Part shown: one piece after another, positions 1-64,000 of the stretch
Layout: every line of letters starts with the position of its first letter
Position numbering within the stretch: the stretch's first letter is position 1
Assembly: GCF_900169145.1 (NCBI RefSeq)
Contig: NZ_FXZD01000003.1
Location: 248,001-312,000, forward strand
From: Brevibacterium antiquum CNRZ 918
GTDB taxonomy: Bacteria; Actinomycetota; Actinomycetes; Actinomycetales; Brevibacteriaceae
DNA length: 64,000 nucleotides
Direction: 5' to 3'
Program-made: the position numbers and the translations under genes
The notes under the pieces: generated by a model
What the model was told of the DNA's origin: nothing
Databases searched by the model: none
What the model saw: only the letters and a program-made list of their open reading frames with translations

Positions 1-45
1 TGGAACTCCGCCTTCAACGTCTTCGAGGCCGAGATCGCCAACTGA
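1..45 (+). CDS. C-terminal tail of an unidentified protein (5' truncated)
   Basis: Only the last 14 codons and a TGA stop lie in the window (ending ...EAEIAN). Reading frame 1 is open from the first base. Too little is visible to name the family. In actinobacteria an acyl-CoA dehydrogenase or acyl-CoA carboxylase subunit often precedes a MaoC/CitE pair, but that is context only and the tail does not confirm it. Confidence 0.5.
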   Translation, partial: WNSAFNVFEAEIAN

Positions 46-91
46 GATCGCCAACCGTGCTGCTCGGGTGAAATCGGCAGCTAAGCCGGCC

Positions 92-132
92 GCAGGCAGT
101 CAGGATCCCACGCAGGGACCCTGACTGCCTGC
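92..132 (+). terminator. hairpin terminator after the upstream gene
   Basis: A perfect 13-bp inverted repeat (92-104 with 120-132) continues, after one mismatch, into a 4-bp inner stem (106-109 with 115-118) around a 5-base loop. No U-tract follows, as is common in high-GC actinobacteria. It lies about 45 bases past the stop of the truncated gene and before the MaoC promoter region. Confidence 0.65.
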
Positions 133-204
133 CGTCGGGCGGCAGACGATAAGCTCGCATCACGACAAGTGGTCAGAGACACACGTGACACAGAGGAGTG
201 ACGC

Positions 205-708
205 ATGAGTGAGCAGAAGGTCATCGAACAACGAGGTCTGTGGCTGGACGAGATGGAAGTCGGCGCGATCTACAAGCATGCACCGGGCCGGACCATCACC
301 GAGGCGGACAACACCTGGTTCACCGCCGTGACCATGAATACGCAGGCCCTTCACCTCGACGCGGCGTTCGCCGCGACCGAGCCCTTCGGCCAGCGCCTCG
401 TCAACTCGATGTTCACGCTCTCCACCCTCATCGGCCTCTCTGTCACGCAGCTGACGCAGGGCACCATCGTCGGCAATCTCGGCTTCTCCGAAGTCAGCTT
501 CCCGGCCCCGCTCTTCCACGGCGACACCCTGTATGCGGAGACGACGATCCTCGACAAACGCGCGTCGAAGTCCCGTCCCGGCCAGGGCATCGTGACTTTG
601 GAACACCGTGGCTACAACCAGGACGGAACGCTCGTGGCCAAGGCCGTGCGCCAGACCATGATGTTCGACTCCAGCCACGCAGACACAGCGCCCGAGACAG
701 GAAAGTGA
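205..708 (+). CDS. MaoC family dehydratase
   Basis: A 167-residue hot-dog-fold protein of the MaoC dehydratase family, which hydrates or dehydrates enoyl-CoA/3-hydroxyacyl-CoA thioesters. The segment from about residue 28 to 150 has the family layout, with TEADNTWF early, NTQALHLD near residue 48 (the H/D region of the hydratase motif) and FHGDTLYAET near 105. ATG at 205 follows a GAGGAG ribosome site (about 193-198). The next gene, a CitE-like lyase, starts 9 bases past the stop. This MaoC-CitE order matches Rv2499c-Rv2498c of M. tuberculosis, in a branched-chain acyl-CoA (leucine/isovalerate-type) cluster. The exact substrate cannot be read from the sequence. Confidence 0.85.
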   Translation: MSEQKVIEQRGLWLDEMEVGAIYKHAPGRTITEADNTWFTAVTMNTQALHLDAAFAATEPFGQRLVNSMFTLSTLIGLSVTQLTQGTIVGNLGFSEVSFPAPLFHGDTLYAETTILDKRASKSRPGQGIVTLEHRGYNQDGTLVAKAVRQTMMFDSSHADTAPETGK

Positions 709-716
709 GCACCACG

Positions 717-1520
717 ATGACATTGGAATTCAAACCGGCCTGGCTCTTCGTCCCCGGTGACCGCCCCGACCGCTACACAAAGGCCGCCGAACGCTCCGAC
801 ATCGTCATCCTCGATCTCGAGGACGCCGTCAACGACGGTGACAAAGCCGTTGCCCGCGAGTCGATCATCGACTACCCCTTGGACCCCACCCGTACGGTGG
901 TGCGCATCAATGCTCGAGATTCGGACCACCTCGGCGAGGATCTGGCGATGCTGGCGAAGACCGCCTACACGGCCGTCATGCTGCCGAAGGCCGAGCACGC
1001 CTCCGACCTCACGGTCCTCGCCGACTACCAGGTCATCGCCCTGATCGAGACGGCACTGGGTGCCGTCAACGTCGCCGAGATCGCCGCCGCTGCCAACGCC
1101 TACGCACTGATGTGGGGATCCGAAGACCTCATCGCCGACCTCGGCGGGGGATCCTCGCGCACCGCTGATGGCAGCTACCGCGACGTGGCCAAACACGTGC
1201 GCAACTCGACCCTCTTGGCCGCCCGCGCCCACGGCAAGTTCGCCCTCGACTCGATCTGGGCCGACATCCCGAACCTCGAGGGCCTGGCTGAGGAGGCCGA
1301 GGACGCCGTCCAGTCCGGTTTCAGCGGCAAGGTCTCCATCCACCCCAACCACGTCCCCGTCGTCCGCGATGCCTTCCGCCCCAGCGAAGAGCAGCTGACC
1401 TGGGCGAAGGCCGTGCTCGAACTCGCGAAGTCCGAGAAGGGTGCGTTTGCCTACGAGGGCAAGATGATCGACGCACCGCTGCTCAAGCACGCCGAGCTCA
1501 TCGTCGCCCGCGACGTCTGA
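717..1520 (+). CDS. HpcH/HpaI aldolase / CitE-like CoA ester lyase
   Basis: A 267-residue TIM-barrel lyase of the CitE/malyl-CoA lyase family. Visible signatures are LFVPGDRPDR (about 9-18), the metal/acid motif LDLEDAV (about 31-37), VVRIN (about 61-65), the glutamate strand ALIETALGA and MWGSEDL. The family cleaves beta-hydroxyacyl-CoA esters to acetyl-CoA and an oxoacid. The short single-domain form resembles mycobacterial CitE (Rv2498c) rather than the citrate lyase subunit, and no citD or citF is nearby. ATG 717 is chosen because AGGAAAG lies 11 bases upstream; GTG 705, overlapping the maoC stop, is the alternative. Probably co-transcribed with the MaoC gene. Confidence 0.85.
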   Translation: MTLEFKPAWLFVPGDRPDRYTKAAERSDIVILDLEDAVNDGDKAVARESIIDYPLDPTRTVVRINARDSDHLGEDLAMLAKTAYTAVMLPKAEHASDLTVLADYQVIALIETALGAVNVAEIAAAANAYALMWGSEDLIADLGGGSSRTADGSYRDVAKHVRNSTLLAARAHGKFALDSIWADIPNLEGLAEEAEDAVQSGFSGKVSIHPNHVPVVRDAFRPSEEQLTWAKAVLELAKSEKGAFAYEGKMIDAPLLKHAELIVARDV

Positions 1521-1536
1521 TTGAGCTGACAGCGTC

Positions 1537-2208
1537 ATGCCCATGAACGATGCCGATGCCCACGTCGCCGCCCAGATCCGCGCCGTCCTCGCCGCCGCTG
1601 AAGCAGGCGGGGGAGTGGCCCCGATCGTCGAAGCCGGCGATCCGATCCTGCGGCAGACCACCCGTCCCTTCGACGGGCAGGTCGACGACGCGGAACTGGC
1701 CCAACTCGCCGAGGTGATGCGGGCAACCATGCTCGCCGCACCTGGCGTGGGGTTGGCCGGGCCGCAGGTGGGCATCGGTCTGTCGATGTTCGTCGCAGAG
1801 GATCCCGGCAGCCTCGACCCGGAGACCGCCGAGGTGCGACAGCGGTCCCCGATGCCCCTGCGCGTCGTCCTCAACGCCGAATACACCCCCGCCACCTCGG
1901 AGAACGTCGCCTTCTTCGAAGGCTGCCTGTCGATCCCCGGCTACCAGGCGGTCGTCGCCCGGCCGCGCTCGATTGAGCTCACCGGCGTTGATCTCAACGG
2001 CACGCCCATCGCCGAGGTGGTCGCCGGATGGTCGGCACGCATCGTCGCCCACGAGACCGATCACCTCGACGGCATCATGTACCTCGACAAAGCAGAGATG
2101 CGATCCCTGTCGACGAACACCTCGGTGGCAAAATTCTGGAACCAACCCTCGACCCAGCAGGCGGCCAGCGAGCTCGGATTCACTCTGCCCAGTTCGATGC
2201 TCCTCTGA
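1537..2208 (+). CDS. def: peptide deformylase
   Basis: Removes the N-formyl group from nascent proteins in the cytosol. All three family motifs are present in 223 residues: GVGLAGPQVG (motif 1, the GxGxAAxQ region), EGCLSIPG (motif 2, with the metal-binding cysteine) and HETDHLDG (motif 3, HExxH). The N-terminal extension of about 30 residues is typical of actinobacterial forms. It starts 16 bases after the CitE-like gene on the same strand and may be co-transcribed. Met3 (1543) is an alternative start. Confidence 0.95.
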   Translation: MPMNDADAHVAAQIRAVLAAAEAGGGVAPIVEAGDPILRQTTRPFDGQVDDAELAQLAEVMRATMLAAPGVGLAGPQVGIGLSMFVAEDPGSLDPETAEVRQRSPMPLRVVLNAEYTPATSENVAFFEGCLSIPGYQAVVARPRSIELTGVDLNGTPIAEVVAGWSARIVAHETDHLDGIMYLDKAEMRSLSTNTSVAKFWNQPSTQQAASELGFTLPSSMLL

Positions 2209-2275
2209 GACCGGAGAACTCGCCTTCCGGGGCGATTCCCATGATCGGCACAAGCAGCCATGTTTCGATTGACGC

Positions 2276-3466
2276 ATGCATCTTCCCGATATCTCGCCTC
2301 GTCATCGCAGTCTTGTCCGTACCATCGCCGTTGCCGGAACCAGTGCCCTCGCTCTGGTGCGCAGCCGTGACTTCGCGCCTGAACACGATCGTGCGGCACG
2401 CTTGGGCAATGCGGTTGCCAATGCGGGGCTGACCTGGATCGTTGGAACGAAGGCCTTCGCGGGACCGCTCGACGGTGAGTTCGACTTGGGTGCAGTGTGG
2501 GGGCCTGGCGAGGAGGACGAAGGACAAGCCGTCCGGTACTCGACGGTGGACCCGAGGGAGCAGGCGGAGAAGGCTCAGTCCTTTCGCAATCTCACCACCG
2601 CGTTTGCCTCCGGTGCCTTCAGCTGGGCACTGTGGCACCCGACCCAGAACTTCGCCGATACGATTGACGCCAAATTTCCTACCGGTTTCGGGCGAGGACT
2701 GGGCGCAGCGGCCAGCGGCACGTTCGTCGCCGCTTGTGCGGCCCTCCTCGACAAGTTCGAGGAGCACGACCAGATCGAGGACCTGGAGTACGCTCCGGTC
2801 GAGATCGAACTGCCGGAGCATATCCGCGGAGCAGTCAATCAGCTGCTCGCACAGCCGCATCCGGTCTCTGCCGAAGCCGCCGATACGGCGCGAGCACAGT
2901 TCAAATCCGCACGATTCTTCGTGTGGGTGACCTATTCGCGCACACAGCATCCGGGCGATGAACCCATCACCCTGGATGCGCGGCAGCTCGCCGAACTGCT
3001 GCGCGACGAGGATGTCTCGAACATCGACGTCTACCCAGAGGCGTCGTCCGCACTGATCGTCCCGGCACAGCAGACTTACCCCGTCGTCGGCACCCAGGAC
3101 GCAGATGCGTCGGCGCGACTGGAGCTCACGCTCGACATCGTCGATGGTCGTCTCAGCAGTCTCAATCTCTTCGGCACCGATGCCGACTCACCGCCCCGGA
3201 CGTCCGCCGAACTGTCGACTGCGGCGAAGTCAGGGACGCTGCATCCGCTCGGTCTCGGCGGTGACGGGGTCGGCTATTCGAGCAGTTTCGAGGTCGAGGA
3301 TGAGGAATTCGACGACGGGCCACTGACTCTCGCCCAGTGGCCTGAGCCCAATCAGCTGACCTTCGTCGCTGACCGCACCAACTGCCACCACGAGCACCAG
3401 CAGCAGGCACCGGGTGCGGAAGCGGGAATAACTGGCACACATCATGGTTGTACGGAATATGAGTGA
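2276..3466 (+). CDS. hypothetical protein
   Basis: A 396-residue protein I do not recognise. The N-terminal 150 residues contain three or four weakly hydrophobic, Gly/Ala-rich stretches (around residues 18-30, 45-65, 105-120 and 140-160) that could be membrane-associated. The rest is acidic and soluble-looking, with ELPEHIRGAVNQLL and LDARQLAELLRDEDVSNID. The last 35 residues are Asn/His/Gln-rich and look unlike the body, perhaps because this DNA also carries the msrA ribosome-binding region. The stop overlaps the chosen msrA start by 8 bases, suggesting coupling. Codon usage supports real coding up to about residue 355. Confidence 0.7.
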   Translation: MHLPDISPRHRSLVRTIAVAGTSALALVRSRDFAPEHDRAARLGNAVANAGLTWIVGTKAFAGPLDGEFDLGAVWGPGEEDEGQAVRYSTVDPREQAEKAQSFRNLTTAFASGAFSWALWHPTQNFADTIDAKFPTGFGRGLGAAASGTFVAACAALLDKFEEHDQIEDLEYAPVEIELPEHIRGAVNQLLAQPHPVSAEAADTARAQFKSARFFVWVTYSRTQHPGDEPITLDARQLAELLRDEDVSNIDVYPEASSALIVPAQQTYPVVGTQDADASARLELTLDIVDGRLSSLNLFGTDADSPPRTSAELSTAAKSGTLHPLGLGGDGVGYSSSFEVEDEEFDDGPLTLAQWPEPNQLTFVADRTNCHHEHQQQAPGAEAGITGTHHGCTEYE

Positions 3467-3989
3467 ACTTCGTACCCTGACTCTGGGCGCCGGATGCTTC
3501 TGGTGCCTCGACGCCGTCTACCAGCGGACCACTGGAGTCACCTCGGTGATCTCCGGATACACCGGAGGCCATACGCCGAACCCGCACTACCGCGAAGTAT
3601 GTTCCGGCACGTCTGGCCACGCCGAGGCGCTTCAGGTCACGTTCGATCCCGAGATCGTGCCCGAAAGCGTGATCCTGGGCCTCTTCTTCACCGGGCACGA
3701 CCCCACGAGCCTCAACGCTCAGGGCTATGACGTCGGCACCCAGTACCGGTCGGCCATGTTCTACGCCGACGAGGAGGAGAAGGCGCGCTTCGAAGCCGCC
3801 ATCGCCGAGGCACAGGGACTCTTCGAGGCTCCGATCGTCACGACCCTTGAGCCTTTGGGTGTCTTCCACACCGCCGAGGCTGTCCACCAGGACTTCTACA
3901 CCGAGAACCGCAACAACGGGTACTGCCGTGTCATCATTGATCCGAAGCTGTCCCATGCACGGGAGGCGTTTGCGGAATGGGTGAGCTGA
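3459..3989 (+). CDS. msrA: peptide-methionine (S)-S-oxide reductase MsrA
   Basis: Reduces methionine-S-sulfoxide in oxidised proteins, using thioredoxin. The catalytic motif GCFWC (about residues 11-15) is followed by the strongly conserved GYTGGHTPNPHYREVCSGTS and GHAEALQVTFD, and by FFTGHDPTSLNAQGYDVGTQ. The 176-residue length fits the family. ATG 3459 gives the usual MsrA N-terminus; an upstream in-frame ATG at 3444 adds five residues. The next gene, a nitroreductase-fold protein, begins directly after the stop. Confidence 0.95.
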   Translation: MSELRTLTLGAGCFWCLDAVYQRTTGVTSVISGYTGGHTPNPHYREVCSGTSGHAEALQVTFDPEIVPESVILGLFFTGHDPTSLNAQGYDVGTQYRSAMFYADEEEKARFEAAIAEAQGLFEAPIVTTLEPLGVFHTAEAVHQDFYTENRNNGYCRVIIDPKLSHAREAFAEWVS

Positions 3990-4808
3990 ATGTCGAAGAA
4001 GGCGGGCAAGAAGAGGCGTCAGAAAGACGTCGGCGCCTGTGATGTGACGAGGGATCGCGTGCGCGCGCACTTCCTCGACGGCCAGACCGGCCCCTGGGCG
4101 AGGAAGCTGGGCGCAGAGCCGTCGGCGACGGACTCTGCGCCATCGACCGACGCTGAGGCTTCGGCATCCTCTTCATCAGAGACAGCGGCGTCGGCGGCGT
4201 CCCGTCCGGTGGGCCCGGACTATTCTGTGCCGAGTTCGATCGACATCGTCGCTGACCCCGTTCTGCACGCGATCTCCACTCGTCGGTCCATCTCGAAGCT
4301 CGGTCCGGAGACTCCCAACGACGCCGATCTGCGAGAACTCATCCATGCAGTCTCCTCGGTCGCCGACCACAAAGGGCTCAAGCCCTGGCGGTTCATCATC
4401 ATCCGCGGACACGATCGGAACCGCCTCGGCGAGGCCCTCGACGAAGCAGGAAACGTCCAGCGCAAGACCGGTGAGATCAACGAGAAGCCGCTGCGGGCAG
4501 AACTCCTCTTGGCCCTCGTCGCCTCCCCACAGGACAACCCGAAGGTCCCCGAATGGGAACAGCACGCCACGGCCGCCGGGGCAGGTCACCTGCTCGAGCT
4601 TGCCCTGTGGCAGGCCGGCTGGGGCGTCATGTGGCGCAGCGGAAACCTCACCAACGAACCTGCCGTGCGCAGACTCCACCGACTGAAAGAGAGCGAACTG
4701 CTCATGGGCTGGCTCTACATCGGTGCGGTCCCCGAACGCTACCGATTGCGTCTGCCCAACAGCACTCGGCCGCTGCCGGACCCCGAGCAGTTCCTCGATA
4801 CCCTGTGA
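3990..4808 (+). CDS. nitroreductase family protein
   Basis: A 272-residue flavin reductase-like protein. The first 85 residues are a Lys/Arg-rich start (SKKAGKKRRQ) and then an Ala/Ser-rich, probably disordered linker. The FMN-binding nitroreductase fold begins near AISTRRSISKLG (the typical RRSxxxF-like region) and runs through GLKPWRFIIIRG, LLELALWQAGWGVMWRSG and MGWLYIGAVPE. It most resembles the RutE/YdjA-type NAD(P)H:FMN nitroreductases, but its substrate is unknown. ATG follows the msrA stop immediately, and its own stop overlaps the MFS start (GTGA), so msrA, this gene and the MFS gene look like one transcript. Confidence 0.8.
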   Translation: MSKKAGKKRRQKDVGACDVTRDRVRAHFLDGQTGPWARKLGAEPSATDSAPSTDAEASASSSSETAASAASRPVGPDYSVPSSIDIVADPVLHAISTRRSISKLGPETPNDADLRELIHAVSSVADHKGLKPWRFIIIRGHDRNRLGEALDEAGNVQRKTGEINEKPLRAELLLALVASPQDNPKVPEWEQHATAAGAGHLLELALWQAGWGVMWRSGNLTNEPAVRRLHRLKESELLMGWLYIGAVPERYRLRLPNSTRPLPDPEQFLDTL

Positions 4809-6100
4809 CAGACAACGATGACGCGCAGTTAGAACCGACTGCTTCCTCACGCAGACTCCCGAAGGAGATCTACGTCCTCGTCGCCGCGGCCTTCATCGTG
4901 GCGTTGGGCTACGGCATCATCGCCCCTGTGCTTCCGCAGTTCGCCGCGAGCTTCAACTTCGGAGTCACCGCCGCCACGATCGTCGTCTCCTCCTTCGCCT
5001 TCTTCCGGTTCGTCTTCTCACCCTCCTCCGGTCGCCTCGTCGACGCCTTCGGAGAACGCCGCATCTACATCTCCGGCCTCCTCATCGTCGCCGCCTCCAC
5101 CGCGGCCGTCGCCTTCGCACAGAGCTACTGGCAGCTGCTGATCTTCCGCGGTCTGGGCGGCATCGGGTCGACGATGTTCACCGTCTCAGCGATGGCCCTG
5201 ATCATCCGGCTGGCCCCGATCGACGCCCGTGCCAAGGCCTCGAGCACCTATGCCACGGCCTTTCTTGTCGGCAATATCGCCGGCCCCGTCCTCGGCGGAG
5301 CGATGGCCGGATGGGGCATGCGTGTCCCGTTCATCATCTATGCCGTCGGGCTCCTCATTGCGGCCATCGTCGTCCGTATTTTCCTCGCCTCCACTGCAGA
5401 GGCCGGGTCCTCGACGAAACTGGGGCGCGCTCGCCTCGGTGCGGCCAAAGGCGACCCTGAGCAGGAGGTCATGACCTTCCGACAGGCGTGGCAGGACTCG
5501 GCCTACCGCAGCGCGCTGTTCTCGGCGTTCGTCCAGGGCTGGTCGGCGATGGGCATCCGTGTGGCCATCTACCCGCTCTTCGCCATCCAGGCGCTCAAGG
5601 CCGACACAGCCGTGGCCGGGCTGGCGCTGACGATGTTCGCGATCGGCAACGCTTCAGCTGTCACCGTCGTCGGCAGGTATGCGGACACCTACGGGCGCAA
5701 GCCCTTCATCCAAGGGGGGCTGCTGGTCCTCGGCGTGACCACCGCGGCGCTGGCCTTCACGGACGCGATCTGGGTGTTCTTCGTCTTCTCCGTCGTCGCC
5801 GGCATCGGCTCCGGACTGGCCAACCCCGCCCAGCAGGCGACCGTGGCCGACGTCATCGGGCGTGATCGCAAGGGCGGCCGCGTGCTCTCGAGATACCAGA
5901 TGGCCCTCGACGGCGGCGCCATCGTCGGTCCCATCATCGCCGGCGCCATCGTCGATCGCTTCGACTACTCGTGGGCATTCCTGCTCACCGGACTCCTTGG
6001 TGTCGTAGCCGCCGCCTTCTGGTTCACCGGCCGTGAGACCAAACCCCGCGTGGTGCGCAAAGCTGGGCAGAATGAGCGGATCGAGGGCGATCTGAACTGA
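4805..6100 (+). CDS. MFS transporter (drug-exporter type)
   Basis: A 431-residue major facilitator with about 12 hydrophobic segments. The loop 2-3 motif A is visible as GRLVDAFGERR and its second-half counterpart as GRYADTYGRK. The family suggests proton-driven efflux of small molecules. GTG 4805 overlaps the nitroreductase stop by 4 bases, and VTDNDDAQLE leads into a short cytoplasmic tail before the first helix. In-frame codons farther upstream belong to the nitroreductase region. The substrate cannot be predicted. Confidence 0.85.
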   Translation: MTDNDDAQLEPTASSRRLPKEIYVLVAAAFIVALGYGIIAPVLPQFAASFNFGVTAATIVVSSFAFFRFVFSPSSGRLVDAFGERRIYISGLLIVAASTAAVAFAQSYWQLLIFRGLGGIGSTMFTVSAMALIIRLAPIDARAKASSTYATAFLVGNIAGPVLGGAMAGWGMRVPFIIYAVGLLIAAIVVRIFLASTAEAGSSTKLGRARLGAAKGDPEQEVMTFRQAWQDSAYRSALFSAFVQGWSAMGIRVAIYPLFAIQALKADTAVAGLALTMFAIGNASAVTVVGRYADTYGRKPFIQGGLLVLGVTTAALAFTDAIWVFFVFSVVAGIGSGLANPAQQATVADVIGRDRKGGRVLSRYQMALDGGAIVGPIIAGAIVDRFDYSWAFLLTGLLGVVAAAFWFTGRETKPRVVRKAGQNERIEGDLN

Positions 6101-6146
6101 GCTCGGCCCGGGAGTATGCACTCAGGGTCCACTCACGTGTTTTGGA

Positions 6147-6161
6147 TAGTGTGAATCACTA
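6147..6161. promoter_or_regulatory. short inverted repeat upstream of the RND pump gene
   Basis: TAGTG-N5-CACTA lies about 70 bases before the RND start, in an AT-richer stretch (6140-6185) likely to hold its promoter. A dyad here could be a repressor site, but no regulator gene is adjacent. Speculative. Confidence 0.3.
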
Positions 6162-6232
6162 GTATTGATGTAGACAACATCATTTCCTTGCAGACGATCT
6201 CTGCGCACATGCATCGACAAGAGAGTCACCAC

Positions 6233-9200
6233 GTGAGTTTTCTGACCCGTTTGAGCCTGAGGAATCGTGCGCTCATTGCGCTCATTTCCGTCGTCGCCAT
6301 CATCTTCGGCATCATCGGGGCGGGAGCTCTCAAACAGGAGCTCTTCCCCTCCCTCGAAAACCCCCAAGCCACGGTCACCTCCTCGTACGAGGGCGCAACC
6401 CCGGAGGCCGTCGAACAAGAGGTCACCGACCCCCTGGAAGGTGCGCTGACGGCGCTGCCAGAGGTCGAGGACATGACTTCGACGTCCTCGGCGGGCAGTT
6501 CCTCGATCACCGTGAGCACCAAGTACGGCGAGGACTCCGACGACGTCGTCAAGTCCCTCCAACGCGCGGTTTCGCAGGTCCAGGCCACGCTGCCCGAGGG
6601 TGTCGAACCCACCGTGAATACGGCCGGAACCGATGACATTCCCGTCCTCGCGCTGTCCGTGACCTCGGACGCCGATGAGGACAAGCTCGCCGCCAACCTC
6701 GAGGACATCGCCGAACCCGAGCTGAAGAAGGTCGACGGCGTCTCACAGGTCATGATCGCCGGTGCGAAGACCAAACAGGTCGAGGTCACGATCCGTCGTG
6801 ACGACCTCGAAGACGAGGGAGCCAACCTCGACGAGATCGCCGGCATCCTCCAGTCCAACGGCATCCCCACCTCGGCGGGCGAGCTGAAGAGCGATGAGGG
6901 CACGGCACCGGTCGAGGTCGGAACCCGCATCCGCTCCGTCGATGCCATCAAGGATCTCGTCATCAGCGGCAAGGACGACCCGATCAAGCTCTCCGACGTC
7001 GCCGACGTCAAGATCGAGAACCAGCCCGTCGAATCGATTTCGCGCACCAACGGCCAGCCCTCGCTGTCGGTGTCGATCATGAAGGAATCCGACGCCAACA
7101 CCGTCGACGTCTCCGCTGCCGTGTCCGAGAAGCTGCCCGAACTCGAGAAGTCGATGGGGGACAACACCGAGTTCGTCTCCGCCTTCGATCAGGCACCATT
7201 CATCGAACAGTCGATCCACGATCTGCTCGTCGAAGGCGGACTGGGACTGTTCTTCGCGGTCCTCGTCATCCTCGTGTTCCTGCTCTCGGTCCGCGCCACC
7301 ATCATCACAGCGATCTCGATCCCGCTGTCTCTGCTCATCGCCATGGTCGGTCTGTGGATGGGCGGGGAGACCCTGAACATGCTGACCCTGGGTGCGCTGA
7401 CGATCTCGGTCGGACGCGTCGTCGACGACTCGATCGTCGTCATCGAAGCCATCCGACGACGGCACGCCTCGGGCGGTGAGAAGTTCGCGAACATCCTTGC
7501 CGCCGTCTCCGAAGTCTCCGGCGCCATCACCGCATCGACCCTGACGACCGTTGCCGTGTTCCTGCCGCTGGCCTTCGTCTCCGGCCAGACCGGCGAGATG
7601 TTCCGCCCCTTCGCCCTGACCGCGACCATCGCCCTGCTCTCGAGCCTGTTCGTGGCACTGACCATTGTGCCCGTCCTCGCCTACTGGTTCCTGCGGCAAC
7701 GTGAGGCCAAGGTCAAGCTCACCCGCGCGGAGAAGAAGGAGATCCGGCGCAGCCGCAAGGGGATGCTCTCCGAATGGAGGAGCGAGAGCAAGGCCGCGAA
7801 GAAGGCGTCCAAGAAGCAGAATATCCTCACCGCGGGACGCCATGACGAGCCCGGCACCGAGTCCAGGACTGCAGGTGCTGGGTCTGTGGGCACCAGAAGC
7901 GATGCCACCACCTCGACACCGCCGCGCTATGACTCCAGTGCGGAGGAGACCGGTGAGGTCGATGAGCTTGCCGGCATGCATTCGCCGGTGACACGGCTGC
8001 AGAAGACCTATATGCCGCTCATCTCGTTCTCCACCAAGCACCCGGTCGTGATGATCCTGGTCGCCGTCCTCGTCCTCGGCGGCACCGGAGCGATGATTCC
8101 GCAGCTGAAGACCGAACTCTTCGGCGACACCGGCCAGGACAGCCTGCAGATCTCGCAGACCTTCGACCCGGGCACCGACCTCGATGAAGCCTCGAAGCAG
8201 GCAGAACCGGTCGAAAAGATCCTCAAGGACAACAGCGACGTCGAGTCCTATCAGCTCTCCGTGGGCGGAACCACATTCGGATTCACGAACGATTCGTCGA
8301 TCACAGGCACCTACATCGTCACCTCGAAGTCGGGGATCTCGGCGCAGTCGATCTCCGACGAGCTGCAGAAGGACTTCGACGGGCTCAAGGACGTCGGCCA
8401 GGTCGAGGTGCAGAGCCAGAGTTCGATGCCCGGTGCCCAGACCATCGACGTGACGCTGTCGGGATCCGACACCAAAGAACTCGACGACGCTACGAAGGCC
8501 GTCACGGACAAGCTCGAGGGCGTCTCCGGCACCCAGTCGGTGACCAGTGACATCGAAGCGGTCCAGCCCGTCATCGAGGTCAAGGTCGATCACAAGAAGG
8601 CCGCGGAGGAGAACCTGACGGAAGCAACCATCGGCCAATACGTCCAGCGGGCTATGCACGGTCAGAACATCGGTGAGGTCGTCATCGACAACGTGTCGCA
8701 TTCGGTGCTCCTCTTCGACCGCAACGCCGACACGGTCGACGAACTGCGCGACCTCAAGATCCCCGGCAAGCCGAAGGAGATCGCTCCAGCCGGTGCCGCT
8801 GCTGGTGGTGCAGACGGCGGAGCTGGTGCTGCAGGAGGAGCCGGAGGTGACGCCGGCGCGGCCGGTGACCCCGGGGCCATGGCTGGCGCTCCAGCGCCGA
8901 CGTCTGAGCCCCGGTTCATCGATCTCAGTGACGTCGCCGAGGTGAAAGAGGTCAAGACCGCACCGACGATCCGGCACACCGATTCTCAGCGTTCGACCAC
9001 GGTGTCGGTGACCCCCGCCGGTGACGACTTGGGAACCGTGTCCGCGGATGTGCAGTCAGCACTGGACGAGGTCGACGTTCCCGACTCGGTGAGCGTCGAC
9101 ACCGGTGGTGCCACGCAGGAGCAGAACGACGCGTTCTCCCAGCTGGGCTTGGCCATGCTGGCCGCGATCCTCATCGTGTTCGTCATCATGGTCGCCACGT

Positions 9201-9862
9201 TCAAGTCGCTGCTGCAGCCATTGATCCTGCTGGTCTCGATCCCGTTCGCAGCCACCGGATCCATCGGGCTGTCGCTGCTGACCGACACTCCGCTGGGCCT
9301 GACGTCGATGATCGGTCTGCTCATGCTCATCGGCATCGTTGTCACCAACGCGATCGTGCTCATCGACCTGATCAACCGTTTCAGAACTCGAGGCGTCGAT
9401 CTGCGCGCGGCGATCGTCCATGGCGCCAGGCTGCGTTATCGTCCGATCCTCATGACCGCGGCAGCGACGATCTTCGCGCTCGTGCCGATGGCGCTGGGCC
9501 TGACCGGCGGGGGAGTGTTCATCTCGAAGCCGCTGGCGATCGTCGTCATCGGCGGTCTCGTCAGCTCGACCCTGCTCACGCTCATCCTCGTGCCTGTCCT
9601 CTACCTCCTGCTCGAAGGGGCGAAGGAACGTCGGGCCGAGAAGAAGTACGTGAAGAACATGGCGCGTGGCCAGGTCCTCGACGTCGCCGAGGCGAGAGCC
9701 GAGCAACGTCCGGATGCGCCGGACCGCGCCCGCTCCGGCAAGCAGTCGGGCACCACCGCCGAGGCGGGGTCAGTGGCCACAGCCGAACGCGACGAGCCGA
9801 GCCCGCCGGCTTCGGGCACTGCGGTTGAGCGCCCTGACACAGGTGAGGAACCGAAGCACTGA
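6233..9862 (+). CDS. efflux RND transporter permease (AcrB/SwrC type)
   Basis: A giant integral membrane pump of about 1,209 residues. One helix near the N-terminus (10-30) precedes an extracytoplasmic domain and a first helix cluster (about 330-500). Cluster 1 contains the proton-relay signature with VVDDSIVV near residue 396. A charged cytoplasmic linker (about 500-590) follows, then the same layout is repeated (helix near 600, helices about 970-1135). An Ala/Gly-rich insert at about 852-896 interrupts the second outer domain. No membrane-fusion protein or outer-membrane partner is adjacent, as in Gram-positive SwrC/YerP. GTG 6233 gives the usual start MSFLTRLSLRNR; TTG 6188 would add 15 unlikely residues. 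Confidence 0.9.
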   Translation: MSFLTRLSLRNRALIALISVVAIIFGIIGAGALKQELFPSLENPQATVTSSYEGATPEAVEQEVTDPLEGALTALPEVEDMTSTSSAGSSSITVSTKYGEDSDDVVKSLQRAVSQVQATLPEGVEPTVNTAGTDDIPVLALSVTSDADEDKLAANLEDIAEPELKKVDGVSQVMIAGAKTKQVEVTIRRDDLEDEGANLDEIAGILQSNGIPTSAGELKSDEGTAPVEVGTRIRSVDAIKDLVISGKDDPIKLSDVADVKIENQPVESISRTNGQPSLSVSIMKESDANTVDVSAAVSEKLPELEKSMGDNTEFVSAFDQAPFIEQSIHDLLVEGGLGLFFAVLVILVFLLSVRATIITAISIPLSLLIAMVGLWMGGETLNMLTLGALTISVGRVVDDSIVVIEAIRRRHASGGEKFANILAAVSEVSGAITASTLTTVAVFLPLAFVSGQTGEMFRPFALTATIALLSSLFVALTIVPVLAYWFLRQREAKVKLTRAEKKEIRRSRKGMLSEWRSESKAAKKASKKQNILTAGRHDEPGTESRTAGAGSVGTRSDATTSTPPRYDSSAEETGEVDELAGMHSPVTRLQKTYMPLISFSTKHPVVMILVAVLVLGGTGAMIPQLKTELFGDTGQDSLQISQTFDPGTDLDEASKQAEPVEKILKDNSDVESYQLSVGGTTFGFTNDSSITGTYIVTSKSGISAQSISDELQKDFDGLKDVGQVEVQSQSSMPGAQTIDVTLSGSDTKELDDATKAVTDKLEGVSGTQSVTSDIEAVQPVIEVKVDHKKAAEENLTEATIGQYVQRAMHGQNIGEVVIDNVSHSVLLFDRNADTVDELRDLKIPGKPKEIAPAGAAAGGADGGAGAAGGAGGDAGAAGDPGAMAGAPAPTSEPRFIDLSDVAEVKEVKTAPTIRHTDSQRSTTVSVTPAGDDLGTVSADVQSALDEVDVPDSVSVDTGGATQEQNDAFSQLGLAMLAAILIVFVIMVATFKSLLQPLILLVSIPFAATGSIGLSLLTDTPLGLTSMIGLLMLIGIVVTNAIVLIDLINRFRTRGVDLRAAIVHGARLRYRPILMTAAATIFALVPMALGLTGGGVFISKPLAIVVIGGLVSSTLLTLILVPVLYLLLEGAKERRAEKKYVKNMARGQVLDVAEARAEQRPDAPDRARSGKQSGTTAEAGSVATAERDEPSPPASGTAVERPDTGEEPKH

Positions 9863-9887
9863 TGTCTCGCCCACTACAGTGGGATCC

Positions 9888-10649
9888 ATGAGAAGCGAGC
9901 TCGAACCACAGGAGAAGAAACGCCTGTGGTTCGAGCTCGGTCTCGTTGCCGCACTCTCGCTGGGCCAATCCGCTGTATATGCGATTGTGCGCTTGGCCGA
10001 CATCACCTCCCGCGGTCCGATCAGCGAAGCCCAGGCGAAGCTCAACACCTCGATGTCGCCGCGGCCCGGGTTCGACCTCGTCTACCAGATCCTCGATATC
10101 GGTTTCACGCTCGTGCCCGTGCTCCTGGCCCTCTACCTGCTCACTCGCGACACCGATGCCCCGCCCCTGAGCACACGGCTGGGCGTGAACGGTCAGAGCG
10201 GGAAAGACTTCGGTCGTGGAACGCTGATCTTCACCATCATCGGCATCGGCACTCTGGCCGTCTACGCGGGCGGCAGGGCCCTGGGGATCACGGCCGAGAT
10301 CCAGCCTGCCAACCTCGGCGATCATTGGTGGGCCATTCCCGTGCTCATCCTGGCGGCAGCGAAGAACGGCATCGTCGAAGAGATCATCATCTTCGGCTTC
10401 GGGGCCGAACGGCTCCAGCGTCTGGGCTACGGGATGTGGCCGATCATCATCAGCCTGGCGGTCTTTCGTGCCAGCTACCACCTGTACCAGGGCATTGGGC
10501 CGTTCATCGGAAACGTCGCCATGGGCATCATCTTCGGATGGTACTTCATGCGCAGGGGCAGACTGATGCCGTTGGTGTGGGCGCACTTCATCATCGATGC
10601 CGTGGGCTTCCTGGCACCGGGAATCCTCGCCCTCGTCGACGTAGGCTGA
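9888..10649 (+). CDS. CPBP family intramembrane protease-like protein
   Basis: A 253-residue, 6-8 helix membrane protein of the CPBP/Abi (Rce1-like) family. Motif 1 appears as EEIIIFGF, with the glutamate pair but Phe where EExxxR has Arg. Motif 2 is FRASYHLYQG and motif 3 is HFIID. The family includes CAAX-type proteases and proteins of unproven activity. A -10-like TACAGT (9875-9880) ends 7 bases before the ATG and no Shine-Dalgarno is visible, so the mRNA may be leaderless. It sits 25 bases after the RND gene. Confidence 0.8.
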   Translation: MRSELEPQEKKRLWFELGLVAALSLGQSAVYAIVRLADITSRGPISEAQAKLNTSMSPRPGFDLVYQILDIGFTLVPVLLALYLLTRDTDAPPLSTRLGVNGQSGKDFGRGTLIFTIIGIGTLAVYAGGRALGITAEIQPANLGDHWWAIPVLILAAAKNGIVEEIIIFGFGAERLQRLGYGMWPIIISLAVFRASYHLYQGIGPFIGNVAMGIIFGWYFMRRGRLMPLVWAHFIIDAVGFLAPGILALVDVG

Positions 10650-10779
10650 ACTGGTTCACGCGCAGTTCATGCACCGGTGGTTCTGGGTCCAACTGATCCT
10701 GACAGTCTCGATCTGGTGAGCCCGACTCCGCTTCGCGAGGTAGGGCCGACAGACCCGATCCGAGGAGACAACCGAACCG

Positions 10780-13269
10780 ATGGCACCCCTACGTGAACTT
10801 CTGCCCATGGCCGGCCACGTCCGTGGCAAGCGCAGCCCCGTCACCTGCGCGCTCAAATGCGACAACGCGTGCACGAAGGCCATCTGCAACACGTCGTCCA
10901 ACAGCTACTTCCGTGACATCGTCGGGGCACAGCTGTCCCGCCGAGCAGTGCTGGGGGCGTCGGCGGCGGGAGCATTGGCCATCGCAGTCACGACCGCACC
11001 GAGTCCGACCACGCGTGCAGCAGCGGCAGCGGCCGGCACCAGAGGCAGCCTCGACTTCACCGCAATCGACCCGGTCCAGCACGAGGTCGACGCGTTCATC
11101 GTCCCCGAGGGCTACTCCTGGCATCCCGTCGTGCGCTGGGGTGACCCGCTGTTCCCGGACGCGCCGAAGTTCGATCCCGAGAACCAGAGCGTCGAATCGC
11201 AGCGTCGCCAATTCGGGTACAACAACGACTACCTCCAGATCCAGGTCGATGACAGTGGAGACGGCAACCGTGCCCTCCTGTTCTCGAACCAGGAGTACAC
11301 GAACGACGCGCTCATGTACCCGGACACCTTAGACAAAGCCACCCAGCGCGCCATCAGCCGCGACGCTCACGGGCTGACCGTGGCGGAACTGGTCCGGACC
11401 AATGAGAAGACCCCGTGGAAGGTTGATGTCAACGGCGCGAACAACCGCCGTTTCCTCATCGACACCGAATACGAGTTCACCGGACCGGCAGCCGGATCCG
11501 ACCTGCTCCGGACCAAGGACTACCCGGGCGGCGACAAGGTCCAGGGCACCCTGGGCAACTGCTCGGGCGGTCTGACTCCCTGGGGAACACTGGTCTCCGG
11601 GGAGGAGAACTTCAACTCCTATTTCAAGGCGCAGGGCACCTCGGCGGCCGACAAGCGCTACGGTCTGAGCAACGACGCCTCCGCGAACGGCTGGGAAGCC
11701 GATCTGAACCGCTTCGACACGAACAACTCCGGCTACTCTAACGAGGCCAACCGATTCGGCTGGATCGTCGAGGTCGACCCGCGAGATCCCGAATCGACTC
11801 CGCTCAAGCACACGAACCTGGGACGCCTCAAGCACGAGGGTGCGAACATCACGATCGCCGATTCCGGTCAGGCCGTCGCCTACATGGGCGATGATGAGAG
11901 GTTCGACTACCTCTACAAGTTCGTCTCCACGGACAAATACATCGCAGGCGACCTGTCGCACAACATGACCCTGCTGACCAAGGGCGACCTGTTCGTCGCG
12001 AAGTTCACGGGCAACTCCCCGAAGGGTGAGATCGACGGCAGCGGTGAGGTGCCGACCGACGGTGAGTTCGATGGCAGCGGGCAGTGGCTGCCCCTGATCA
12101 AGGACGGCAAGTCGCAGGTCTCGGGAATGGCCATCGAAGAGGTGCTGGTCAACACCCGATTGGCAGCGGACAAGGTCGGCCCGACGAAGATGGACCGCTG
12201 TGAGGACGTCGAGCCCAACCCCGTCAACGGAAAGATCTACGTCGCGTGCACGAACAACTCGGACCGAGGCGTGGACGGCAATGCCGCGCCCGACGAGGCG
12301 AACCCGCGCACCGAGAACCGCGACGGACACATCGTGGAACTGACCGAGCGCAGCGGCGACCACACCGGCACCGAGTTCGACTGGACTCTGCTGTTGGTGT
12401 GCGGTGACCCGAAGCAGGGCGACGCAACCTACTTCGCAGGCTTCCCCGACGACCAGATCTCACCGATCTCCTGCCCCGACAATGTCGCCTTCGACACCGC
12501 CGGCAACCTGTGGATCTCAACCGATGGTGCACCCGACGGCATCGGATACTGCGACGGCCTGTTCAGGGTCACCATCGAGGGTGAGCAGCGGGGACGCGTC
12601 GAGCAGTTCCTCTCCGTCCCGCGTGAAGGCGAGGTCTGCGGACCGCTCGTCCACGACTCCTACAACTCGGCGTTCGTGGCCGTCCAGCACCCCGGTGAGG
12701 ACGGCGAATACTCGGATCAGCACTCGCGGTTCCCCGACTATGTCGACGCCACGGATGTCGACAAGGGCATGGCCGCGATTCCCCGCCCGACGGTGGTCCA
12801 GGTGATCAAGGGCAGCGGCGAAGAGCCCACCGACCCGCCGACAGAGGATCCGAAGGACGCGGACGCAGACGCTGACGGGAACGAGGACGGCTCGTCGGAC
12901 TCAGTCGATGGGTCTGAGGGATCGGCCGATGGATCTGACGCCTCGTCCGAGGGGTCGAAGAGCGGATCGCAGGACGGTGCAAAAGACGCCGCCGCGGCCG
13001 GAGCGGCAGGCGCGAGTGATGCCGGTTCGAACGGCGGATCGGGTTCGAGCGGGTCCGGCTCGGGGTCAGGCGGTTCGGGGTCAGGTGGCTCCGGCTCCGG
13101 TGGTGGCGGTGACCTGCCGCGCACCGGCAACGACAGCACTTTGCCGCTGCTTGGCGGAGGAGCTGGTCTGCTTGCCGCGGGTGGTGCGATGGCAACTGCC
13201 GCGCACATGCGCAAGAAGAAGTCGGCTGAAGGCGCTGAGGACCTCCCAGAGGAGTCCGCGGAGGCCTGA
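10780..13269 (+). CDS. PhoX family phosphatase, Tat-exported and LPXTG-anchored
   Basis: An 829-residue protein of the PhoX/DUF839 family (Ca2+/Fe-dependent alkaline phosphatases that release phosphate outside the cell). A 50-residue n-region with a four-cysteine cluster (CALKCDNACTKAIC) precedes a twin-arginine signal, SRRAVLG (about 53-59), and a hydrophobic Ala-rich stretch. Family signatures include TPWGTLVSGEENF (about 266) and RCEDVEPNPVNGKIYVACTN. From about residue 690 an acidic Ser/Gly-rich stalk leads to LPRTG (about 779-783), a hydrophobic helix, Arg/Lys residues and an unusual acidic tail. These features predict export folded, then sortase attachment to the wall. A GAGGAG site lies 12 bases before ATG 10780. 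Confidence 0.88.
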   Translation: MAPLRELLPMAGHVRGKRSPVTCALKCDNACTKAICNTSSNSYFRDIVGAQLSRRAVLGASAAGALAIAVTTAPSPTTRAAAAAAGTRGSLDFTAIDPVQHEVDAFIVPEGYSWHPVVRWGDPLFPDAPKFDPENQSVESQRRQFGYNNDYLQIQVDDSGDGNRALLFSNQEYTNDALMYPDTLDKATQRAISRDAHGLTVAELVRTNEKTPWKVDVNGANNRRFLIDTEYEFTGPAAGSDLLRTKDYPGGDKVQGTLGNCSGGLTPWGTLVSGEENFNSYFKAQGTSAADKRYGLSNDASANGWEADLNRFDTNNSGYSNEANRFGWIVEVDPRDPESTPLKHTNLGRLKHEGANITIADSGQAVAYMGDDERFDYLYKFVSTDKYIAGDLSHNMTLLTKGDLFVAKFTGNSPKGEIDGSGEVPTDGEFDGSGQWLPLIKDGKSQVSGMAIEEVLVNTRLAADKVGPTKMDRCEDVEPNPVNGKIYVACTNNSDRGVDGNAAPDEANPRTENRDGHIVELTERSGDHTGTEFDWTLLLVCGDPKQGDATYFAGFPDDQISPISCPDNVAFDTAGNLWISTDGAPDGIGYCDGLFRVTIEGEQRGRVEQFLSVPREGEVCGPLVHDSYNSAFVAVQHPGEDGEYSDQHSRFPDYVDATDVDKGMAAIPRPTVVQVIKGSGEEPTDPPTEDPKDADADADGNEDGSSDSVDGSEGSADGSDASSEGSKSGSQDGAKDAAAAGAAGASDAGSNGGSGSSGSGSGSGGSGSGGSGSGGGGDLPRTGNDSTLPLLGGGAGLLAAGGAMATAAHMRKKKSAEGAEDLPEESAEA

Positions 13270-13303
13270 AGTCGACCCGCGCGACCGCTGGCCTGGCAGA
13301 CGT

Positions 13304-13367
13304 CCGACGGTTGGTATGTTCTGCTCGAAGAAGTTCAAAACTTCGAGCAGCACATACCAACCGTCGG
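13304..13367. repeat. 27-bp-stem intergenic inverted repeat
   Basis: The arms 13304-13330 and 13341-13367 are complementary at 26 of 27 positions (one mismatch, 13320 with 13351) around a 10-base loop. It starts 34 bases past the PhoX stop, between convergent genes. It may act as a terminator, but it is far longer than needed and has no U-tract, so an RNA element or a dispersed palindromic repeat is also possible. Confidence 0.8.
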
Positions 13368-13385
13368 TCAGTCTTCGTCAGAATT

Positions 13386-13424
13386 GTTGAGGGCAGCACA
13401 CCGAAACGGTGTGCTGCCCTCAAC
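13386..13424. terminator. bidirectional hairpin terminator
   Basis: A perfect 18-bp stem (13386-13403 with 13407-13424) closes a 3-base AAA loop, between the convergent PhoX and VOC genes. Its symmetry and position suggest it ends transcription from both sides. Confidence 0.8.
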
Positions 13425-13477
13425 GTTGTGCGGCGTCAGTCGACCGGCGAATGCCGATCAGAACGGACTACGGCATC

Positions 13478-14122
13478 TCAGATGGTGACGAGGCCGTTCT
13501 TCGCGGTGTCGAAGCTGATCGACATGATGCCTGGGGTGCCGTGCGGCGCCGACCAGTCGATGTGGATCTCCGGGATCGGCTTGGGATCCTGAGTGCCCAA
13601 CCAGTCGCGGAGTCGTTCACGATCCCCGGCGATCTGCAGGGTGTCGAGGGCGACGTCGCCGTTGGTCTTATACGACGAGGGATGCTGAGACGAGTCGGCT
13701 GCCCACTTGATGAAGAACGGAAGCTGGGGGTCGGCGATGAGCCCCTTGATTCCGATCTGCAGCCACCTGAGTTCCAGGCCTGATTCTGGGGTGCGGTTTC
13801 CGTCGACGGCTTTGCGCTCGAGGCGGGTCTCCACACCGGCGAGGTCATCGACCGAAACGCACCAGCCCATCCAGCCGCCGCCGAGCTCGGATCGAGCTCG
13901 GACTGCCTGGCCGAAGGGCGTTGACAGCGCGGCCGGGTGCTCCAAGGCTTCGACGACTTCGAGGTAATGACCGTTTGCGAGAGGGAAGATCAGATTCCTG
14001 GTACCGAATCGAGGATGCACACCACCGTCGTAGGGAACCACGCCGAGCTTCTCCGAGATTCTCTCGGCAGTGGCTTTGTACCCGTCTGGTTCGCTGGCGA
14101 AGGACACATGATCGAGTTTCAT
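13478..14122 (-). CDS. VOC/glyoxalase-like domain protein
   Basis: A 214-residue protein of the vicinal-oxygen-chelate superfamily, most like the Glyoxalase_3 type. It opens with MKLDHVSFAS and contains NGHYLEVVEALEHP, GGGWMGWCVSVDDL and PEIHIDWSAPHGTPGI, which fit two betaalphabetabetabeta modules. The family includes dioxygenases, isomerases and resistance proteins, so the reaction cannot be named. It converges with the PhoX gene and is not in an operon with ppa (about 180 bases upstream on the same strand). Confidence 0.75.
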   Translation of the reverse strand: MKLDHVSFASEPDGYKATAERISEKLGVVPYDGGVHPRFGTRNLIFPLANGHYLEVVEALEHPAALSTPFGQAVRARSELGGGWMGWCVSVDDLAGVETRLERKAVDGNRTPESGLELRWLQIGIKGLIADPQLPFFIKWAADSSQHPSSYKTNGDVALDTLQIAGDRERLRDWLGTQDPKPIPEIHIDWSAPHGTPGIMSISFDTAKNGLVTI

Positions 14123-14159
14123 GTCTCGACACTGGCATAACCTGGCTCACACTTCTTAT

Positions 14160-14173
14160 TAGGATCACCTAAG
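14160..14173. promoter_or_regulatory. palindromic operator candidate TTAGG-N4-CCTAA
   Basis: A 5+4+5 dyad lies about 40 bases upstream of the VOC start, where an operator would act. The half-sites resemble the ends of DtxR/IdeR iron boxes, but the spacing is 4 rather than 9, so I do not call it an iron box. Confidence 0.35.
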
Positions 14174-14221
14174 TAGTGGGTCGTTCCAGGTAGAGCAGCC
14201 ACTCATCTGAAGAATGCAGCG

Positions 14222-14251
14222 ACCGCCCGGACGGCGAGGTTCGGGCGGTCA
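14222..14251. terminator. hairpin between ppa and the VOC gene
   Basis: A perfect 9-bp GC-rich stem (14222-14230 with 14243-14251) with a 12-base loop, downstream of ppa on the minus strand. Probably a second termination element after the nearer palindrome at 14262-14285. Confidence 0.5.
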
Positions 14252-14261
14252 CTCATCACGG

Positions 14262-14285
14262 GTGGGGTGAAGCTTCACCCCACCT
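14262..14285 (-). terminator. 24-bp perfect palindrome downstream of ppa
   Basis: The sequence is fully self-complementary over 24 bases and, as RNA, folds to a 10-bp stem with an AGCT tetraloop. It lies 15 bases past the ppa stop, so termination of ppa is the simplest reading. The uninterrupted dyad would also suit a protein-binding site. Confidence 0.6.
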
Positions 14286-14299
14286 CGGCGAGGCTGAAC

Positions 14300-14785
14300 T
14301 CAGTGAGACTCTTTGAAGCGGGCGATCGAGGCGTTGACCTCGGCCTCGGCCTCAGTGCGGCCGACCCAGCTGGAGCCCTTGACGAACTTGCCCGGCTCAA
14401 GGTCCTTGTAGCGAGTGAAGAAGTGCTCGATCGAGTCGAGGGTGAACTGGTCGACGTCGCCGATGTCCTGGTAGCTCTCCCACCGAGGATCGCCGGCCGT
14501 GACACCGAGGACCTTGTCGTCCCCGCCTGCTTCGTCTTCCATCTTGAACATGCCGATGGGGCGCACATCGATGAGGACGCCCGGGAACAGAGGCTCGGGT
14601 AGCAGCACGAGAACGTCGAGCGGGTCACCGTCGTTGCCCAAGGTGTCCTCGAAGAAGCCGTAATCTGCGGGGTACTGCATCGAGGTGTAGAGGTAGCGGT
14701 CGAGCTTGACTCGACCGGTCTCATGATCGACCTCATACTTGTTGCGCGATCCGCGCGGGATCTCGATTGTGGCCAAGAGTTCCAT
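14300..14785 (-). CDS. ppa: inorganic pyrophosphatase
   Basis: Hydrolyses pyrophosphate to two phosphates, pulling biosynthetic reactions forward in the cytosol. The 161-residue length is that of bacterial family I enzymes. Hallmarks are [24 protein letters not shown] and the metal/active-site motif [10 protein letters not shown], followed by [24 protein letters not shown]. It is divergent from dacB across 112 bases, as in M. tuberculosis Rv3628c-Rv3627c. Confidence 0.97.
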
Positions 14786-14897
14786 AGTGCTCCTTCAAGC
14801 TAGGGTTGCATCACTAGAATAGAGCTTACAAGTCCCCACGAACGACAACCACAACGGCTACGGCGAGGACGACTGCAATGAGAATGAGAGCCCGCGC

Positions 14898-16364
14898 TTG
14901 AACCAGATCTCTGAGCGGAGAAGGCGGAAGCGGTCGAAGAAGGCTGTCGCCGGTATCACTGCAGGCAGCCTCGCCGTCGTGCTGGCCGCGGTGGCGGCAG
15001 TCGACGCCTACGACGTCTTCCCCGAGCTGCCGGGAATACTGACCACTGACCCCGCGATCGAGGTCCAGGCGATCCCCGCGCCCGACGCACAGGGGAAAGA
15101 CCTGCCCGCGCCAGCCTCGGCGCTGGATGATTCCGCACCCGTGCCCACCACGGTCCCCGACAAGGTGGACAAGGTCCTCTCCGACGCCAAGGTCAAGGGC
15201 TTCGGTATCGAGCTCCGCGACGGGCTCAGCGATGACATCCTCTACGCCAAGAAAGAGAACAGACCCCGCACGCCGGCCTCGGTGACGAAGGTGCTCACTG
15301 CGTCGGCGGCGCTGCTGACGATCGGTGGGCAGAAGCGTCTGAGCACGACCACGGAATTCGACCCGTCCACCTCGACGGTGACCCTGACCGGCGGCGGCGA
15401 CTCGCTGCTGGGTGCGGGGGAGTCCCTGCCGGGCGCCGTGAATGGCCACGCTGGACTGACAACACTGGCGCAGCGCACCGCTGAGTCACTGCAGAGCCAG
15501 AACGTCGCCGAGGTGGCCCTGGACCTGGACACATCCCGGTACACGGGCGAGGACTTCAGCCCCGGATGGGAACGTGGTGACATCGCCAAGGGCGTCATCA
15601 CACCGATCCAGCCGCTGATGATCGACACCGGCTACGTCGGCAGCAAAGACAAGGAGTGGCGCGGACGCAGCGAGCACCCGGCCAAGGACGCCTTCGCCGT
15701 CTTCTCCAAGAAACTCAAAGCGGCCGGGATCACGGTCACCGACACCCCGAAGACTGCCGCAGAGACCGGGGGCGCCGCGAGACCCGATGGAGACTCTGAA
15801 ACCAGCGAGCTGGCGGAGGTGGAGTCGGCGACGATCTCCGAGATCGTCGAATACGCGCTCGTGCACAGTGACAACGTCGTTGCCGAGGTTCTCGGCAATG
15901 AGGTCGCCATCGCCCAGGGCGAGCCGGGCAGCCTGGAGGCCGCCCCCGAAGCCGTGCTGGCGGCCCTGTCCGATTCCGTCGACCTGGGCAGCACCCACCT
16001 CGAGGACACCTCGGGCCTGTCCTATGACAACCAGATCAGCCCGCACGACCTGACGACCATCCTGCAGGCATCGGTCGTCGCCGACGATTCGCTGGCCAGC
16101 CTCATCAGCTATCTGCCCGTCGGCGGATTGACCGGCACACTGACACAACGTTTCACCAAGGATAAGAACGCAGCCGGGACGGTGCACGCGAAGACGGGGA
16201 CCCTGTCGACCGTGACCTCACTGGCAGGAGGGGTGCTCGACGCTGATGGACGCTATCTCGTCTTCACCCTGCAGATCGACGACGTGGACAAGGACAAAAT
16301 ATTGGAAGCCAGGAAGACCGTGGACGATATCGTGGCAGCACTCGCGAATTGCGGCTGCCGATGA
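14898..16364 (+). CDS. dacB: D-alanyl-D-alanine carboxypeptidase/endopeptidase (PBP4 type)
   Basis: A 488-residue class C penicillin-binding protein that trims or cleaves peptidoglycan peptides outside the membrane. A basic start (RRRRKRSKK) and one hydrophobic helix (about 17-38) form an uncleaved anchor or signal. The three active-site motifs are present: SVTK (about 128-131), SDN (about 323-325) and KTG (about 432-434). The only usable in-frame start is TTG 14898, with GAGAG 7 bases upstream; the frame has a stop at 14820 and no ATG or GTG between. ATGA overlap joins it to the next gene. Confidence 0.9.
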   Translation: MNQISERRRRKRSKKAVAGITAGSLAVVLAAVAAVDAYDVFPELPGILTTDPAIEVQAIPAPDAQGKDLPAPASALDDSAPVPTTVPDKVDKVLSDAKVKGFGIELRDGLSDDILYAKKENRPRTPASVTKVLTASAALLTIGGQKRLSTTTEFDPSTSTVTLTGGGDSLLGAGESLPGAVNGHAGLTTLAQRTAESLQSQNVAEVALDLDTSRYTGEDFSPGWERGDIAKGVITPIQPLMIDTGYVGSKDKEWRGRSEHPAKDAFAVFSKKLKAAGITVTDTPKTAAETGGAARPDGDSETSELAEVESATISEIVEYALVHSDNVVAEVLGNEVAIAQGEPGSLEAAPEAVLAALSDSVDLGSTHLEDTSGLSYDNQISPHDLTTILQASVVADDSLASLISYLPVGGLTGTLTQRFTKDKNAAGTVHAKTGTLSTVTSLAGGVLDADGRYLVFTLQIDDVDKDKILEARKTVDDIVAALANCGCR

Positions 16365-17377
16365 TCGTCGATGAGAAATTCGCCGCCCGCACAGCCCGGG
16401 AACTCGTCCCCGCAGCGCGCGTGCCCAACACCGATGAACTCGACGAACTGGTCGCCGGACTCAAGGACAATGCGCTGACGGCGCAGGAGCTCGTCGTCGA
16501 CTCGTTCCTCCTCGACCCTGCCCATGCCGATGATGTGCGCACGCGCCTGGGCGCCGGCTCCGTGCTCGTGCTTGATCAGATCGGCTGGATCAAAGCCAAC
16601 GCCCAGTCCCTCAACGGCATGGTCGACGCGGACGCTCTGCCCGCACCTGTCGGCCCGGGGGCGGCGAAGGCGGCCGCCGTGGAACTGGCAGGTGTGCTCT
16701 CGCTGCTGTCCACGCGAGTCCTGGGCCAATTCGACCCCTTCGCGGTGGCCACGGGCCGCCTGATGTTCGTCGCCCCCGCGGTCCTCCTCGCCGAGGAGGC
16801 CATGAACGTCTCTGCCCGCGACTTCCGTATGTGGGTGGCCCTGCACGAGGCGACGCATCAGGTTCAGTTCGCCACCGCACCCTGGCTGCGTGAGCACATG
16901 CGCTCTCTCCTGTCCCAAGTGGTCGCGACCCCGCTCAAGGCGCCTGGGATCCGCGGCCTCGCCGACGTCTTCTCCACTGTGGGCCAGATCGTCAAGGGTG
17001 AGGCGAGCATGGTCGACCTGATCAGGGACGAGGAGATGCGCAGCGCACTCGACGAGGCTACTGCTATCCTCAGCCTGCTCGAAGGACACGCAGATGTGGT
17101 CATGGACGAGGTCGGCATCGAAGTGATCCCGAGCGTGGCGAAGCTGCGACGCAAGTTCGAAGCCCGCCGAGACGCCGGTCAGGGCGGATTCCTGTCGAAT
17201 CTGCTGGGCATGAACCTCAAACTTGCCCAGTACCGCGACGGCGCCACCTTCGTCCGCGCCATCCGCAAGGAAGTCGGACAGACCGGCTTCTCCGCCATCT
17301 ACGCCAGCCCGGAGAACCTGCCGAAGAGCGAGGAGATCCACACCCCGAGCCTGTGGTTGGACCGTGTCCACGGCTGA
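16361..17377 (+). CDS. DUF2342 zinc-dependent metalloprotease-like protein
   Basis: A 338-residue actinobacterial protein of the DUF2342 family (sometimes labelled F420-biosynthesis-associated or putative hydrolase). Zincin-like features are ALHEATHQVQF (HExxH) near residue 165 and, about 90 residues later, LEGHADVVMDEVG, which could supply the third ligand. The physiological substrate is unknown. ATG 16361 overlaps the dacB stop by 4 bases, and its own end overlaps tilS by 14, so dacB-DUF2342-tilS is one translationally coupled operon, as at Rv3627c-Rv3625c. Confidence 0.85.
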   Translation: MIVDEKFAARTARELVPAARVPNTDELDELVAGLKDNALTAQELVVDSFLLDPAHADDVRTRLGAGSVLVLDQIGWIKANAQSLNGMVDADALPAPVGPGAAKAAAVELAGVLSLLSTRVLGQFDPFAVATGRLMFVAPAVLLAEEAMNVSARDFRMWVALHEATHQVQFATAPWLREHMRSLLSQVVATPLKAPGIRGLADVFSTVGQIVKGEASMVDLIRDEEMRSALDEATAILSLLEGHADVVMDEVGIEVIPSVAKLRRKFEARRDAGQGGFLSNLLGMNLKLAQYRDGATFVRAIRKEVGQTGFSAIYASPENLPKSEEIHTPSLWLDRVHG

Positions 17378-18398
17378 GGGGCCACCACCTCGGCGTCCGA
17401 GCCTCGATCCAGACAGCGGGGCGATCCGCAACTGTGTCCGTGAAGCGTTGGCCTTGGTGGGGCAGCCTTCCGAGCAGCAGCCGAATGTCATCGTCGCGGT
17501 CTCCGGGGGAGCGGACTCAATGGCGCTGCTGCACGCCTGCGCCTTCCTCCACCGACGAGGCGAACTGCGTGCGCATGCCGTGACCGTCGACCATGGGCTG
17601 CAGCCCTCGACCGCCGAGGTGGCCCGCCGGGTCGTAGCGATCGCCGAATCCTGGGGTGTTCCCGCCGAAGTCGCCACCGTCACCGTCGATGCTGGTGCTG
17701 AGGGGCTCGAAGCCGCCGCCCGTGATGCTCGCTACGGCGTACTCGAAGCCGCCCGGGCAGTACATGCGGCGAATTGGGTGCTGACCGCGCACACTCGAAG
17801 CGACCAGGCGGAGACAGTGCTGCTGGGGCTGATGCGCGGTTCGGGCACGAGGTCCCTGGCAGGAATGGCTCTGCGCACCGACACCGTGGTGCGCCCCCTG
17901 CTCGGCATCGAACGGGCGAGCACCGTCGCCTCGTGCCGGGCTCAGGGAATTGAGGTCTGGAACGACCCGATGAACGTCGACGATTCCTTCGCCCGGGTGC
18001 GGGCTCGCAGCCTACTGGCCTCCCTGGAGACCGACCTGGGCCAACCCATCACCGCGAACCTGGCTCGCACCGCCGAACTGTGCCGTGCCGATGCTGACTG
18101 CCTCGACGAACTCGCTGAGACCTCTGCCGCCACGATCCGCGGGCGCACGAGGGTGAGCTTGAGTGAAGTGGCGGGGCTGGAAGATGCGATCCTCTCCCGC
18201 GTCGTCCGCGACTGGCTGATCTCCCTCGACGTGCCCGCGCAGAGCTTCGGCGCCGCCCGTGTGAGCGAACTGTGCGCCCTGCTCCGGGAACCTGGCGCAT
18301 CGGGTCAGGCACACGCTCGTCTGTCACTGCCAGGTGACACAGAGGTCATCGTCACCGAGCAGTTCCTGGTCTTCCGACGCGACGCGAAGACTGTCTGA
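17364..18398 (+). CDS. tilS: tRNA(Ile)-lysidine synthase
   Basis: Converts C34 of the CAU-anticodon tRNA(Ile) to lysidine with ATP and lysine, so that AUA is read as isoleucine. The PP-loop ATP motif SGGADSMALL lies near residue 46, and VDHGLQPST, TAHTRSDQAETVLLGLMRGSG and RPLLGIERA follow the family order. The length of 344 residues matches the short actinobacterial form. GTG 17364 lies inside the end of the preceding gene. In many actinobacteria hpt follows directly; here a divergent amidohydrolase/transporter pair intervenes. Confidence 0.93.
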   Translation: MSTAEGPPPRRPSLDPDSGAIRNCVREALALVGQPSEQQPNVIVAVSGGADSMALLHACAFLHRRGELRAHAVTVDHGLQPSTAEVARRVVAIAESWGVPAEVATVTVDAGAEGLEAAARDARYGVLEAARAVHAANWVLTAHTRSDQAETVLLGLMRGSGTRSLAGMALRTDTVVRPLLGIERASTVASCRAQGIEVWNDPMNVDDSFARVRARSLLASLETDLGQPITANLARTAELCRADADCLDELAETSAATIRGRTRVSLSEVAGLEDAILSRVVRDWLISLDVPAQSFGAARVSELCALLREPGASGQAHARLSLPGDTEVIVTEQFLVFRRDAKTV

Positions 18399-18420
18399 CC
18401 TCAGCGCCCGGTCGTTGGGC

Positions 18421-19686
18421 TCAGGCCTCGCCGTCGACCAGGTGGCCACCGGTGGCCACCAGCTCTCCGTTCTTGAAGACGTCACGATCGGCCGGGCAGT
18501 CCATGATCGCCGAGGTGACTGTATCGGCCTCGACCAGCAGGAAGTCCGCGGGCGCACCGATGCCCAGACCGAAGCGGGCATCATCGACCAGCGCTGTTCC
18601 ATCCGGTCGGGCACCGGCCATCACCTGCGCCCCACCGCGGGAGGCGATGTCCAGGCAGGTCTCGATGTCCTCATCACGACGGTGCCCATTCGTGAATGCC
18701 AGCTGCCAGGTCCGCCGCAGCAGGTCACCGTCACCGTAGGGACTCCAGTAGTCGCGCTGTCCGTCCTCGCCGAGGCCCAGCGCCACCCGATTCTCACGCA
18801 GGCCTCGCTGCGGCAGGACACCGTTCTGCGGTGCCACAGTCGTCAGCGAGATGCCCGCCTCAGCGACGAGCTCGACGATCCGGTCGACCTCTGATGCAGG
18901 GTTCGAGCTCAGAGCGAAGGCATGGGAGATCGTCACCTGCCCCTCCAGGCCGAGAGCCTTCGTCCGGTGAGCGATCTCCTCGAACGTGAACACGCCTGCG
19001 CTGCCGCGCTCATGCAGATGGATATCGACGCCCTTGCCGTGTTTCTCCGCAAGACCGAAGACGACATCGAGATGCGCGACCGGATCGCGGTCGTATTGGA
19101 GTGGGTCGAGCCCACCGACCAGATCGGCACCCTCGCTCAAGGCCGCGTCGAGAAGATCTCTGACACCCTTTTCGGCCACGATGCCGGCCTGCGGGAAGGC
19201 GACGATCTGAGAGTCGAGGATCGCGGCGTGATCGGCCAGCGCGTCCCGGACGCCGAGGAAGCGCTCGAGACCGCAGTCGGCGTCGATCTGGGTGTGCGAG
19301 CGGATGCGCGTCCCCCCGGAGGAGACGATCTTTGCGATCACGAAGGCAGCCTGGTCACGGACGCTGCGCTCGCCCTGCCTCCAGTTCTCCCGATCGTTCA
19401 TGATGAAGCCGTGCAGCGTTCCGTCTGCCGTGTGGGGGCGGAAGGTCTGACCCATCCGGTTCGAATCGAGATGGGCATGAACGTCACCGAGGCTGGGCAG
19501 CAGGGCTCGTCCCGCCCCATCGATGACGTCGGCGCCGTCGATGCCGACATCGGTGCCGCCGACCGTCTGCGCCGAGGCAGCCGCTGTGAAAGCGGCGAAG
19601 CGTCCGTTTTCGATCTCGACATCAACGGTGGCGGCATCGGCAGTGCGGGGAAAGAGGCGAACATTTCTCAGACTGGTCATCATCAT
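18421..19686 (-). CDS. CodA-like amidohydrolase (cytosine deaminase family)
   Basis: A 421-residue metal-dependent amidohydrolase. HxH metal ligands appear in DVHAHLDSN (about residue 68), then RSHTQIDAD, VDIHLHERG (His/Glu pair as in E. coli CodA), ISHAFAL and the late Asp in GEDGQRDYW. The family deaminates cytosine, isoguanine or related rings and N-alkyl triazines, so the substrate is uncertain. It is divergent from a CynX-like transporter 103 bases away, suggesting uptake and deamination of a nitrogen-rich heterocycle or amide. It converges with tilS, with 22 bases between stops. Confidence 0.82.
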   Translation of the reverse strand: MMMTSLRNVRLFPRTADAATVDVEIENGRFAAFTAAASAQTVGGTDVGIDGADVIDGAGRALLPSLGDVHAHLDSNRMGQTFRPHTADGTLHGFIMNDRENWRQGERSVRDQAAFVIAKIVSSGGTRIRSHTQIDADCGLERFLGVRDALADHAAILDSQIVAFPQAGIVAEKGVRDLLDAALSEGADLVGGLDPLQYDRDPVAHLDVVFGLAEKHGKGVDIHLHERGSAGVFTFEEIAHRTKALGLEGQVTISHAFALSSNPASEVDRIVELVAEAGISLTTVAPQNGVLPQRGLRENRVALGLGEDGQRDYWSPYGDGDLLRRTWQLAFTNGHRRDEDIETCLDIASRGGAQVMAGARPDGTALVDDARFGLGIGAPADFLLVEADTVTSAIMDCPADRDVFKNGELVATGGHLVDGEA

Positions 19687-19719
19687 CCTTCAACGTGGGA
19701 GGGCACCTGTCCTCCAAAT

Positions 19720-19727
19720 GGTATACC
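19720..19727. promoter_or_regulatory. GGTATACC dyad in the amidohydrolase/transporter intergenic region
   Basis: An 8-bp perfect palindrome near the middle of a 103-bp divergent promoter region. It also contains TATACC on both strands, so it could be a shared -10 region or a GntR-type operator core. No regulator gene is adjacent. Confidence 0.35.
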
Positions 19728-19789
19728 GCGATGTGGCTCGGGCATGGACCCGTGGGCCCAGCGTGCACATCGTCTGAAAGGATGAGGCA

Positions 19790-21094
19790 ATGACCTCTCA
19801 GCCCGAATACGGCCATCGTACGGGTCGGGGACTCGACGTGCTGGCACTCGTGTGCCTCATCCTCATCGCCTGCTCGCTGCGCCCGGCAGCATCGTCGCTG
19901 GGTCCCGTCCTCTCCGAAGTTCAGGGCGCCTACACTCTGGTCGAATGGCAGACGGGCCTGCTCACAGCACTTCCCGGGCTGATCTTCGCGATCTGCGGGT
20001 TCATCGCCGTTCCCGTGCTCAAGAAGATCGGGCTGTTCAGCTCGCTGGTGATGACCTGCGTGCTGATCGCGGTAGGTGTGGGCGCTCGGGTGCTCGTCGA
20101 CAACTGGGTCGGCTTCGCCGGGCTGTCCGTGGTCGCTCTGGCCGGAATGTCCATCGGAAACGTCATTCTGCCGGTGTACGTGAAAACGCGCTTCCCCGAC
20201 CGAGCCAGCCTCGGTGCCACCGCCTTCACTGTGTCGCTGGGACTGGGGGCGATGTTCCCTGCCTTCCTCACCGCACCCATCACCGGCCACTTCGACAACT
20301 GGCGCGTGGGACTCGGTGTCTGGGCACTCGTGCCGGCCTGCGCACTGGTCAGCTGGATCATCCTCAAGCTCGCCCGATCCGTCCCCAACCTGGATCAGCC
20401 TGCGCAGGACACGCACGAGGCGGACCCGCCTCGGCGGCATATCTTCACCTCGTCCAAGGCCCGGTACATGGCGATGTTCTTCGGTCTGCAGTCGGTCAAC
20501 GCCTACGTCCAGTTCGGGTGGCTGCCGCAGATCTACCGTGATGCGGGGATCGATCCGGTTCTCGCCGGTCTCATGCTCACGGTCGTCACCCTCGGTGGGA
20601 TCCCCGGTGGATTCCTCGCCCCGCAGATCATCATGCGCAACATCCTGCCGCGCTTCTTCCTCGTCACCTTCTCCGTCAGCGCCGTGTGCGGCTACCTCGG
20701 ACTGCTCCTGATTCCCACGACCGTGCCAGTGCTGTGGGCCATCCTCCTGGGCTACGGTGGCTTCGCCTTCCCCGCTGCGCTCGCCCTCATCACAGGCCGC
20801 ACGAAGGACGTGTCGATCACCGCCCGAACCTCAGCGTTCGTGCAGTCCAGTGGCTATGTGCTGGCTGCGATCGGTCCCTTGGCCGTCGGTGGACTCCTCG
20901 GGCTGAGCGGCGGCTGGTCGGTGCCGCTGTGGTTCATGATCTGCGTCGCAGCGCTCATGGGTGTGACCGGGTACCTCGCCGCCACCCCGGGCACGGTCGA
21001 CGACGAGCTGGAGACAGCAGGGCCTCGTGGTGGCGCGTCAGGCACCTGTGGCGGCACGGCGGGCCTCCGTGGTGGCATGCCGGGGCAGAAGTGA
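19790..21094 (+). CDS. MFS transporter, CynX/NimT-like
   Basis: A 434-residue membrane protein with about 12 helices. The N-terminal stretch with ACSLRPAASSLGPVL and the second-half run SVNAYVQFGWLPQIYRDAGI match the CynX/NimT (cyanate/nitroimidazole) branch of the major facilitators. GTKDVSIT-type loops and a Gly-rich hydrophilic C-terminal tail (GTCGGTAGLRGGM) follow the last helix. Its partner is probably the divergent CodA-like amidohydrolase, so it may import that enzyme's substrate. GAAAGGA lies upstream of ATG 19790. Confidence 0.82.
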   Translation: MTSQPEYGHRTGRGLDVLALVCLILIACSLRPAASSLGPVLSEVQGAYTLVEWQTGLLTALPGLIFAICGFIAVPVLKKIGLFSSLVMTCVLIAVGVGARVLVDNWVGFAGLSVVALAGMSIGNVILPVYVKTRFPDRASLGATAFTVSLGLGAMFPAFLTAPITGHFDNWRVGLGVWALVPACALVSWIILKLARSVPNLDQPAQDTHEADPPRRHIFTSSKARYMAMFFGLQSVNAYVQFGWLPQIYRDAGIDPVLAGLMLTVVTLGGIPGGFLAPQIIMRNILPRFFLVTFSVSAVCGYLGLLLIPTTVPVLWAILLGYGGFAFPAALALITGRTKDVSITARTSAFVQSSGYVLAAIGPLAVGGLLGLSGGWSVPLWFMICVAALMGVTGYLAATPGTVDDELETAGPRGGASGTCGGTAGLRGGMPGQK

Positions 21095-21141
21095 ATCATA
21101 ATGGAGACACATCCCACCCCAAGCGAGGAGAAACGACCCCA

Positions 21142-21693
<552 letters not shown>

Positions 21694-21860
21694 GCGTTGC
21701 GCATGAGCAATCCGCGTATTGGCTGAGTGCCTGTTTCGCCCGGGAACAAAACCGGGTGCATTCGAGCTAAGTCAGTGCGAGGTATTAGGCTGTGGGGGAT
21801 GTTCCCAGGCAGCCTCGGTAGCCTGAACAGGTTGCCCACATCTTTTTCCTGAGAGGACTT

Positions 21861-24001
<2,141 letters not shown>

Positions 24002-24002
<1 letters not shown>

Positions 24003-24625
24003 TGTCTGAGCTCGAAGAGGTGACGGAGGTGCTCGGGGAGGCCCCAGCCGGGACCGGCAACAAGGTCGATCAGCCTCGGATCGCCGCCGCCGTGCGTGAG
24101 ATCCTCATCGCTGTCGGCGAGGACCCTGATCGGGAAGGGCTGCTGGAGACCCCTGCCAGGGTCGCTCGTGCCTACGAAGAGGTCTTTGCCGGCCTCCACC
24201 GCGATGCGGCAGATGTTCTGGGCGTCACCTTCGACATCAGCCACGAGGAGATGGTCCTCGTTCGCGACATCGACTTGTATTCGATGTGCGAGCATCATCT
24301 CGCGCCATTCCACGGGGTCGCCCATATCGGCTACATTCCGAGCAAGAACGGCAAAGTCACAGGACTGTCCAAGCTGGCCCGCCTCGTCGAGATCTATGCT
24401 CGTCGCCCCCAGGTCCAGGAACGGCTGACGACTCAGATCGCCGACGCCCTCGTCGAACACCTCGAGCCGCAGGGTGCAATCGTCGTCGTCGAGGCCGAAC
24501 ATCTGTGCATGACCATGCGCGGAGTCCGGAAACCGGGCGCCTCGACCATCACCTCGGCGGTGCGCGGGCAGCTGCGTGAAACGGCATCCCGAGCAGAAGC
24601 CATGAGCCTGATCATCCGGAGATAG
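24002..24625 (+). CDS. folE: GTP cyclohydrolase I
   Basis: First step of folate synthesis: GTP to 7,8-dihydroneopterin triphosphate. The 207-residue protein contains the zinc/active-site motif [30 protein letters not shown] and a second ligand in [11 protein letters not shown]. It begins within the ftsH stop and is followed by folP after 9 bases, so ftsH-folE-folP-folBK is probably one transcript. Confidence 0.97.
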
Positions 24626-24634
24626 AGGTCTGAC

Positions 24635-25501
24635 ATGCCCACACCGGAACGCACGAAGATCATGGGCGTACTCAACGTCACGCCCGACTCCTTCTCCGAC
24701 GGCGGTCGTTACTTCGACCACGAGGCGGCCATCGCCCACGGTTTCGAACTGCTGCGCTCGGGCGCCGACATCATCGATGTCGGAGGGGAGTCCACACGGC
24801 CCGGGTCGGTCCGGGTCGATGAGGCGGAGGAGCTGCGGCGCGTCGTCCCTGTGATCCGTGAGCTGGCCGCTGCGGGGGCTGTGATCAGCGTTGACACCAT
24901 GCGATCCAAGGTCGCCGAGGCATCACTGAATGTCGGCGCCCATATCATCAACGACGTCTCTGCCGGACTCTCCGATCCGACGATGCTGGCTGTCGCCTCC
25001 GAGACCGCTGCCCCCGTCGTGCTCATGCACTGGCGGGGCTATCTCGACCGTGCGTCGGCGTCCTTCTACTACGACGATGTCGTCGCCGAGGTGATCGCGG
25101 AGCTGAAGATGAGAATCGACGAAGCAATCACCGTCGGTGTTGAACCGGACAACATCATCCTCGACCCGGGGCTGGGATTTTCGAAGAACGCCGAACACAA
25201 CTGGCAGATCCTCGGAGCCCTCGACGAATTTGCGAACCTGGATCACCGGCTCCTCGTTGCTGCCAGCCGCAAACGCTTCATCTCCACCCTGCTCTCACCT
25301 AAGGATCCGAAATTCGCCGAGGAATCGGCGAAAGATCAGGCCACGGCCGCGATCTCGGCACTGTCGGCCAGAGCAGGAGCGTGGGCGGTGCGCGTCCACG
25401 AACCCACCACCTCGGCGATCGCAGCCACGGTCATCAACGCCGTGAACTCGCATTCCCCGGCAGCCACACCAGATGTCCGTGCAGCGAAGGGGAACGCATG
25501 A
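24635..25501 (+). CDS. folP: dihydropteroate synthase
   Basis: Joins 6-hydroxymethyl-dihydropterin pyrophosphate to p-aminobenzoate; the sulfonamide target. Both signatures are present: IMGVLNVTPDSFSDGG at the N-terminus and IIDVGGESTRPGS. DPGLGFSKNAEHNW and LLVAASRKRF follow. The length of 288 residues is normal. ATG 24635 follows a short AGAGGT site, and the stop overlaps the folB-folK start (ATGA). Confidence 0.97.
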   Translation: MPTPERTKIMGVLNVTPDSFSDGGRYFDHEAAIAHGFELLRSGADIIDVGGESTRPGSVRVDEAEELRRVVPVIRELAAAGAVISVDTMRSKVAEASLNVGAHIINDVSAGLSDPTMLAVASETAAPVVLMHWRGYLDRASASFYYDDVVAEVIAELKMRIDEAITVGVEPDNIILDPGLGFSKNAEHNWQILGALDEFANLDHRLLVAASRKRFISTLLSPKDPKFAEESAKDQATAAISALSARAGAWAVRVHEPTTSAIAATVINAVNSHSPAATPDVRAAKGNA

Positions 25502-26388
25502 GTGCCCATCGGGATCGGATCGAACTGCGCGGGCTGAGAGTGCGCGGCAACCACGGGGTCTTCGACTTCGAGAAGCGTGAGGGCCAGGACTTCGTCATCG
25601 ACGTCACCCTGCACACCTCCGTGACCCGGGCCGCGGCCACCGATGACATCGCCGACACCGTCCACTACGGTGAACTGGCCGAAGATGTCGCACACATCGT
25701 CGAAGACAACACCTTCGACCTCATCGAGACCCTGGCCTCCCGGATTGCCGAGCACTGCCTGGACCTGGCTGAGCATGTCGAGGTCGTTGTCCATAAGCCC
25801 GGTGCCCCGATCCAACGGTCCTTCAACGACGTCAGCGTCACCGTCGTCCGTTCCCGAGACAGCACCGTCATCGCCGAGACGGAGACCGAGGCATACCTCA
25901 ATCTTGGGGCCAACCTCGGCGACGCGGCGGATACACTCGACCAGGCCGTTGCCGCTCTCGACAGACATCCCAGAATCACTGTGCTCAGGCGATCCTCGCT
26001 GTATCGCACCGCGCCCTGGGGCGGAGTCGAACAGGGCGACTTCCTCAATCTGGGCCTCATCGTGAGCACCAGTCTGCCTGCCCCGGAACTCCTCGCCGTG
26101 GCGCAGGGAATCGAAGTTTCCTGCGGACGGACCCGGGAACTGCGCTGGGGGCCACGCACCCTCGACATCGATCTGATCCGCTTCGGGACCAACCACGAGG
26201 AACTCGTCTTCGACACCGAGGCACTGACCCTGCCCCATCCGCGGGCGCACGAACGAGCCTTCGTGCTCGCACCGTGGGTCGAGCTCGATGGGGGCGCAGA
26301 AATACTCACCCCTACCGGCCCGCGCCCGATCACTGCAGTCCTCACCGAACTGGGAGACCAGGAAATCACGCGAATCCAGGCCCCATAA
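25498..26388 (+). CDS. fused dihydroneopterin aldolase / HPPK (FolB-FolK)
   Basis: One open frame of 296 residues joins two consecutive folate enzymes. Residues about 1-120 are dihydroneopterin aldolase (LRGLRVRGNHGVFDFEKREG, VHYGELAEDV, FDLIETLASRIAE). Residues about 130-290 are 6-hydroxymethyl-dihydropterin pyrophosphokinase (AYLNLGANLGD, SSLYRTAPWGGVEQGDFLN, GPRTLDIDLIRFG, LPHPRAHERAFVL). The linker is only about 10 residues. ATG 25498 overlaps the folP stop by 4 bases. Many actinobacteria keep folB and folK separate, so the fusion is worth noting. With folE and folP this completes most of the pterin branch. Confidence 0.93.
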   Translation: MSAHRDRIELRGLRVRGNHGVFDFEKREGQDFVIDVTLHTSVTRAAATDDIADTVHYGELAEDVAHIVEDNTFDLIETLASRIAEHCLDLAEHVEVVVHKPGAPIQRSFNDVSVTVVRSRDSTVIAETETEAYLNLGANLGDAADTLDQAVAALDRHPRITVLRRSSLYRTAPWGGVEQGDFLNLGLIVSTSLPAPELLAVAQGIEVSCGRTRELRWGPRTLDIDLIRFGTNHEELVFDTEALTLPHPRAHERAFVLAPWVELDGGAEILTPTGPRPITAVLTELGDQEITRIQAP

Positions 26389-26416
26389 GTGCCCGGGGTT
26401 TGAGAGACTTGGAGCT

Positions 26417-26878
26417 ATGCAGCGAACAGCGTCGGGCACTCTCGTCATCTGGGCCGTCATCGGTGTCGTGGTGGCGCCAACTCTCGACGTCCTGCTGGAG
26501 AGTCAGGGCTTCTCACTGCCTGGCCTGCCCTGGTTCGCCATCATCGGAATGCTCATACTCGCCGCCGTCCTGCTGGTCCTGGGCTGGCCGATCAAGAAAT
26601 GGAACGACGGCGACCGGACCAAGGAGATCGACCCGCTTCAAGCAGCTCGCGTAGCCGTCATGGCCAAGGCCAGCGCACTGACAGGTGCCGGACTGGCCGG
26701 GTGGTACATGGGCAACGCCGCCTACTATTTCCTGTCCGCACCGGGAATCCGCAATGATTTGGCGGCAGGTATGCTTTTCGCTATGATCGCAGCCGCAGCG
26801 TTGATGATCGTCGGCCTGATCGTCGAAGGCTTCTGCGCGCTGCCCCCTCAAGACCCACCAGGAGCCGAAGCCGCATGA
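26417..26878 (+). CDS. DUF3180 family membrane protein
   Basis: A 153-residue protein with four predicted helices (about 8-28, 38-58, 80-105 and 115-138). It matches the actinobacterial DUF3180 family in topology and in its position directly after folK (Rv3605c in M. tuberculosis). Its function is unknown. ATG 26417 follows TTGGAG; the stop overlaps the next gene by 4 bases (ATGA). Confidence 0.82.
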   Translation: MQRTASGTLVIWAVIGVVVAPTLDVLLESQGFSLPGLPWFAIIGMLILAAVLLVLGWPIKKWNDGDRTKEIDPLQAARVAVMAKASALTGAGLAGWYMGNAAYYFLSAPGIRNDLAAGMLFAMIAAAALMIVGLIVEGFCALPPQDPPGAEAA

Positions 26879-27375
26879 GTCGCGATTTCAACTATCTGTC
26901 CGGAATAGATGCCGACTTCAACCGGGTGAGTCCCAAATACGGGCTCAAGGAGACGATCGCGTCTCTGACGATCCTCGTTCCGATGATCATCGTGGCCCTC
27001 GTCTTCGCCATCATCTTCACCTCCGAAGTCCCGTGGCTGCACGCGATCTGGGCCGCCCTCGTGGCGCTCACCGTCGTCCTCGTCGTCATCATCATCCGCC
27101 AGGCCAAAGCCATCGGCTATGCGGAGAGGGCAGATGACCTTCTCATCCGGCGTGGAATCATGTTCCACAAGGCCACGGTCGTCCCGTACGGACGACTGCA
27201 GTTCGTCGACGTGGACGCCGGCCCCATCGATCGCATGTTCGGCCTGGCCTCGGTCAAACTTCATACTGCCTCGGCAGCCACAGACGCCACCATCCCGGGC
27301 CTTCCCCGCGCCGAGGCCGATCGTCTGCGCGATAGCCTCGCCGGCCTGGGCCAGGCCAACTTGGCGGGACTGTGA
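26875..27375 (+). CDS. PH domain-containing membrane protein (YdbS-like)
   Basis: A 166-residue protein with two adjacent hydrophobic helices (about 25-50 and 55-78), then one bacterial PH_2 domain: YAERADDLLIRRGIMFHKAT, VVPYGRLQFVDVDAGPIDRMFGLA and a closing DATIPGLPRAEADRL. In Bacillus, YdbS/YdbT-type proteins pair and have been linked to membrane stress or antimicrobial tolerance. Its overlap with DUF3180 and near-contact with the larger PH protein suggest a membrane complex. Confidence 0.85.
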   Translation: MSRDFNYLSGIDADFNRVSPKYGLKETIASLTILVPMIIVALVFAIIFTSEVPWLHAIWAALVALTVVLVVIIIRQAKAIGYAERADDLLIRRGIMFHKATVVPYGRLQFVDVDAGPIDRMFGLASVKLHTASAATDATIPGLPRAEADRLRDSLAGLGQANLAGL

Positions 27376-27377
27376 GC

Positions 27378-29249
27378 ATGGTCGAGGAAGGACCGAACGA
27401 CCAACCTCCGGATTCCACGGGCGAACCCACAGACCAATCCCCAGGCGAACCCACAGACCAATCCACAGGTGAGCTCACAGAACACGATGCCGCGGTTCCC
27501 GAAGTGTGGCACCGGGTCCACCCGCTGACGCCGATTCTCGAAAGCCTCGGTGTGCTCGTGGGTATCTTCATCGCAGGCGCCTACGGCCTGCAGAATTTCG
27601 CCCAGACTGCCATCGAAGACCTGGCCAGGGGAGATGGCGTCGACCTGGGGTTCGCCGGTTGGCTGCGCACCCACCCCTTCGTCATCCTTGGCGGCGTCGG
27701 AGGGATCGTTCTCCTTCTCCTCCTCACCGCCCTCTTCAGCTGGTTGGCGTGGAGGGTCAGGGGCTATCGAATCGATTCCGAGGCCATCTACTATCGGCGC
27801 GGTCTGCTGTCGAAGAAGCTGCGCAAGGCCAGGCTTGACCGTGTGCAGTCGATCGACCTGCAGCAGAAGCTGCTGCCCCGGATCCTGGGAATGGCAGAAC
27901 TCGTCTTCGACGTCGCCGGTGGTTCCGATTCCAACATCTCTCTGAAGTACTTGTCGAAGAAGCGTGCCGAAGGATTGCGTGACGAGCTTCTCGCCGCTGT
28001 CCGCGCCAAGAAGCAAGGTGGCCAGCAGGGTGAGCGAACTCCGACCGCCGGACTCTCCGCCGAGGCGGCCGCTGGGACAGCACCGAGCACCATAAGTTCG
28101 CCCCCCGCGAGTGTGACCGGGGCTCCAGGCGATGCCACGGATGTCCCGGGTGTCCCCGGTGGTGAGCCCGTCATCGATCGCACCGTACCCGAGCGCCGCG
28201 ATGACAGCATCGGCGTACGCCTGAGCAAACGCCTCGGCTCGCTGGCCGAAGGCGCCTCACACGAGGCGGAGTCCAGCCTCAATGAACTCCTGGCTCCCTA
28301 CAATGTCTCCGCCAACGTCAGTGAGGAAGGCGAGATCATCCGCGTACCTGTGCACCGGGTCGTGGTCTCCTCACTGCTGAAATCGGAGACGATCATCTCG
28401 GTCCTGGCCGTCCTCTTCGTCATCGCCGCAGCAATCGTCCTCCTAGTGATGGGGCTGACCGAGGCTTTCATTCCGATGCTCGTCGCAGTCATCCCCGGCC
28501 TTTTCGCGGCGTTCTCCGCTTTCAGGAAGAACCTCGACAACGCGAACTTCGTGGTCAACCTGGGGGAGAACGGACTGGCCGTCAACCACGGACTCGTCTC
28601 CACCTCCCGCAAGGTGATCCCGCTTGACCGTCTGCAGGCCGTGTGCCTCCATCAGCCGCTGCTGTGGCGGTGGGCCGGCTGGTGGAAGGTCGAATACAAT
28701 ATAGCCAGCGCCGGAGGCTCGGACGAGTCGAACATCCTCCTGCCCGTCGGCGACATAGACCAGGCGCTGCTCATGGTCGGCCTCGCGCTCCCGGACCCGC
28801 AGATGCCAGAAGGCATCAGCGCAGCAACCCTGATGCGATCAGCCATGTACGACCGCAAGTCCGAGGACCCGCAGGCCGAAACGGCAGAAGAGCTCTTCCC
28901 TGGCCAGCCCCGGACCTCTCGGCTCATCGACCCATTGGTGTGGAAGCGGCGAGCCTATGCCGTCACCGGATCTCTACTCGTGCTGCGATTGGGTGTCCTG
29001 GACCGTCGTGTCGACTTCGTGCCCCATGTGCGAGTGCAGTCGATGAGCTACCATCAGGGCCCACTCATGCGTTGGCTTGGTTTGGGTACGGTCGCCGTGC
29101 ACTCCACGGCCGGCCCCATCGATCCGCGGGTCACCCATCAGAGTGTCGACGACGCGAAGCAGTTCTTCAGCGAACACTCCGAACGCACGCGGATCGCGCG
29201 GCAGCGTTACGACGAGGAAGCCCGCAGGGCCAAGGAAGGCAGGCCATGA
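27378..29249 (+). CDS. large PH domain-containing membrane protein (YdbT-like)
   Basis: About 623 residues. An acidic/Pro-rich tail with a 24-bp tandem repeat comes first, then two helices (about 52-75 and 97-118), a PH_2 domain (YRIDSEAIYYRRGLL...RLDRVQSIDLQQKLLPR), a long Pro/Ala-rich linker, a second helix pair (about 330-380) with a PH_2 domain (ENGLAVNHGLVSTS...IPLDRLQAVCLHQPL), and a third PH_2 domain (AYAVTGSLLVLRLGVLDRR). This three-domain layout is that of YdbT-type proteins. ATG 27378 is used; GTG 27372, overlapping the previous stop, is equally possible. The stop overlaps the next gene by ATGA. Confidence 0.85.
   Translation: MVEEGPNDQPPDSTGEPTDQSPGEPTDQSTGELTEHDAAVPEVWHRVHPLTPILESLGVLVGIFIAGAYGLQNFAQTAIEDLARGDGVDLGFAGWLRTHPFVILGGVGGIVLLLLLTALFSWLAWRVRGYRIDSEAIYYRRGLLSKKLRKARLDRVQSIDLQQKLLPRILGMAELVFDVAGGSDSNISLKYLSKKRAEGLRDELLAAVRAKKQGGQQGERTPTAGLSAEAAAGTAPSTISSPPASVTGAPGDATDVPGVPGGEPVIDRTVPERRDDSIGVRLSKRLGSLAEGASHEAESSLNELLAPYNVSANVSEEGEIIRVPVHRVVVSSLLKSETIISVLAVLFVIAAAIVLLVMGLTEAFIPMLVAVIPGLFAAFSAFRKNLDNANFVVNLGENGLAVNHGLVSTSRKVIPLDRLQAVCLHQPLLWRWAGWWKVEYNIASAGGSDESNILLPVGDIDQALLMVGLALPDPQMPEGISAATLMRSAMYDRKSEDPQAETAEELFPGQPRTSRLIDPLVWKRRAYAVTGSLLVLRLGVLDRRVDFVPHVRVQSMSYHQGPLMRWLGLGTVAVHSTAGPIDPRVTHQSVDDAKQFFSEHSERTRIARQRYDEEARRAKEGRP
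27421..27468. repeat. 24-bp tandem repeat inside the PH-domain gene
   Basis: Two copies of a 24-bp unit (27421-27444 and 27445-27468), 23 of 24 bases identical, encode GEPTDQSP/GEPTDQST in the disordered N-terminal tail. An in-frame unit can expand or contract without a frameshift. Confidence 0.85.
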
Positions 29250-30151
29250 GCCACCCAGGATTGAACCAGGACGAGGCCCCTCGCCTGGGAATCGGAATCA
29301 TCGGCTGTGGGAAGGTCGGGGCGAGCATCGGTGCCGCCTGGCGCGAAGCCGGTCACGCCATCATCGGTGTCAGTGCCACCTCAGCGAAGAGCCTGCAACG
29401 GGCCGAAAACATGCTGCCAGGAGTACCCGTCCTGCCCCCGGACGATGTCGCAGATCGTGCCGAACTCCTGCTTCTGGCCGTCCCCGACGATGAGATCGAA
29501 TCCCTTGTCAGCGGCCTCGCGAAGGTGTCGCGAATCCACTCGGGACAGATCCTCGTCCACTGCTCGGGCCGGTACGGAACCGACGTCCTCGAAGCCGGGA
29601 TCAGCCTCGGCGCGCTGCCGATCGCACTGCATCCATCCTTGTCTTTCACCGGCACCGCGGTCGATCTTCCACGTCTGCGGCAATCGACGATCGCCGTCAC
29701 CGCACCGGCACCGATTCGTCCGGTGGGCCAGGCCCTCGTCGTCGAAATGGGCGCCGAGCCGATTGACGTGGCCGAAGCGGACCGCCCGCTCTACCATGCA
29801 GCTATCACGCACGCCTCCAATCACTCGATCACGATCATCAGCGAAGCCATGGAGATGCTCGCCGAGGCGGGAGTCAGCGACCCCTCACGTGTGCTCACAG
29901 CCCTCGTCGACGCGAGCGTGACGAACACCCTGCAGAATGGGTCGAAGGCACTGACCGGACCCGTCAGCCGCGGAGACGTGGGCACGGTCTCCGCGCACCT
30001 GGCAGCGCTCAGTGAGTTCAGTCTCAACGTCTCCAGCCCTGCGGCACGCAACAGCTACATTGCTCTGGCCAGATCCACCACCGCCAGGGCTCTGAGCCTG
30101 GGGCGGATCACGGAGTCGCAGGCGCAGGAGATCCTGTCCCGCCTGGGCTGA
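29246..30151 (+). CDS. Rossmann-like and DUF2520 domain protein
   Basis: A 301-residue predicted NADP-binding oxidoreductase. The N-terminal Rossmann motif is [23 protein letters not shown]. The second half carries the helical DUF2520 dimerisation domain, seen in [24 protein letters not shown] and [17 protein letters not shown]. Homologues such as Rv3603c lie next to panC and have been proposed as ketopantoate-reductase-like, but this is unproven. Here lysS follows instead of panC. Confidence 0.85.
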
Positions 30152-30216
30152 TCGCCGGAGCGGTCGATGGCCGGTCCGAATTCCCCCGGGGCCGCGCTCG
30201 CGGTAGCCTGGAGGGT

Positions 30217-31776
30217 ATGGCAGATACCGAGTCGAACACGCCCGAAAACGCAGACCTTTCACCCGAGCATCTCGATCCCGAGCAGATCCGGATCCGAAAG
30301 GAAAAGCGCCAACGGCTCTTGGACTCCGACACCGATGCCTATCCGGTCGGAATTCCGCGCACGCACACCCTCGCCGAGGTTCATGCCGCGCATGACGGTT
30401 TGCAAGCTGGAGATGAGACCGAGGACATCGTCGGCGTCGTCGGCCGTGTCGTATTCGTCAGGACCACGGGCAAACTCTGCTTCGTGACTCTGCAATCTGG
30501 GGACGGGACGCGCCTCCAAGGCATGCTGTCTCTGCGTGAAGTGGGGGAAGAGCGCCTCGGCGACTTCAAGACCGACGTCGATCTGGGAGACTTCCTGTTC
30601 GTCCACGGCAAGGTCATCAAGTCCAAACGCGGCGAACTTTCGGTGCTCGCCGATTCTTGGACGATGGCCAGCAAAGCGCTGCGTCCGCTACCGGGCCTGC
30701 ACACCGAGCTGGCCGAGGACACTCGCGTGCGTCAGCGCTACCTCGACCTGATCACACGCGAAGAAGCACGGAAGACCATGCTGACCCGAGCGGAGGTCAT
30801 GTCATCCCTGCGCCGGACGTTCGCCGGTCAGGAGTTCGTCGAGATTGAGACTCCGATGCTCCAGACCATGCACGGTGGCGCTGCGGCACGTCCGTTCAAA
30901 ACACATATGAACGCCTACGACATCGATATGTTCCTGCGCATCGCACCGGAACTCTTCCTCAAGCGGGCGATCGTCGGCGGCATCGAGAACGTCTTCGAGA
31001 TCAACCGCAACTTCCGCAACGAAGGTGCCGACTCCACCCACTCCCCGGAGTTCGCGATGCTCGAGGCCTACCAGTCCTACGGCGACTACCACTCGATCGC
31101 TGATCTGACGAAGACCCTGGTCCAGAATGCGGCACAGGAAGCCACCGGATCCCTCGTGGTGAAGCTGGAGGACGGCGAGGACTACGACTTCGGTGGTGAC
31201 TGGCGAGTCGTCAGCATGTACGAGACCTTGTCCGAGGAATCCGGAGTCGAAGTCACCCCGGACACCGGGCTCGACGTCCTCGAAGGCATCGCGGCTGAGA
31301 ACAATGTCGACCTGGGTGGGGTCTTCCGCTCACATGGAAAGTATGTCGAGGAGCTGTGGGAACACTTCTACCAGGACAAGCTGTGGGCGCCGACATTCGT
31401 CACCGATTTCCCCGTCGACACCTCACCTCTGGTCCGTGAACATCGGACCAAGAAGGGCGTTGTGGAGAAGTGGGACCTTTATGTTCGCGGCTTCGAACTG
31501 GCCACAGGCTATTCCGAGCTCGTCGACCCGGTCATCCAGCGTGAGAGGTTCGAGGCTCAGGCGGCTGACGCGGCCAGGGGTGATGAAGAAGCAATGGGGC
31601 TTGACGAGGAATTCCTCACTGCCATGGAACACGGAATGCCGCCGACAGGCGGTATGGGGATGGGACTTGACCGTCTGCTCATGGCTTTGACCGGCCTGGG
31701 AATTCGAGAAACCATTCTCTTCCCATTTACGAAGCCAATTGCCTCCGATAATTCGGAAATTGCTGAGGAGGGTTGA
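30217..31776 (+). CDS. lysS: lysine--tRNA ligase (class II)
   Basis: Charges tRNA(Lys). The N-terminal OB-fold anticodon domain (about 60-160, with [20 protein letters not shown]) is followed by the class II core. Motif 2 is [11 protein letters not shown], then [19 protein letters not shown]; motif 3 is [16 protein letters not shown] near the C-terminus. The length of 519 residues is normal. A -10-like TAGCCT ends 7 bases before ATG 30217, and the GGAGGG in between is too close to act as a normal ribosome site, so a leaderless start is plausible. Confidence 0.96.
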
Positions 31777-31780
31777 GCAC

Positions 31781-32026
31781 ATGATGGATCTGATGAAGGC
31801 TCTATTACCGTCGATTTGTGTTGGTTTGCTGTTCTGGTACGTGATGAGAAACATCCTGCGTGCAGATCGGACAGAGCGCGAGCAGATCGACAAATTCTAT
31901 TCAGAGCATGAAGTTAGCGAATTAGGCGATAATCATGAATCAGATGTTAAGATGACTTCGACAAATACTTCTGATGATGAAAAGAGTGAACATGGCAAGG
32001 GAGATGCGACTCGTTCTTACGGATGA
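31781..32026 (+). CDS. small membrane protein upstream of lsr2
   Basis: An 81-residue protein with one hydrophobic helix near the N-terminus (LLPSICVGLLFWYVMRNIL, about 8-26) and a charged, acidic cytoplasmic tail (ADRTEREQIDKF, then many Asp/Ser/Glu). GAGGAGGG (31765-31772) is well spaced from ATG 31781, 4 bases after the lysS stop. The 3' half is notably AT-rich for this genome and overlaps the lsr2 start by 35 bases. A small unknown gene at this place is common in related genomes; I cannot name a function. Confidence 0.75.
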   Translation: MMDLMKALLPSICVGLLFWYVMRNILRADRTEREQIDKFYSEHEVSELGDNHESDVKMTSTNTSDDEKSEHGKGDATRSYG

Positions 32027-32330
32027 TTTCGATGGTTCGGCGGCGTCGGAAACAGTTCGCTTCAGCCTCGACCAAGGTACCTACGAACTTGAACTGTCGA
32101 CAGAGAATGCCGAAAAGCTCCGTGAAACGTTCGCCCCGTTCATCGCCAAGGCTCGTCGGGTAGCGAACCCGGGCGGTCGTGGACGTCGCACAGGGTCCGG
32201 CTCCGTTGCGGGTCCGAAGCGCGACACTGCCAAGATTCGCGAATGGGCACAGGCAAACGGATACCAGCTGGGCGATCGTGGACGCATTCCGCTTGAAATC
32301 GTCCAGGCATACGAAGCTGCAGACAGCTGA
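31992..32330 (+). CDS. lsr2: Lsr2 family nucleoid-associated protein
   Basis: An H-NS-like xenogeneic silencer that bridges AT-rich DNA. The 112-residue protein has the N-terminal dimerisation domain (RLVLTDDFDGSAASETVRF, YELELSTENAEKLRE), a basic linker (GGRGRRTG) and the C-terminal DNA-binding domain with IREWAQANGY and the minor-groove RGR loop in LGDRGRIPLEI. ATG 31992 lies inside the preceding small gene; there is no clear ribosome site, so translational coupling is likely. A strong terminator follows at 32410. Confidence 0.95.
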   Translation: MAREMRLVLTDDFDGSAASETVRFSLDQGTYELELSTENAEKLRETFAPFIAKARRVANPGGRGRRTGSGSVAGPKRDTAKIREWAQANGYQLGDRGRIPLEIVQAYEAADS

Positions 32331-32409
32331 TTCGACTGCTTCCAGGTACAGTCCATTATTGAACCGGCATAGCGAATCGTTTGATTTCGACTGATTCCAT
32401 AATTGTTTT

Positions 32410-32444
32410 CTGAAGGACTAACGGTGCGCCCGTTGGTCCTTCAG
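32410..32444 (+). terminator. terminator of the lysS-lsr2 operon
   Basis: A 15-bp stem (32410-32424 with 32430-32444, one G-U pair) with a 5-base loop, flanked by T-rich DNA on both sides, 80 bases past the lsr2 stop. Clear rho-independent type, possibly active in both directions. Confidence 0.82.
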
Positions 32445-32838
32445 TGTTTCTGCTGATGAGTTTCGCAGGTGGGAGATCTGGAACCAGAACTGGAATATCT
32501 GCGCCGCGAATGACGTTTGATTCAACGAATGCTCGCTGCAGTTGTCGAACGTGGGAATCGCCTTCGATCACGGTGTGACCTGATCGCGGACAGCAAAGTA
32601 TGACGAGGCGTCCGCTTTAATGTACGGGGCATCTTGATTTCCCGTTGAGCAGTACGGAATCGACTCACCTCATCGACGCGCAGAGCCAGAAGGGGCTCAG
32701 GGGTGCAGTGCGCTGTCTTTCGCGGCCTGAAGTGACGGTCACCGCAGAGCCGGTGGCGCAGAACGAGGACGGCTGTGTGCCGGCCATCAGAGTGTGGGAG
32801 GGGCGGGCATCGAATTTCGCCCACAGCCAAACGGGTTC
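32445..32838. other. intergenic region upstream of clpC without a convincing gene
   Basis: Nearly 400 bases between the lsr2 terminator and the clpC control region. Frames of 73-102 codons exist on both strands (for example 32645-32866 plus and 32522-32830 minus). Their translations are Arg/His/Cys-rich with no recognisable domain, and they lack good ribosome sites, so I call no gene. The segment is AT-richer up to about 32640 and could hold a small RNA or distal control sites. Confidence 0.6.
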
Positions 32839-32849
32839 GGCTGATGGCG
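32839..32849 (+). promoter_or_regulatory. ClgR-like operator candidate upstream of clpC
   Basis: GGCTGATGGCG matches, except for its first base, the CGCYNANRGCG core reported for the actinobacterial Clp regulator ClgR. It lies about 70 bases upstream of clpC, a usual ClgR target. The match is partial and from memory of the consensus. Confidence 0.35.
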
Positions 32850-32880
32850 AAACGTGCAATAGATAGTGGCCAATGGTCGT

Positions 32881-32886
32881 TAGGCT
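32881..32886 (+). promoter_or_regulatory. clpC -10 hexamer
   Basis: TAGGCT, a good actinobacterial -10 element, lies 31 bases before the clpC ATG. No clear -35 is seen at standard spacing, which would fit activator-dependent transcription. Confidence 0.4.
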
Positions 32887-32917
32887 CTAAAGAATAACAA
32901 GACCGAGGAGGGTGAAT

Positions 32918-35470
32918 ATGTTCGAGCGGTTCACTGACCGAGCACGCCGAGTGGTAGTGCTTGCCCAGGAAGAAGCCAAACTACTCAAACATAACTACAT
33001 CGGAACCGAGCACATCCTGCTCGGCCTGATCCACGAGGGTGAGGGCCTGGCAGCCAAAGCACTTGAGGGAATGGACATCTCCCTTGAGCAGGTGCGCGAC
33101 CAAGTCCAAGAGATCATCGGACAGGGACAGCAGGCACCGAGTGGGCACATCCCGTTCACTCCGCGTGCGAAAAAGGTCCTCGAGCTCAGCCTCCGTGAGG
33201 CACTGCAGCTGGGACACAGCTACATCGGAACCGAGCACATCCTGCTCGGTCTGATCCGCGAGGGTGAAGGCGTTGCCGCACAGGTGCTCGTCAAGCTGGG
33301 CGCCGACCTGGGACGAGTCCGTCAGGAAGTCATCAAGCTTCTGTCGGGCTACCAGGGCAAAGAACCCGTCTCTGCAGGCGGACGAGAGGAGGGAACCCCC
33401 TCCGGCTCGCTGGTCCTCGACCAGTTCGGCACGAATCTGACCGCAGCCGCACGCGAAGGCAATCTCGATCCTGTCATCGGCCGGCACGAGCAGATGCAGC
33501 GCGTGATGCAGATCCTGTCCCGCCGGACCAAGAACAACCCTGTCCTCATCGGTGAACCCGGTGTCGGCAAGACCGCAGTCGTCGAAGGACTCGCCTTGGC
33601 GATCGTCAACGGCGAAGTTCCGGAGATCCTCGAGGGCAAGCAGCTCTACACCTTGGATCTCGGTTCACTGGTGGCCGGCTCCCGCTACCGTGGTGACTTC
33701 GAGGAACGCCTGAAGAAGGTCCTCAAGGAGATCCGCACACGCGGGGACATCATCCTCTTCATCGACGAAATCCACACCCTGGTGGGTGCGGGTGCTGCTG
33801 AAGGCGCCATCGATGCGGCTTCGATCCTCAAGCCCATGCTGGCTCGAGGCGAACTGCAGACGATCGGTGCGACAACTCTCGATGAGTACCGCAAGCACAT
33901 CGAGAAGGATGCGGCTCTGGAACGTCGGTTCCAGCCGATTCAGGTTCCCGAACCATCGCTGGCGCATTCGATCGAGATCCTCAAGGGGCTGCGCGACAAG
34001 TACGAGGCGCACCACAAGGTCACGATCACAGAAGGCGCACTCTCGGCTGCCGTGAACATGTCCGACCGCTACGTCAATGACAGGTACCTGCCGGACAAGG
34101 CGATCGACCTCATCGACGAAGCAGGTGCCAAGTTGCGCATCTCGCGTCTGTCGGTGCCGCAGGAGGTCCGTGACCTGGAGGAGAAGATCCTCGAGGCTCG
34201 CCATCGCAAGGAAGCCGCCATCGATGCCCAGGACTTTGAGCTCGCGGCATCTGAACGTGACTCAGAGATGAAGCTGCAGCAGGACAAGGACGAACAGACC
34301 GAGGCCTGGCGCAAGAGCGGCAAAGACACCTCTGCCGTCGTTGACGCGGACCTGATCGCCGAGGTGCTGGCAGCCGCCACCGGTATTCCGATCTTCAAGC
34401 TCACCGAGGAAGAATCCTCGCGTCTGCTGCGGATGGAAGACGAACTGCACAAGCGCATCATCGGGCAGGACGACGCGGTCAAGTCGATCTCCCGTGCCAT
34501 CCGCCGGACCCGTGCGGGTCTGAAGGATCCGAAGCGGCCCTCCGGCTCATTCATCTTCGCTGGCCCCACAGGCGTCGGCAAGACTGAGTTGGCGAAGGCT
34601 CTGGCGGAGTTCCTGTTCGGTGATGAGGATTCGCTCATCAGCCTGGACATGTCGGAGTACTCGGAGAAGCACACCGTGTCGCGACTGTTCGGTTCTCCCC
34701 CCGGCTATGTGGGCTACGAAGAGGGTGGTCAGCTGACGGAGAAGGTCCGTCGCAAACCGTTCTCGGTGGTCCTCTTCGACGAGGTGGAGAAGGCTCACTC
34801 GGATATCTTCAACTCACTGTTGCAGATCCTCGAGGATGGTCGTCTGACTGACTCGCAGGGTCGTGAGGTGGACTTCAAGAACACGATCATCATCATGACC
34901 ACCAACCTGGGTACACGAGACATCTCGAGTGGTCTGCAGCTGGGCTTCCAAGTTGAGGGCAGTACCAACAACAACTACGAGCGTATGAAGCAGAAGGTCA
35001 ACGAGGAGCTCAAGCAGCACTTCCGGCCCGAGTTCCTCAACCGTGTCGATGACACGATTGTCTTCCCTCAGCTGAACAAGGAAGAGATTCTGCAGATCGT
35101 CGATCAGTTCCTGGCACGTCTGGACGCACGTCTGGCCGATCAGGGCATGAAGGTCGAAGTCAGCGATGCGGCCAAGAGCCTCCTCGCCGACCGTGGCTAC
35201 GATCCGGTCTTGGGTGCTCGTCCGCTGCGTCGCACGATTCAGCTCGAGATCGAAGACCACCTGTCCGAGAAGATCCTGTTCAAGGAGATCGGAAGCGGTC
35301 AGACCATCAGGGTCGACGTCAAGGGAGAAGGCAAGGAAATGGAATTCACGTTCGAGGGCGTGGAGACCGAGAGCATTGCCGCCAGCGGTCCGGATGATTC
35401 CGGTTCCGGTGGAGAACTCGCTGGAGCCGGTTCGTCCGGCGGCAGCGGTTCTGGAAGCTCTGCTTCCTGA
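32918..35470 (+). CDS. clpC: ATP-dependent Clp protease ATP-binding subunit ClpC
   Basis: An 850-residue AAA+ unfoldase that feeds proteins to ClpP. It has the N-terminal Clp_N double repeat ([16 protein letters not shown]..., with [14 protein letters not shown] and [14 protein letters not shown]), AAA-1 with GEPGVGKT (about 212-219), a middle UVR-containing coiled-coil segment, and AAA-2 with GPTGVGKT (about 549-556) and [11 protein letters not shown]. The ClpP-docking loop region precedes a Ser/Gly-rich tail. ATG 32918 gives the canonical [10 protein letters not shown] start; GAGGAGGG lies 5 bases upstream. Transcribed alone and closed by a strong terminator. Confidence 0.97.
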
Positions 35471-35493
35471 TCTCCTCCTAGAGCGCTGAAAGC

Positions 35494-35532
35494 GCCCGGG
35501 GACACAGCATCGGCTGAGTCCCCGGGCTTTTT
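35494..35532 (+). terminator. rho-independent terminator of clpC
   Basis: A perfect 10-bp GC stem (35494-35503 with 35518-35527) with a 14-base loop, followed directly by five T (35528-35532). Textbook intrinsic terminator 23 bases past the clpC stop. Confidence 0.93.
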
Positions 35533-35564
35533 CATGCTCGCTTCCGATGGTGTTGAATGAAGAT

Positions 35565-36149
35565 ATGAGCTCAGCCCCAATCGATTTCGACCATGATCAG
35601 GTCTCCGCAGACCACCACTTCAACCATTGCCTTCCCGGCGGCCTCTTCCTGCGCAGGGCTCGGACGAGCGATGTCAAGGGGATTGAGGCGTTGGTCGCGC
35701 CGCTGGCCGAAGAGCGCATCCTGCTGGCCAAGGACACCGTCACCTACTTTGAGACCCTGCAGGAATTCTGGCTGGTTGTGGACCCGCAGCCGGACGGAAC
35801 CGAGATTCTTGCCGGATGCGCGGCGTTGCACATCATCTGGGCCGACCTTGCGGAAACGCGCACGGTTGCCACCTCGCCGGCCTATCGGGGGCGCGGAGTG
35901 GGTAAGGCCCTCATCCGGCAGCTCCTCTCAGACGCTGTGGCGATCGGTGTCGACAGGGTCTTCTGCCTGACCTTCGAGACCGGGTTCTTCGGTTCGCTCG
36001 GATTCGAGCCGATCAAGGGCATTCCAGTCTCCCCAGAGGTCTACGTCGAGCTTCTGCACTCCGCCGACGAAGGCGTGGCCGAGTTCCTGGACCTGGCCCG
36101 AGTCAAACCCAATACGTTGGGCAATGCTCGGATGATCAAGTTCCTGTGA
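35565..36149 (+). CDS. argA: amino-acid N-acetyltransferase (ArgA type, GNAT)
   Basis: Probably makes N-acetylglutamate for arginine synthesis. The single GNAT domain of 194 residues resembles the stand-alone N-acetylglutamate synthase of M. tuberculosis (Rv2747): FLRRARTSDVKGIEALVAPL, CAALHIIWADLAETRTVA, the acetyl-CoA loop YRGRGVGKALI and LTFETGFFGSLGFEPI. It lacks the kinase-like domain of E. coli ArgA. ATG 35565 is preferred; ATG 35547 adds six residues. It converges with mutY, with only 3 bases between the genes. Confidence 0.8.
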   Translation: MSSAPIDFDHDQVSADHHFNHCLPGGLFLRRARTSDVKGIEALVAPLAEERILLAKDTVTYFETLQEFWLVVDPQPDGTEILAGCAALHIIWADLAETRTVATSPAYRGRGVGKALIRQLLSDAVAIGVDRVFCLTFETGFFGSLGFEPIKGIPVSPEVYVELLHSADEGVAEFLDLARVKPNTLGNARMIKFL

Positions 36150-36152
36150 GCT

Positions 36153-37187
36153 TCACTGAGGGAGGCTGAGGCGTTCCTCGTGCTGTGCTGCGAGTCCGTC
36201 GACGACGAGCCCGTCGATGATGCGCAGGATCCGATCTGAATCCGCGGTGAGGTCGCGCATCTTTGTCAGTGATTCGGAGGTCGCATGGCCGACGGTGTCT
36301 AAGAGATCCGAATCGATCGTCGTGGTCGACGCTGTGAAGAGGTCGAGGGTCACGGAATCCGGGAAGTCGCTTGCTGCCTCCGCATGGGCAGACTTGAGCA
36401 CGTCCATGATGGCGCCGCGCAGCTGACGGTCCGTGCCTGCCCACTTCTGTGTCTTCGGTTTCTCCGCCGAGGCAGGTCTTCCCGCCTTCTGCCAGGCGCA
36501 GAGGTCATTGAGCGGGCAGGTCTGGCACCCGGGATTCCTGGCCGTGCACACGAGTGCGCCGAATTCCATGACCCCGGCGTTCCACTTCTCATGGTCCGTC
36601 TCGGGTACGAACTGGCTGGCCCACTCGGTCTCTGCACGGCCCGGTGAGGCTGAGGGGCGATCACGTCCCGCAAAGAGCCGGATGAGAACACGTCGCACAT
36701 TTGTGTCGAGCACAGTGGTGCGTTCACCGTGGGCGAAGGAGGCCACAGCAGCTGCGGTATACGCACCGATGCCGGGGAGACGTTCGAGTTCCTGTGCGGT
36801 CTGGGGCACGCGTCCGTCGAGTTCCTCGGCGATCACCCGCGCGGCTTCCTGCAGCCGCAGAGCCCTTCGCGGGTAGCCGAGACGGTCCCAGCTATGGAGC
36901 ACTTCGGCGGTGGGCGCCTGCGCCAGATCCGCGGGTGTGGGCCACTTCTGCAGCCATTCCCGCCAGCGGGGTTCGACCCGGGAGACGGGAGTCTGCTGTG
37001 ACATGATCTCACTGACGAGGACCGCCCACGCGCTGGTGTCGGCATCTCTCCAGGGCAGGGGGCGAGCCGCGGTTTCGAACCAAGTGATGATCGTCTGGCG
37101 AACGCGGTGAATATCCGTGTCTGCAACTGTGGGGAATGGGGAATCGGGACGCGAAGATCTCGATTCGGCGGTGGCTCGGTGTGTCAT
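36153..37187 (-). CDS. mutY: A/G-specific adenine glycosylase
   Basis: Removes adenine mispaired with 8-oxoguanine. The 344-residue protein has SEIMSQQTPVSRVEPRW (catalytic Glu), the helix-hairpin-helix LPGIGAYTAAAVASFA with the catalytic Asp in VLDTNVRRVL, and a [4Fe-4S] loop, CTARNPGCQTCPLNDLC (C-x6-C-x2-C-x5-C). The C-terminal part is short and degenerate compared with the full MutT-like 8-oxoG domain. ATG 37187 is chosen; an open frame runs far upstream but overlaps the divergent gene. The promoter of that gene abuts this start. Confidence 0.93.
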   Translation of the reverse strand: MTHRATAESRSSRPDSPFPTVADTDIHRVRQTIITWFETAARPLPWRDADTSAWAVLVSEIMSQQTPVSRVEPRWREWLQKWPTPADLAQAPTAEVLHSWDRLGYPRRALRLQEAARVIAEELDGRVPQTAQELERLPGIGAYTAAAVASFAHGERTTVLDTNVRRVLIRLFAGRDRPSASPGRAETEWASQFVPETDHEKWNAGVMEFGALVCTARNPGCQTCPLNDLCAWQKAGRPASAEKPKTQKWAGTDRQLRGAIMDVLKSAHAEAASDFPDSVTLDLFTASTTTIDSDLLDTVGHATSESLTKMRDLTADSDRILRIIDGLVVDGLAAQHEERLSLPQ

Positions 37188-37216
37188 TTGGATGCTCAAA
37201 CGCTTCGGCTTAGGCT
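37188..37216 (+). promoter_or_regulatory. promoter for a leaderless transcript
   Basis: TTGGAT (37188-37193), a 17-bp spacer and TAGGCT (37211-37216). The expected start site falls at or next to ATG 37224, and there is no Shine-Dalgarno, so a leaderless mRNA is predicted. It touches the mutY start codon on the other strand. Confidence 0.65.
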
Positions 37217-37223
37217 CAAAGCG

Positions 37224-38030
37224 ATGACTCCTTCCAATCGTGGTTCGCAGCCGAAGAACGGCGCCAGGCAGCCCCGCCAGTCTAGCGGGAAGCTGCCAGC
37301 GCGCGTGTACCGTCGGCGGCGCTACATGTTGTTGTTTGCCAGCCTCGTGGTGGTCGCCCTGGTGGTGCTCGGAGCCGTCGGAATAGTCAGAGGACTGGGC
37401 GGAGGCGGCGGGGAAGAACCTGTTGCCGAAGACACGCCGTCGGCGAGCCCGACGACACAAGCGCCGGTGCCGGATGAGAAGGCCGCGAGCGGAAAATGCC
37501 CTGAGAGCAAGGTCGGCCTCAGAGCCGGTGTCGACGAGAAGAGCTTCGACGAGGACGCGAAGCCCAAGTTCAAAATGGTGATTGAGAACAATCACACGGC
37601 CACCTGCCTGATCGAGGTCGGCACCAAGGAACAGGAATACCTCGTTCAGAAGAACGGTGACGTGGTCTGGTCCTCGAAGTTCTGCGCTGCAGGTGAAGAC
37701 GAGAACGCTGAGGTCTCGACCGAGTTCGCACCTGAGTCGGAGAAGACTGCTCAGCTTGAATGGAACCGGGTCCAGGTGGACAAGAACTGCAACCGAACGA
37801 ACAAGGATTTCGGTCCGGGGGAGTACGAGCTGGTCGTCAAGCTTGGTGATAAGGAGAGCAAGCCGGCGAAGTTCGAACTGGAGAAGGACGCCGCCACCAA
37901 GGCCAAAGAGAAGAGAGAAGCCGAGGAGAAGAAGGCTGAGGAGAAGAAGTCCGAGGAACCTGACGAGAAGAAGCCTGACGAGAAGAAGTCGGACGAGAAT
38001 CCCGACGGTTCAGGTTCCTCGGACGACTGA
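37224..38030 (+). CDS. membrane-anchored protein with extracellular Ig-like domain
   Basis: A 268-residue protein. A basic cytoplasmic start (about 1-33, with RVYRRRRYM) precedes one hydrophobic helix (about 35-55). A short Gly/Pro/Thr linker leads to a single extracytoplasmic domain (about 90-215, FKMVIENNHTATCLIEVG, FGPGEYELVVKLGD) with three spaced Cys, resembling BsuPI-like beta-sandwich folds. The C-terminal 50 residues are Lys/Glu repeats, probably helical or disordered. No precise family is recognised. It occupies the interval between mutY and radA where disA is common in actinobacteria. Confidence 0.75.
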   Translation: MTPSNRGSQPKNGARQPRQSSGKLPARVYRRRRYMLLFASLVVVALVVLGAVGIVRGLGGGGGEEPVAEDTPSASPTTQAPVPDEKAASGKCPESKVGLRAGVDEKSFDEDAKPKFKMVIENNHTATCLIEVGTKEQEYLVQKNGDVVWSSKFCAAGEDENAEVSTEFAPESEKTAQLEWNRVQVDKNCNRTNKDFGPGEYELVVKLGDKESKPAKFELEKDAATKAKEKREAEEKKAEEKKSEEPDEKKPDEKKSDENPDGSGSSDD

Positions 38031-38060
38031 GCTGTTCGCGTCGGTGGGGCGGCTGCGGGC

Positions 38061-38453
38061 TCAGGCTCCGCGGTAGGAGCCCACGCCCCAGGAGTTGCCA
38101 TCGTGGTCGCGGAAGTCGAACTCTCGGCCGCCATGTGGCTGTGTTGCCACCGGCTTGACGATCGCATGGCCCATGTCTGTGATCTCCTCGTAGAGCCGGT
38201 CGACTTCTCGTTCCGTGTCGACGACGATGTAGAGAGAGTTGCCGCCGACGCTGTCGAGTGCTGACCCGTCGTTGCGGACGGAGCCGAACATGATTCCACC
38301 CGTATCACCGAGTGCGTATTCGGCATGGACGATGAGCTCGGGATCGGCCTCGTCCCTGACTGTGAGCCGCTCAGTGAAACCGAGTGCTGCCAACAGAGCG
38401 GTCGTGGCGGCCGCGTCCGTGGTTCTCATTGCCGGAAAAACTGTCGTGGTCAT
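38061..38453 (-). CDS. VOC family protein
   Basis: A 130-residue single-module glyoxalase/bleomycin-resistance-like protein (PhnB/YaeR-type). Seen are TDAAATTALLAALGFTERL, HAEYALGDTGGIMFGS, LYIVVDTEREVDRLYEEI and the typical closing REFDFRDHDGNSWGVGSY. The metal-binding pattern is only partly preserved, so enzymatic activity is uncertain. It is on the same strand as radA (63 bases downstream of it) and could be co-transcribed. Confidence 0.82.
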   Translation of the reverse strand: MTTTVFPAMRTTDAAATTALLAALGFTERLTVRDEADPELIVHAEYALGDTGGIMFGSVRNDGSALDSVGGNSLYIVVDTEREVDRLYEEITDMGHAIVKPVATQPHGGREFDFRDHDGNSWGVGSYRGA

Positions 38454-38515
38454 ACTTCCAGGATGCGCTATTTATGTGCAGATGTCCCGAACTTTCTCTC
38501 CGTGCGATGTCAAGC

Positions 38516-39865
38516 TCATTTGCCTCCCAACAGCAGCTCAACGGCTTCGGAGACGTGCTCACATTCCTTGACGCGCATTCCCTGGGGAGTCGAGACGTTT
38601 CGCAATGCGCCGTGAGCGACGATCGCATGGGTGATGCCGAGGCGGGAGGCCTCATTGAGCCGCTGGCCCAGGTTAGGGACATTGCGGATCTCTCCCGAGA
38701 GACTGATCTCACCGATCGCAACAAATTTTGCGGCCATGGACTTACCGATCGCGGCCGACGCCAGCGAGAGGCAGATCGCGAGGTCGCTGGCCGGTTCACT
38801 GAGCTTTGCGCCTCCGACCGTGGCGGTGAAGACATCGGACTTGGCCAAACTGATAGTCCCGATCTTCTGACTGAGCACGGCGAGCATCATGGCCACTCGT
38901 GAGGAGTCCACACCGGAGACGGACCTGCGAGACTGCCCGCCAGCGGATTCGGTGATGAGCGATTGAACTTCGACGAGGAGCGGACGTTTGCCCTCCTGCG
39001 TCACTGTCAGACAGGTGCCTGGGGGATTGCTGCCGCTGCGGGAGAGGAAGAGGCCCGAGGGATCCTCGAGGCTCTTGATGCCGTTTTCCTCCATGTCGAA
39101 GCAGCCGACATCGTCGGTCGGTCCGAACCGGTTCTTCACAGCGCGCAGCAGACGCAGTCGGGAGTGGCGTTCCCCTTCGAAGTTGCACACCACATCGACG
39201 AGGTGTTCGAGAAGTCGGGGTCCGGCGATCGTGCCGTCCTTCGTGATGTGGCCAACGAGCACTGTTGGCAGCGACCTGGACTTTGCCTCCCGAATGAGGG
39301 CAGCAGCCACCTCGCGGACCTGAGTGACTCCTCCCGGCACACCGTCGATCTCGGATGAGGCGAGGGTCTGGATGGAATCGACGATGAGCATGTCGGGCTC
39401 TTCTGCTTCGATCATTCCCAGGACAGCGCCGAGGTCGTTCTCCGCGGCCAACAGCAGAGAGTCCTCGAGCGCGTTGATGCGCTCGGCCCGCAGTCGGACT
39501 TGTCCGGCGGATTCCTCACCGGTGACGTAGAGGACCTTGGAGCCGAATTTGGCGAGGCGTGAAGCGACGTCGAGCAGAAGAGTCGATTTTCCTACGCCCG
39601 GTTCACCAGACAGGAGGACGACAGCACCGGGGACGATGCCACCGCCGAGGACGCGGTCGAATTCGCTGACATACGTCGTCCTCGCCTGAGCCAGGGTGGA
39701 GTCGATCTGGTTGATCGATTTCGCCCCGCTGGACTTCTTGACTTTCGTCTTGACCGAGGTCTTCCCCGCGCCCTTCTCCTCGAGTGTGCCCCAGGCTTGG
39801 CATTCAGGGCAGCGACCCAGCCATTTGACGGTCGAATAGCCACATTCGGTGCAGGTGAAAGACAT
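38516..39865 (-). CDS. radA: DNA repair protein RadA
   Basis: A RecA/DnaB-like helicase that helps branch migration during recombinational repair. The zinc finger is C5-x2-C8...C19-x2-C22 (CTECGYSTVKWLGRCPEC). Walker A is GEPGVGKS, Walker B lies in DMLIVDSIQTL, the RadA-specific motif is KNRFG, and the C-terminal Lon-protease-like domain is present. ATG 39865 gives the canonical start and a length of 449; the open frame extends farther upstream without family similarity. Confidence 0.96.
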   Translation of the reverse strand: MSFTCTECGYSTVKWLGRCPECQAWGTLEEKGAGKTSVKTKVKKSSGAKSINQIDSTLAQARTTYVSEFDRVLGGGIVPGAVVLLSGEPGVGKSTLLLDVASRLAKFGSKVLYVTGEESAGQVRLRAERINALEDSLLLAAENDLGAVLGMIEAEEPDMLIVDSIQTLASSEIDGVPGGVTQVREVAAALIREAKSRSLPTVLVGHITKDGTIAGPRLLEHLVDVVCNFEGERHSRLRLLRAVKNRFGPTDDVGCFDMEENGIKSLEDPSGLFLSRSGSNPPGTCLTVTQEGKRPLLVEVQSLITESAGGQSRRSVSGVDSSRVAMMLAVLSQKIGTISLAKSDVFTATVGGAKLSEPASDLAICLSLASAAIGKSMAAKFVAIGEISLSGEIRNVPNLGQRLNEASRLGITHAIVAHGALRNVSTPQGMRVKECEHVSEAVELLLGGK

Positions 39866-39927
39866 ACGACAATTCTGGCACGCCGCACTGACACAGCCGC
39901 ACGTACAGTGGGCGAGCGCGGGCGATC

Positions 39928-40695
39928 TCAGTCCAGGGTGGTGAGAACTCGCGGGCCGTCCTCGGTGATGGCGATCGTGTTCTCCGAATGTGCGCCGTTC
40001 GATCCGTCTGCCAGGCGCAGGGTCCAGCCGTCCTTGTCGACGGCCAGCTTCTTCGAGGTGAACGACCACCACGGTTCGATCGCCAGTGTCAGGCCTGGTT
40101 TGAGTACCAGGCCGCGTCCACCCTTGCCCCGGTTGGCCACGTGGGGATCTTCGTGCATCGTGTGGCCGAGCCCGTGGCCGCCGAAGTCGAGGTTCACCGG
40201 AATCCGCTGTTCATCGGCAACATCACCGATGGCCTTCGAGATATCGCCGAGGCGGTTGCCCGGCTGTGCGGCCGAAATGCCGGCTTCCAAGCCTGCCCAG
40301 GTGGAGTCGATGAGGTGCTGGTCCTCATCGCTGCCGTTACCGACGACGACGGAGCGGGCGGCATCGGCGACCCAACCGTCGATGGACACGGCGAAGTCCA
40401 AGGTGAGCAGGTCACCGTCCTTCATCACGTAGTCGCGGGGCTTGCCGTGGAGGACTCCATCGTTGACTGAGAGGCAGATGACGTTCCGGAAGGGGCCTTC
40501 ACCAAAGGAAGGGGCATAGTCCCAATAGCAGGACTCGGCGCCGGACTCTTCGATGAGCTTCCTGGCGCGCTTCTCCAGATGCATGATGTTCATGCCCGGT
40601 TCCGCGAGCTCAGACAGTTCGGCCAGTGTCTTCGCGACGAATCGGCCGGTGACCGCCATCTTGTCGATCTCGGCGGGTGTCTTCAGCTCAATCAC
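39928..40695 (-). CDS. map: methionine aminopeptidase
   Basis: Removes the initiator methionine. The 255-residue type I enzyme shows the five metal ligands in context: LDFAVSIDGWVADAARS (two Asp), GHGLGHTMHEDPHV (His), LAIEPWW (Glu) and HSENTIAI (Glu). GTG 40695 is the start, with AGGAG about 7 bases upstream. It is 62 bases upstream of radA on the same strand. It is not adjacent to adk or infA as in many actinobacteria, so it may be an additional Map paralogue. Confidence 0.94.
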   Translation of the reverse strand: MIELKTPAEIDKMAVTGRFVAKTLAELSELAEPGMNIMHLEKRARKLIEESGAESCYWDYAPSFGEGPFRNVICLSVNDGVLHGKPRDYVMKDGDLLTLDFAVSIDGWVADAARSVVVGNGSDEDQHLIDSTWAGLEAGISAAQPGNRLGDISKAIGDVADEQRIPVNLDFGGHGLGHTMHEDPHVANRGKGGRGLVLKPGLTLAIEPWWSFTSKKLAVDKDGWTLRLADGSNGAHSENTIAITEDGPRVLTTLD

Positions 40696-40809
40696 AGGTG
40701 TTCTCCTTCAGTCTTCACGGGCTCAACCTCAACTTTAGTCGTTTGCGTCTCTTCCGTCGCGGTCGCCCTGCCTGTCCGTGATCAAGCAGACAGTTGCGAA
40801 CAGATTTCA

Positions 40810-40838
40810 TTGCAGGGGATCTTGCTGACATGTAGGTT
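40810..40838 (+). promoter_or_regulatory. promoter for a leaderless small ORF
   Basis: TTGCAG (40810-40815), a 17-bp spacer and TAGGTT (40833-40838). The start site is expected at or next to ATG 40846. Optimal spacing supports the small gene downstream. Confidence 0.6.
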
Positions 40839-40845
40839 CGCCGAT

Positions 40846-41082
40846 ATGAGGGGCATCGTTTTGACAGTCATCATGGGCAATGCCTTTGGGCTTTCGGTGA
40901 CCTCGGGCATCGAGTCGGTCAATGAGGGTGGTGCGACGTGGATCTTGGAACTCATCGTATTCCCGCTCGCCGTGCTGGTAGGAATCGTTTCCCTGCTTCT
41001 CAAGCACAGAAAACGGGCGCCGGCACAAAACCGACGCCCGAATCCCTGCGAATCAGGTCAGGATCCAGAACAGCCTCGTTGA
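40846..41082 (+). CDS. small predicted membrane protein
   Basis: A 78-residue ORF that I would call on its promoter and composition. It has a weak N-terminal hydrophobic stretch (GIVLTVIMGNAFGLSV) and one clear helix (ILELIVFPLAVLVGIVSLLL, about 33-52), followed by a Lys/Arg stop-transfer (KHRKR) and a Pro/Gln-rich tail. There is no Shine-Dalgarno; a well-spaced promoter ends 7 bases before the ATG, predicting a leaderless mRNA. The tail overlaps the terminator of the convergent dehydrogenase gene. The family is unknown, and a non-coding alternative cannot be excluded. Confidence 0.55.
   Translation: MRGIVLTVIMGNAFGLSVTSGIESVNEGGATWILELIVFPLAVLVGIVSLLLKHRKRAPAQNRRPNPCESGQDPEQPR
41014..41040 (-). 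terminator. terminator of the aldehyde dehydrogenase operon
   Basis: A 10-bp stem (41014-41023 with 41031-41040, one mismatch) and a 7-base loop. Read on the minus strand it is followed by TTTT, about 53 bases past the dehydrogenase stop. It lies inside the 3' end of the small convergent ORF. Confidence 0.7.
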
Positions 41083-41092
41083 CTCGTGGCTC

Positions 41093-42631
<1,539 letters not shown>

Positions 42632-42679
42632 TGCTGTCCTTTCGCTGGTGTTTGTGTGGGTTGGGGTGGTGGTGGCGGC

Positions 42680-43903
42680 TCACACGATGTTGAGCTCCTT
42701 GCGCAGTCCCGAGGTGGCGAAGCGTCGTTTGTCCAGGCCTGAGACGTCGACGAACGGTTCGCGACCGGTCATGAGGTCAGCGACGACCTCTCCGACTGCC
42801 GGGCCCATGAGGAATCCATGTCCGGAGAACCCGCAGGCGTAGAAGAATCCGGAGAGTTCTTCGGCCTCGCCGATGAGTGCATTGTGATCGGGCGTCATCT
42901 CGTAGAGTCCCGCCCAGCCGCGCTTGGCCTCAACCTCGCCCAAGCCCCGAGCCCGTGATTCGATGAGCTCGGCCAGAGTGGGCAACCAGTCGGGATTGCG
43001 CTTGTCGTCGAAATCCCAGACATCCGTCTCGTCGGGGCATCCGAAGAGCAGGCCCGGACCCTCCGGATGGACGTAGAAGCTCGTGGAGAAGTCGATGGTG
43101 AACGGCATCCGCGACAGGTCGATGCCCAGTTTCGCTTCATCCACGGGCTCGCTGACCATGATCTCCCGTCGCAGGGGCTTCACCGGCAGGTCAACACCGG
43201 CAGCCTCGCCGATGAGCCCGGACCAGGCGCCGGCAGCACAGACAACCTGCACACATTCGATTCTGCCCTTCGTCGTGAGCACAGACTGCACCGTGCGGGT
43301 GCTGCCGCTCGGGTCCTCACCCACGGTCGACTCGAACCCGGTCACTTCGCAGTTCTTGACCACCGTGACTCCGAGTTCTCGTGCGGCGCTGATGTATCCG
43401 GACACCACGGCCTCAGGGGTGCAGTGCCCATCAGTGGGATTGAACGCCCCCGCCACGAGACCCTCGGTGTTGATGTACGGGGCCAGCTCAGCCACCTCGG
43501 CGACGGTGAGCATCCGGGAATCCAGACCCATCCGCTGCTGAAGTTCGACATTGGCAGCGAAGGTGTCGGCCGTCTCGGCGGAATCGAGGAGGAACAGGTA
43601 CCCATTGCTGACCAGATCGATGTCGACGCCGAAATTGGTCTCGAAGTTGCGCAGGACCTCGAGGCTGCGTGTGGACAGGGCGATGTTGACCTCATCGGAG
43701 AACTGGCAGCGCACCCCACCGGCGGCCTTCGACGTCGATCCCGAACCGGGGACGTCCCGTTCGACGAGAACTATGTCTTCCACGTCATGCTTGGCCAGGT
43801 GATAGGCAATGGATGCTCCCATGACTCCGGCGCCGATGATGACGACCTCGGCGCTCGTCGGGACCGTGCCGGTCGGTGATGTGCTCTCCAACTTCCACCT
43901 CAC
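42680..43903 (-). CDS. FAD-dependent amine oxidoreductase (DAO family)
   Basis: About 407 residues of the D-amino-acid oxidase/sarcosine oxidase fold. The FAD motif EVVIIGAGVMGASIAYHLAK begins about 20 residues in, followed by GSGSTSKAAGGVRCQFSDE, CAAGAWSGLIGEAAGV and the C-terminal GFSGHGFLMGPAVGEVVADL. With the ALDH7-type partner, L-pipecolate or a related secondary amine is a reasonable substrate, but sarcosine- or proline-like substrates remain possible. GTG 43903 is chosen; GTG 43984 would add 27 low-complexity residues and TTG 43891 would remove four. It is divergent from a LysR gene that probably controls it. Confidence 0.82.
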   Translation of the reverse strand: MRWKLESTSPTGTVPTSAEVVIIGAGVMGASIAYHLAKHDVEDIVLVERDVPGSGSTSKAAGGVRCQFSDEVNIALSTRSLEVLRNFETNFGVDIDLVSNGYLFLLDSAETADTFAANVELQQRMGLDSRMLTVAEVAELAPYINTEGLVAGAFNPTDGHCTPEAVVSGYISAARELGVTVVKNCEVTGFESTVGEDPSGSTRTVQSVLTTKGRIECVQVVCAAGAWSGLIGEAAGVDLPVKPLRREIMVSEPVDEAKLGIDLSRMPFTIDFSTSFYVHPEGPGLLFGCPDETDVWDFDDKRNPDWLPTLAELIESRARGLGEVEAKRGWAGLYEMTPDHNALIGEAEELSGFFYACGFSGHGFLMGPAVGEVVADLMTGREPFVDVSGLDKRRFATSGLRKELNIV

Positions 43904-44025
43904 TGTCTTCTGCTGCGAACGTCCGTCCTTGGTCGTCGCAGCAACGGGGAGTGCCGACGTCGATGTCGGCGAATTGCGGCTCACTGCCCATTGTGGTTCC
44001 AGTCACGTTTAAGGGCAAGAGCGAG

Positions 44026-44042
44026 TTCATGAAAACTGTTTT
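44026..44042. promoter_or_regulatory. AT-rich dyads in the LysR/oxidase intergenic region
   Basis: TTCATGAA (44026-44033) overlaps the dyad AAAAC-T-GTTTT (44032-44042) in a distinctly AT-rich stretch between the divergent genes. This is the usual place for LysR-type (T-N11-A) binding. Confidence 0.4.
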
Positions 44043-44073
44043 TAGGAAACGTGAAAAGAGCTAGGCTGTAGCC

Positions 44074-44976
44074 ATGGCATGGACTCTCGGACAGCTGCGC
44101 ACCTTCGTCACCGTGGCCGAACTGGGGTCGATGACCAGAGCCGCGGAACAGCTGGGCTACAGTATCGGCGCTGTCTCCCAGCACATGAGCGCCCTGCGCC
44201 GCGCCGTCGGCTCCGAACTCTTTCTGCGCCGAGGCAGGGGAATGGTCCTCGCCGAGGCCGGCCGAACGCTGCTCCCGCGTGCCCGAAGCATCCTCGCTGC
44301 CCAGAAGCAGGCAGAGATGGCGATGCTGGGCAGAGACTTCCGCAGCGAAGCCATCGTCACCCTCGGCGTCTTCGGTTCGGCATCGACTAAGGCATTGCCC
44401 TCCATCGTGAGGCTCCTGGGTCAGCGGCATCCGCACATCGAAGTCCGAGCCCGTGAGATCAACGTCGAGACGATGTCGGCGGCCGTGATCGACGGAGCGA
44501 TCGACTTGGGTATCGGCATCAACTATCCGGCCGTGCCCCTGCCGCCTATGCGGGGTCTGAGCTGGACGACCGTGGCCAGCGAGGCCTTCGGCATCGTGGT
44601 GCCCGCAGGCGCACCGCGACCTACACAGACGGACCTGTCCGAGGCCGATTGGATCCTGCCGCCGGCCGAGGAGCTCTTCGGCCGAGCGATGCGCCTAGCC
44701 ACCTCGGCGATGGGGATCGCTGCGAAGGAGACCCACATCGTCACCGACACCGCCGTCGCGCTCGCCCTGGCAGGCACGGGGCTCGGACTGACCCTGGCCA
44801 CGCCGATCATGATGTCCCTGGGCGGACCCGAAGTCGACCTGCATCCGATCGACGAGGCAGGCGGGAGGGAGATCATCGTCCTGACTTCCCCGGACCCGGC
44901 AGACCCGGTCGGGGCCGTCGCCGAGGTGGTCACCGACGTCTTCGCCGACAGCTTTCGCCCTAGGATGGGGCCATGA
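44074..44976 (+). CDS. LysR family transcriptional regulator
   Basis: A 300-residue regulator. The N-terminal winged helix-turn-helix is AWTLGQLRTFVTVAELGSMTRAAEQLGYSIGAVSQHMSAL in family position (about 2-42, quoted by position; key residues S/A-rich recognition helix), followed by a periplasmic-binding-protein-like effector domain. Confidence 0.
   Translation: MAWTLGQLRTFVTVAELGSMTRAAEQLGYSIGAVSQHMSALRRAVGSELFLRRGRGMVLAEAGRTLLPRARSILAAQKQAEMAMLGRDFRSEAIVTLGVFGSASTKALPSIVRLLGQRHPHIEVRAREINVETMSAAVIDGAIDLGIGINYPAVPLPPMRGLSWTTVASEAFGIVVPAGAPRPTQTDLSEADWILPPAEELFGRAMRLATSAMGIAAKETHIVTDTAVALALAGTGLGLTLATPIMMSLGGPEVDLHPIDEAGGREIIVLTSPDPADPVGAVAEVVTDVFADSFRPRMGP
44074..44976 (+). CDS. LysR family transcriptional regulator
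   Basis: A 300-residue regulator. Residues about 2-60 form the winged helix-turn-helix (LRTFVTVAELGSMTRAAEQL, then QHMSALRRAVGSELF and RRGRGMVLAEAG). The remainder is the periplasmic-binding-protein-like effector domain (VTLGVFGSASTKALPSIV, DLGIGINYP). It is divergent from the FAD oxidase/ALDH pair, so it probably controls that operon and itself through the AT-rich dyads between them. TAGGCT (44062-44067) ends 6 bases before the ATG with no Shine-Dalgarno, so a leaderless transcript is likely. Its stop overlaps the first methyltransferase by ATGA. Confidence 0.92.
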   Translation: MAWTLGQLRTFVTVAELGSMTRAAEQLGYSIGAVSQHMSALRRAVGSELFLRRGRGMVLAEAGRTLLPRARSILAAQKQAEMAMLGRDFRSEAIVTLGVFGSASTKALPSIVRLLGQRHPHIEVRAREINVETMSAAVIDGAIDLGIGINYPAVPLPPMRGLSWTTVASEAFGIVVPAGAPRPTQTDLSEADWILPPAEELFGRAMRLATSAMGIAAKETHIVTDTAVALALAGTGLGLTLATPIMMSLGGPEVDLHPIDEAGGREIIVLTSPDPADPVGAVAEVVTDVFADSFRPRMGP

Positions 44977-45575
44977 ACTTCGATCATCAGTGGAACCGCA
45001 TCCGTGAGACCAACCCCGATCACTCTGCGAATTACGCGGACAGGTGGCGGAAGCTCACCGCCGCAGGGCACGATATCGGGGGAGAGGCGCGATTCGTCAA
45101 CGCGATGGCCCCGCGCGGAGCACGCATCCTCGACGCCGGCTGCGGCACAGGCCGTGCCGGTGGTCTGCTCATCAACGAAGGACACACGGTCTACGGAGTC
45201 GACCTCGACGAGTTCCTCATTGCCGTCGCCGAGGAGGACTTCCCGAGCGGTGAATGGCACACGGGCGATCTCGCCGAATTCGACTTCTCAGCAGTTGGCA
45301 TCAACGACATCGATGTGGCCTTCTGCGCGGGCAACGTCCTCTCCTTCCTCGACCCCGCCTCACGGCGGCAGACCCTATCCAACATCAAATCGACGCTGAA
45401 GTCCGGAGGACGCTTCGTCGCCGGCTTCGGGGCCGGACGAGGCTATGACTTCGCTGACTTCATCGACGATGTGACGTCGACGGGAATGCTCGTCAACCTC
45501 AAACTCTCGACCTGGGAGATCCACCCCTACGAGCCCGACAGCAACTTCCTCGTCCTCATCGCCGAACGTGCGTGA
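44973..45575 (+). CDS. class I SAM-dependent methyltransferase
   Basis: A 200-residue Rossmann methyltransferase. Motif I is ILDAGCGTGRAGG (about 50-62), followed by the acidic end of strand 2 in VYGVDLDEF and motif IV-like DIDVAFCAGNVLSFL. No substrate domain is attached, so the acceptor (small molecule or protein) is unknown. It is tied to the LysR gene by ATGA and to the next methyltransferase by GTGA. A TAGGAT at 44961-44966 could be a private promoter, but coupling alone explains the missing ribosome site. Confidence 0.85.
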   Translation: MNFDHQWNRIRETNPDHSANYADRWRKLTAAGHDIGGEARFVNAMAPRGARILDAGCGTGRAGGLLINEGHTVYGVDLDEFLIAVAEEDFPSGEWHTGDLAEFDFSAVGINDIDVAFCAGNVLSFLDPASRRQTLSNIKSTLKSGGRFVAGFGAGRGYDFADFIDDVTSTGMLVNLKLSTWEIHPYEPDSNFLVLIAERA

Positions 45576-46342
45576 ACGAGGATTCCGAGGTGAGCAATCG
45601 CGCCTACGAGGAGGAGCTCCTCGCTGCCATCTACGACGATGACAATCCGGATGGGCCAGATCACGACTACTTTCGTGCACGTGCACGGGAACTGTCGGCG
45701 ACTCAGATCACAGATCTGGGATGCGGCACGGGAATCCTCACCGCGACGATGGCCGGACCGGGGCGCATCGTCGTCGGCATCGACCCTGCCGCGGCCATGC
45801 TTGAGCGCGCTGCAGCACGGCACGAAGGCGACAAGGTCGAATGGCGTCGCGGTACATCTGAACTGATCGAAACCAACTCCAGCGACCTCATTGTGATGAG
45901 CGGCAATGTCGCGATGCACATCCTCGGCGATGCTTGGACTGCGACTCTGCGCGACATCAGCCGAGGGCTGTGCGAAGGCGGTGTCCTGACTTTCGAGGCT
46001 CGCAATCCGCTGGCTCAGGCCTGGCAGAAGTGGAACACACCTGCCCAGACACGGGACACCGCAGTGGGGCGCCTGCGCGAAGCAACGACTACCTCGGCGC
46101 CGGACGAGCTGGGCATCATCACCATGGACAGCGTCTACGAATTTCTCGATGCCGACGAGGTGGTCGACGTCAGCCAGCGACTGCAGTTCCGGACCTTCGC
46201 CACTCTGCGTGACGATCTGGGTGCCGCTGGTCTGAGAGTGAGCGACGTCTGGCGGAACTGGGACCGTACTCCGTTCACAGGATCCGCGGACGAACCGCTG
46301 ATGATCATTGAGGCAGTCAGCGCGGACGAACCGCGAACGTGA
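45572..46342 (+). CDS. class I SAM-dependent methyltransferase (second of tandem pair)
   Basis: A 256-residue methyltransferase with motif I ITDLGCGTGILTATMAGPG (about 46-64), GIDPAAAML (strand 2 acid) and DLIVMSGNVAMHIL (motif IV region, similar in form to VAFCAGNVLSFL of its neighbour). It is about 55 residues longer than the first, mostly in an insert around WQKWNTPAQTRD near the substrate lid. GTG 45572 overlaps the preceding stop by 4 bases; GTG 45591 is an alternative. The acceptor is unknown. Confidence 0.83.
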   Translation: MNEDSEVSNRAYEEELLAAIYDDDNPDGPDHDYFRARARELSATQITDLGCGTGILTATMAGPGRIVVGIDPAAAMLERAAARHEGDKVEWRRGTSELIETNSSDLIVMSGNVAMHILGDAWTATLRDISRGLCEGGVLTFEARNPLAQAWQKWNTPAQTRDTAVGRLREATTTSAPDELGIITMDSVYEFLDADEVVDVSQRLQFRTFATLRDDLGAAGLRVSDVWRNWDRTPFTGSADEPLMIIEAVSADEPRT

Positions 46343-46404
46343 TGCCGACGTGCACCGGCTCGGGGCGCACTGACGTGGCTCTTGGAGCGTCAGCCGAAAC
46401 ATGA

Positions 46405-46432
46405 TTGGCTGGTTGCGTCGACTCGATACAGT
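46405..46432 (+). promoter_or_regulatory. promoter candidate for the ABM monooxygenase gene
   Basis: TTGGCT (46405-46410), a 16-bp spacer and TACAGT (46427-46432), 35 bases before the ATG. Ordinary leadered layout with GGAGCGG near the start. Confidence 0.4.
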
Positions 46433-46467
46433 CCGACGGTTTTCTCACATGAACAGGAGCGGTCAGC

Positions 46468-46788
46468 ATGATTTTCATCGTTGTGAAGTACGACGTGAAG
46501 CCCGAGAGCGTCGAGGCTTTCCCCGAGGCGGTGCGCACCTTCACCGAGGCGGTCCGCGCCGAGCCGGGCAACCTCTGGTTCGAATGGTCGAAGAGCCTGG
46601 ACAAGGACAATGAGTTCGTCCTCATCGAGGCATTCACCGACGAAGGTGCCGAACCCCACGTCAAGAGCGACCATTTCGCCGCTGGGCTCGAGGCCATGCG
46701 CCCGCACCTGGCATCGACACCGAAGATCATCTCCCGCAAGATCGACGGCGAGGGCTGGGACGAGATGGGCGAACTCAAAGTCGACTGA
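46468..46788 (+). CDS. antibiotic biosynthesis monooxygenase (ABM) domain protein
   Basis: A 106-residue ferredoxin-like alpha+beta barrel protein of the ABM/YgiN quinol monooxygenase group. It opens with MIFIVVKYDVKPE and has the family's FTEAVRAEPGNLWFEWSKSL, ADEFVLIEAF-like strand (here DNEFVLIEAF) and the closing helix DHFAAGLEAMRPHLA. Such dimers oxidise quinols or degrade small substrates without metal or cofactor, and the exact role is often unknown. GGAGCGG lies before ATG 46468. Transcribed alone. Confidence 0.85.
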   Translation: MIFIVVKYDVKPESVEAFPEAVRTFTEAVRAEPGNLWFEWSKSLDKDNEFVLIEAFTDEGAEPHVKSDHFAAGLEAMRPHLASTPKIISRKIDGEGWDEMGELKVD

Positions 46789-46810
46789 GCTATCGTCGTC
46801 GACTGAGCCA

Positions 46811-46839
46811 TAGTCATTGACGGCTCGATTGCCTATACT
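46811..46839 (+). promoter_or_regulatory. promoter for a leaderless transcript
   Basis: TAGTCA (46811-46816), a 17-bp spacer and TATACT (46834-46839), a near-consensus -10. ATG 46846 is 6 bases downstream with no Shine-Dalgarno, predicting initiation at or beside the start codon. Confidence 0.55.
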
Positions 46840-46845
46840 TCTCCC

Positions 46846-47391
46846 ATGGCGACCAAGGCAGTGAATGTGCAGGCGATCGAGAACGCCCTCGGAGAACCCT
46901 GGGCGACAACCCGAGCTCGCCTCGAGGTAGCTGGAGGGTCATCGGCGAGTCATAAGGAACTCGCTGATGCCCTCTATCCGCAGTTCGACGGCGTCGTTGA
47001 GAAACATGGCTGGTGGGTCCAAGGTGCGGTCGTCGCCTATGAGCAGGAGATCGGCCGACGTGTGCCCGGCCAGCGTGCCGACGGCACCTTCGATGTCGCG
47101 GTCTCTCGCACCGTGAACGGCGACCGTGATGACGTCATCACTCGGTTTGCGTTCCTCGTCGACCAAGGTCCGCTGGCTGGTGTAGCCATCGACGGTGAGC
47201 CTCGCACATCGAAGACGGACAAGCGCTCATTCTGGCGGGCGAACCTTGAAGACGGAACCCGATTCGAAGCGGCCGCCGAACCGAAATCCGAGGGCAGAAC
47301 GCGTCTCGTGCTCACCATTTCCGAACTGCCCAGCGCCGAGGCGCTCGAAGATCGGCGCACTCACCTGAAGGAGCTCCTCAGTCAATTGTGA
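46846..47391 (+). CDS. DUF4287-like domain protein
   Basis: A 181-residue cytosolic protein. The N-terminal 75 residues, with KELADALYPQF and HGWWVQGAVVAYEQEIG, resemble DUF4287-type helical domains. The rest (about 80-175) is a beta-rich module (FDVAVSRTVNG, SFWRANLEDGTRFEAAAEPK, RLVLTISELPSAEALED) like an SRPBCC/AHSA1-type fold. I am not sure of either assignment, and no function is known. It converges with the ykoC gene (38 bases between stops). Confidence 0.65.
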   Translation: MATKAVNVQAIENALGEPWATTRARLEVAGGSSASHKELADALYPQFDGVVEKHGWWVQGAVVAYEQEIGRRVPGQRADGTFDVAVSRTVNGDRDDVITRFAFLVDQGPLAGVAIDGEPRTSKTDKRSFWRANLEDGTRFEAAAEPKSEGRTRLVLTISELPSAEALEDRRTHLKELLSQL

Positions 47392-47429
47392 CGGGTTCGC
47401 AGCTGCCCGGGGCTTGCCATCCCAGGGAC

Positions 47430-48275
47430 TCAGCCGGCGATGATCGGATTCCACGTCCCCAGCGCATGTGCGGCCACGATCGCGAGCGCACAGACTCCGA
47501 GCGACACCGCCACGGCCACCCCATCCCCGGCACCGAAGACCGACTGCCTGCGCCAGGTCCGCCCGGGCCTGCCGAACGCGCGGCCCTCCATCGCCATCGC
47601 CAAGGTCGTGCCTCGTCGAATCGACTGCACCAGCAGCACGAAGATGCCGGCGAAGAGGCTTCTCGTCCGTCGCGCGATCGAACCCCCGGCAACACCTCTG
47701 GCCCGCCTGGCCATCGACAGTGTCTGCCACTCGATAACAAGCAGGCCCAGGAGCCGACTGGCGGCTAGAACCGAGACGACAACGACCTCGGGCAGGCGCA
47801 GATGTTGGATCAGCGCATCAGAGAGGTCCCTGGGATCGATCGTCGATGCGAGCACGATCAGCGGAATCGCCAGCGCCAGAGTCCGGACGAAGATCGCTGC
47901 CGCGGCATCAAGGGATCCCGCTGTCATCAGAATCGGGCCGAGATCGACGAGCACAGCACCGGACTTCTCCGCCAAGATCGCTGTGCCCCAGGCTGCCAAC
48001 AATGCTCCCAGCGGCAGAAACCACAGCCGTTTGAGTGCGGCGATCATGTCGAGCCCAGTGGCTGGCAGGCCGATCAGGGTGAACCCGAGGACCACACCGG
48101 CCGAGACGAGGTCGATACTCAGCAGGGCACCGACCATGAGGATGAGCGCCACAGCGATCTTCGTCAGCGGATTGCACCTGACCAAGGGAGTGGAGCGCAC
48201 CACAGGAATGAGCTGACCGGGATCCTGAACCTCCACCTTCGCGGGAGCATTCGTCAGATCACTCAACTCGCTCAC
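47430..48275 (-). CDS. ykoC: ECF transporter transmembrane component (EcfT/YkoC type)
   Basis: A 281-residue membrane protein with five to six helices, the T component that couples ATP hydrolysis to the S component. The coupling-helix signatures ASRLLGLLVIEWQTLSMARRARG and IRRGTTLAMAMEGRAFG (Ala-Arg-Gly type) are present. It overlaps the ATPase gene by 17 bases. Its operon under a TPP riboswitch identifies it as the YkoC-type subunit of a thiamine or hydroxymethylpyrimidine importer. Confidence 0.9.
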   Translation of the reverse strand: MSELSDLTNAPAKVEVQDPGQLIPVVRSTPLVRCNPLTKIAVALILMVGALLSIDLVSAGVVLGFTLIGLPATGLDMIAALKRLWFLPLGALLAAWGTAILAEKSGAVLVDLGPILMTAGSLDAAAAIFVRTLALAIPLIVLASTIDPRDLSDALIQHLRLPEVVVVSVLAASRLLGLLVIEWQTLSMARRARGVAGGSIARRTRSLFAGIFVLLVQSIRRGTTLAMAMEGRAFGRPGRTWRRQSVFGAGDGVAVAVSLGVCALAIVAAHALGTWNPIIAG

Positions 48276-49821
48276 TCCTCGACAGCCGATCGGAGGCGGC
48301 CTCGGAAAGAGTTGCGGGCGAGGCGTTGGCAGCTGGTTGCCCCAGTTCTATCCGCCTGGCGCCGATCGCATCGAGGAATGAATGATCGTGGCTGACAGCC
48401 ACGACGGAACTGCCGCGGGCAAGCACATCGAGGAACAGCTCGACCAACCCCGCCCACGTCAGAGCGTCCTGCCCGAACGTCGGTTCGTCAACGATGAGGA
48501 CCCTGGGCCGCGGGGCCATCATCGCAGCGACCGAGAGCCTGCGCTTCTCACCCCCGGACAGACCCTGCGGATGTGCCTCGGCTATCGTCTCCAGACCCAG
48601 TACATGCAGCAGCTCTTCGACACGCTCGTCGACATCGGAACTCGACCATCCGGCCAGTCGCGGCCCCAGCGCCAGTTCCTCGGCGACACTCGAGGTCAGG
48701 AACTGATGTTCCGGCTCCTGGAACACCATCCCGATCCGCGGGGCCAGAAACGCCGAGGGCCAGCGGAATGGCCGAGCCTGCTTCGCCCCCGATCGCAGGG
48801 ACCCGAAGGCATTGACCTCACCGTCGAATTCGGAGATCAGACCGGCAAGCGTCAGCGCCGTCGTCGACTTTCCCGCCCCATTGTCCCCGATGATGCCCAG
48901 GGCCTCACCGGCGCGGACATCGAAGTCGATGTCCGTTGCCGCCGCAACCTTCGCCCGCGGACGAGCGACGCCGAGGCGATGCGTCCTCAGAAGCACCTCT
49001 CCGGTGGAGCCAGGAGCCGGATTCGGCGTGGCTCGTGTGGCCCGATTCCCAGCCATCGGTTCGCGATTCGCGACAGCCTCCGGGTCTTCGGGGACCCAGA
49101 TGCCGCACTCGCGGAGTTCCCCGGCGATCTGCGGATCACCGAAGACCTGCCTCGGCGGGCCCTGGGTGATGAGTCCCTGGCGGCCGAGCACAACGACGGT
49201 GTCCACGTGATCGAGCCACAGGCCGACTCGATGTTCGACGATGACCATCGTCGCCGAGGTTGCCGCCTGGGTCTCGAGGATGGCATCGCGAACGGCCCCG
49301 GCAGAGTCGGGATCGATGTTTGCCGTCGGTTCGTCGAGGACGATGATCTCAGGTCTCATCGCGTGGATGCCGGCGAGGGCCAGACGCTGCTTCTGGCCGC
49401 CAGACAGTGCCGCAGTGGGATGTGATTGGGGGAGGGCGAGGCCCATCCTCGCCAGCGATGAGGCGATCCGGGCCTCGATCTCCTCGGCGGGCAGACCCAG
49501 GTTCTCCATGCCGAAGGCGACATCGTCGCCGACGCGGGAGAAGATCACCTGCGAATCGGGATCCTGCAGGACCAGCCCGGTCTCACCTCGGCGAGGGTCG
49601 GGTGGACAGTCGCCGATGAGGAGCTCACCGGTCGCCGTACCGGACTCGGAAGGCACGACACCGGCGATGGCGTGGAGCAGGGTGGACTTGCCTGCCCCGG
49701 ACGGGCCGAGCAGGAGGACCTTCTCACCTGCGGCGATGTGCAGGTTGATGGGACCGACGGCAGGTTCGTCACGATCGGCGTGTTGCCATGAGAACCCGCG
49801 GGCGGTGATCGGCAGAGCCAT
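48259..49821 (-). CDS. ykoD: fused double ATPase of the ECF thiamine-precursor transporter (YkoD type)
   Basis: A 520-residue protein holding both ECF nucleotide-binding domains. Domain 1 (about 1-230): Walker A GPSGAGKS, signature LSGGQKQR, Walker B IIVLDEPTANID. Domain 2 (about 280-510): GDNGAGKS, LSGGEKRRLS, VLIVDEPTFGQD. The fusion of two ATPases is the YkoD pattern. ATG 49821 overlaps the ykoE stop; the open frame runs on upstream but without similarity. It drives import of thiamine or HMP with YkoE and YkoC. Confidence 0.93.
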   Translation of the reverse strand: MALPITARGFSWQHADRDEPAVGPINLHIAAGEKVLLLGPSGAGKSTLLHAIAGVVPSESGTATGELLIGDCPPDPRRGETGLVLQDPDSQVIFSRVGDDVAFGMENLGLPAEEIEARIASSLARMGLALPQSHPTAALSGGQKQRLALAGIHAMRPEIIVLDEPTANIDPDSAGAVRDAILETQAATSATMVIVEHRVGLWLDHVDTVVVLGRQGLITQGPPRQVFGDPQIAGELRECGIWVPEDPEAVANREPMAGNRATRATPNPAPGSTGEVLLRTHRLGVARPRAKVAAATDIDFDVRAGEALGIIGDNGAGKSTTALTLAGLISEFDGEVNAFGSLRSGAKQARPFRWPSAFLAPRIGMVFQEPEHQFLTSSVAEELALGPRLAGWSSSDVDERVEELLHVLGLETIAEAHPQGLSGGEKRRLSVAAMMAPRPRVLIVDEPTFGQDALTWAGLVELFLDVLARGSSVVAVSHDHSFLDAIGARRIELGQPAANASPATLSEAASDRLSRSERVE

Positions 49822-50450
49822 CAGCGCATGCGGCCGGAGGCGAAGGAGCTCAGCGCACCGGTCTTCGCGATCGCACGGTAGGCGAACCAGGCTCCGATGC
49901 CGGAGATGACGATGCCGGAGATGATGGCGCACACCGCATAGGCGGCTTGGAAGCCCAGCTGCCATTCGGCGTTGTACATGATGTTCTCGCTCACAGACAT
50001 GAATGCTGCGGCCAGCAGTCCGGACAGGCTCGTGACCCACAGACTGAATTTTCGATAGCCGAAGGCGGCGAAGATGAGTTCGGCGCCGAGACCCTGGATG
50101 AACCCGGAGAGCAGAACTGTGGCGCCGAAGTGGGAGCCGAGGACGGCCTCGACGATGGCGGCGATCATCTCGCATAGCAGTGCGGCACCGGGTTTGCGGA
50201 TGATGATCGCAGCCAACGGTCCCGCGAGGACCCACAGGCCGGCAATGAGGCCGATCGATGGGGGGAAGGCTTGGAACCCGAGTTCGAGGACCTTCCAGCT
50301 CAGGGCCAGGACCCAGAAGATGAGTCCGACGGAGATTCCGAGCACGGCGGTGACGACGTAGTCGACGACCTTCCACTGCTTCGTCACGGGGACGTGGGAA
50401 TACTTCGGCTTGAATCCGGTGGTGGTATCCGGCGCGGTCGTTTTTGGCAT
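49821..50450 (-). CDS. ykoE: ECF transporter S component, YkoE family (thiamine/HMP)
   Basis: A 209-residue, six-helix substrate-binding subunit. PSIGLIAGLWVLAGPLAAII, RKPGAALLCEMIAAIVEAVLG and LSGFIQGLGAELIFAAFGYR are characteristic of YkoE. A TPP riboswitch directly upstream on the same strand strongly supports thiamine or its pyrimidine precursor as substrate. ATG 50450 is preceded by GAGGAGG, which is sequestered in a hairpin (50455-50473). First gene of ykoEDC; the regulatory gene ykoF seen in Bacillus is absent. Confidence 0.92.
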   Translation of the reverse strand: MPKTTAPDTTTGFKPKYSHVPVTKQWKVVDYVVTAVLGISVGLIFWVLALSWKVLELGFQAFPPSIGLIAGLWVLAGPLAAIIIRKPGAALLCEMIAAIVEAVLGSHFGATVLLSGFIQGLGAELIFAAFGYRKFSLWVTSLSGLLAAAFMSVSENIMYNAEWQLGFQAAYAVCAIISGIVISGIGAWFAYRAIAKTGALSSFASGRMR

Positions 50451-50454
50451 TGTG

Positions 50455-50473
50455 CCTCCTCAGATCAAGGAGG
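50455..50473 (-). promoter_or_regulatory. Shine-Dalgarno-sequestering hairpin (riboswitch expression platform)
   Basis: Plus-strand CCTCCT (50455-50460) pairs with AGGAGG (50468-50473) around a 7-base loop. In the minus-strand mRNA this hides the ykoE ribosome site, and it lies 13 bases 3' of the aptamer. Translational switching is the likely mechanism. Confidence 0.75.
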
Positions 50474-50486
50474 GGTAGAAGAGTCT

Positions 50487-50576
50487 CGACTTCCTTCGGC
50501 GGTGCTAACCACATCAGGTTCGAGGGTCTGCAGCTTCATCTGCACTCTCAGCGCCTTAGTCGGCGCTCCCCTGTCG
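50487..50576 (-). ncRNA. TPP riboswitch (THI element)
   Basis: Read on the minus strand, the aptamer has GGGGAGC at its 5' side, the invariant CUGAGAG (plus 50545-50551), then ACCCTCGAACCTGATGTGG (within plus 50507-50527), TTAGCACC and a closing GAAGGAA. The terminal P1 helix pairs CGAC (50573-50576) with GTCG (50487-50490). It binds thiamine pyrophosphate and represses ykoEDC. Confidence 0.96.
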
Positions 50577-50609
50577 TGGCACCCACTGTACAGCAGTCCA
50601 CGACAGGGG
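50568..50609 (-). terminator. uspA terminator sharing one arm with the TPP aptamer
   Basis: A perfect 12-bp inverted repeat (50568-50579 with 50598-50609) with an 18-base loop, 8 bases past the uspA stop. On the minus strand its 3' arm contains the CGACAGGGG that forms the 5' side of the riboswitch. TACAGT in the loop (minus strand) could be a -10 for an internal ykoE promoter. Confidence 0.75.
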
Positions 50610-50616
50610 CGTCGGC

Positions 50617-51525
50617 TCAGCTCGGGACGACCATGATCGGTCCGTCCGCACGGTGGAGGACTCCACGTGAGACGGACCCGAGAAGAGCACTGCTGACGGG
50701 ACCACGTCCGCGGGAGCCGAGGACGGTCAGCTGCGCAGTCTTCGTGGCTTCGACGAGAATCTCGGTCGGATCTCCGATCGGCACCTCGGCGCGCACCTGC
50801 ATATCCGGAAACTGCTGAGTCACGGCAGCGACCTCTGCCTCGAGGGCTGCTTCGAGCTGTTTCTGCCTCCGACCGGAGGCCTCGGCGCTCAGCTCCAGCT
50901 CGGGGTACCAGTAGAGCCATTCGTTGCCAGCCGGGAGGACGGAGACGATATCGAGTGCGGCTCTTCGTGAGCTGGCCACCTCGGCGGCGGTGAACATGGT
51001 CAACCGTCCGGCATCCGAGCCGTCGACGGCCACGACAACAGGGGCCTCGGCCGTTTCCGAGGGGCGGGGCGCGACCACAACCGTCGGGCAGTGGGAGTGT
51101 GCGGGCAGTGCTGTGGACACCGAGCCGAGAATTCGGCCGATGAAACCGCCACGGCCCCTCGCTCCCACGACCACTGTCCGTGCGTGGGCGCTCAGATCCT
51201 TCAGAACTCCGGCCGCGTCGCCCCGCTCGGCGCGGTAGACGACCTTGCCGCTGTGGTCTCGCAGGAGTCCGGCCGCCTCACCGAGGAGTGACTCGACCGC
51301 TCGGAGTGAGGCTTTCTCCTCGTTCTCCTTCGGCATTGATGCGAGGTTCGGATAGAGCATCGCAGGAACGGTATAGGCGGCGACGACAGTGAGGACGGCG
51401 TTGCGGCGAGTGGCCTCGGCTGCTCCGTATTCGAGGGCGCGCGCGGCGAGTTCGGAGCCGTCGTAGCCGACGAGGATCCCGAGGTCCGTCGATGTCTGGT
51501 CAGCGGTGGGGTTCTCGGCAGTCAT
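50617..51525 (-). CDS. universal stress protein with two USP domains
   Basis: A 302-residue tandem UspA protein. Domain 1 (about 10-155) has ILVGYDGSELAARALEYG and the ATP-binding VVVGARGRGGFIGRILGSVS. Domain 2 (about 160-300) has VVVAVDGSDAGRL and LTVLGSRGRGPVSSALLGSVS. Both keep the G-x2-G-x9-GS-type nucleotide loop, so ATP binding is expected. ATG 51525 has GGGAGGT 6-7 bases upstream; an in-frame start 10 codons earlier is less likely. It precedes the riboswitch-controlled ykoEDC operon but is separated by a terminator. Confidence 0.93.
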   Translation of the reverse strand: MTAENPTADQTSTDLGILVGYDGSELAARALEYGAAEATRRNAVLTVVAAYTVPAMLYPNLASMPKENEEKASLRAVESLLGEAAGLLRDHSGKVVYRAERGDAAGVLKDLSAHARTVVVGARGRGGFIGRILGSVSTALPAHSHCPTVVVAPRPSETAEAPVVVAVDGSDAGRLTMFTAAEVASSRRAALDIVSVLPAGNEWLYWYPELELSAEASGRRQKQLEAALEAEVAAVTQQFPDMQVRAEVPIGDPTEILVEATKTAQLTVLGSRGRGPVSSALLGSVSRGVLHRADGPIMVVPS

Positions 51526-51641
51526 GGCAGACCTCCCAATGGGGGCCGAAGGCACCCGGACGACGACGGTGGCCCCATCATCAGAACCGTCCCCGTGCGA
51601 CTCAGTCTACCAAAGCAATTCTACGGAGCGTAGAAGAACCT

Positions 51642-52181
51642 TCAGATCGCGAAGCCCATGTGGGCCAGTGCATACCTGAGTATGTGTTCCTGACCGTGGC
51701 ACAGTTCGTTGACGATATCGGCGCGCAGCGTCTCCTCCGGTGTCAGCCAATCGAGGCTCAGTGCGTCGGCGCGGGGAGTGCATTCACCACGGACCTCGAG
51801 GATGAAGCACATAGAGATCGCATGCTGGCGCGGGTCATGGAGCAGAGAAGAGCCTTCGGTGGGAAAGTACTCGGCGATGTGGAACGGTGCGATCGCAGGC
51901 GGGATCACCGGCAGCGCCATCGGTCCGAGGTCATTCTCCGCGTGACGCATCAGCGCTGAGCGGATGCTCTCATGGAAGCGGATCCGACCGCCGACGACCT
52001 CTCGGCCCAGTGTCCCGTCGTCCAGACTGCGCAGCAGCAGGCCGATCCGCTCGACGTTTCCCGATTCGCCCACACGCACGGGAATCGCATTGACATAGGG
52101 GATAGGCAGTCGCCGTCGCAGCTGAGCGAACTCGGCATCATCGAACCAGTTTTCATCGAAGTCCAGAGCAGTGCGCGTCAT
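51642..52181 (-). CDS. NUDIX/DUF4916-like protein
   Basis: A 179-residue protein resembling actinobacterial DUF4916/NUDIX-fold proteins. The visible core is YVNAIPVRVGESGNVERIGLLL, GREVVGGRIRFHESIRSALMRH, and a later SMCFILEVRGECTPRADAL and DWLTPEETLRADIV. The canonical Nudix box GX5EX7REUXEEXGU is degenerate: GGRIRFHESIRSALMRHAEND keeps only part of it, so pyrophosphohydrolase activity is doubtful. It is divergent from prpD across about 200 bases. Confidence 0.7.
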   Translation of the reverse strand: MTRTALDFDENWFDDAEFAQLRRRLPIPYVNAIPVRVGESGNVERIGLLLRSLDDGTLGREVVGGRIRFHESIRSALMRHAENDLGPMALPVIPPAIAPFHIAEYFPTEGSSLLHDPRQHAISMCFILEVRGECTPRADALSLDWLTPEETLRADIVNELCHGQEHILRYALAHMGFAI

Positions 52182-52268
52182 GGCTCAATTGTGACACAGT
52201 TCACCGATGTGCTCGAGGGGCTCTTTGGATGAGACCGGGTGGTGGGAACTCGGTGCGGTCGGGTAAAG

Positions 52269-52286
52269 TATCTTGATGTCGAGATA
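52269..52286. promoter_or_regulatory. 18-bp near-palindrome upstream of prpD
   Basis: TATCTTGA-TG-TCGAGATA has 8-base half-sites with a single mismatch. It is about 17 bases upstream of the predicted -35 of the prp promoter. The form suits a dimeric repressor or activator (MarR/TetR-like); no regulator gene is adjacent. Confidence 0.5.
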
Positions 52287-52302
52287 AAATTCTGGCCAGA
52301 CC

Positions 52303-52330
52303 GTGACAGCGACGTGACGTAGCCTACAGT
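52303..52330 (+). promoter_or_regulatory. prpDBC promoter candidate
   Basis: GTGACA (52303-52308), a 16-bp spacer and TACAGT (52325-52330), about 54 bases before the prpD ATG, which has its own AAGGGG site. Confidence 0.5.
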
Positions 52331-52383
52331 TGTGTCAGCCACTGTCAGACCTGAACGGTCAAGGACGTTTGAAGGGGTTAACC

Positions 52384-53880
52384 ATGATCGATCATGAAGT
52401 CCGCACGCACAAGAGCTCAGAGAACCTGGCTCGCGAAGACCAACTCGCCTGGAAGATCGCCGAGGTCGCCTCAGACCCGACTCCGGTCGACTCAGAGGTC
52501 ACCGAAATGGTGATCAACCGCGTCATCGACAACGCCGCGGTGGCCGCAGCCTCGGTACGCCGCTCGGCCCCGCTGCACGCTCGTGAGCAGGCACAGACCC
52601 ACCCGTACTCACCGGGCGCAACCGTCTTCGGTCTGCCCCTGGGAGAGCACTTCTCCCCGGAATGGGCCGCCTGGGCCAACGGAGTCGCCGTTCGTGAACT
52701 CGACTTCCATGACACTTTCCTCGCCGCCGAATACTCGCACCCCGGCGACAACATCCCGCCGGTCCTCGCCGTGGCCCAGCACAAGGGCATCAGCGGCAAG
52801 GACCTCATCAACGGCATCGCCACCGGCTATGAGATCCAGGTCGACCTGGTCAAGGGAATGTGCCTGCATGAGCACAAGATCGACCACGTCGCCCACCTCG
52901 GCCCATCCGCGGCCGCCGGCATCGGCGCCATGCTCGGTCTGGACACGGAGATCACCTTCCAGGCGATCCAGCAGGCCCTGCACGTGACCACCGCGACCCG
53001 TCAGTCCCGCAAGGGCGAGATCTCGTCGTGGAAGGCACACGCCCCCGCATTCGCCGGCAAGATGGCCGTCGAGTCCGTCGACCGTGCCATGCGCGGCGAG
53101 GGTGCACCCAACCCGATCTACGAAGGTGAAGACGGCTTCATCGCCTGGATCCTCTCCGGTCCCGAGGCTCGCTACACCGTTCCTCTGCCGGGCGCAGGCG
53201 AGGCCAAGCGCGCGATCCTCGATACCTACACCAAGGAGCATTCGGCCGAGTACCAGGCGCAGGCGCTCATCGACCTCGCCCGCAAGCTCGGTGGCGAGAT
53301 CGAGGATCTGAGCAAGATCAAGCGCATCGTCATCCACACCTCGCACCACACGCACAACGTCATCGGCACCGGCGCGAACGATCCGCAGAAGATGGATCCC
53401 AAGGCCAGCCGCGAGACCCTCGACCACTCGATCATGTACATCTTCGCTGTGGCCATGGAGGACCAGGGCTGGCACCACGAACACTCCTATGCTCCCGAGC
53501 GCGCCGGACGCCCGGAGACCGTTGAGCTGTGGCACAAGATCGAGACCACCGAAGACAAGGAATGGACTCGCCGCTACCACTCCACCGATCCCAATGAGAA
53601 GGCCTTCGGCGGCCGCGTGGAGATCGAATTCGACGACGGCTCGACCCTGGTCGACGAAATCGCCGTGGCCGACGCGCACCCCTTCGGCGCACGACCCTTC
53701 GCTCGCGCGAACTACATCGAGAAGTTCAAGACTCTGTCCGAGGGCATTCTCACCGGTACCGAGCAGACTCGCTTCATCGACCTGGCCGAGAACCTCGAGA
53801 ACCTCGACGCCAAGGGTGTTGCCGAACTCAGCTTCACCGTCGACGGACTCGAGCACACCGGTTCGAAGGGTATCTTCTGA
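52384..53880 (+). CDS. prpD: 2-methylcitrate dehydratase PrpD
   Basis: Dehydrates 2-methylcitrate in propionyl-CoA breakdown. The 498-residue MmgE/PrpD-family protein has [52 protein letters not shown] and [21 protein letters not shown] 52384 follows GAAGGGG by about 8 bases. It heads prpDBC, with the stop overlapping prpB (TGATG). Its position after a palindromic operator suggests substrate-controlled expression. Confidence 0.94.
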
Positions 53881-54785
53881 TGTTGGGGGCAACCGCAACG
53901 CCGGCCGAACGCCGCGCGAAGTTCCGTGAGCTCCTTGCCGGGGACCAGATCGTTCAGTTCCCCGGTGCCATCAACCCGATCAATGCTCAGATCATCGAGC
54001 AGACCGGCTTCGAGGGCGTCTACATCTCCGGTGGTGCCTTCTCTGCCGCCATGGGCTTGCCCGATATCGGACTCACCACGCTCACCGAGGTGGCCGATCA
54101 TGGGCGCAACATCGCCCGGGTGACGAACCTGCCGACCTTCATCGATGCTGACACCGGCTGGGGAGAGGCCATGAACGTGGCCCGCACCATCCAGGAATTC
54201 GAAGATGCCGGAATCTCGGGAATGCACCTGGAGGATCAGGTGAACCCGAAGCGCTGCGGCCACCTCGACGGCAAAGAGGTTGTCACCACTGCTGAGATGT
54301 CCAAGCGCATCGCCGCCGCAGTCAAGGGTCGCCGGGACGAGAGCTTCGTCATCAGCGCCCGCACCGACTCCCGCGCAGGCGAAGGCCTCGATGCGGCGAT
54401 CGACCGCGCGAAGGCCTACGCAGACGCCGGGGCGGACCTGATCTTCCCCGAAGCCATGCGGAACTTGGGCGAATTCGAGAAGTTCGCCAGCAGCGTGGAT
54501 GTGCCGATTCTGGCGAACATGACAGAATTCGGAAAGAGCGAACTGTTCACGACCGAACAGTTGGCGAACGTCGGAGTCAAAGTTGTGATCTACCCGGTCA
54601 CAACTCTGCGTCTCGCCATGGGTGCGATCAAATCGGGCCTGCAGACCATTCGCGACCAGGGCACTCAGGTGGACCTGCTCGAGGGAATGCAGACCCGTGC
54701 GGACCTGTACGACACGATCGACTACGCTGCGTACAACGATTTTGACGCGGCCGTATTCAACTTTTCACAGGAGGGTCACCAGTGA
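53880..54785 (+). CDS. prpB: 2-methylisocitrate lyase PrpB
   Basis: Splits 2-methylisocitrate to pyruvate and succinate. The 301-residue isocitrate-lyase superfamily protein carries the catalytic KRCGH loop (about residue 122), DADTGWGEAMNV for metal binding and SARTDSRAGEGLD. Its small size separates it from true isocitrate lyases. It overlaps prpD upstream and prpC downstream (GTGA). Confidence 0.96.
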   Translation: MLGATATPAERRAKFRELLAGDQIVQFPGAINPINAQIIEQTGFEGVYISGGAFSAAMGLPDIGLTTLTEVADHGRNIARVTNLPTFIDADTGWGEAMNVARTIQEFEDAGISGMHLEDQVNPKRCGHLDGKEVVTTAEMSKRIAAAVKGRRDESFVISARTDSRAGEGLDAAIDRAKAYADAGADLIFPEAMRNLGEFEKFASSVDVPILANMTEFGKSELFTTEQLANVGVKVVIYPVTTLRLAMGAIKSGLQTIRDQGTQVDLLEGMQTRADLYDTIDYAAYNDFDAAVFNFSQEGHQ

Positions 54786-55903
54786 CCGAAGAAATCAAGA
54801 AGGGCCTCGCCGGCGTCGTCGTCGATACCACGGCCGTTTCGAAGGTAGTCCAGGAAACCAACTCGCTCACCTACCGCGGGTACCCCGTGCAGGAACTCGC
54901 TGCCAAGTGCAGCTCCGAGGAAGTCTCTTACCTGATCTGGAACAGCGAACTGCCGACGAAGACTCAGCTCGAGGAGTTCAAGGCCCGCGAGCGCTCGCAG
55001 CGGAACATCGACGACAAGCTCGTCCAGCTCATCCTCGACCTGCCCAAGGACTGCCACCCGATGCACGTGGTGCAGACGGCCGTGTCCTACCTCGGCGCCG
55101 TCGATCCTGAAGCAGACGTCGAAGGTGAAGAGGCCAACCTGGCCAAGGCCGAGCGCCTCTACGCGCAGCTGCCGACGATCGTGGCCATCGACCACCGTCG
55201 CCGCCACGGGCTCGCGCCCGTAGCACCGACGAAGGACCTCGACTACGCCGCGAACTTCTTCAAAATGGTCTTCGACGAGGTTCCCACCGAGGAGGTCGTG
55301 CGCTGCTTCGACATCTCGATGATCCTCTACGCAGAGCACTCGTTCAACGCCTCGACGTTCACCACCCGCGTCATCACCTCGACGACGTCTGACCTCTACT
55401 CGGCAGTCGCCGGTGGCGTCGGCGCCCTCAAGGGCCCCCTGCACGGCGGCGCCAATGAGGCCGTCATGGCGATGCTCGAAGAGGTCGGCACCGCCGACAA
55501 GGCATCGGCCTGGATCGACGATGCGCTGGCCAACAAAGCCAAGATCATGGGCTTCGGACACCGTGTCTACAAGAACGGCGACTCGCGCGTGCCGACTATG
55601 CGCAAGGCCTTCGAGAACATGGTCGCGGCCAAGGGCGCAACCGATCTGCTCGATCTCTACAACACCTTCGAATCCGTCTTCGTCGAACGCAAGGGCATCT
55701 ACCCGAACCTCGACTACCCGTCCGGTCCGGCGTACCACCTGATGGGCTTCGACACCGATCAGTTCACCCCGATCTTCGTCATGGCCCGCATCACCGGCTG
55801 GACTGCTCACATCATGGAGCAGCAGGCGTCCAACGCTCTGATCCGTCCGCTGAGCGCCTACGACGGTCACGACCAGCGCGAAGTTCCCGAAAACCGGGGC
55901 TGA
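54782..55903 (+). CDS. prpC: 2-methylcitrate synthase PrpC
   Basis: Condenses propionyl-CoA with oxaloacetate. The 373-residue citrate-synthase-fold protein has GVVVDTTAVSKV at the N-terminus, the active-site histidines in HGGANEAVM and GFGHRVYKNGDSR, and the late YPNLDYPSGPAYHLMGF. Context with prpD and prpB selects methylcitrate over citrate synthase. GTG 54782 overlaps the prpB stop. Confidence 0.95.
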   Translation: MTEEIKKGLAGVVVDTTAVSKVVQETNSLTYRGYPVQELAAKCSSEEVSYLIWNSELPTKTQLEEFKARERSQRNIDDKLVQLILDLPKDCHPMHVVQTAVSYLGAVDPEADVEGEEANLAKAERLYAQLPTIVAIDHRRRHGLAPVAPTKDLDYAANFFKMVFDEVPTEEVVRCFDISMILYAEHSFNASTFTTRVITSTTSDLYSAVAGGVGALKGPLHGGANEAVMAMLEEVGTADKASAWIDDALANKAKIMGFGHRVYKNGDSRVPTMRKAFENMVAAKGATDLLDLYNTFESVFVERKGIYPNLDYPSGPAYHLMGFDTDQFTPIFVMARITGWTAHIMEQQASNALIRPLSAYDGHDQREVPENRG

Positions 55904-55929
55904 AGCGCCACAGCTGAAAGGCTACGCAC

Positions 55930-56745
55930 ATGACCGCTGACGGCACATACCGTCCGGTCGATCTCGAGGGTTTCGACTTCACTGTCACAGGTGGAGTCGG
56001 AACCCTCGTCATTGATCGGCCCGAAAAGCGCAACGCCATCTCCCGTCCGATGTGGCGGGCGCTGCCGGACATCATCGCCGGCATCGATGCCGATGACTCG
56101 ATCGGAGCGTTGGTGATCACCGGCGCGGCCGGGCACTTCTCCGCCGGATCCGACATCGCGGACCTCAACGTTGCCCTGGCCGACTTCTGGGAGCTCAATT
56201 CCACCGCCGAGGCGGCCGTGGCGAATGCCCGCACCACGACCATCGCGGCCATCACAGGAAACTGCGTGGGCGGCGGGACCGAGATAGCAGCCGCCTGCGA
56301 CATCCGCATCGGCGCCCCGGGCTCGATCTTCGGCGTCACCGCAGCAAAGCTCGGACTCGTCTACCCGCCCGGACCGACACGCCGCCTGGCCACCGTTCTC
56401 GGTGACTCCTGGGCCAGGTATCTGCTGGTCACGGCATCGATCGTGAAGTACGAGACGATGCGCGAGCTCGGCTTCTTCCACGAGGTCTCCGAGACTCCGC
56501 TGGCCACGGCACAGACGATGGGGGAGAAGATCGTGGGACTCTCACGGCTGTCCCAGATCGGTTCGAAGGCGGTCCTCGCCGGCGAACTGACAGAGAAGGC
56601 GCACGCCCTTGATACGGCCGCCTTCAACCCACCGCGATGGCTCGATGACGCCTACCGCATGGAGATAGCAGCGGGACAGGAAGCCTTCTTCGCCAAACGC
56701 CCGCCCGAGTTCGGCTTCGCCGCCACGGATTGGTCAGCGCAGTGA
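55930..56745 (+). CDS. enoyl-CoA hydratase/isomerase family protein
   Basis: A 271-residue crotonase-fold protein. The oxyanion-hole segments are GHFSAGSDIADL (about 65-76) and GNCVGGGTEIAAACD (about 115-129), followed by KLGLVYPPGPTRRL. The exact reaction (hydratase, isomerase or decarboxylase) is uncertain: the second catalytic Glu position seems to be replaced near YPPGP. GAAAGG lies before ATG 55930, 26 bases after prpC, so it may be a fourth gene of the prp transcript. Confidence 0.85.
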   Translation: MTADGTYRPVDLEGFDFTVTGGVGTLVIDRPEKRNAISRPMWRALPDIIAGIDADDSIGALVITGAAGHFSAGSDIADLNVALADFWELNSTAEAAVANARTTTIAAITGNCVGGGTEIAAACDIRIGAPGSIFGVTAAKLGLVYPPGPTRRLATVLGDSWARYLLVTASIVKYETMRELGFFHEVSETPLATAQTMGEKIVGLSRLSQIGSKAVLAGELTEKAHALDTAAFNPPRWLDDAYRMEIAAGQEAFFAKRPPEFGFAATDWSAQ

Positions 56746-56809
56746 GCACCGGGTTGGGAATTGCTTCTCAGACCGTCAACTGTCGTCCGGGAAACCTGCG
56801 TACTGTGGT

Positions 56810-56815
56810 TAGACT
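56810..56815 (+). promoter_or_regulatory. ppx -10 hexamer (leaderless layout)
   Basis: TAGACT ends 6 bases before ATG 56822 and no Shine-Dalgarno is present. No convincing -35 is seen. Confidence 0.4.
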
Positions 56816-56821
56816 GATCGA

Positions 56822-57787
56822 ATGCGCCTAGCAGTCCTCGATATCGGGTCCAACAGCGTCCACCTTCTCGTGGTCGACGCTCATGTCGGAGCTCCTCCTC
56901 TGCCTGCCACCTCCCACAAGGAGGTCCTGCGCCTCGCCGAGTACCTCGGTGATGACGGGATGATCGATGCCGCGGGTCAGGAACGACTCCACAACTTCAT
57001 CGCCGAGGCGGTGGAGATCGCCGAAGACCAAGGATCGGAACAGATCCTGGCGTTCGCCACCTCGGCGGTCAGGGACGCACCGAACGGCGTCGAGCTCATC
57101 GACGCCATCAATGCTCAGCTCGGTGTGACGCTGAACGTGATGTCGGGCAAGGACGAAGCGCGGGTGACGTTCCTCGCGGTCAGGCGCTGGTTCGGTTGGT
57201 CGGCGGGGAAGATCCTGCTGCTCGACATCGGCGGCGGCTCCCTCGAAATCGCGGCTGGGCAGGACGAATACCCGGAAGCGGCCGTGTCCGTGCCCCTGGG
57301 CGCGGGACGCACCTATTCCGACTTCCTCCCCGATCCTCTGCCCAGCGCCGAGGACATCCACAGCCTGCAGAAGTATGCCCGGTCCCAGATCGGTCGCATC
57401 GCGGGCAAGATCAACCGAGTGGGCACCACCGACCAGGTGGTGGGTTCATCGAAGACGTTCCGTTCCCTGGCCCGCATCGCCGGTGCCGCTCCGAGCGGGG
57501 ACGGCATCTACGCCCCACGCAAACTCTTCCGCCGCGACCTCGCCGGGATCATCGAGACCCTGGCCTCCCGAACCCCCGAAGAGCGTGCGACGCTGCCCGG
57601 GGTCTCCCAGGCTCGGGCCGGTCAGGTCCTCGCCGGTGCCATCGTCGCCGACGCTGCCTTCGCCATCTTCGACGTCAACGTCATGAGCATCTCCCCATGG
57701 GCACTGCGCGAAGGCATCATCATGCGCAAACTCGACCTGCTCGATTCCGCGGAGACCTCCTCGGCGATGCGGGTGGAACTGGTCTGA
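56822..57787 (+). CDS. Ppx/GppA phosphatase family protein
   Basis: A 321-residue exopolyphosphatase/pppGpp phosphohydrolase homologue with actin-like fold. Phosphate-1 motif LDIGSNSVHLLVVDAH at the N-terminus and phosphate-2 motif LLLDIGGGSLEIAAG near residue 137. It lacks the C-terminal HD-type domain of E. coli Ppx and resembles mycobacterial Rv0496, which acts on short polyphosphate. In M. tuberculosis the nearby genes are a sugar isomerase-like gene and proC; here a glp cassette lies between them. Confidence 0.9.
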   Translation: MRLAVLDIGSNSVHLLVVDAHVGAPPLPATSHKEVLRLAEYLGDDGMIDAAGQERLHNFIAEAVEIAEDQGSEQILAFATSAVRDAPNGVELIDAINAQLGVTLNVMSGKDEARVTFLAVRRWFGWSAGKILLLDIGGGSLEIAAGQDEYPEAAVSVPLGAGRTYSDFLPDPLPSAEDIHSLQKYARSQIGRIAGKINRVGTTDQVVGSSKTFRSLARIAGAAPSGDGIYAPRKLFRRDLAGIIETLASRTPEERATLPGVSQARAGQVLAGAIVADAAFAIFDVNVMSISPWALREGIIMRKLDLLDSAETSSAMRVELV

Positions 57788-57888
57788 GCCCTTTGGCTTC
57801 TGGCCCTTGTCTTTCCCTTCGGCGCATTGCCTGCTAGATTTTCCCTAACTGCCGCGCATCGAACAGATGTTAAGTTCGGGGCGCAATA

Positions 57889-59652
57889 ATGGTGGGAACT
57901 CACACGCTCGAAGAAGGAATTGAACTGTCAATGAGAAATGGCGAGCTGTCCCCATCGTTCCGCGATGAGGCCCTGCACACACTAGAGAACACCACCCCTG
58001 ACAACCCCCTGGACGTCTTCGTCGTGGGTGGAGGGGTCACGGGAGCCGGCTCGGCGTTCGATGCGGCCACTCGCGGACTGAAGGTCGGGGTCGTCGATGC
58101 TCAGGACTGGGCCTCGGGCACCTCGTCGCGGTCCTCGAAGCTCATGCACGGGGGACTGCGCTACCTCGAGATGCTCGACTTCAAACTCGTGGCCGAAGCT
58201 CTGAAGGAGCGCGATCTCCTTCTCCAGCACACGGCTCCGCACCTGGTTGAGCCCGTCGCCTTCGTGTTCCCCTTCGAGCATCGCCTCATCGACCGTGCGT
58301 TCATCGGCTCCGGCGTTCTGCTCTACGACACCATGGCTACTCGGCCCGGCCGAAAACGAGCCGTGCCGATGCACCGGCACCTGAGCAAGAAGGCCCTGAG
58401 CGCTCACTTCCCCGGCCTGGCAGATGACGCTGCCGTCGGTGCCCTCGAATACTACGATGCGAAGGTCGACGACGCCCGCTTCGTCATGACGCTGATCCGT
58501 TCGGCAGTTGGCTACGGCGCAGCCGCAGCCAACCACGTGTCCGTCATCGACTACCTTCACGACGGCGACAGGGTCTCCGGCGTCCGTGCCCGAGATGAGA
58601 TGACCGGCCGCGAGTTCGACATCCACGCCCGCCGCACGATCCTCGCCGGGGGAGTCTGGACCGAGGAGCAGCAGGACCTGGCCCAGGCCGATGCCGGCCT
58701 CAAGGTGCTCGCCTCAAAAGGCGTGCATATCACCGTCGACCAAGACAAGATCAAGGCCGATCCGGACACAGGCATCATCTCGAAGACGGAGAAGTCCGTG
58801 CTCTTCGTCATCCCGTGGGATGGCTACTGGGTCATCGGCACCACCGACACCCCGTGGGACCAGGACGTCGACTCACCGGTGGCGAACTCCGATGACATCG
58901 AGTATCTGCTCAAACATGCGAACGCGATTCTGGCGGAGAAGTTGACCCGCGATGATGTCATCGGCGTCTACTCGGGTCTGCGACCGCTGCTCCAGCCGGT
59001 AGCCAAGGAGGGACAGGCTTCGACGAAGGTCTCACGCGAGCACACGGTGATGGAGGTCGAACCCGGCCTGTCTGCGATCGCCGGTGGAAAGTACACGACC
59101 TATCGGGTGATGGCCGAAGACGCTGTCGACTTCGCCCTCGGTCACGATGCGAAGGACCGTCGCTCGCTGACCGAATCGATTCCGCTGCTCGGCGCCCAAG
59201 GCGTTGGTGCCGTGAGACGCGGTCAGGCAGGCATCGCCGAGAAGTACGGGTGGGACGAGGACCGTGTGAAGCGTCTCATCCGTCGCTACGGCACCCTGGT
59301 CGAGGACATCCTCGACCTCGTCGACGAGCATCCCGAACTCGGCCGGCCGCTGCCCGGCGCGCAGCGCTACCTGCGCGTCGAGGCCCACTACGCGGCGACA
59401 TCGGAAGGTGCCGTCCACCTCGGCGATATTCTCGAACGCCGGATGCGGCTCAACTATGAGGTCAAAGATCGAGGCAAGAGCGCCGCCGAGGCGGTCGCCG
59501 CCATCGTCGCACCCATCCTCGGGTGGGACGAGGAGCGGGAAGCGAGCGAAATCGCAGACTTCAACGCCCACGTCGACGCACAGATCGCTGCGGAATCGAC
59601 CCACGACGATGCCTCGGCTGCGGCACTCCTCGCAGAGTCCCAGAAGTCGTAA
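57889..59652 (+). CDS. glpD: glycerol-3-phosphate dehydrogenase/oxidase
   Basis: FAD-dependent membrane-associated enzyme that oxidises sn-glycerol 3-phosphate to dihydroxyacetone phosphate and passes electrons to quinone. The 587-residue protein has the dinucleotide fold VFVVGGGVTGAGSAFDAATR, SSRSSKLMHGGLRYLE and FVIPWDGYWVIGTTDTPWD, plus the C-terminal capping helical domain. The start is uncertain: ATG 57889 lacks a ribosome site, while ATG 57931 has AAGGA 12 bases upstream. First of glpD-glpF-glpK. Confidence 0.95.
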   Translation: MVGTHTLEEGIELSMRNGELSPSFRDEALHTLENTTPDNPLDVFVVGGGVTGAGSAFDAATRGLKVGVVDAQDWASGTSSRSSKLMHGGLRYLEMLDFKLVAEALKERDLLLQHTAPHLVEPVAFVFPFEHRLIDRAFIGSGVLLYDTMATRPGRKRAVPMHRHLSKKALSAHFPGLADDAAVGALEYYDAKVDDARFVMTLIRSAVGYGAAAANHVSVIDYLHDGDRVSGVRARDEMTGREFDIHARRTILAGGVWTEEQQDLAQADAGLKVLASKGVHITVDQDKIKADPDTGIISKTEKSVLFVIPWDGYWVIGTTDTPWDQDVDSPVANSDDIEYLLKHANAILAEKLTRDDVIGVYSGLRPLLQPVAKEGQASTKVSREHTVMEVEPGLSAIAGGKYTTYRVMAEDAVDFALGHDAKDRRSLTESIPLLGAQGVGAVRRGQAGIAEKYGWDEDRVKRLIRRYGTLVEDILDLVDEHPELGRPLPGAQRYLRVEAHYAATSEGAVHLGDILERRMRLNYEVKDRGKSAAEAVAAIVAPILGWDEEREASEIADFNAHVDAQIAAESTHDDASAAALLAESQKS

Positions 59653-59694
59653 TACCTGCAAAAAGGACAGACAAACAATAGGAGTTTGTGAGAT

Positions 59695-60417
59695 ATGGGT
59701 ACTATTTTCCTCTATGAGATCGCCGGCACGGCGATGCTCATGCTGCTGGGCGTCGGCGTCGTCGCCAATGTGGTTCTGGGTAAGACGAAGGGCAACGGGG
59801 GAGGCTGGCTCCTCATCTCGTTCGGCTGGGGTCTGGCAGTCTTCGCCGGTGTCTTCGTCGCCTTCAAGACCGGAGCGCACCTCAACCCGGCAGTGACCTT
59901 CGGCATCCTCGCCAGCGGGGCCGAAGAGTACGCGCCCGGCATCGCCGTGAACTTCGGCAACACCATCGCCTACCTCGCGGCCGAGATGATCGGTGCGATG
60001 ATCGGTGCGGTTCTCGCCTGGGCCGTGTACAAGAAGCACTACGACGAAGAGAAGGAAGCCGGTAATATTCTCGCCACCTTCTCGACCGGACCCGAGATCC
60101 GCAGCTACGGCTGGAACTTCCTCACCGAGGTCATCGCCACGTTCGTCCTCGTGTTCGTCATCCTCCTCTTCGGAGGAACCCCGCACGGGCTCGGACCTTT
60201 GGCGGTCGGCCTTCTCGTCCTCGTCATCGGTGCATCGCTGGGCGGGCCCACCGGTTACGCGATCAACCCGGCCCGTGACCTCGGACCCCGCATCGTCCAT
60301 GCCCTGCTGCCGATCCGCAACAAGGGCGGATCCGACTGGGCCTATTCGTGGGTGCCGATCGCAGGCCCACTCGTCGGCGGCGTCATCGCCGGGCTGGCCT
60401 CCCAGGCCTTCGGCTGA
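59695..60417 (+). CDS. glpF: MIP/aquaporin family glycerol facilitator
   Basis: Passive glycerol channel. The 240-residue protein has six helices and both half-helix motifs: HLNPAVTF (about 62-68) and AINPARDLGPR (about 190-199), where the Asp-Leu after NPAR is the glycerol-facilitator type. A ribosome site (AGGAG, 59681-59685) precedes ATG 59695. It lies between glpD and glpK, so uptake and metabolism are together. Confidence 0.95.
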   Translation: MGTIFLYEIAGTAMLMLLGVGVVANVVLGKTKGNGGGWLLISFGWGLAVFAGVFVAFKTGAHLNPAVTFGILASGAEEYAPGIAVNFGNTIAYLAAEMIGAMIGAVLAWAVYKKHYDEEKEAGNILATFSTGPEIRSYGWNFLTEVIATFVLVFVILLFGGTPHGLGPLAVGLLVLVIGASLGGPTGYAINPARDLGPRIVHALLPIRNKGGSDWAYSWVPIAGPLVGGVIAGLASQAFG

Positions 60418-60480
60418 GTCCATCAGACCCTCGTCTGAGTCACCAGCAATCCACAGCATCACCTCGACATAGGAGTCAGA

Positions 60481-62013
60481 ATGAGTCAGGAAAAGTTCAT
60501 CCTCGCCATCGACCAGGGCACTACCTCGTCGCGGGCCATCGTCTTCAACCACGACGGGCAGATCGTGTCCTCGGGCCAGCTCGAGCACGAACAGATCTTC
60601 CCCCGCGCCGGCTGGGTCGAACACGACCCGATGGAGATCATCAGGAACACGAATGAGGCGGTCGGTCAGGCCCTGACCCGGGCCGACATCAACCGCCACC
60701 AGCTCGAGGGTGTGGGCATCACGAACCAACGTGAGACCACGGTCATCTGGAACAAGAACACCGGAAAGCCCGTCTACAATGCGATCGTCTGGCAGGACAC
60801 CAGAACTCAGAAGATCTGCGACGAACTCGCCGGAGACGATGGACCCGATAAGTACAAGGAGCGCGTCGGCCTGCCCCTGGCGACCTACTTCGCCGGGCCG
60901 AAGGCCAAATGGATCTTCGACAACGTCGACGGCGTCAAGGAGTCGGCTGAGGCCGGTGAACTGCTCTTCGGCACCATGGATACCTGGGTTCTCTGGAACC
61001 TCACGGGCGGCGTCAACGGCGGCATCCACGTCACCGACGTCACGAACGCCTCACGGACGATGCTCATGAACATCAAGAGCCTCGACTGGAACGAGGAGAT
61101 CGCCGGCGAGATGGGCATTCCCCTCTCGATGCTCCCAGAGATCAGGTCCTGCTCCGAGGTCTACGGCTATGGTGCGAAGAACGGCCTCATCATCGACACC
61201 CCGATCTGCGGCATCGTCGGTGACCAGCAGGCAGCGACCTTCGGCCAGGCCTGCTTCGAGAAGGGTCAGGCCAAGAACACTTACGGCACCGGCAACTTCA
61301 TGCTCATCAACACGGGAACCGAACCGGTGGCCAGCAAGAATGGCCTGCTGACGACCGTGGCCTACAAGATCGGCGACGCTGACGCGGTCTACGCCCTCGA
61401 AGGCTCGGTCGCGGTCACAGGTTCTCTCGTGCAGTGGCTTCGTGACAATTTCGGAATCATCTCCGAGGCCCCCGAGGTCGAGAAGCTGGCGAAGAATGTC
61501 GATGACAACGGCGGCTGCTATATCGTGCCCGCCTTCTCGGGTCTCTTCGCCCCGCACTGGGAGTCGGATGCACGTGGCGTGATGGTGGGACTGACCCGCT
61601 ACGTCAACAAGAACCACATCGCGCGTGCGGCGCTCGAGTCCGTGGCGTTCCAGTCTCGTGAGGTCCTCGATGCGATGAACCTCGACTCGGGCGTCGAACT
61701 CACTGAGCTCAAGGTCGACGGCGGCATGGTTGCCAATGAGACGCTCATGCAGTTCCAGGCCGACCTCCTCGGCGTGCCAGTCATCCGCCCCGAGGTCGTC
61801 GAGACCACGGCGCTGGGTGCGGCCTACGCTGCCGGCATCGCCGTGAAGTTCTGGAACGGTGAGGAAGACGTCAAGGCGAACTGGCGCGAGGACAAGCGTT
61901 GGCTGCCTTCGATGGACGAGGACAAGGTCGCTCGCGCCTACCGTCTGTGGAACAAGGCTGTCGAAAGGTCGAAGAACTGGGTCGACGAGGACGTCGAGGC
62001 CCTCTCCGACTGA
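60481..62013 (+). CDS. glpK: glycerol kinase
   Basis: Traps glycerol as glycerol 3-phosphate. The 510-residue FGGY-family kinase opens with [20 protein letters not shown] and has [47 protein letters not shown] and [27 protein letters not shown] lies before ATG 60481. The last gene of the cassette; a hairpin follows at 62017. Confidence 0.97.
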
Positions 62014-62016
62014 TTT

Positions 62017-62046
62017 CCGACCGAGGTCCAACCTCGCCGAGGTCGG
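62017..62046 (+). terminator. bulged hairpin after glpK
   Basis: CCGACC (62017-62022) pairs with GGTCGG (62041-62046), and inside it GAGGT pairs with ACCTC around CCA, with a 5-base bulge. It lies 3 bases past the glpK stop. Confidence 0.5.
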
Positions 62047-62065
62047 CCTCAGTGGGGGGCTTGCC

Positions 62066-62338
62066 TCAGTTGAGGCCGATCGTGAACATGCACTCCGGCG
62101 CCGCCGGGGACACTCCGTCGAAGACGTGAGTGATCTCCGTGCGGCGCCGGAGCGCATCCGGGTGGAGATTGATCGCTGCCAGCTGCCCCAGTCCCGAGGC
62201 GTCGGGGAGTCGGTCGAGAAGGCCGAGGATCTCGTCGGCCATGATGCCGCGATGGGCAGCCTCCCACACGGCGATGTGGACTTCGGCGATGCGGGAGGCA
62301 TCATCGGCTCTGTCCCAGTGGACTCGAAAATCAGCCAT
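62066..62338 (-). pseudogene. truncated GNAT acetyltransferase remnant
   Basis: A 90-residue frame whose first half resembles the start of GNAT acetyltransferases (FRVHWDRADDASRIAEVHIAVWEAAHRGIMADEIL, given here by position about 4-38; key Ala-Glu-Val-His and Ala-His-Arg-Gly-Ile). The acetyl-CoA loop and the rest of the fold are missing. Confidence 0.
62066..62338 (-). pseudogene. truncated GNAT acetyltransferase remnant
   Basis: A 90-residue frame whose N-terminal 40 residues (with DASRIAEVHIAVWEAAHRGI) look like the beginning of GNAT acetyltransferases, where a helix of the form IAxVHxxSWxxAYRG is common. The acetyl-CoA-binding loop and the remaining strands are missing, and the frame stops within 25 bases of the glpK terminator. 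A family member would need about 150-170 residues. It is probably a decayed gene whose 3' part was lost; a true short protein is the less likely alternative. Confidence 0.5.
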
Positions 62339-62412
62339 CGATCCAACTCAGCCACTTCAGGGCTTATGCTTTCTGAGGGAATACGGAAACTTCGAGGACT
62401 AAACTGGGTGAG

Positions 62413-63411
62413 ATGAGCAGGGCGAAACGGTCGAAGTCAGCACGCAAGGTGTACACCGCGAAGAATTCCGCGCGGTCCAATTTCCGACGCCACAGGGAGT
62501 ACTTCGACAGCCACGAGGTCTATGACCAGGAGACCCAGCACAGTTCGGAACACCGGATCCGGGTCGGACTCTCCAGCTCCTCGGTGTCCCCGATGACCGT
62601 GGCCGAGACCTTCTCCCAAGCTGCCAAACACGGCTACGACGGTGTCGAGATCATGGTCACCCACAATGCCGAGACCCGCGACGTCGACCTCATCAACGGC
62701 CTGGCTGCGGAGACGGGACTCGAGGTCATGTCCCTGCACGCGCCGACTCTGCTCTTCCTGCCCCGCGTGCTGCACAAGGACCACTGGGAGAAGCTGCGCA
62801 TCACCGCGAACCTCGCGAAGGCGGTCGGTGCCAAAACTGTGGTCCTGCACCCGCCATTTCGGTGGCAGGGAGAATACGCGCTGGGCTTCGTCGACGGTGT
62901 GCGCCAGGTGTCGCAGGAGACCGGAGTCACCCTGGCCGTGGAGAACATGTATCCCTGGCGTGCAGGCGTGCGCGAGATCCTCGTCTACTATCCCGACTGG
63001 AACCCCCTTGATGAGGACTACGATGCCCTGACCTTCGACTTCTCCCACGCTTCGACGGCTGGAATGAACGCCGTCGAGACCGTGTCGGAGATCTTCGACA
63101 AACTCCGCCACGTCCATCTCACCGACGGCTCCGGATCGCTCAAGGACGAACACCTGATCCCCGGTGCCGGCACCATGCCCGTGGCCGAGACTCTGCAGCT
63201 TCTGGCCAAACACAACTGGTCCGGCGACGTCGTCGTCGAAGTCAACACCCGCTTCGTGACGAAGAAGCCCACCCGGGAGCAGATGCTCGCCGACTCCCTC
63301 GCCTTCGCTCGCACCCATCTCGGGCTTGATACCGAGGACCGTCACCGCAACGCCTCGAGCCATGTGCGGACCAGTGAAACGGGTACGAGCGAGAAACCGT
63401 CGAACAAATGA
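62413..63411 (+). CDS. sugar phosphate isomerase/epimerase family protein
   Basis: A 332-residue TIM-barrel protein (AP endonuclease 2-like/xylose isomerase-like, similar to Rv0498). A basic 50-residue N-terminal extension precedes the barrel, which begins at RIRVGLSSSSV. Strand ends carry GYDGVEIMVTH, VVLHPPFRWQGEYA, LAVENMYPWRAGV, LTFDFSHAS, LRHVHLTDG and DVVVEVN, giving the Glu/His/Asp metal set of the family. Its substrate is unknown. TAAACT (62400-62405) ends 7 bases before ATG 62413 without a ribosome site. The stop overlaps an in-frame ATG for proC. Confidence 0.85.
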   Translation: MSRAKRSKSARKVYTAKNSARSNFRRHREYFDSHEVYDQETQHSSEHRIRVGLSSSSVSPMTVAETFSQAAKHGYDGVEIMVTHNAETRDVDLINGLAAETGLEVMSLHAPTLLFLPRVLHKDHWEKLRITANLAKAVGAKTVVLHPPFRWQGEYALGFVDGVRQVSQETGVTLAVENMYPWRAGVREILVYYPDWNPLDEDYDALTFDFSHASTAGMNAVETVSEIFDKLRHVHLTDGSGSLKDEHLIPGAGTMPVAETLQLLAKHNWSGDVVVEVNTRFVTKKPTREQMLADSLAFARTHLGLDTEDRHRNASSHVRTSETGTSEKPSNK

Positions 63412-64000
63412 ACACGGAACTCACACCAACTGAACCACCACAGAAAGGCAGGTCTGATTTGACCTCCATCGCCTCCATCGGCACCGGAAACATGGGCACG
63501 GCACTGATCAAGGGAATCATGAGCGCCGACGAGAAGCTCGACGTTCGCGCGACGACCAATTCGGCCACCTCGGCGAAGCGACTCGCTGCGGAGCTCCCGA
63601 GTGCGACCAGCACCTCGCTGGAGGACGATGCCGAGGCCAACAGCAAGGCCGCCGCTGGAGCGGACTTCGTCTTCCTCGGCGTCAAGCCGTGGATGATGGC
63701 CGACACAGTGGCCGACCTCGCCCCGAGCCTGAGCGCGAACAGCGTGCTCGTCTCGATGGCTGCCGGTGTCGCCATGGCCGACCTGGCCACACTGGCACCG
63801 AAGAACAAGATCGTGCGGATCATGCCCAATACCCCCAGCTCCATCGGGCACGGTGTGATCGCTCTTGCACCCTCCGCCGAGGTGGACGAGACCACAGTGG
63901 ACACACTGCGGACGCTGCTGTCTGGAGCCGGTCTCGTCGTGGCCCTTGATGAAACCGAGATCCCCGCCATGACCGGGATCTCCGGTTCAGGAGTGGCCTA
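63408..64000 (+). CDS. proC: pyrroline-5-carboxylate reductase (3' truncated by the window)
   Basis: Last step of proline synthesis. Visible are the NAD(P)-binding start IASIGTGNMGTALIKGIM, FVFLGVKPWMM, VSMAAGVAMADL, IVRIMPNTPSSIGHG and the beginning of the catalytic domain, GISGSGVAY. The start is open: ATG 63408 overlaps the preceding stop (ATGA), while TTG 63459 gives the normal family length and has AAAGGCAGG upstream. About 180-197 of the expected 270 residues are inside the window. Confidence 0.93.
   Translation, partial: MNTELTPTEPPQKGRSDLTSIASIGTGNMGTALIKGIMSADEKLDVRATTNSATSAKRLAAELPSATSTSLEDDAEANSKAAAGADFVFLGVKPWMMADTVADLAPSLSANSVLVSMAAGVAMADLATLAPKNKIVRIMPNTPSSIGHGVIALAPSAEVDETTVDTLRTLLSGAGLVVALDETEIPAMTGISGSGVA

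Follow-up and report, generated by a model that had tools for sequence, protein, structure and literature searches.

We consider it probable that the ykoE leader of Brevibacterium antiquum CNRZ 918 is a TPP riboswitch that has its own promoter abutting P1, and that this strain carries in addition a hairpin at the junction with the upstream uspA gene, which possibly stops uspA transcription and would disable the aptamer in read-through RNA. A local accident or a simple stop signal is a likelier account of the hairpin than a common control device. The DNA that was analyzed, here called the window, is 64,000 nt long, and its minus strand carries in succession a DUF4916 gene, uspA (50617-51555, with two Usp stretches, Pfam PF00582), a TPP aptamer, ykoE, an ABC ATPase gene and a gene for a CbiQ-type permease. 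The aptamer (RF00059, 50474-50582, minus strand) scored 61.1 bits in cmscan against a gathering threshold of 54.3. In the Rfam alignment the 5' strand of P1 corresponds to 50577-50573 and that of P2 to 50572-50569, and the outermost P1 pair, A50577-A50486, is non-standard.

Downstream of the aptamer, and likewise on the minus strand, are ykoE, encoding the membrane subunit of an ECF-type transporter (49821-50450, Pfam PF09819, E 1.3e-38), a ykoD-type duplicated ABC ATPase gene (48259-49821, PF00005 in two stretches) and a ykoC-type gene for a transmembrane (CbiQ) subunit (47430-48275, PF02361). The products of these YkoEDC genes we take to be a thiamine-linked transporter, and the PF09819, ABC ATPase and CbiQ genes supply the thiamine-related gene that RF00059 requires downstream. 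Relatives of the YkoE protein at 78-89% identity belonged to Brevibacterium at 25 of 26 loci. The idea that a constant gene precedes ykoE was rejected, since the fetched flanks contained uspA, a DUF4916 gene or another stretch, depending on the genome. Between the aptamer and ykoE, the hairpin CCCCTCCTTGATCTGAGGAGG (50455-50475, minus strand) can hide the ykoE Shine-Dalgarno sequence and is likely a translational expression platform. The corresponding CTCCT...AGGAG pattern was found in 46 of 54 ykoE leaders, and among the remaining eight, inspected by eye, two have CCTCC...GGAGG and six another hairpin. With a full aptamer above gathering, ykoEDC-type genes behind it and a hairpin 3' of it that hides the ribosome site, the element agrees with known TPP riboswitches (THI element, RF00059) and is probably an ordinary one that exerts translational control over ykoEDC; it differs from them in that, in the window strain, a sequence upstream of the promoter is perfectly complementary to the 5' strand of P1 and P2 as well. 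As a separate observation, a GTGCC...GGCAC-type hairpin replaces CTCCT...AGGAG in ykoE leaders L082-L087, possibly as an alternative way to hide the ribosome site.

The first-pass annotation had suggested that a transcript could start at TACAGT (50590-50585, minus strand), in the loop of the uspA-proximal hairpin described below, and comparison with other leaders supports this well. The genus set was based on a YkoE match in 56 of 57 genomes, and 57 loci gave 54 leaders, one per genome, with L070, L071 and L078 dropped for lack of a recognizable aptamer 5' strand. Positions were counted from an anchor, CGAC, which lies one base inside P1 according to the Rfam alignment; six distant leaders have a different anchor. 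A TANNNT box starts at -16, -15, -14 or -12 in all 54 ykoE leaders and occurs nowhere else in their -90 to -1 region, so that the hexamer in the window belongs to a near-fixed -10-like element. When starts from -25 to -8 were counted, the box was found in 54/54 ykoE leaders, 31/36 of the other Brevibacterium TPP leaders and 45/54 TPP leaders from the same order or class, compared with none of 144 leaders at the control stretch -55 to -38, a total in which one Brevibacterium ykoE leader (L149) belongs to two sets. The order/class set was obtained after dropping four of 58 loci at contig edges; it retains L142 and L171, whose register is unsure, and includes L149, hence the leaders in it that are truly other number 53. 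The five genus leaders without a box beside P1 (L091-L094 and L096) include three that carry one further upstream, and several of the nine order/class leaders without one also have a box further upstream.

Of all 90 Brevibacterium TPP leaders examined, 85 have a TANNNT whose first base is 11-16 nt ahead of the P1 anchor; their transcripts therefore probably begin at the edge of the aptamer, which provides a usable rule for this genus even under the ordinary reading of the element. The same arrangement has been reported for Corynebacterium glutamicum, where, according to PMC3890552, the RNAseq-mapped starts of five TPP rows lie no more than 9 nt upstream of the Rfam start and no more than 5 nt inside it, and about 97% of 2,591 starts are preceded by TAnnnT; the difference is that the Brevibacterium start is a prediction. 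From the usual box spacing the ykoE start would fall near 50577, which is the first base of P1. With the -10 box just upstream of P1, the normal transcript would begin at the aptamer, so that normal mRNA would never hold the 5' arm of the repeat. A scan of 49800-51200 for a sigma-70 pair gave no -35 box, and our search of the open-access literature found no start sites for Brevibacterium; both results weigh against the reading that we prefer. A box is also found close to a repeat in L027 and similar TPP leaders of the genus, where the -10-like TAGAGT is flanked by CTCC and GGAG, the two halves of a short repeat directly preceding P1; a leader of this type occurs in the window's own genome.

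The perfect 12-bp repeat that the first-pass annotation had noticed after uspA was confirmed. On the minus strand its 5' arm, CCCCTGTCGTGG (50609-50598), begins 8 nt past the uspA stop and is separated by an 18-nt loop (coordinates rechecked) from the 3' arm, CCACGACAGGGG (50579-50568). Since the 5' strands of both P1 and P2 lie inside 50579-50568, it is also right that the repeat and the aptamer share an arm. Shuffled DNA seldom contains a perfect repeat of 12 bp or more whose loop measures 3-40 nt, with three in total across 12 dinucleotide shuffles compared with six in the window, whereas at 10 bp or more the contrast is weaker (11 in the window versus 1 to 11 per shuffle). When only the upstream region was compared with the aptamer 5' strand, a match of at least 12 bp occurred in a fraction of 0.00035 of 20,000 shuffles, which is optimistic because the site had been chosen by a reader.

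Folding predictions support the earlier claim that hairpin and aptamer are mutually exclusive in RNA that reads through from uspA. The isolated hairpin has a predicted energy of -27.5 kcal/mol, and the read-through RNA (50622-50430) folds at -78.5 kcal/mol with the hairpin versus -58.9 kcal/mol when the aptamer is forced, a difference of 19.6 kcal/mol. For a short RNA (50581-50430) the values are -51.1 kcal/mol for the free fold and -43.5 kcal/mol with the aptamer forced. Judging by the affinity range, ligand binding is expected to repay less than about 20 kcal/mol. Because the gap in the read-through RNA, which is of that size, is beyond what binding should repay, this RNA is predicted to be blind to TPP. 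When polymerase reads through from uspA, the hairpin would form before the aptamer is complete, and RNA that continues past the hairpin would be unable to form the aptamer and would lose its response to TPP. In the predicted free fold of the short RNA, the GGGG of the P2 strand pairs with CCCC before the Shine-Dalgarno hairpin, and this pairing could possibly act as the switching strand.

The repeat had originally been called a terminator, a label of which only a part stood up. There is a strong stem close to the uspA stop; behind neither arm, on either strand, is there a T-tract, and the terminator scan listed none at the uspA-ykoE site. A canonical intrinsic terminator was therefore rejected, and the label would need the disputed U-less type. 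For that type the sequence features are present, namely a strong stem less than 50 nt from the uspA stop and no U-tract, and these are what the hairpin has in common with the U-less 'I-shaped' terminators of mycobacteria, which, according to the review PMC12288462, are predominantly used by mycobacterial genes and lie within 50 bp of the stop; it differs from them in its 18-nt loop with a promoter box and in a 3' arm within an aptamer, and here it is a candidate terminator. Three of the window's five other long repeats are located 3' of Pfam-supported genes, and by eye none of the five has a T-run behind it. U-less hairpins of this sort at gene ends make it plausible that the uspA hairpin acts as a terminator, and in the reading that we prefer the hairpin may serve as a U-less terminator for uspA.

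A stronger version of this, which we regard as unlikely, holds that the hairpin is a true terminator whose 3' arm doubles as part of the aptamer, so that read-through from uspA stops and thiamine control stays clean. The short distance of 8 nt from the uspA stop and the stability of the stem would suit such an insulator, as would the mycobacterial precedent just mentioned, and the 40 nt that separate the P1 anchor from the uspA stop leave little room for a separate terminator. However, L058 (34 nt) and L062 (51 nt) have a similarly short spacing and no long arm, and by eye a short distance to the upstream gene did not go along with having an arm. The lack of a T-tract argues against it as well, and the same review calls Rho-dependent termination dominant in mycobacteria and cites, judging by the titles in its reference list, one study in which the U-tract is required and one in which it is dispensable.

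The insulator reading is further weakened by a second genome of the same species, G016, whose ykoE leader (L038) has no 5' arm. Both genomes contain TGTACAGTGGGTGCCACGACAGGGGAGCG, upstream of which their sequences are unrelated, and in G016 the segment from box to aptamer is identical while no upstream match to the aptamer strand exceeds 4 bp. In 60-column blocks, identity between the window and L038 is 95-98% at 52000-51581, 62-85% at 51580-50622, 20% at 50621-50609, 57% at 50608-50569 and 93-100% at 50568-49849. The two UspA proteins agree at 71-72% of residues, and closer ones occur elsewhere, with 88% in G044 and 86% in G005. A diverged uspA block between near-identical flanks implies that an exchange of the block took place in one genome or the other and that its boundary lies at the promoter, and on this alignment the 5' arm of the repeat is part of the exchanged block. 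The apparent allele exchange, at 50600-51580, spans about 1 kb. The ykoE tree places the window and L038 together as sisters (100/100) inside an 11-row clade, and matches to the aptamer strand in the other rows of this clade do not exceed 7 bp. Judged on these two genomes, the 12-bp repeat thus appears strain-specific, and the notion of an evolved, conserved insulator, for which conservation of the overlap in relatives had been named as a test, finds no support in this comparison, in which the overlap is not kept.

According to the preferred explanation, the repeat would be a strain-specific addition at the point where the diverged uspA allele and its 3' flank meet the native promoter-aptamer segment, possibly perfected by template switching during replication. 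The donor allele was not found, and one same-species comparison cannot tell which of the two genomes changed, which count against this explanation. It is conceivable, with a probability that we put below one half, though above that of the insulator, that the repeat is purely a by-product of mutation, an imperfect inverted repeat around the promoter that was perfected by template switching and has no effect. Such a switch can make a perfect stem in one event, according to PMC8794818, and a partial version, CGTGGAC/GTCCACG, is present in the relative G020 (L042), although at 7 bp it is itself within chance (p about 0.15). Against an effect-free by-product stands the conserved arm block of one clade described below.

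Arms recur in other lineages more often than accident alone would lead one to expect. A Watson-Crick match of at least 9 bp to the aptamer 5' strand occurs in 13 of 54 ykoE leaders from about three lineages: the window (12 bp), nine leaders of the oceani-permense-epidermidis clade or its kin (9-13 bp) and three of a distant group (10 bp). No such arm was found in 36 other genus and 54 order/class TPP leaders, i.e. in 89 others, where the longest matches are 7 and 8 bp, respectively; the search spans differ slightly between the three sets. Shuffling gave fractions of 0.0001 for L043, 0.0008 to 0.02 for five more leaders of the clade and 0.011 for L085. Between the three lineages the arms vary in their sequence register and in where they lie; they therefore do not represent one inherited element, and since nine of the 13 belong to one clade or its kin, the number of independent cases is about three.

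One reading of this recurrence is that the pairing is under selection as a trap for the aptamer, in which an upstream arm pairs with P1/P2 in read-through RNA of several lineages, and read-through and promoter-born transcripts are controlled differently. In addition to the different arms and positions and the low shuffle fractions, including that of the window, conservation within the large clade is in its favor: over 18 leaders of that clade group, positions -27 to -18 have a mean of 1.54 bits compared with 0.56 for -60 to -28, which suggests constraint on the arm block in this one clade. However, of the 17 rows of the clade in the ykoE tree (100/99), eight reach 9 bp and nine do not (the ninth arm-bearing leader of the clade or kin, L066, is outside the tree). 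L016/L052, L040 and L059 hold 15-16 bp when G-U pairs are allowed, and L009 and L020 are without an arm. Among 16 leaders, some changes in the arm keep the pairing as G-U (C to T at -21 in two and at -23 in one), and others break it, namely C to A at -22 and G to T at -26, each in three leaders, and C to G at -23 or -27, each in a single leader. As the aptamer strand is nearly invariant, it offers no covariation readout, and a null based on swapping leaders is uninformative.

Predicted folds gave a similar picture. After identical upstream sequences were merged, leaving 53 ykoE and 35 genus leaders, the mean predicted upstream pairing of the P1/P2 strand was 0.56 in ykoE leaders versus 0.43 in their shuffles, compared with 0.30 versus 0.31 in the other genus leaders and 0.18 versus 0.20 in the order/class leaders. 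Values of p<=0.05 were reached by 17/53 ykoE and 3/54 order/class leaders, but also by 5/35 other genus leaders, and these counts are not independent. On balance, we give selection for a trap a low probability. Only marginally better, in our estimate, are the prospects of the general proposal that in several Brevibacterium lineages an arm upstream of the promoter traps P1/P2 only in read-through RNA, thereby splitting two transcription inputs without a separate terminator, the same aptamer being functional in RNA born at the promoter and disabled in read-through RNA. If the trap reading were true, the position of the transcript start would govern riboswitch function, and annotation of the aptamer alone misses control of this kind; it is the independent recurrence of arms in ykoE leaders that is worth testing. 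The open-access literature that we searched contained no description of the overlap between repeat and aptamer or of Brevibacterium TPP leaders.

We also considered whether every lineage has some hairpin ahead of the ykoE promoter, and rejected this, since the upstream part alone gave a mean z of -0.18 in 53 leaders versus -0.41 in 35 controls; adding the P1/P2 5' strand changed the means to -0.82 and 0.10, respectively. A single leader, L053 (genome G042), has a very stable hairpin of -52 kcal/mol over 67 nt (z -8.7), which is located 5' of the -10 box and does not use the aptamer strand, and L048 has a weaker version of it. Elsewhere in the window, two perfect hairpins of 16 and 18 bp, at 13304-13367 and 13386-13424, are found between a phoX gene and the glyoxalase-type gene that converges on it and are candidate U-less terminators, and a 17-bp perfect hairpin at 9896-9939 follows an AcrB-type transporter gene, starting 34 nt beyond its stop.
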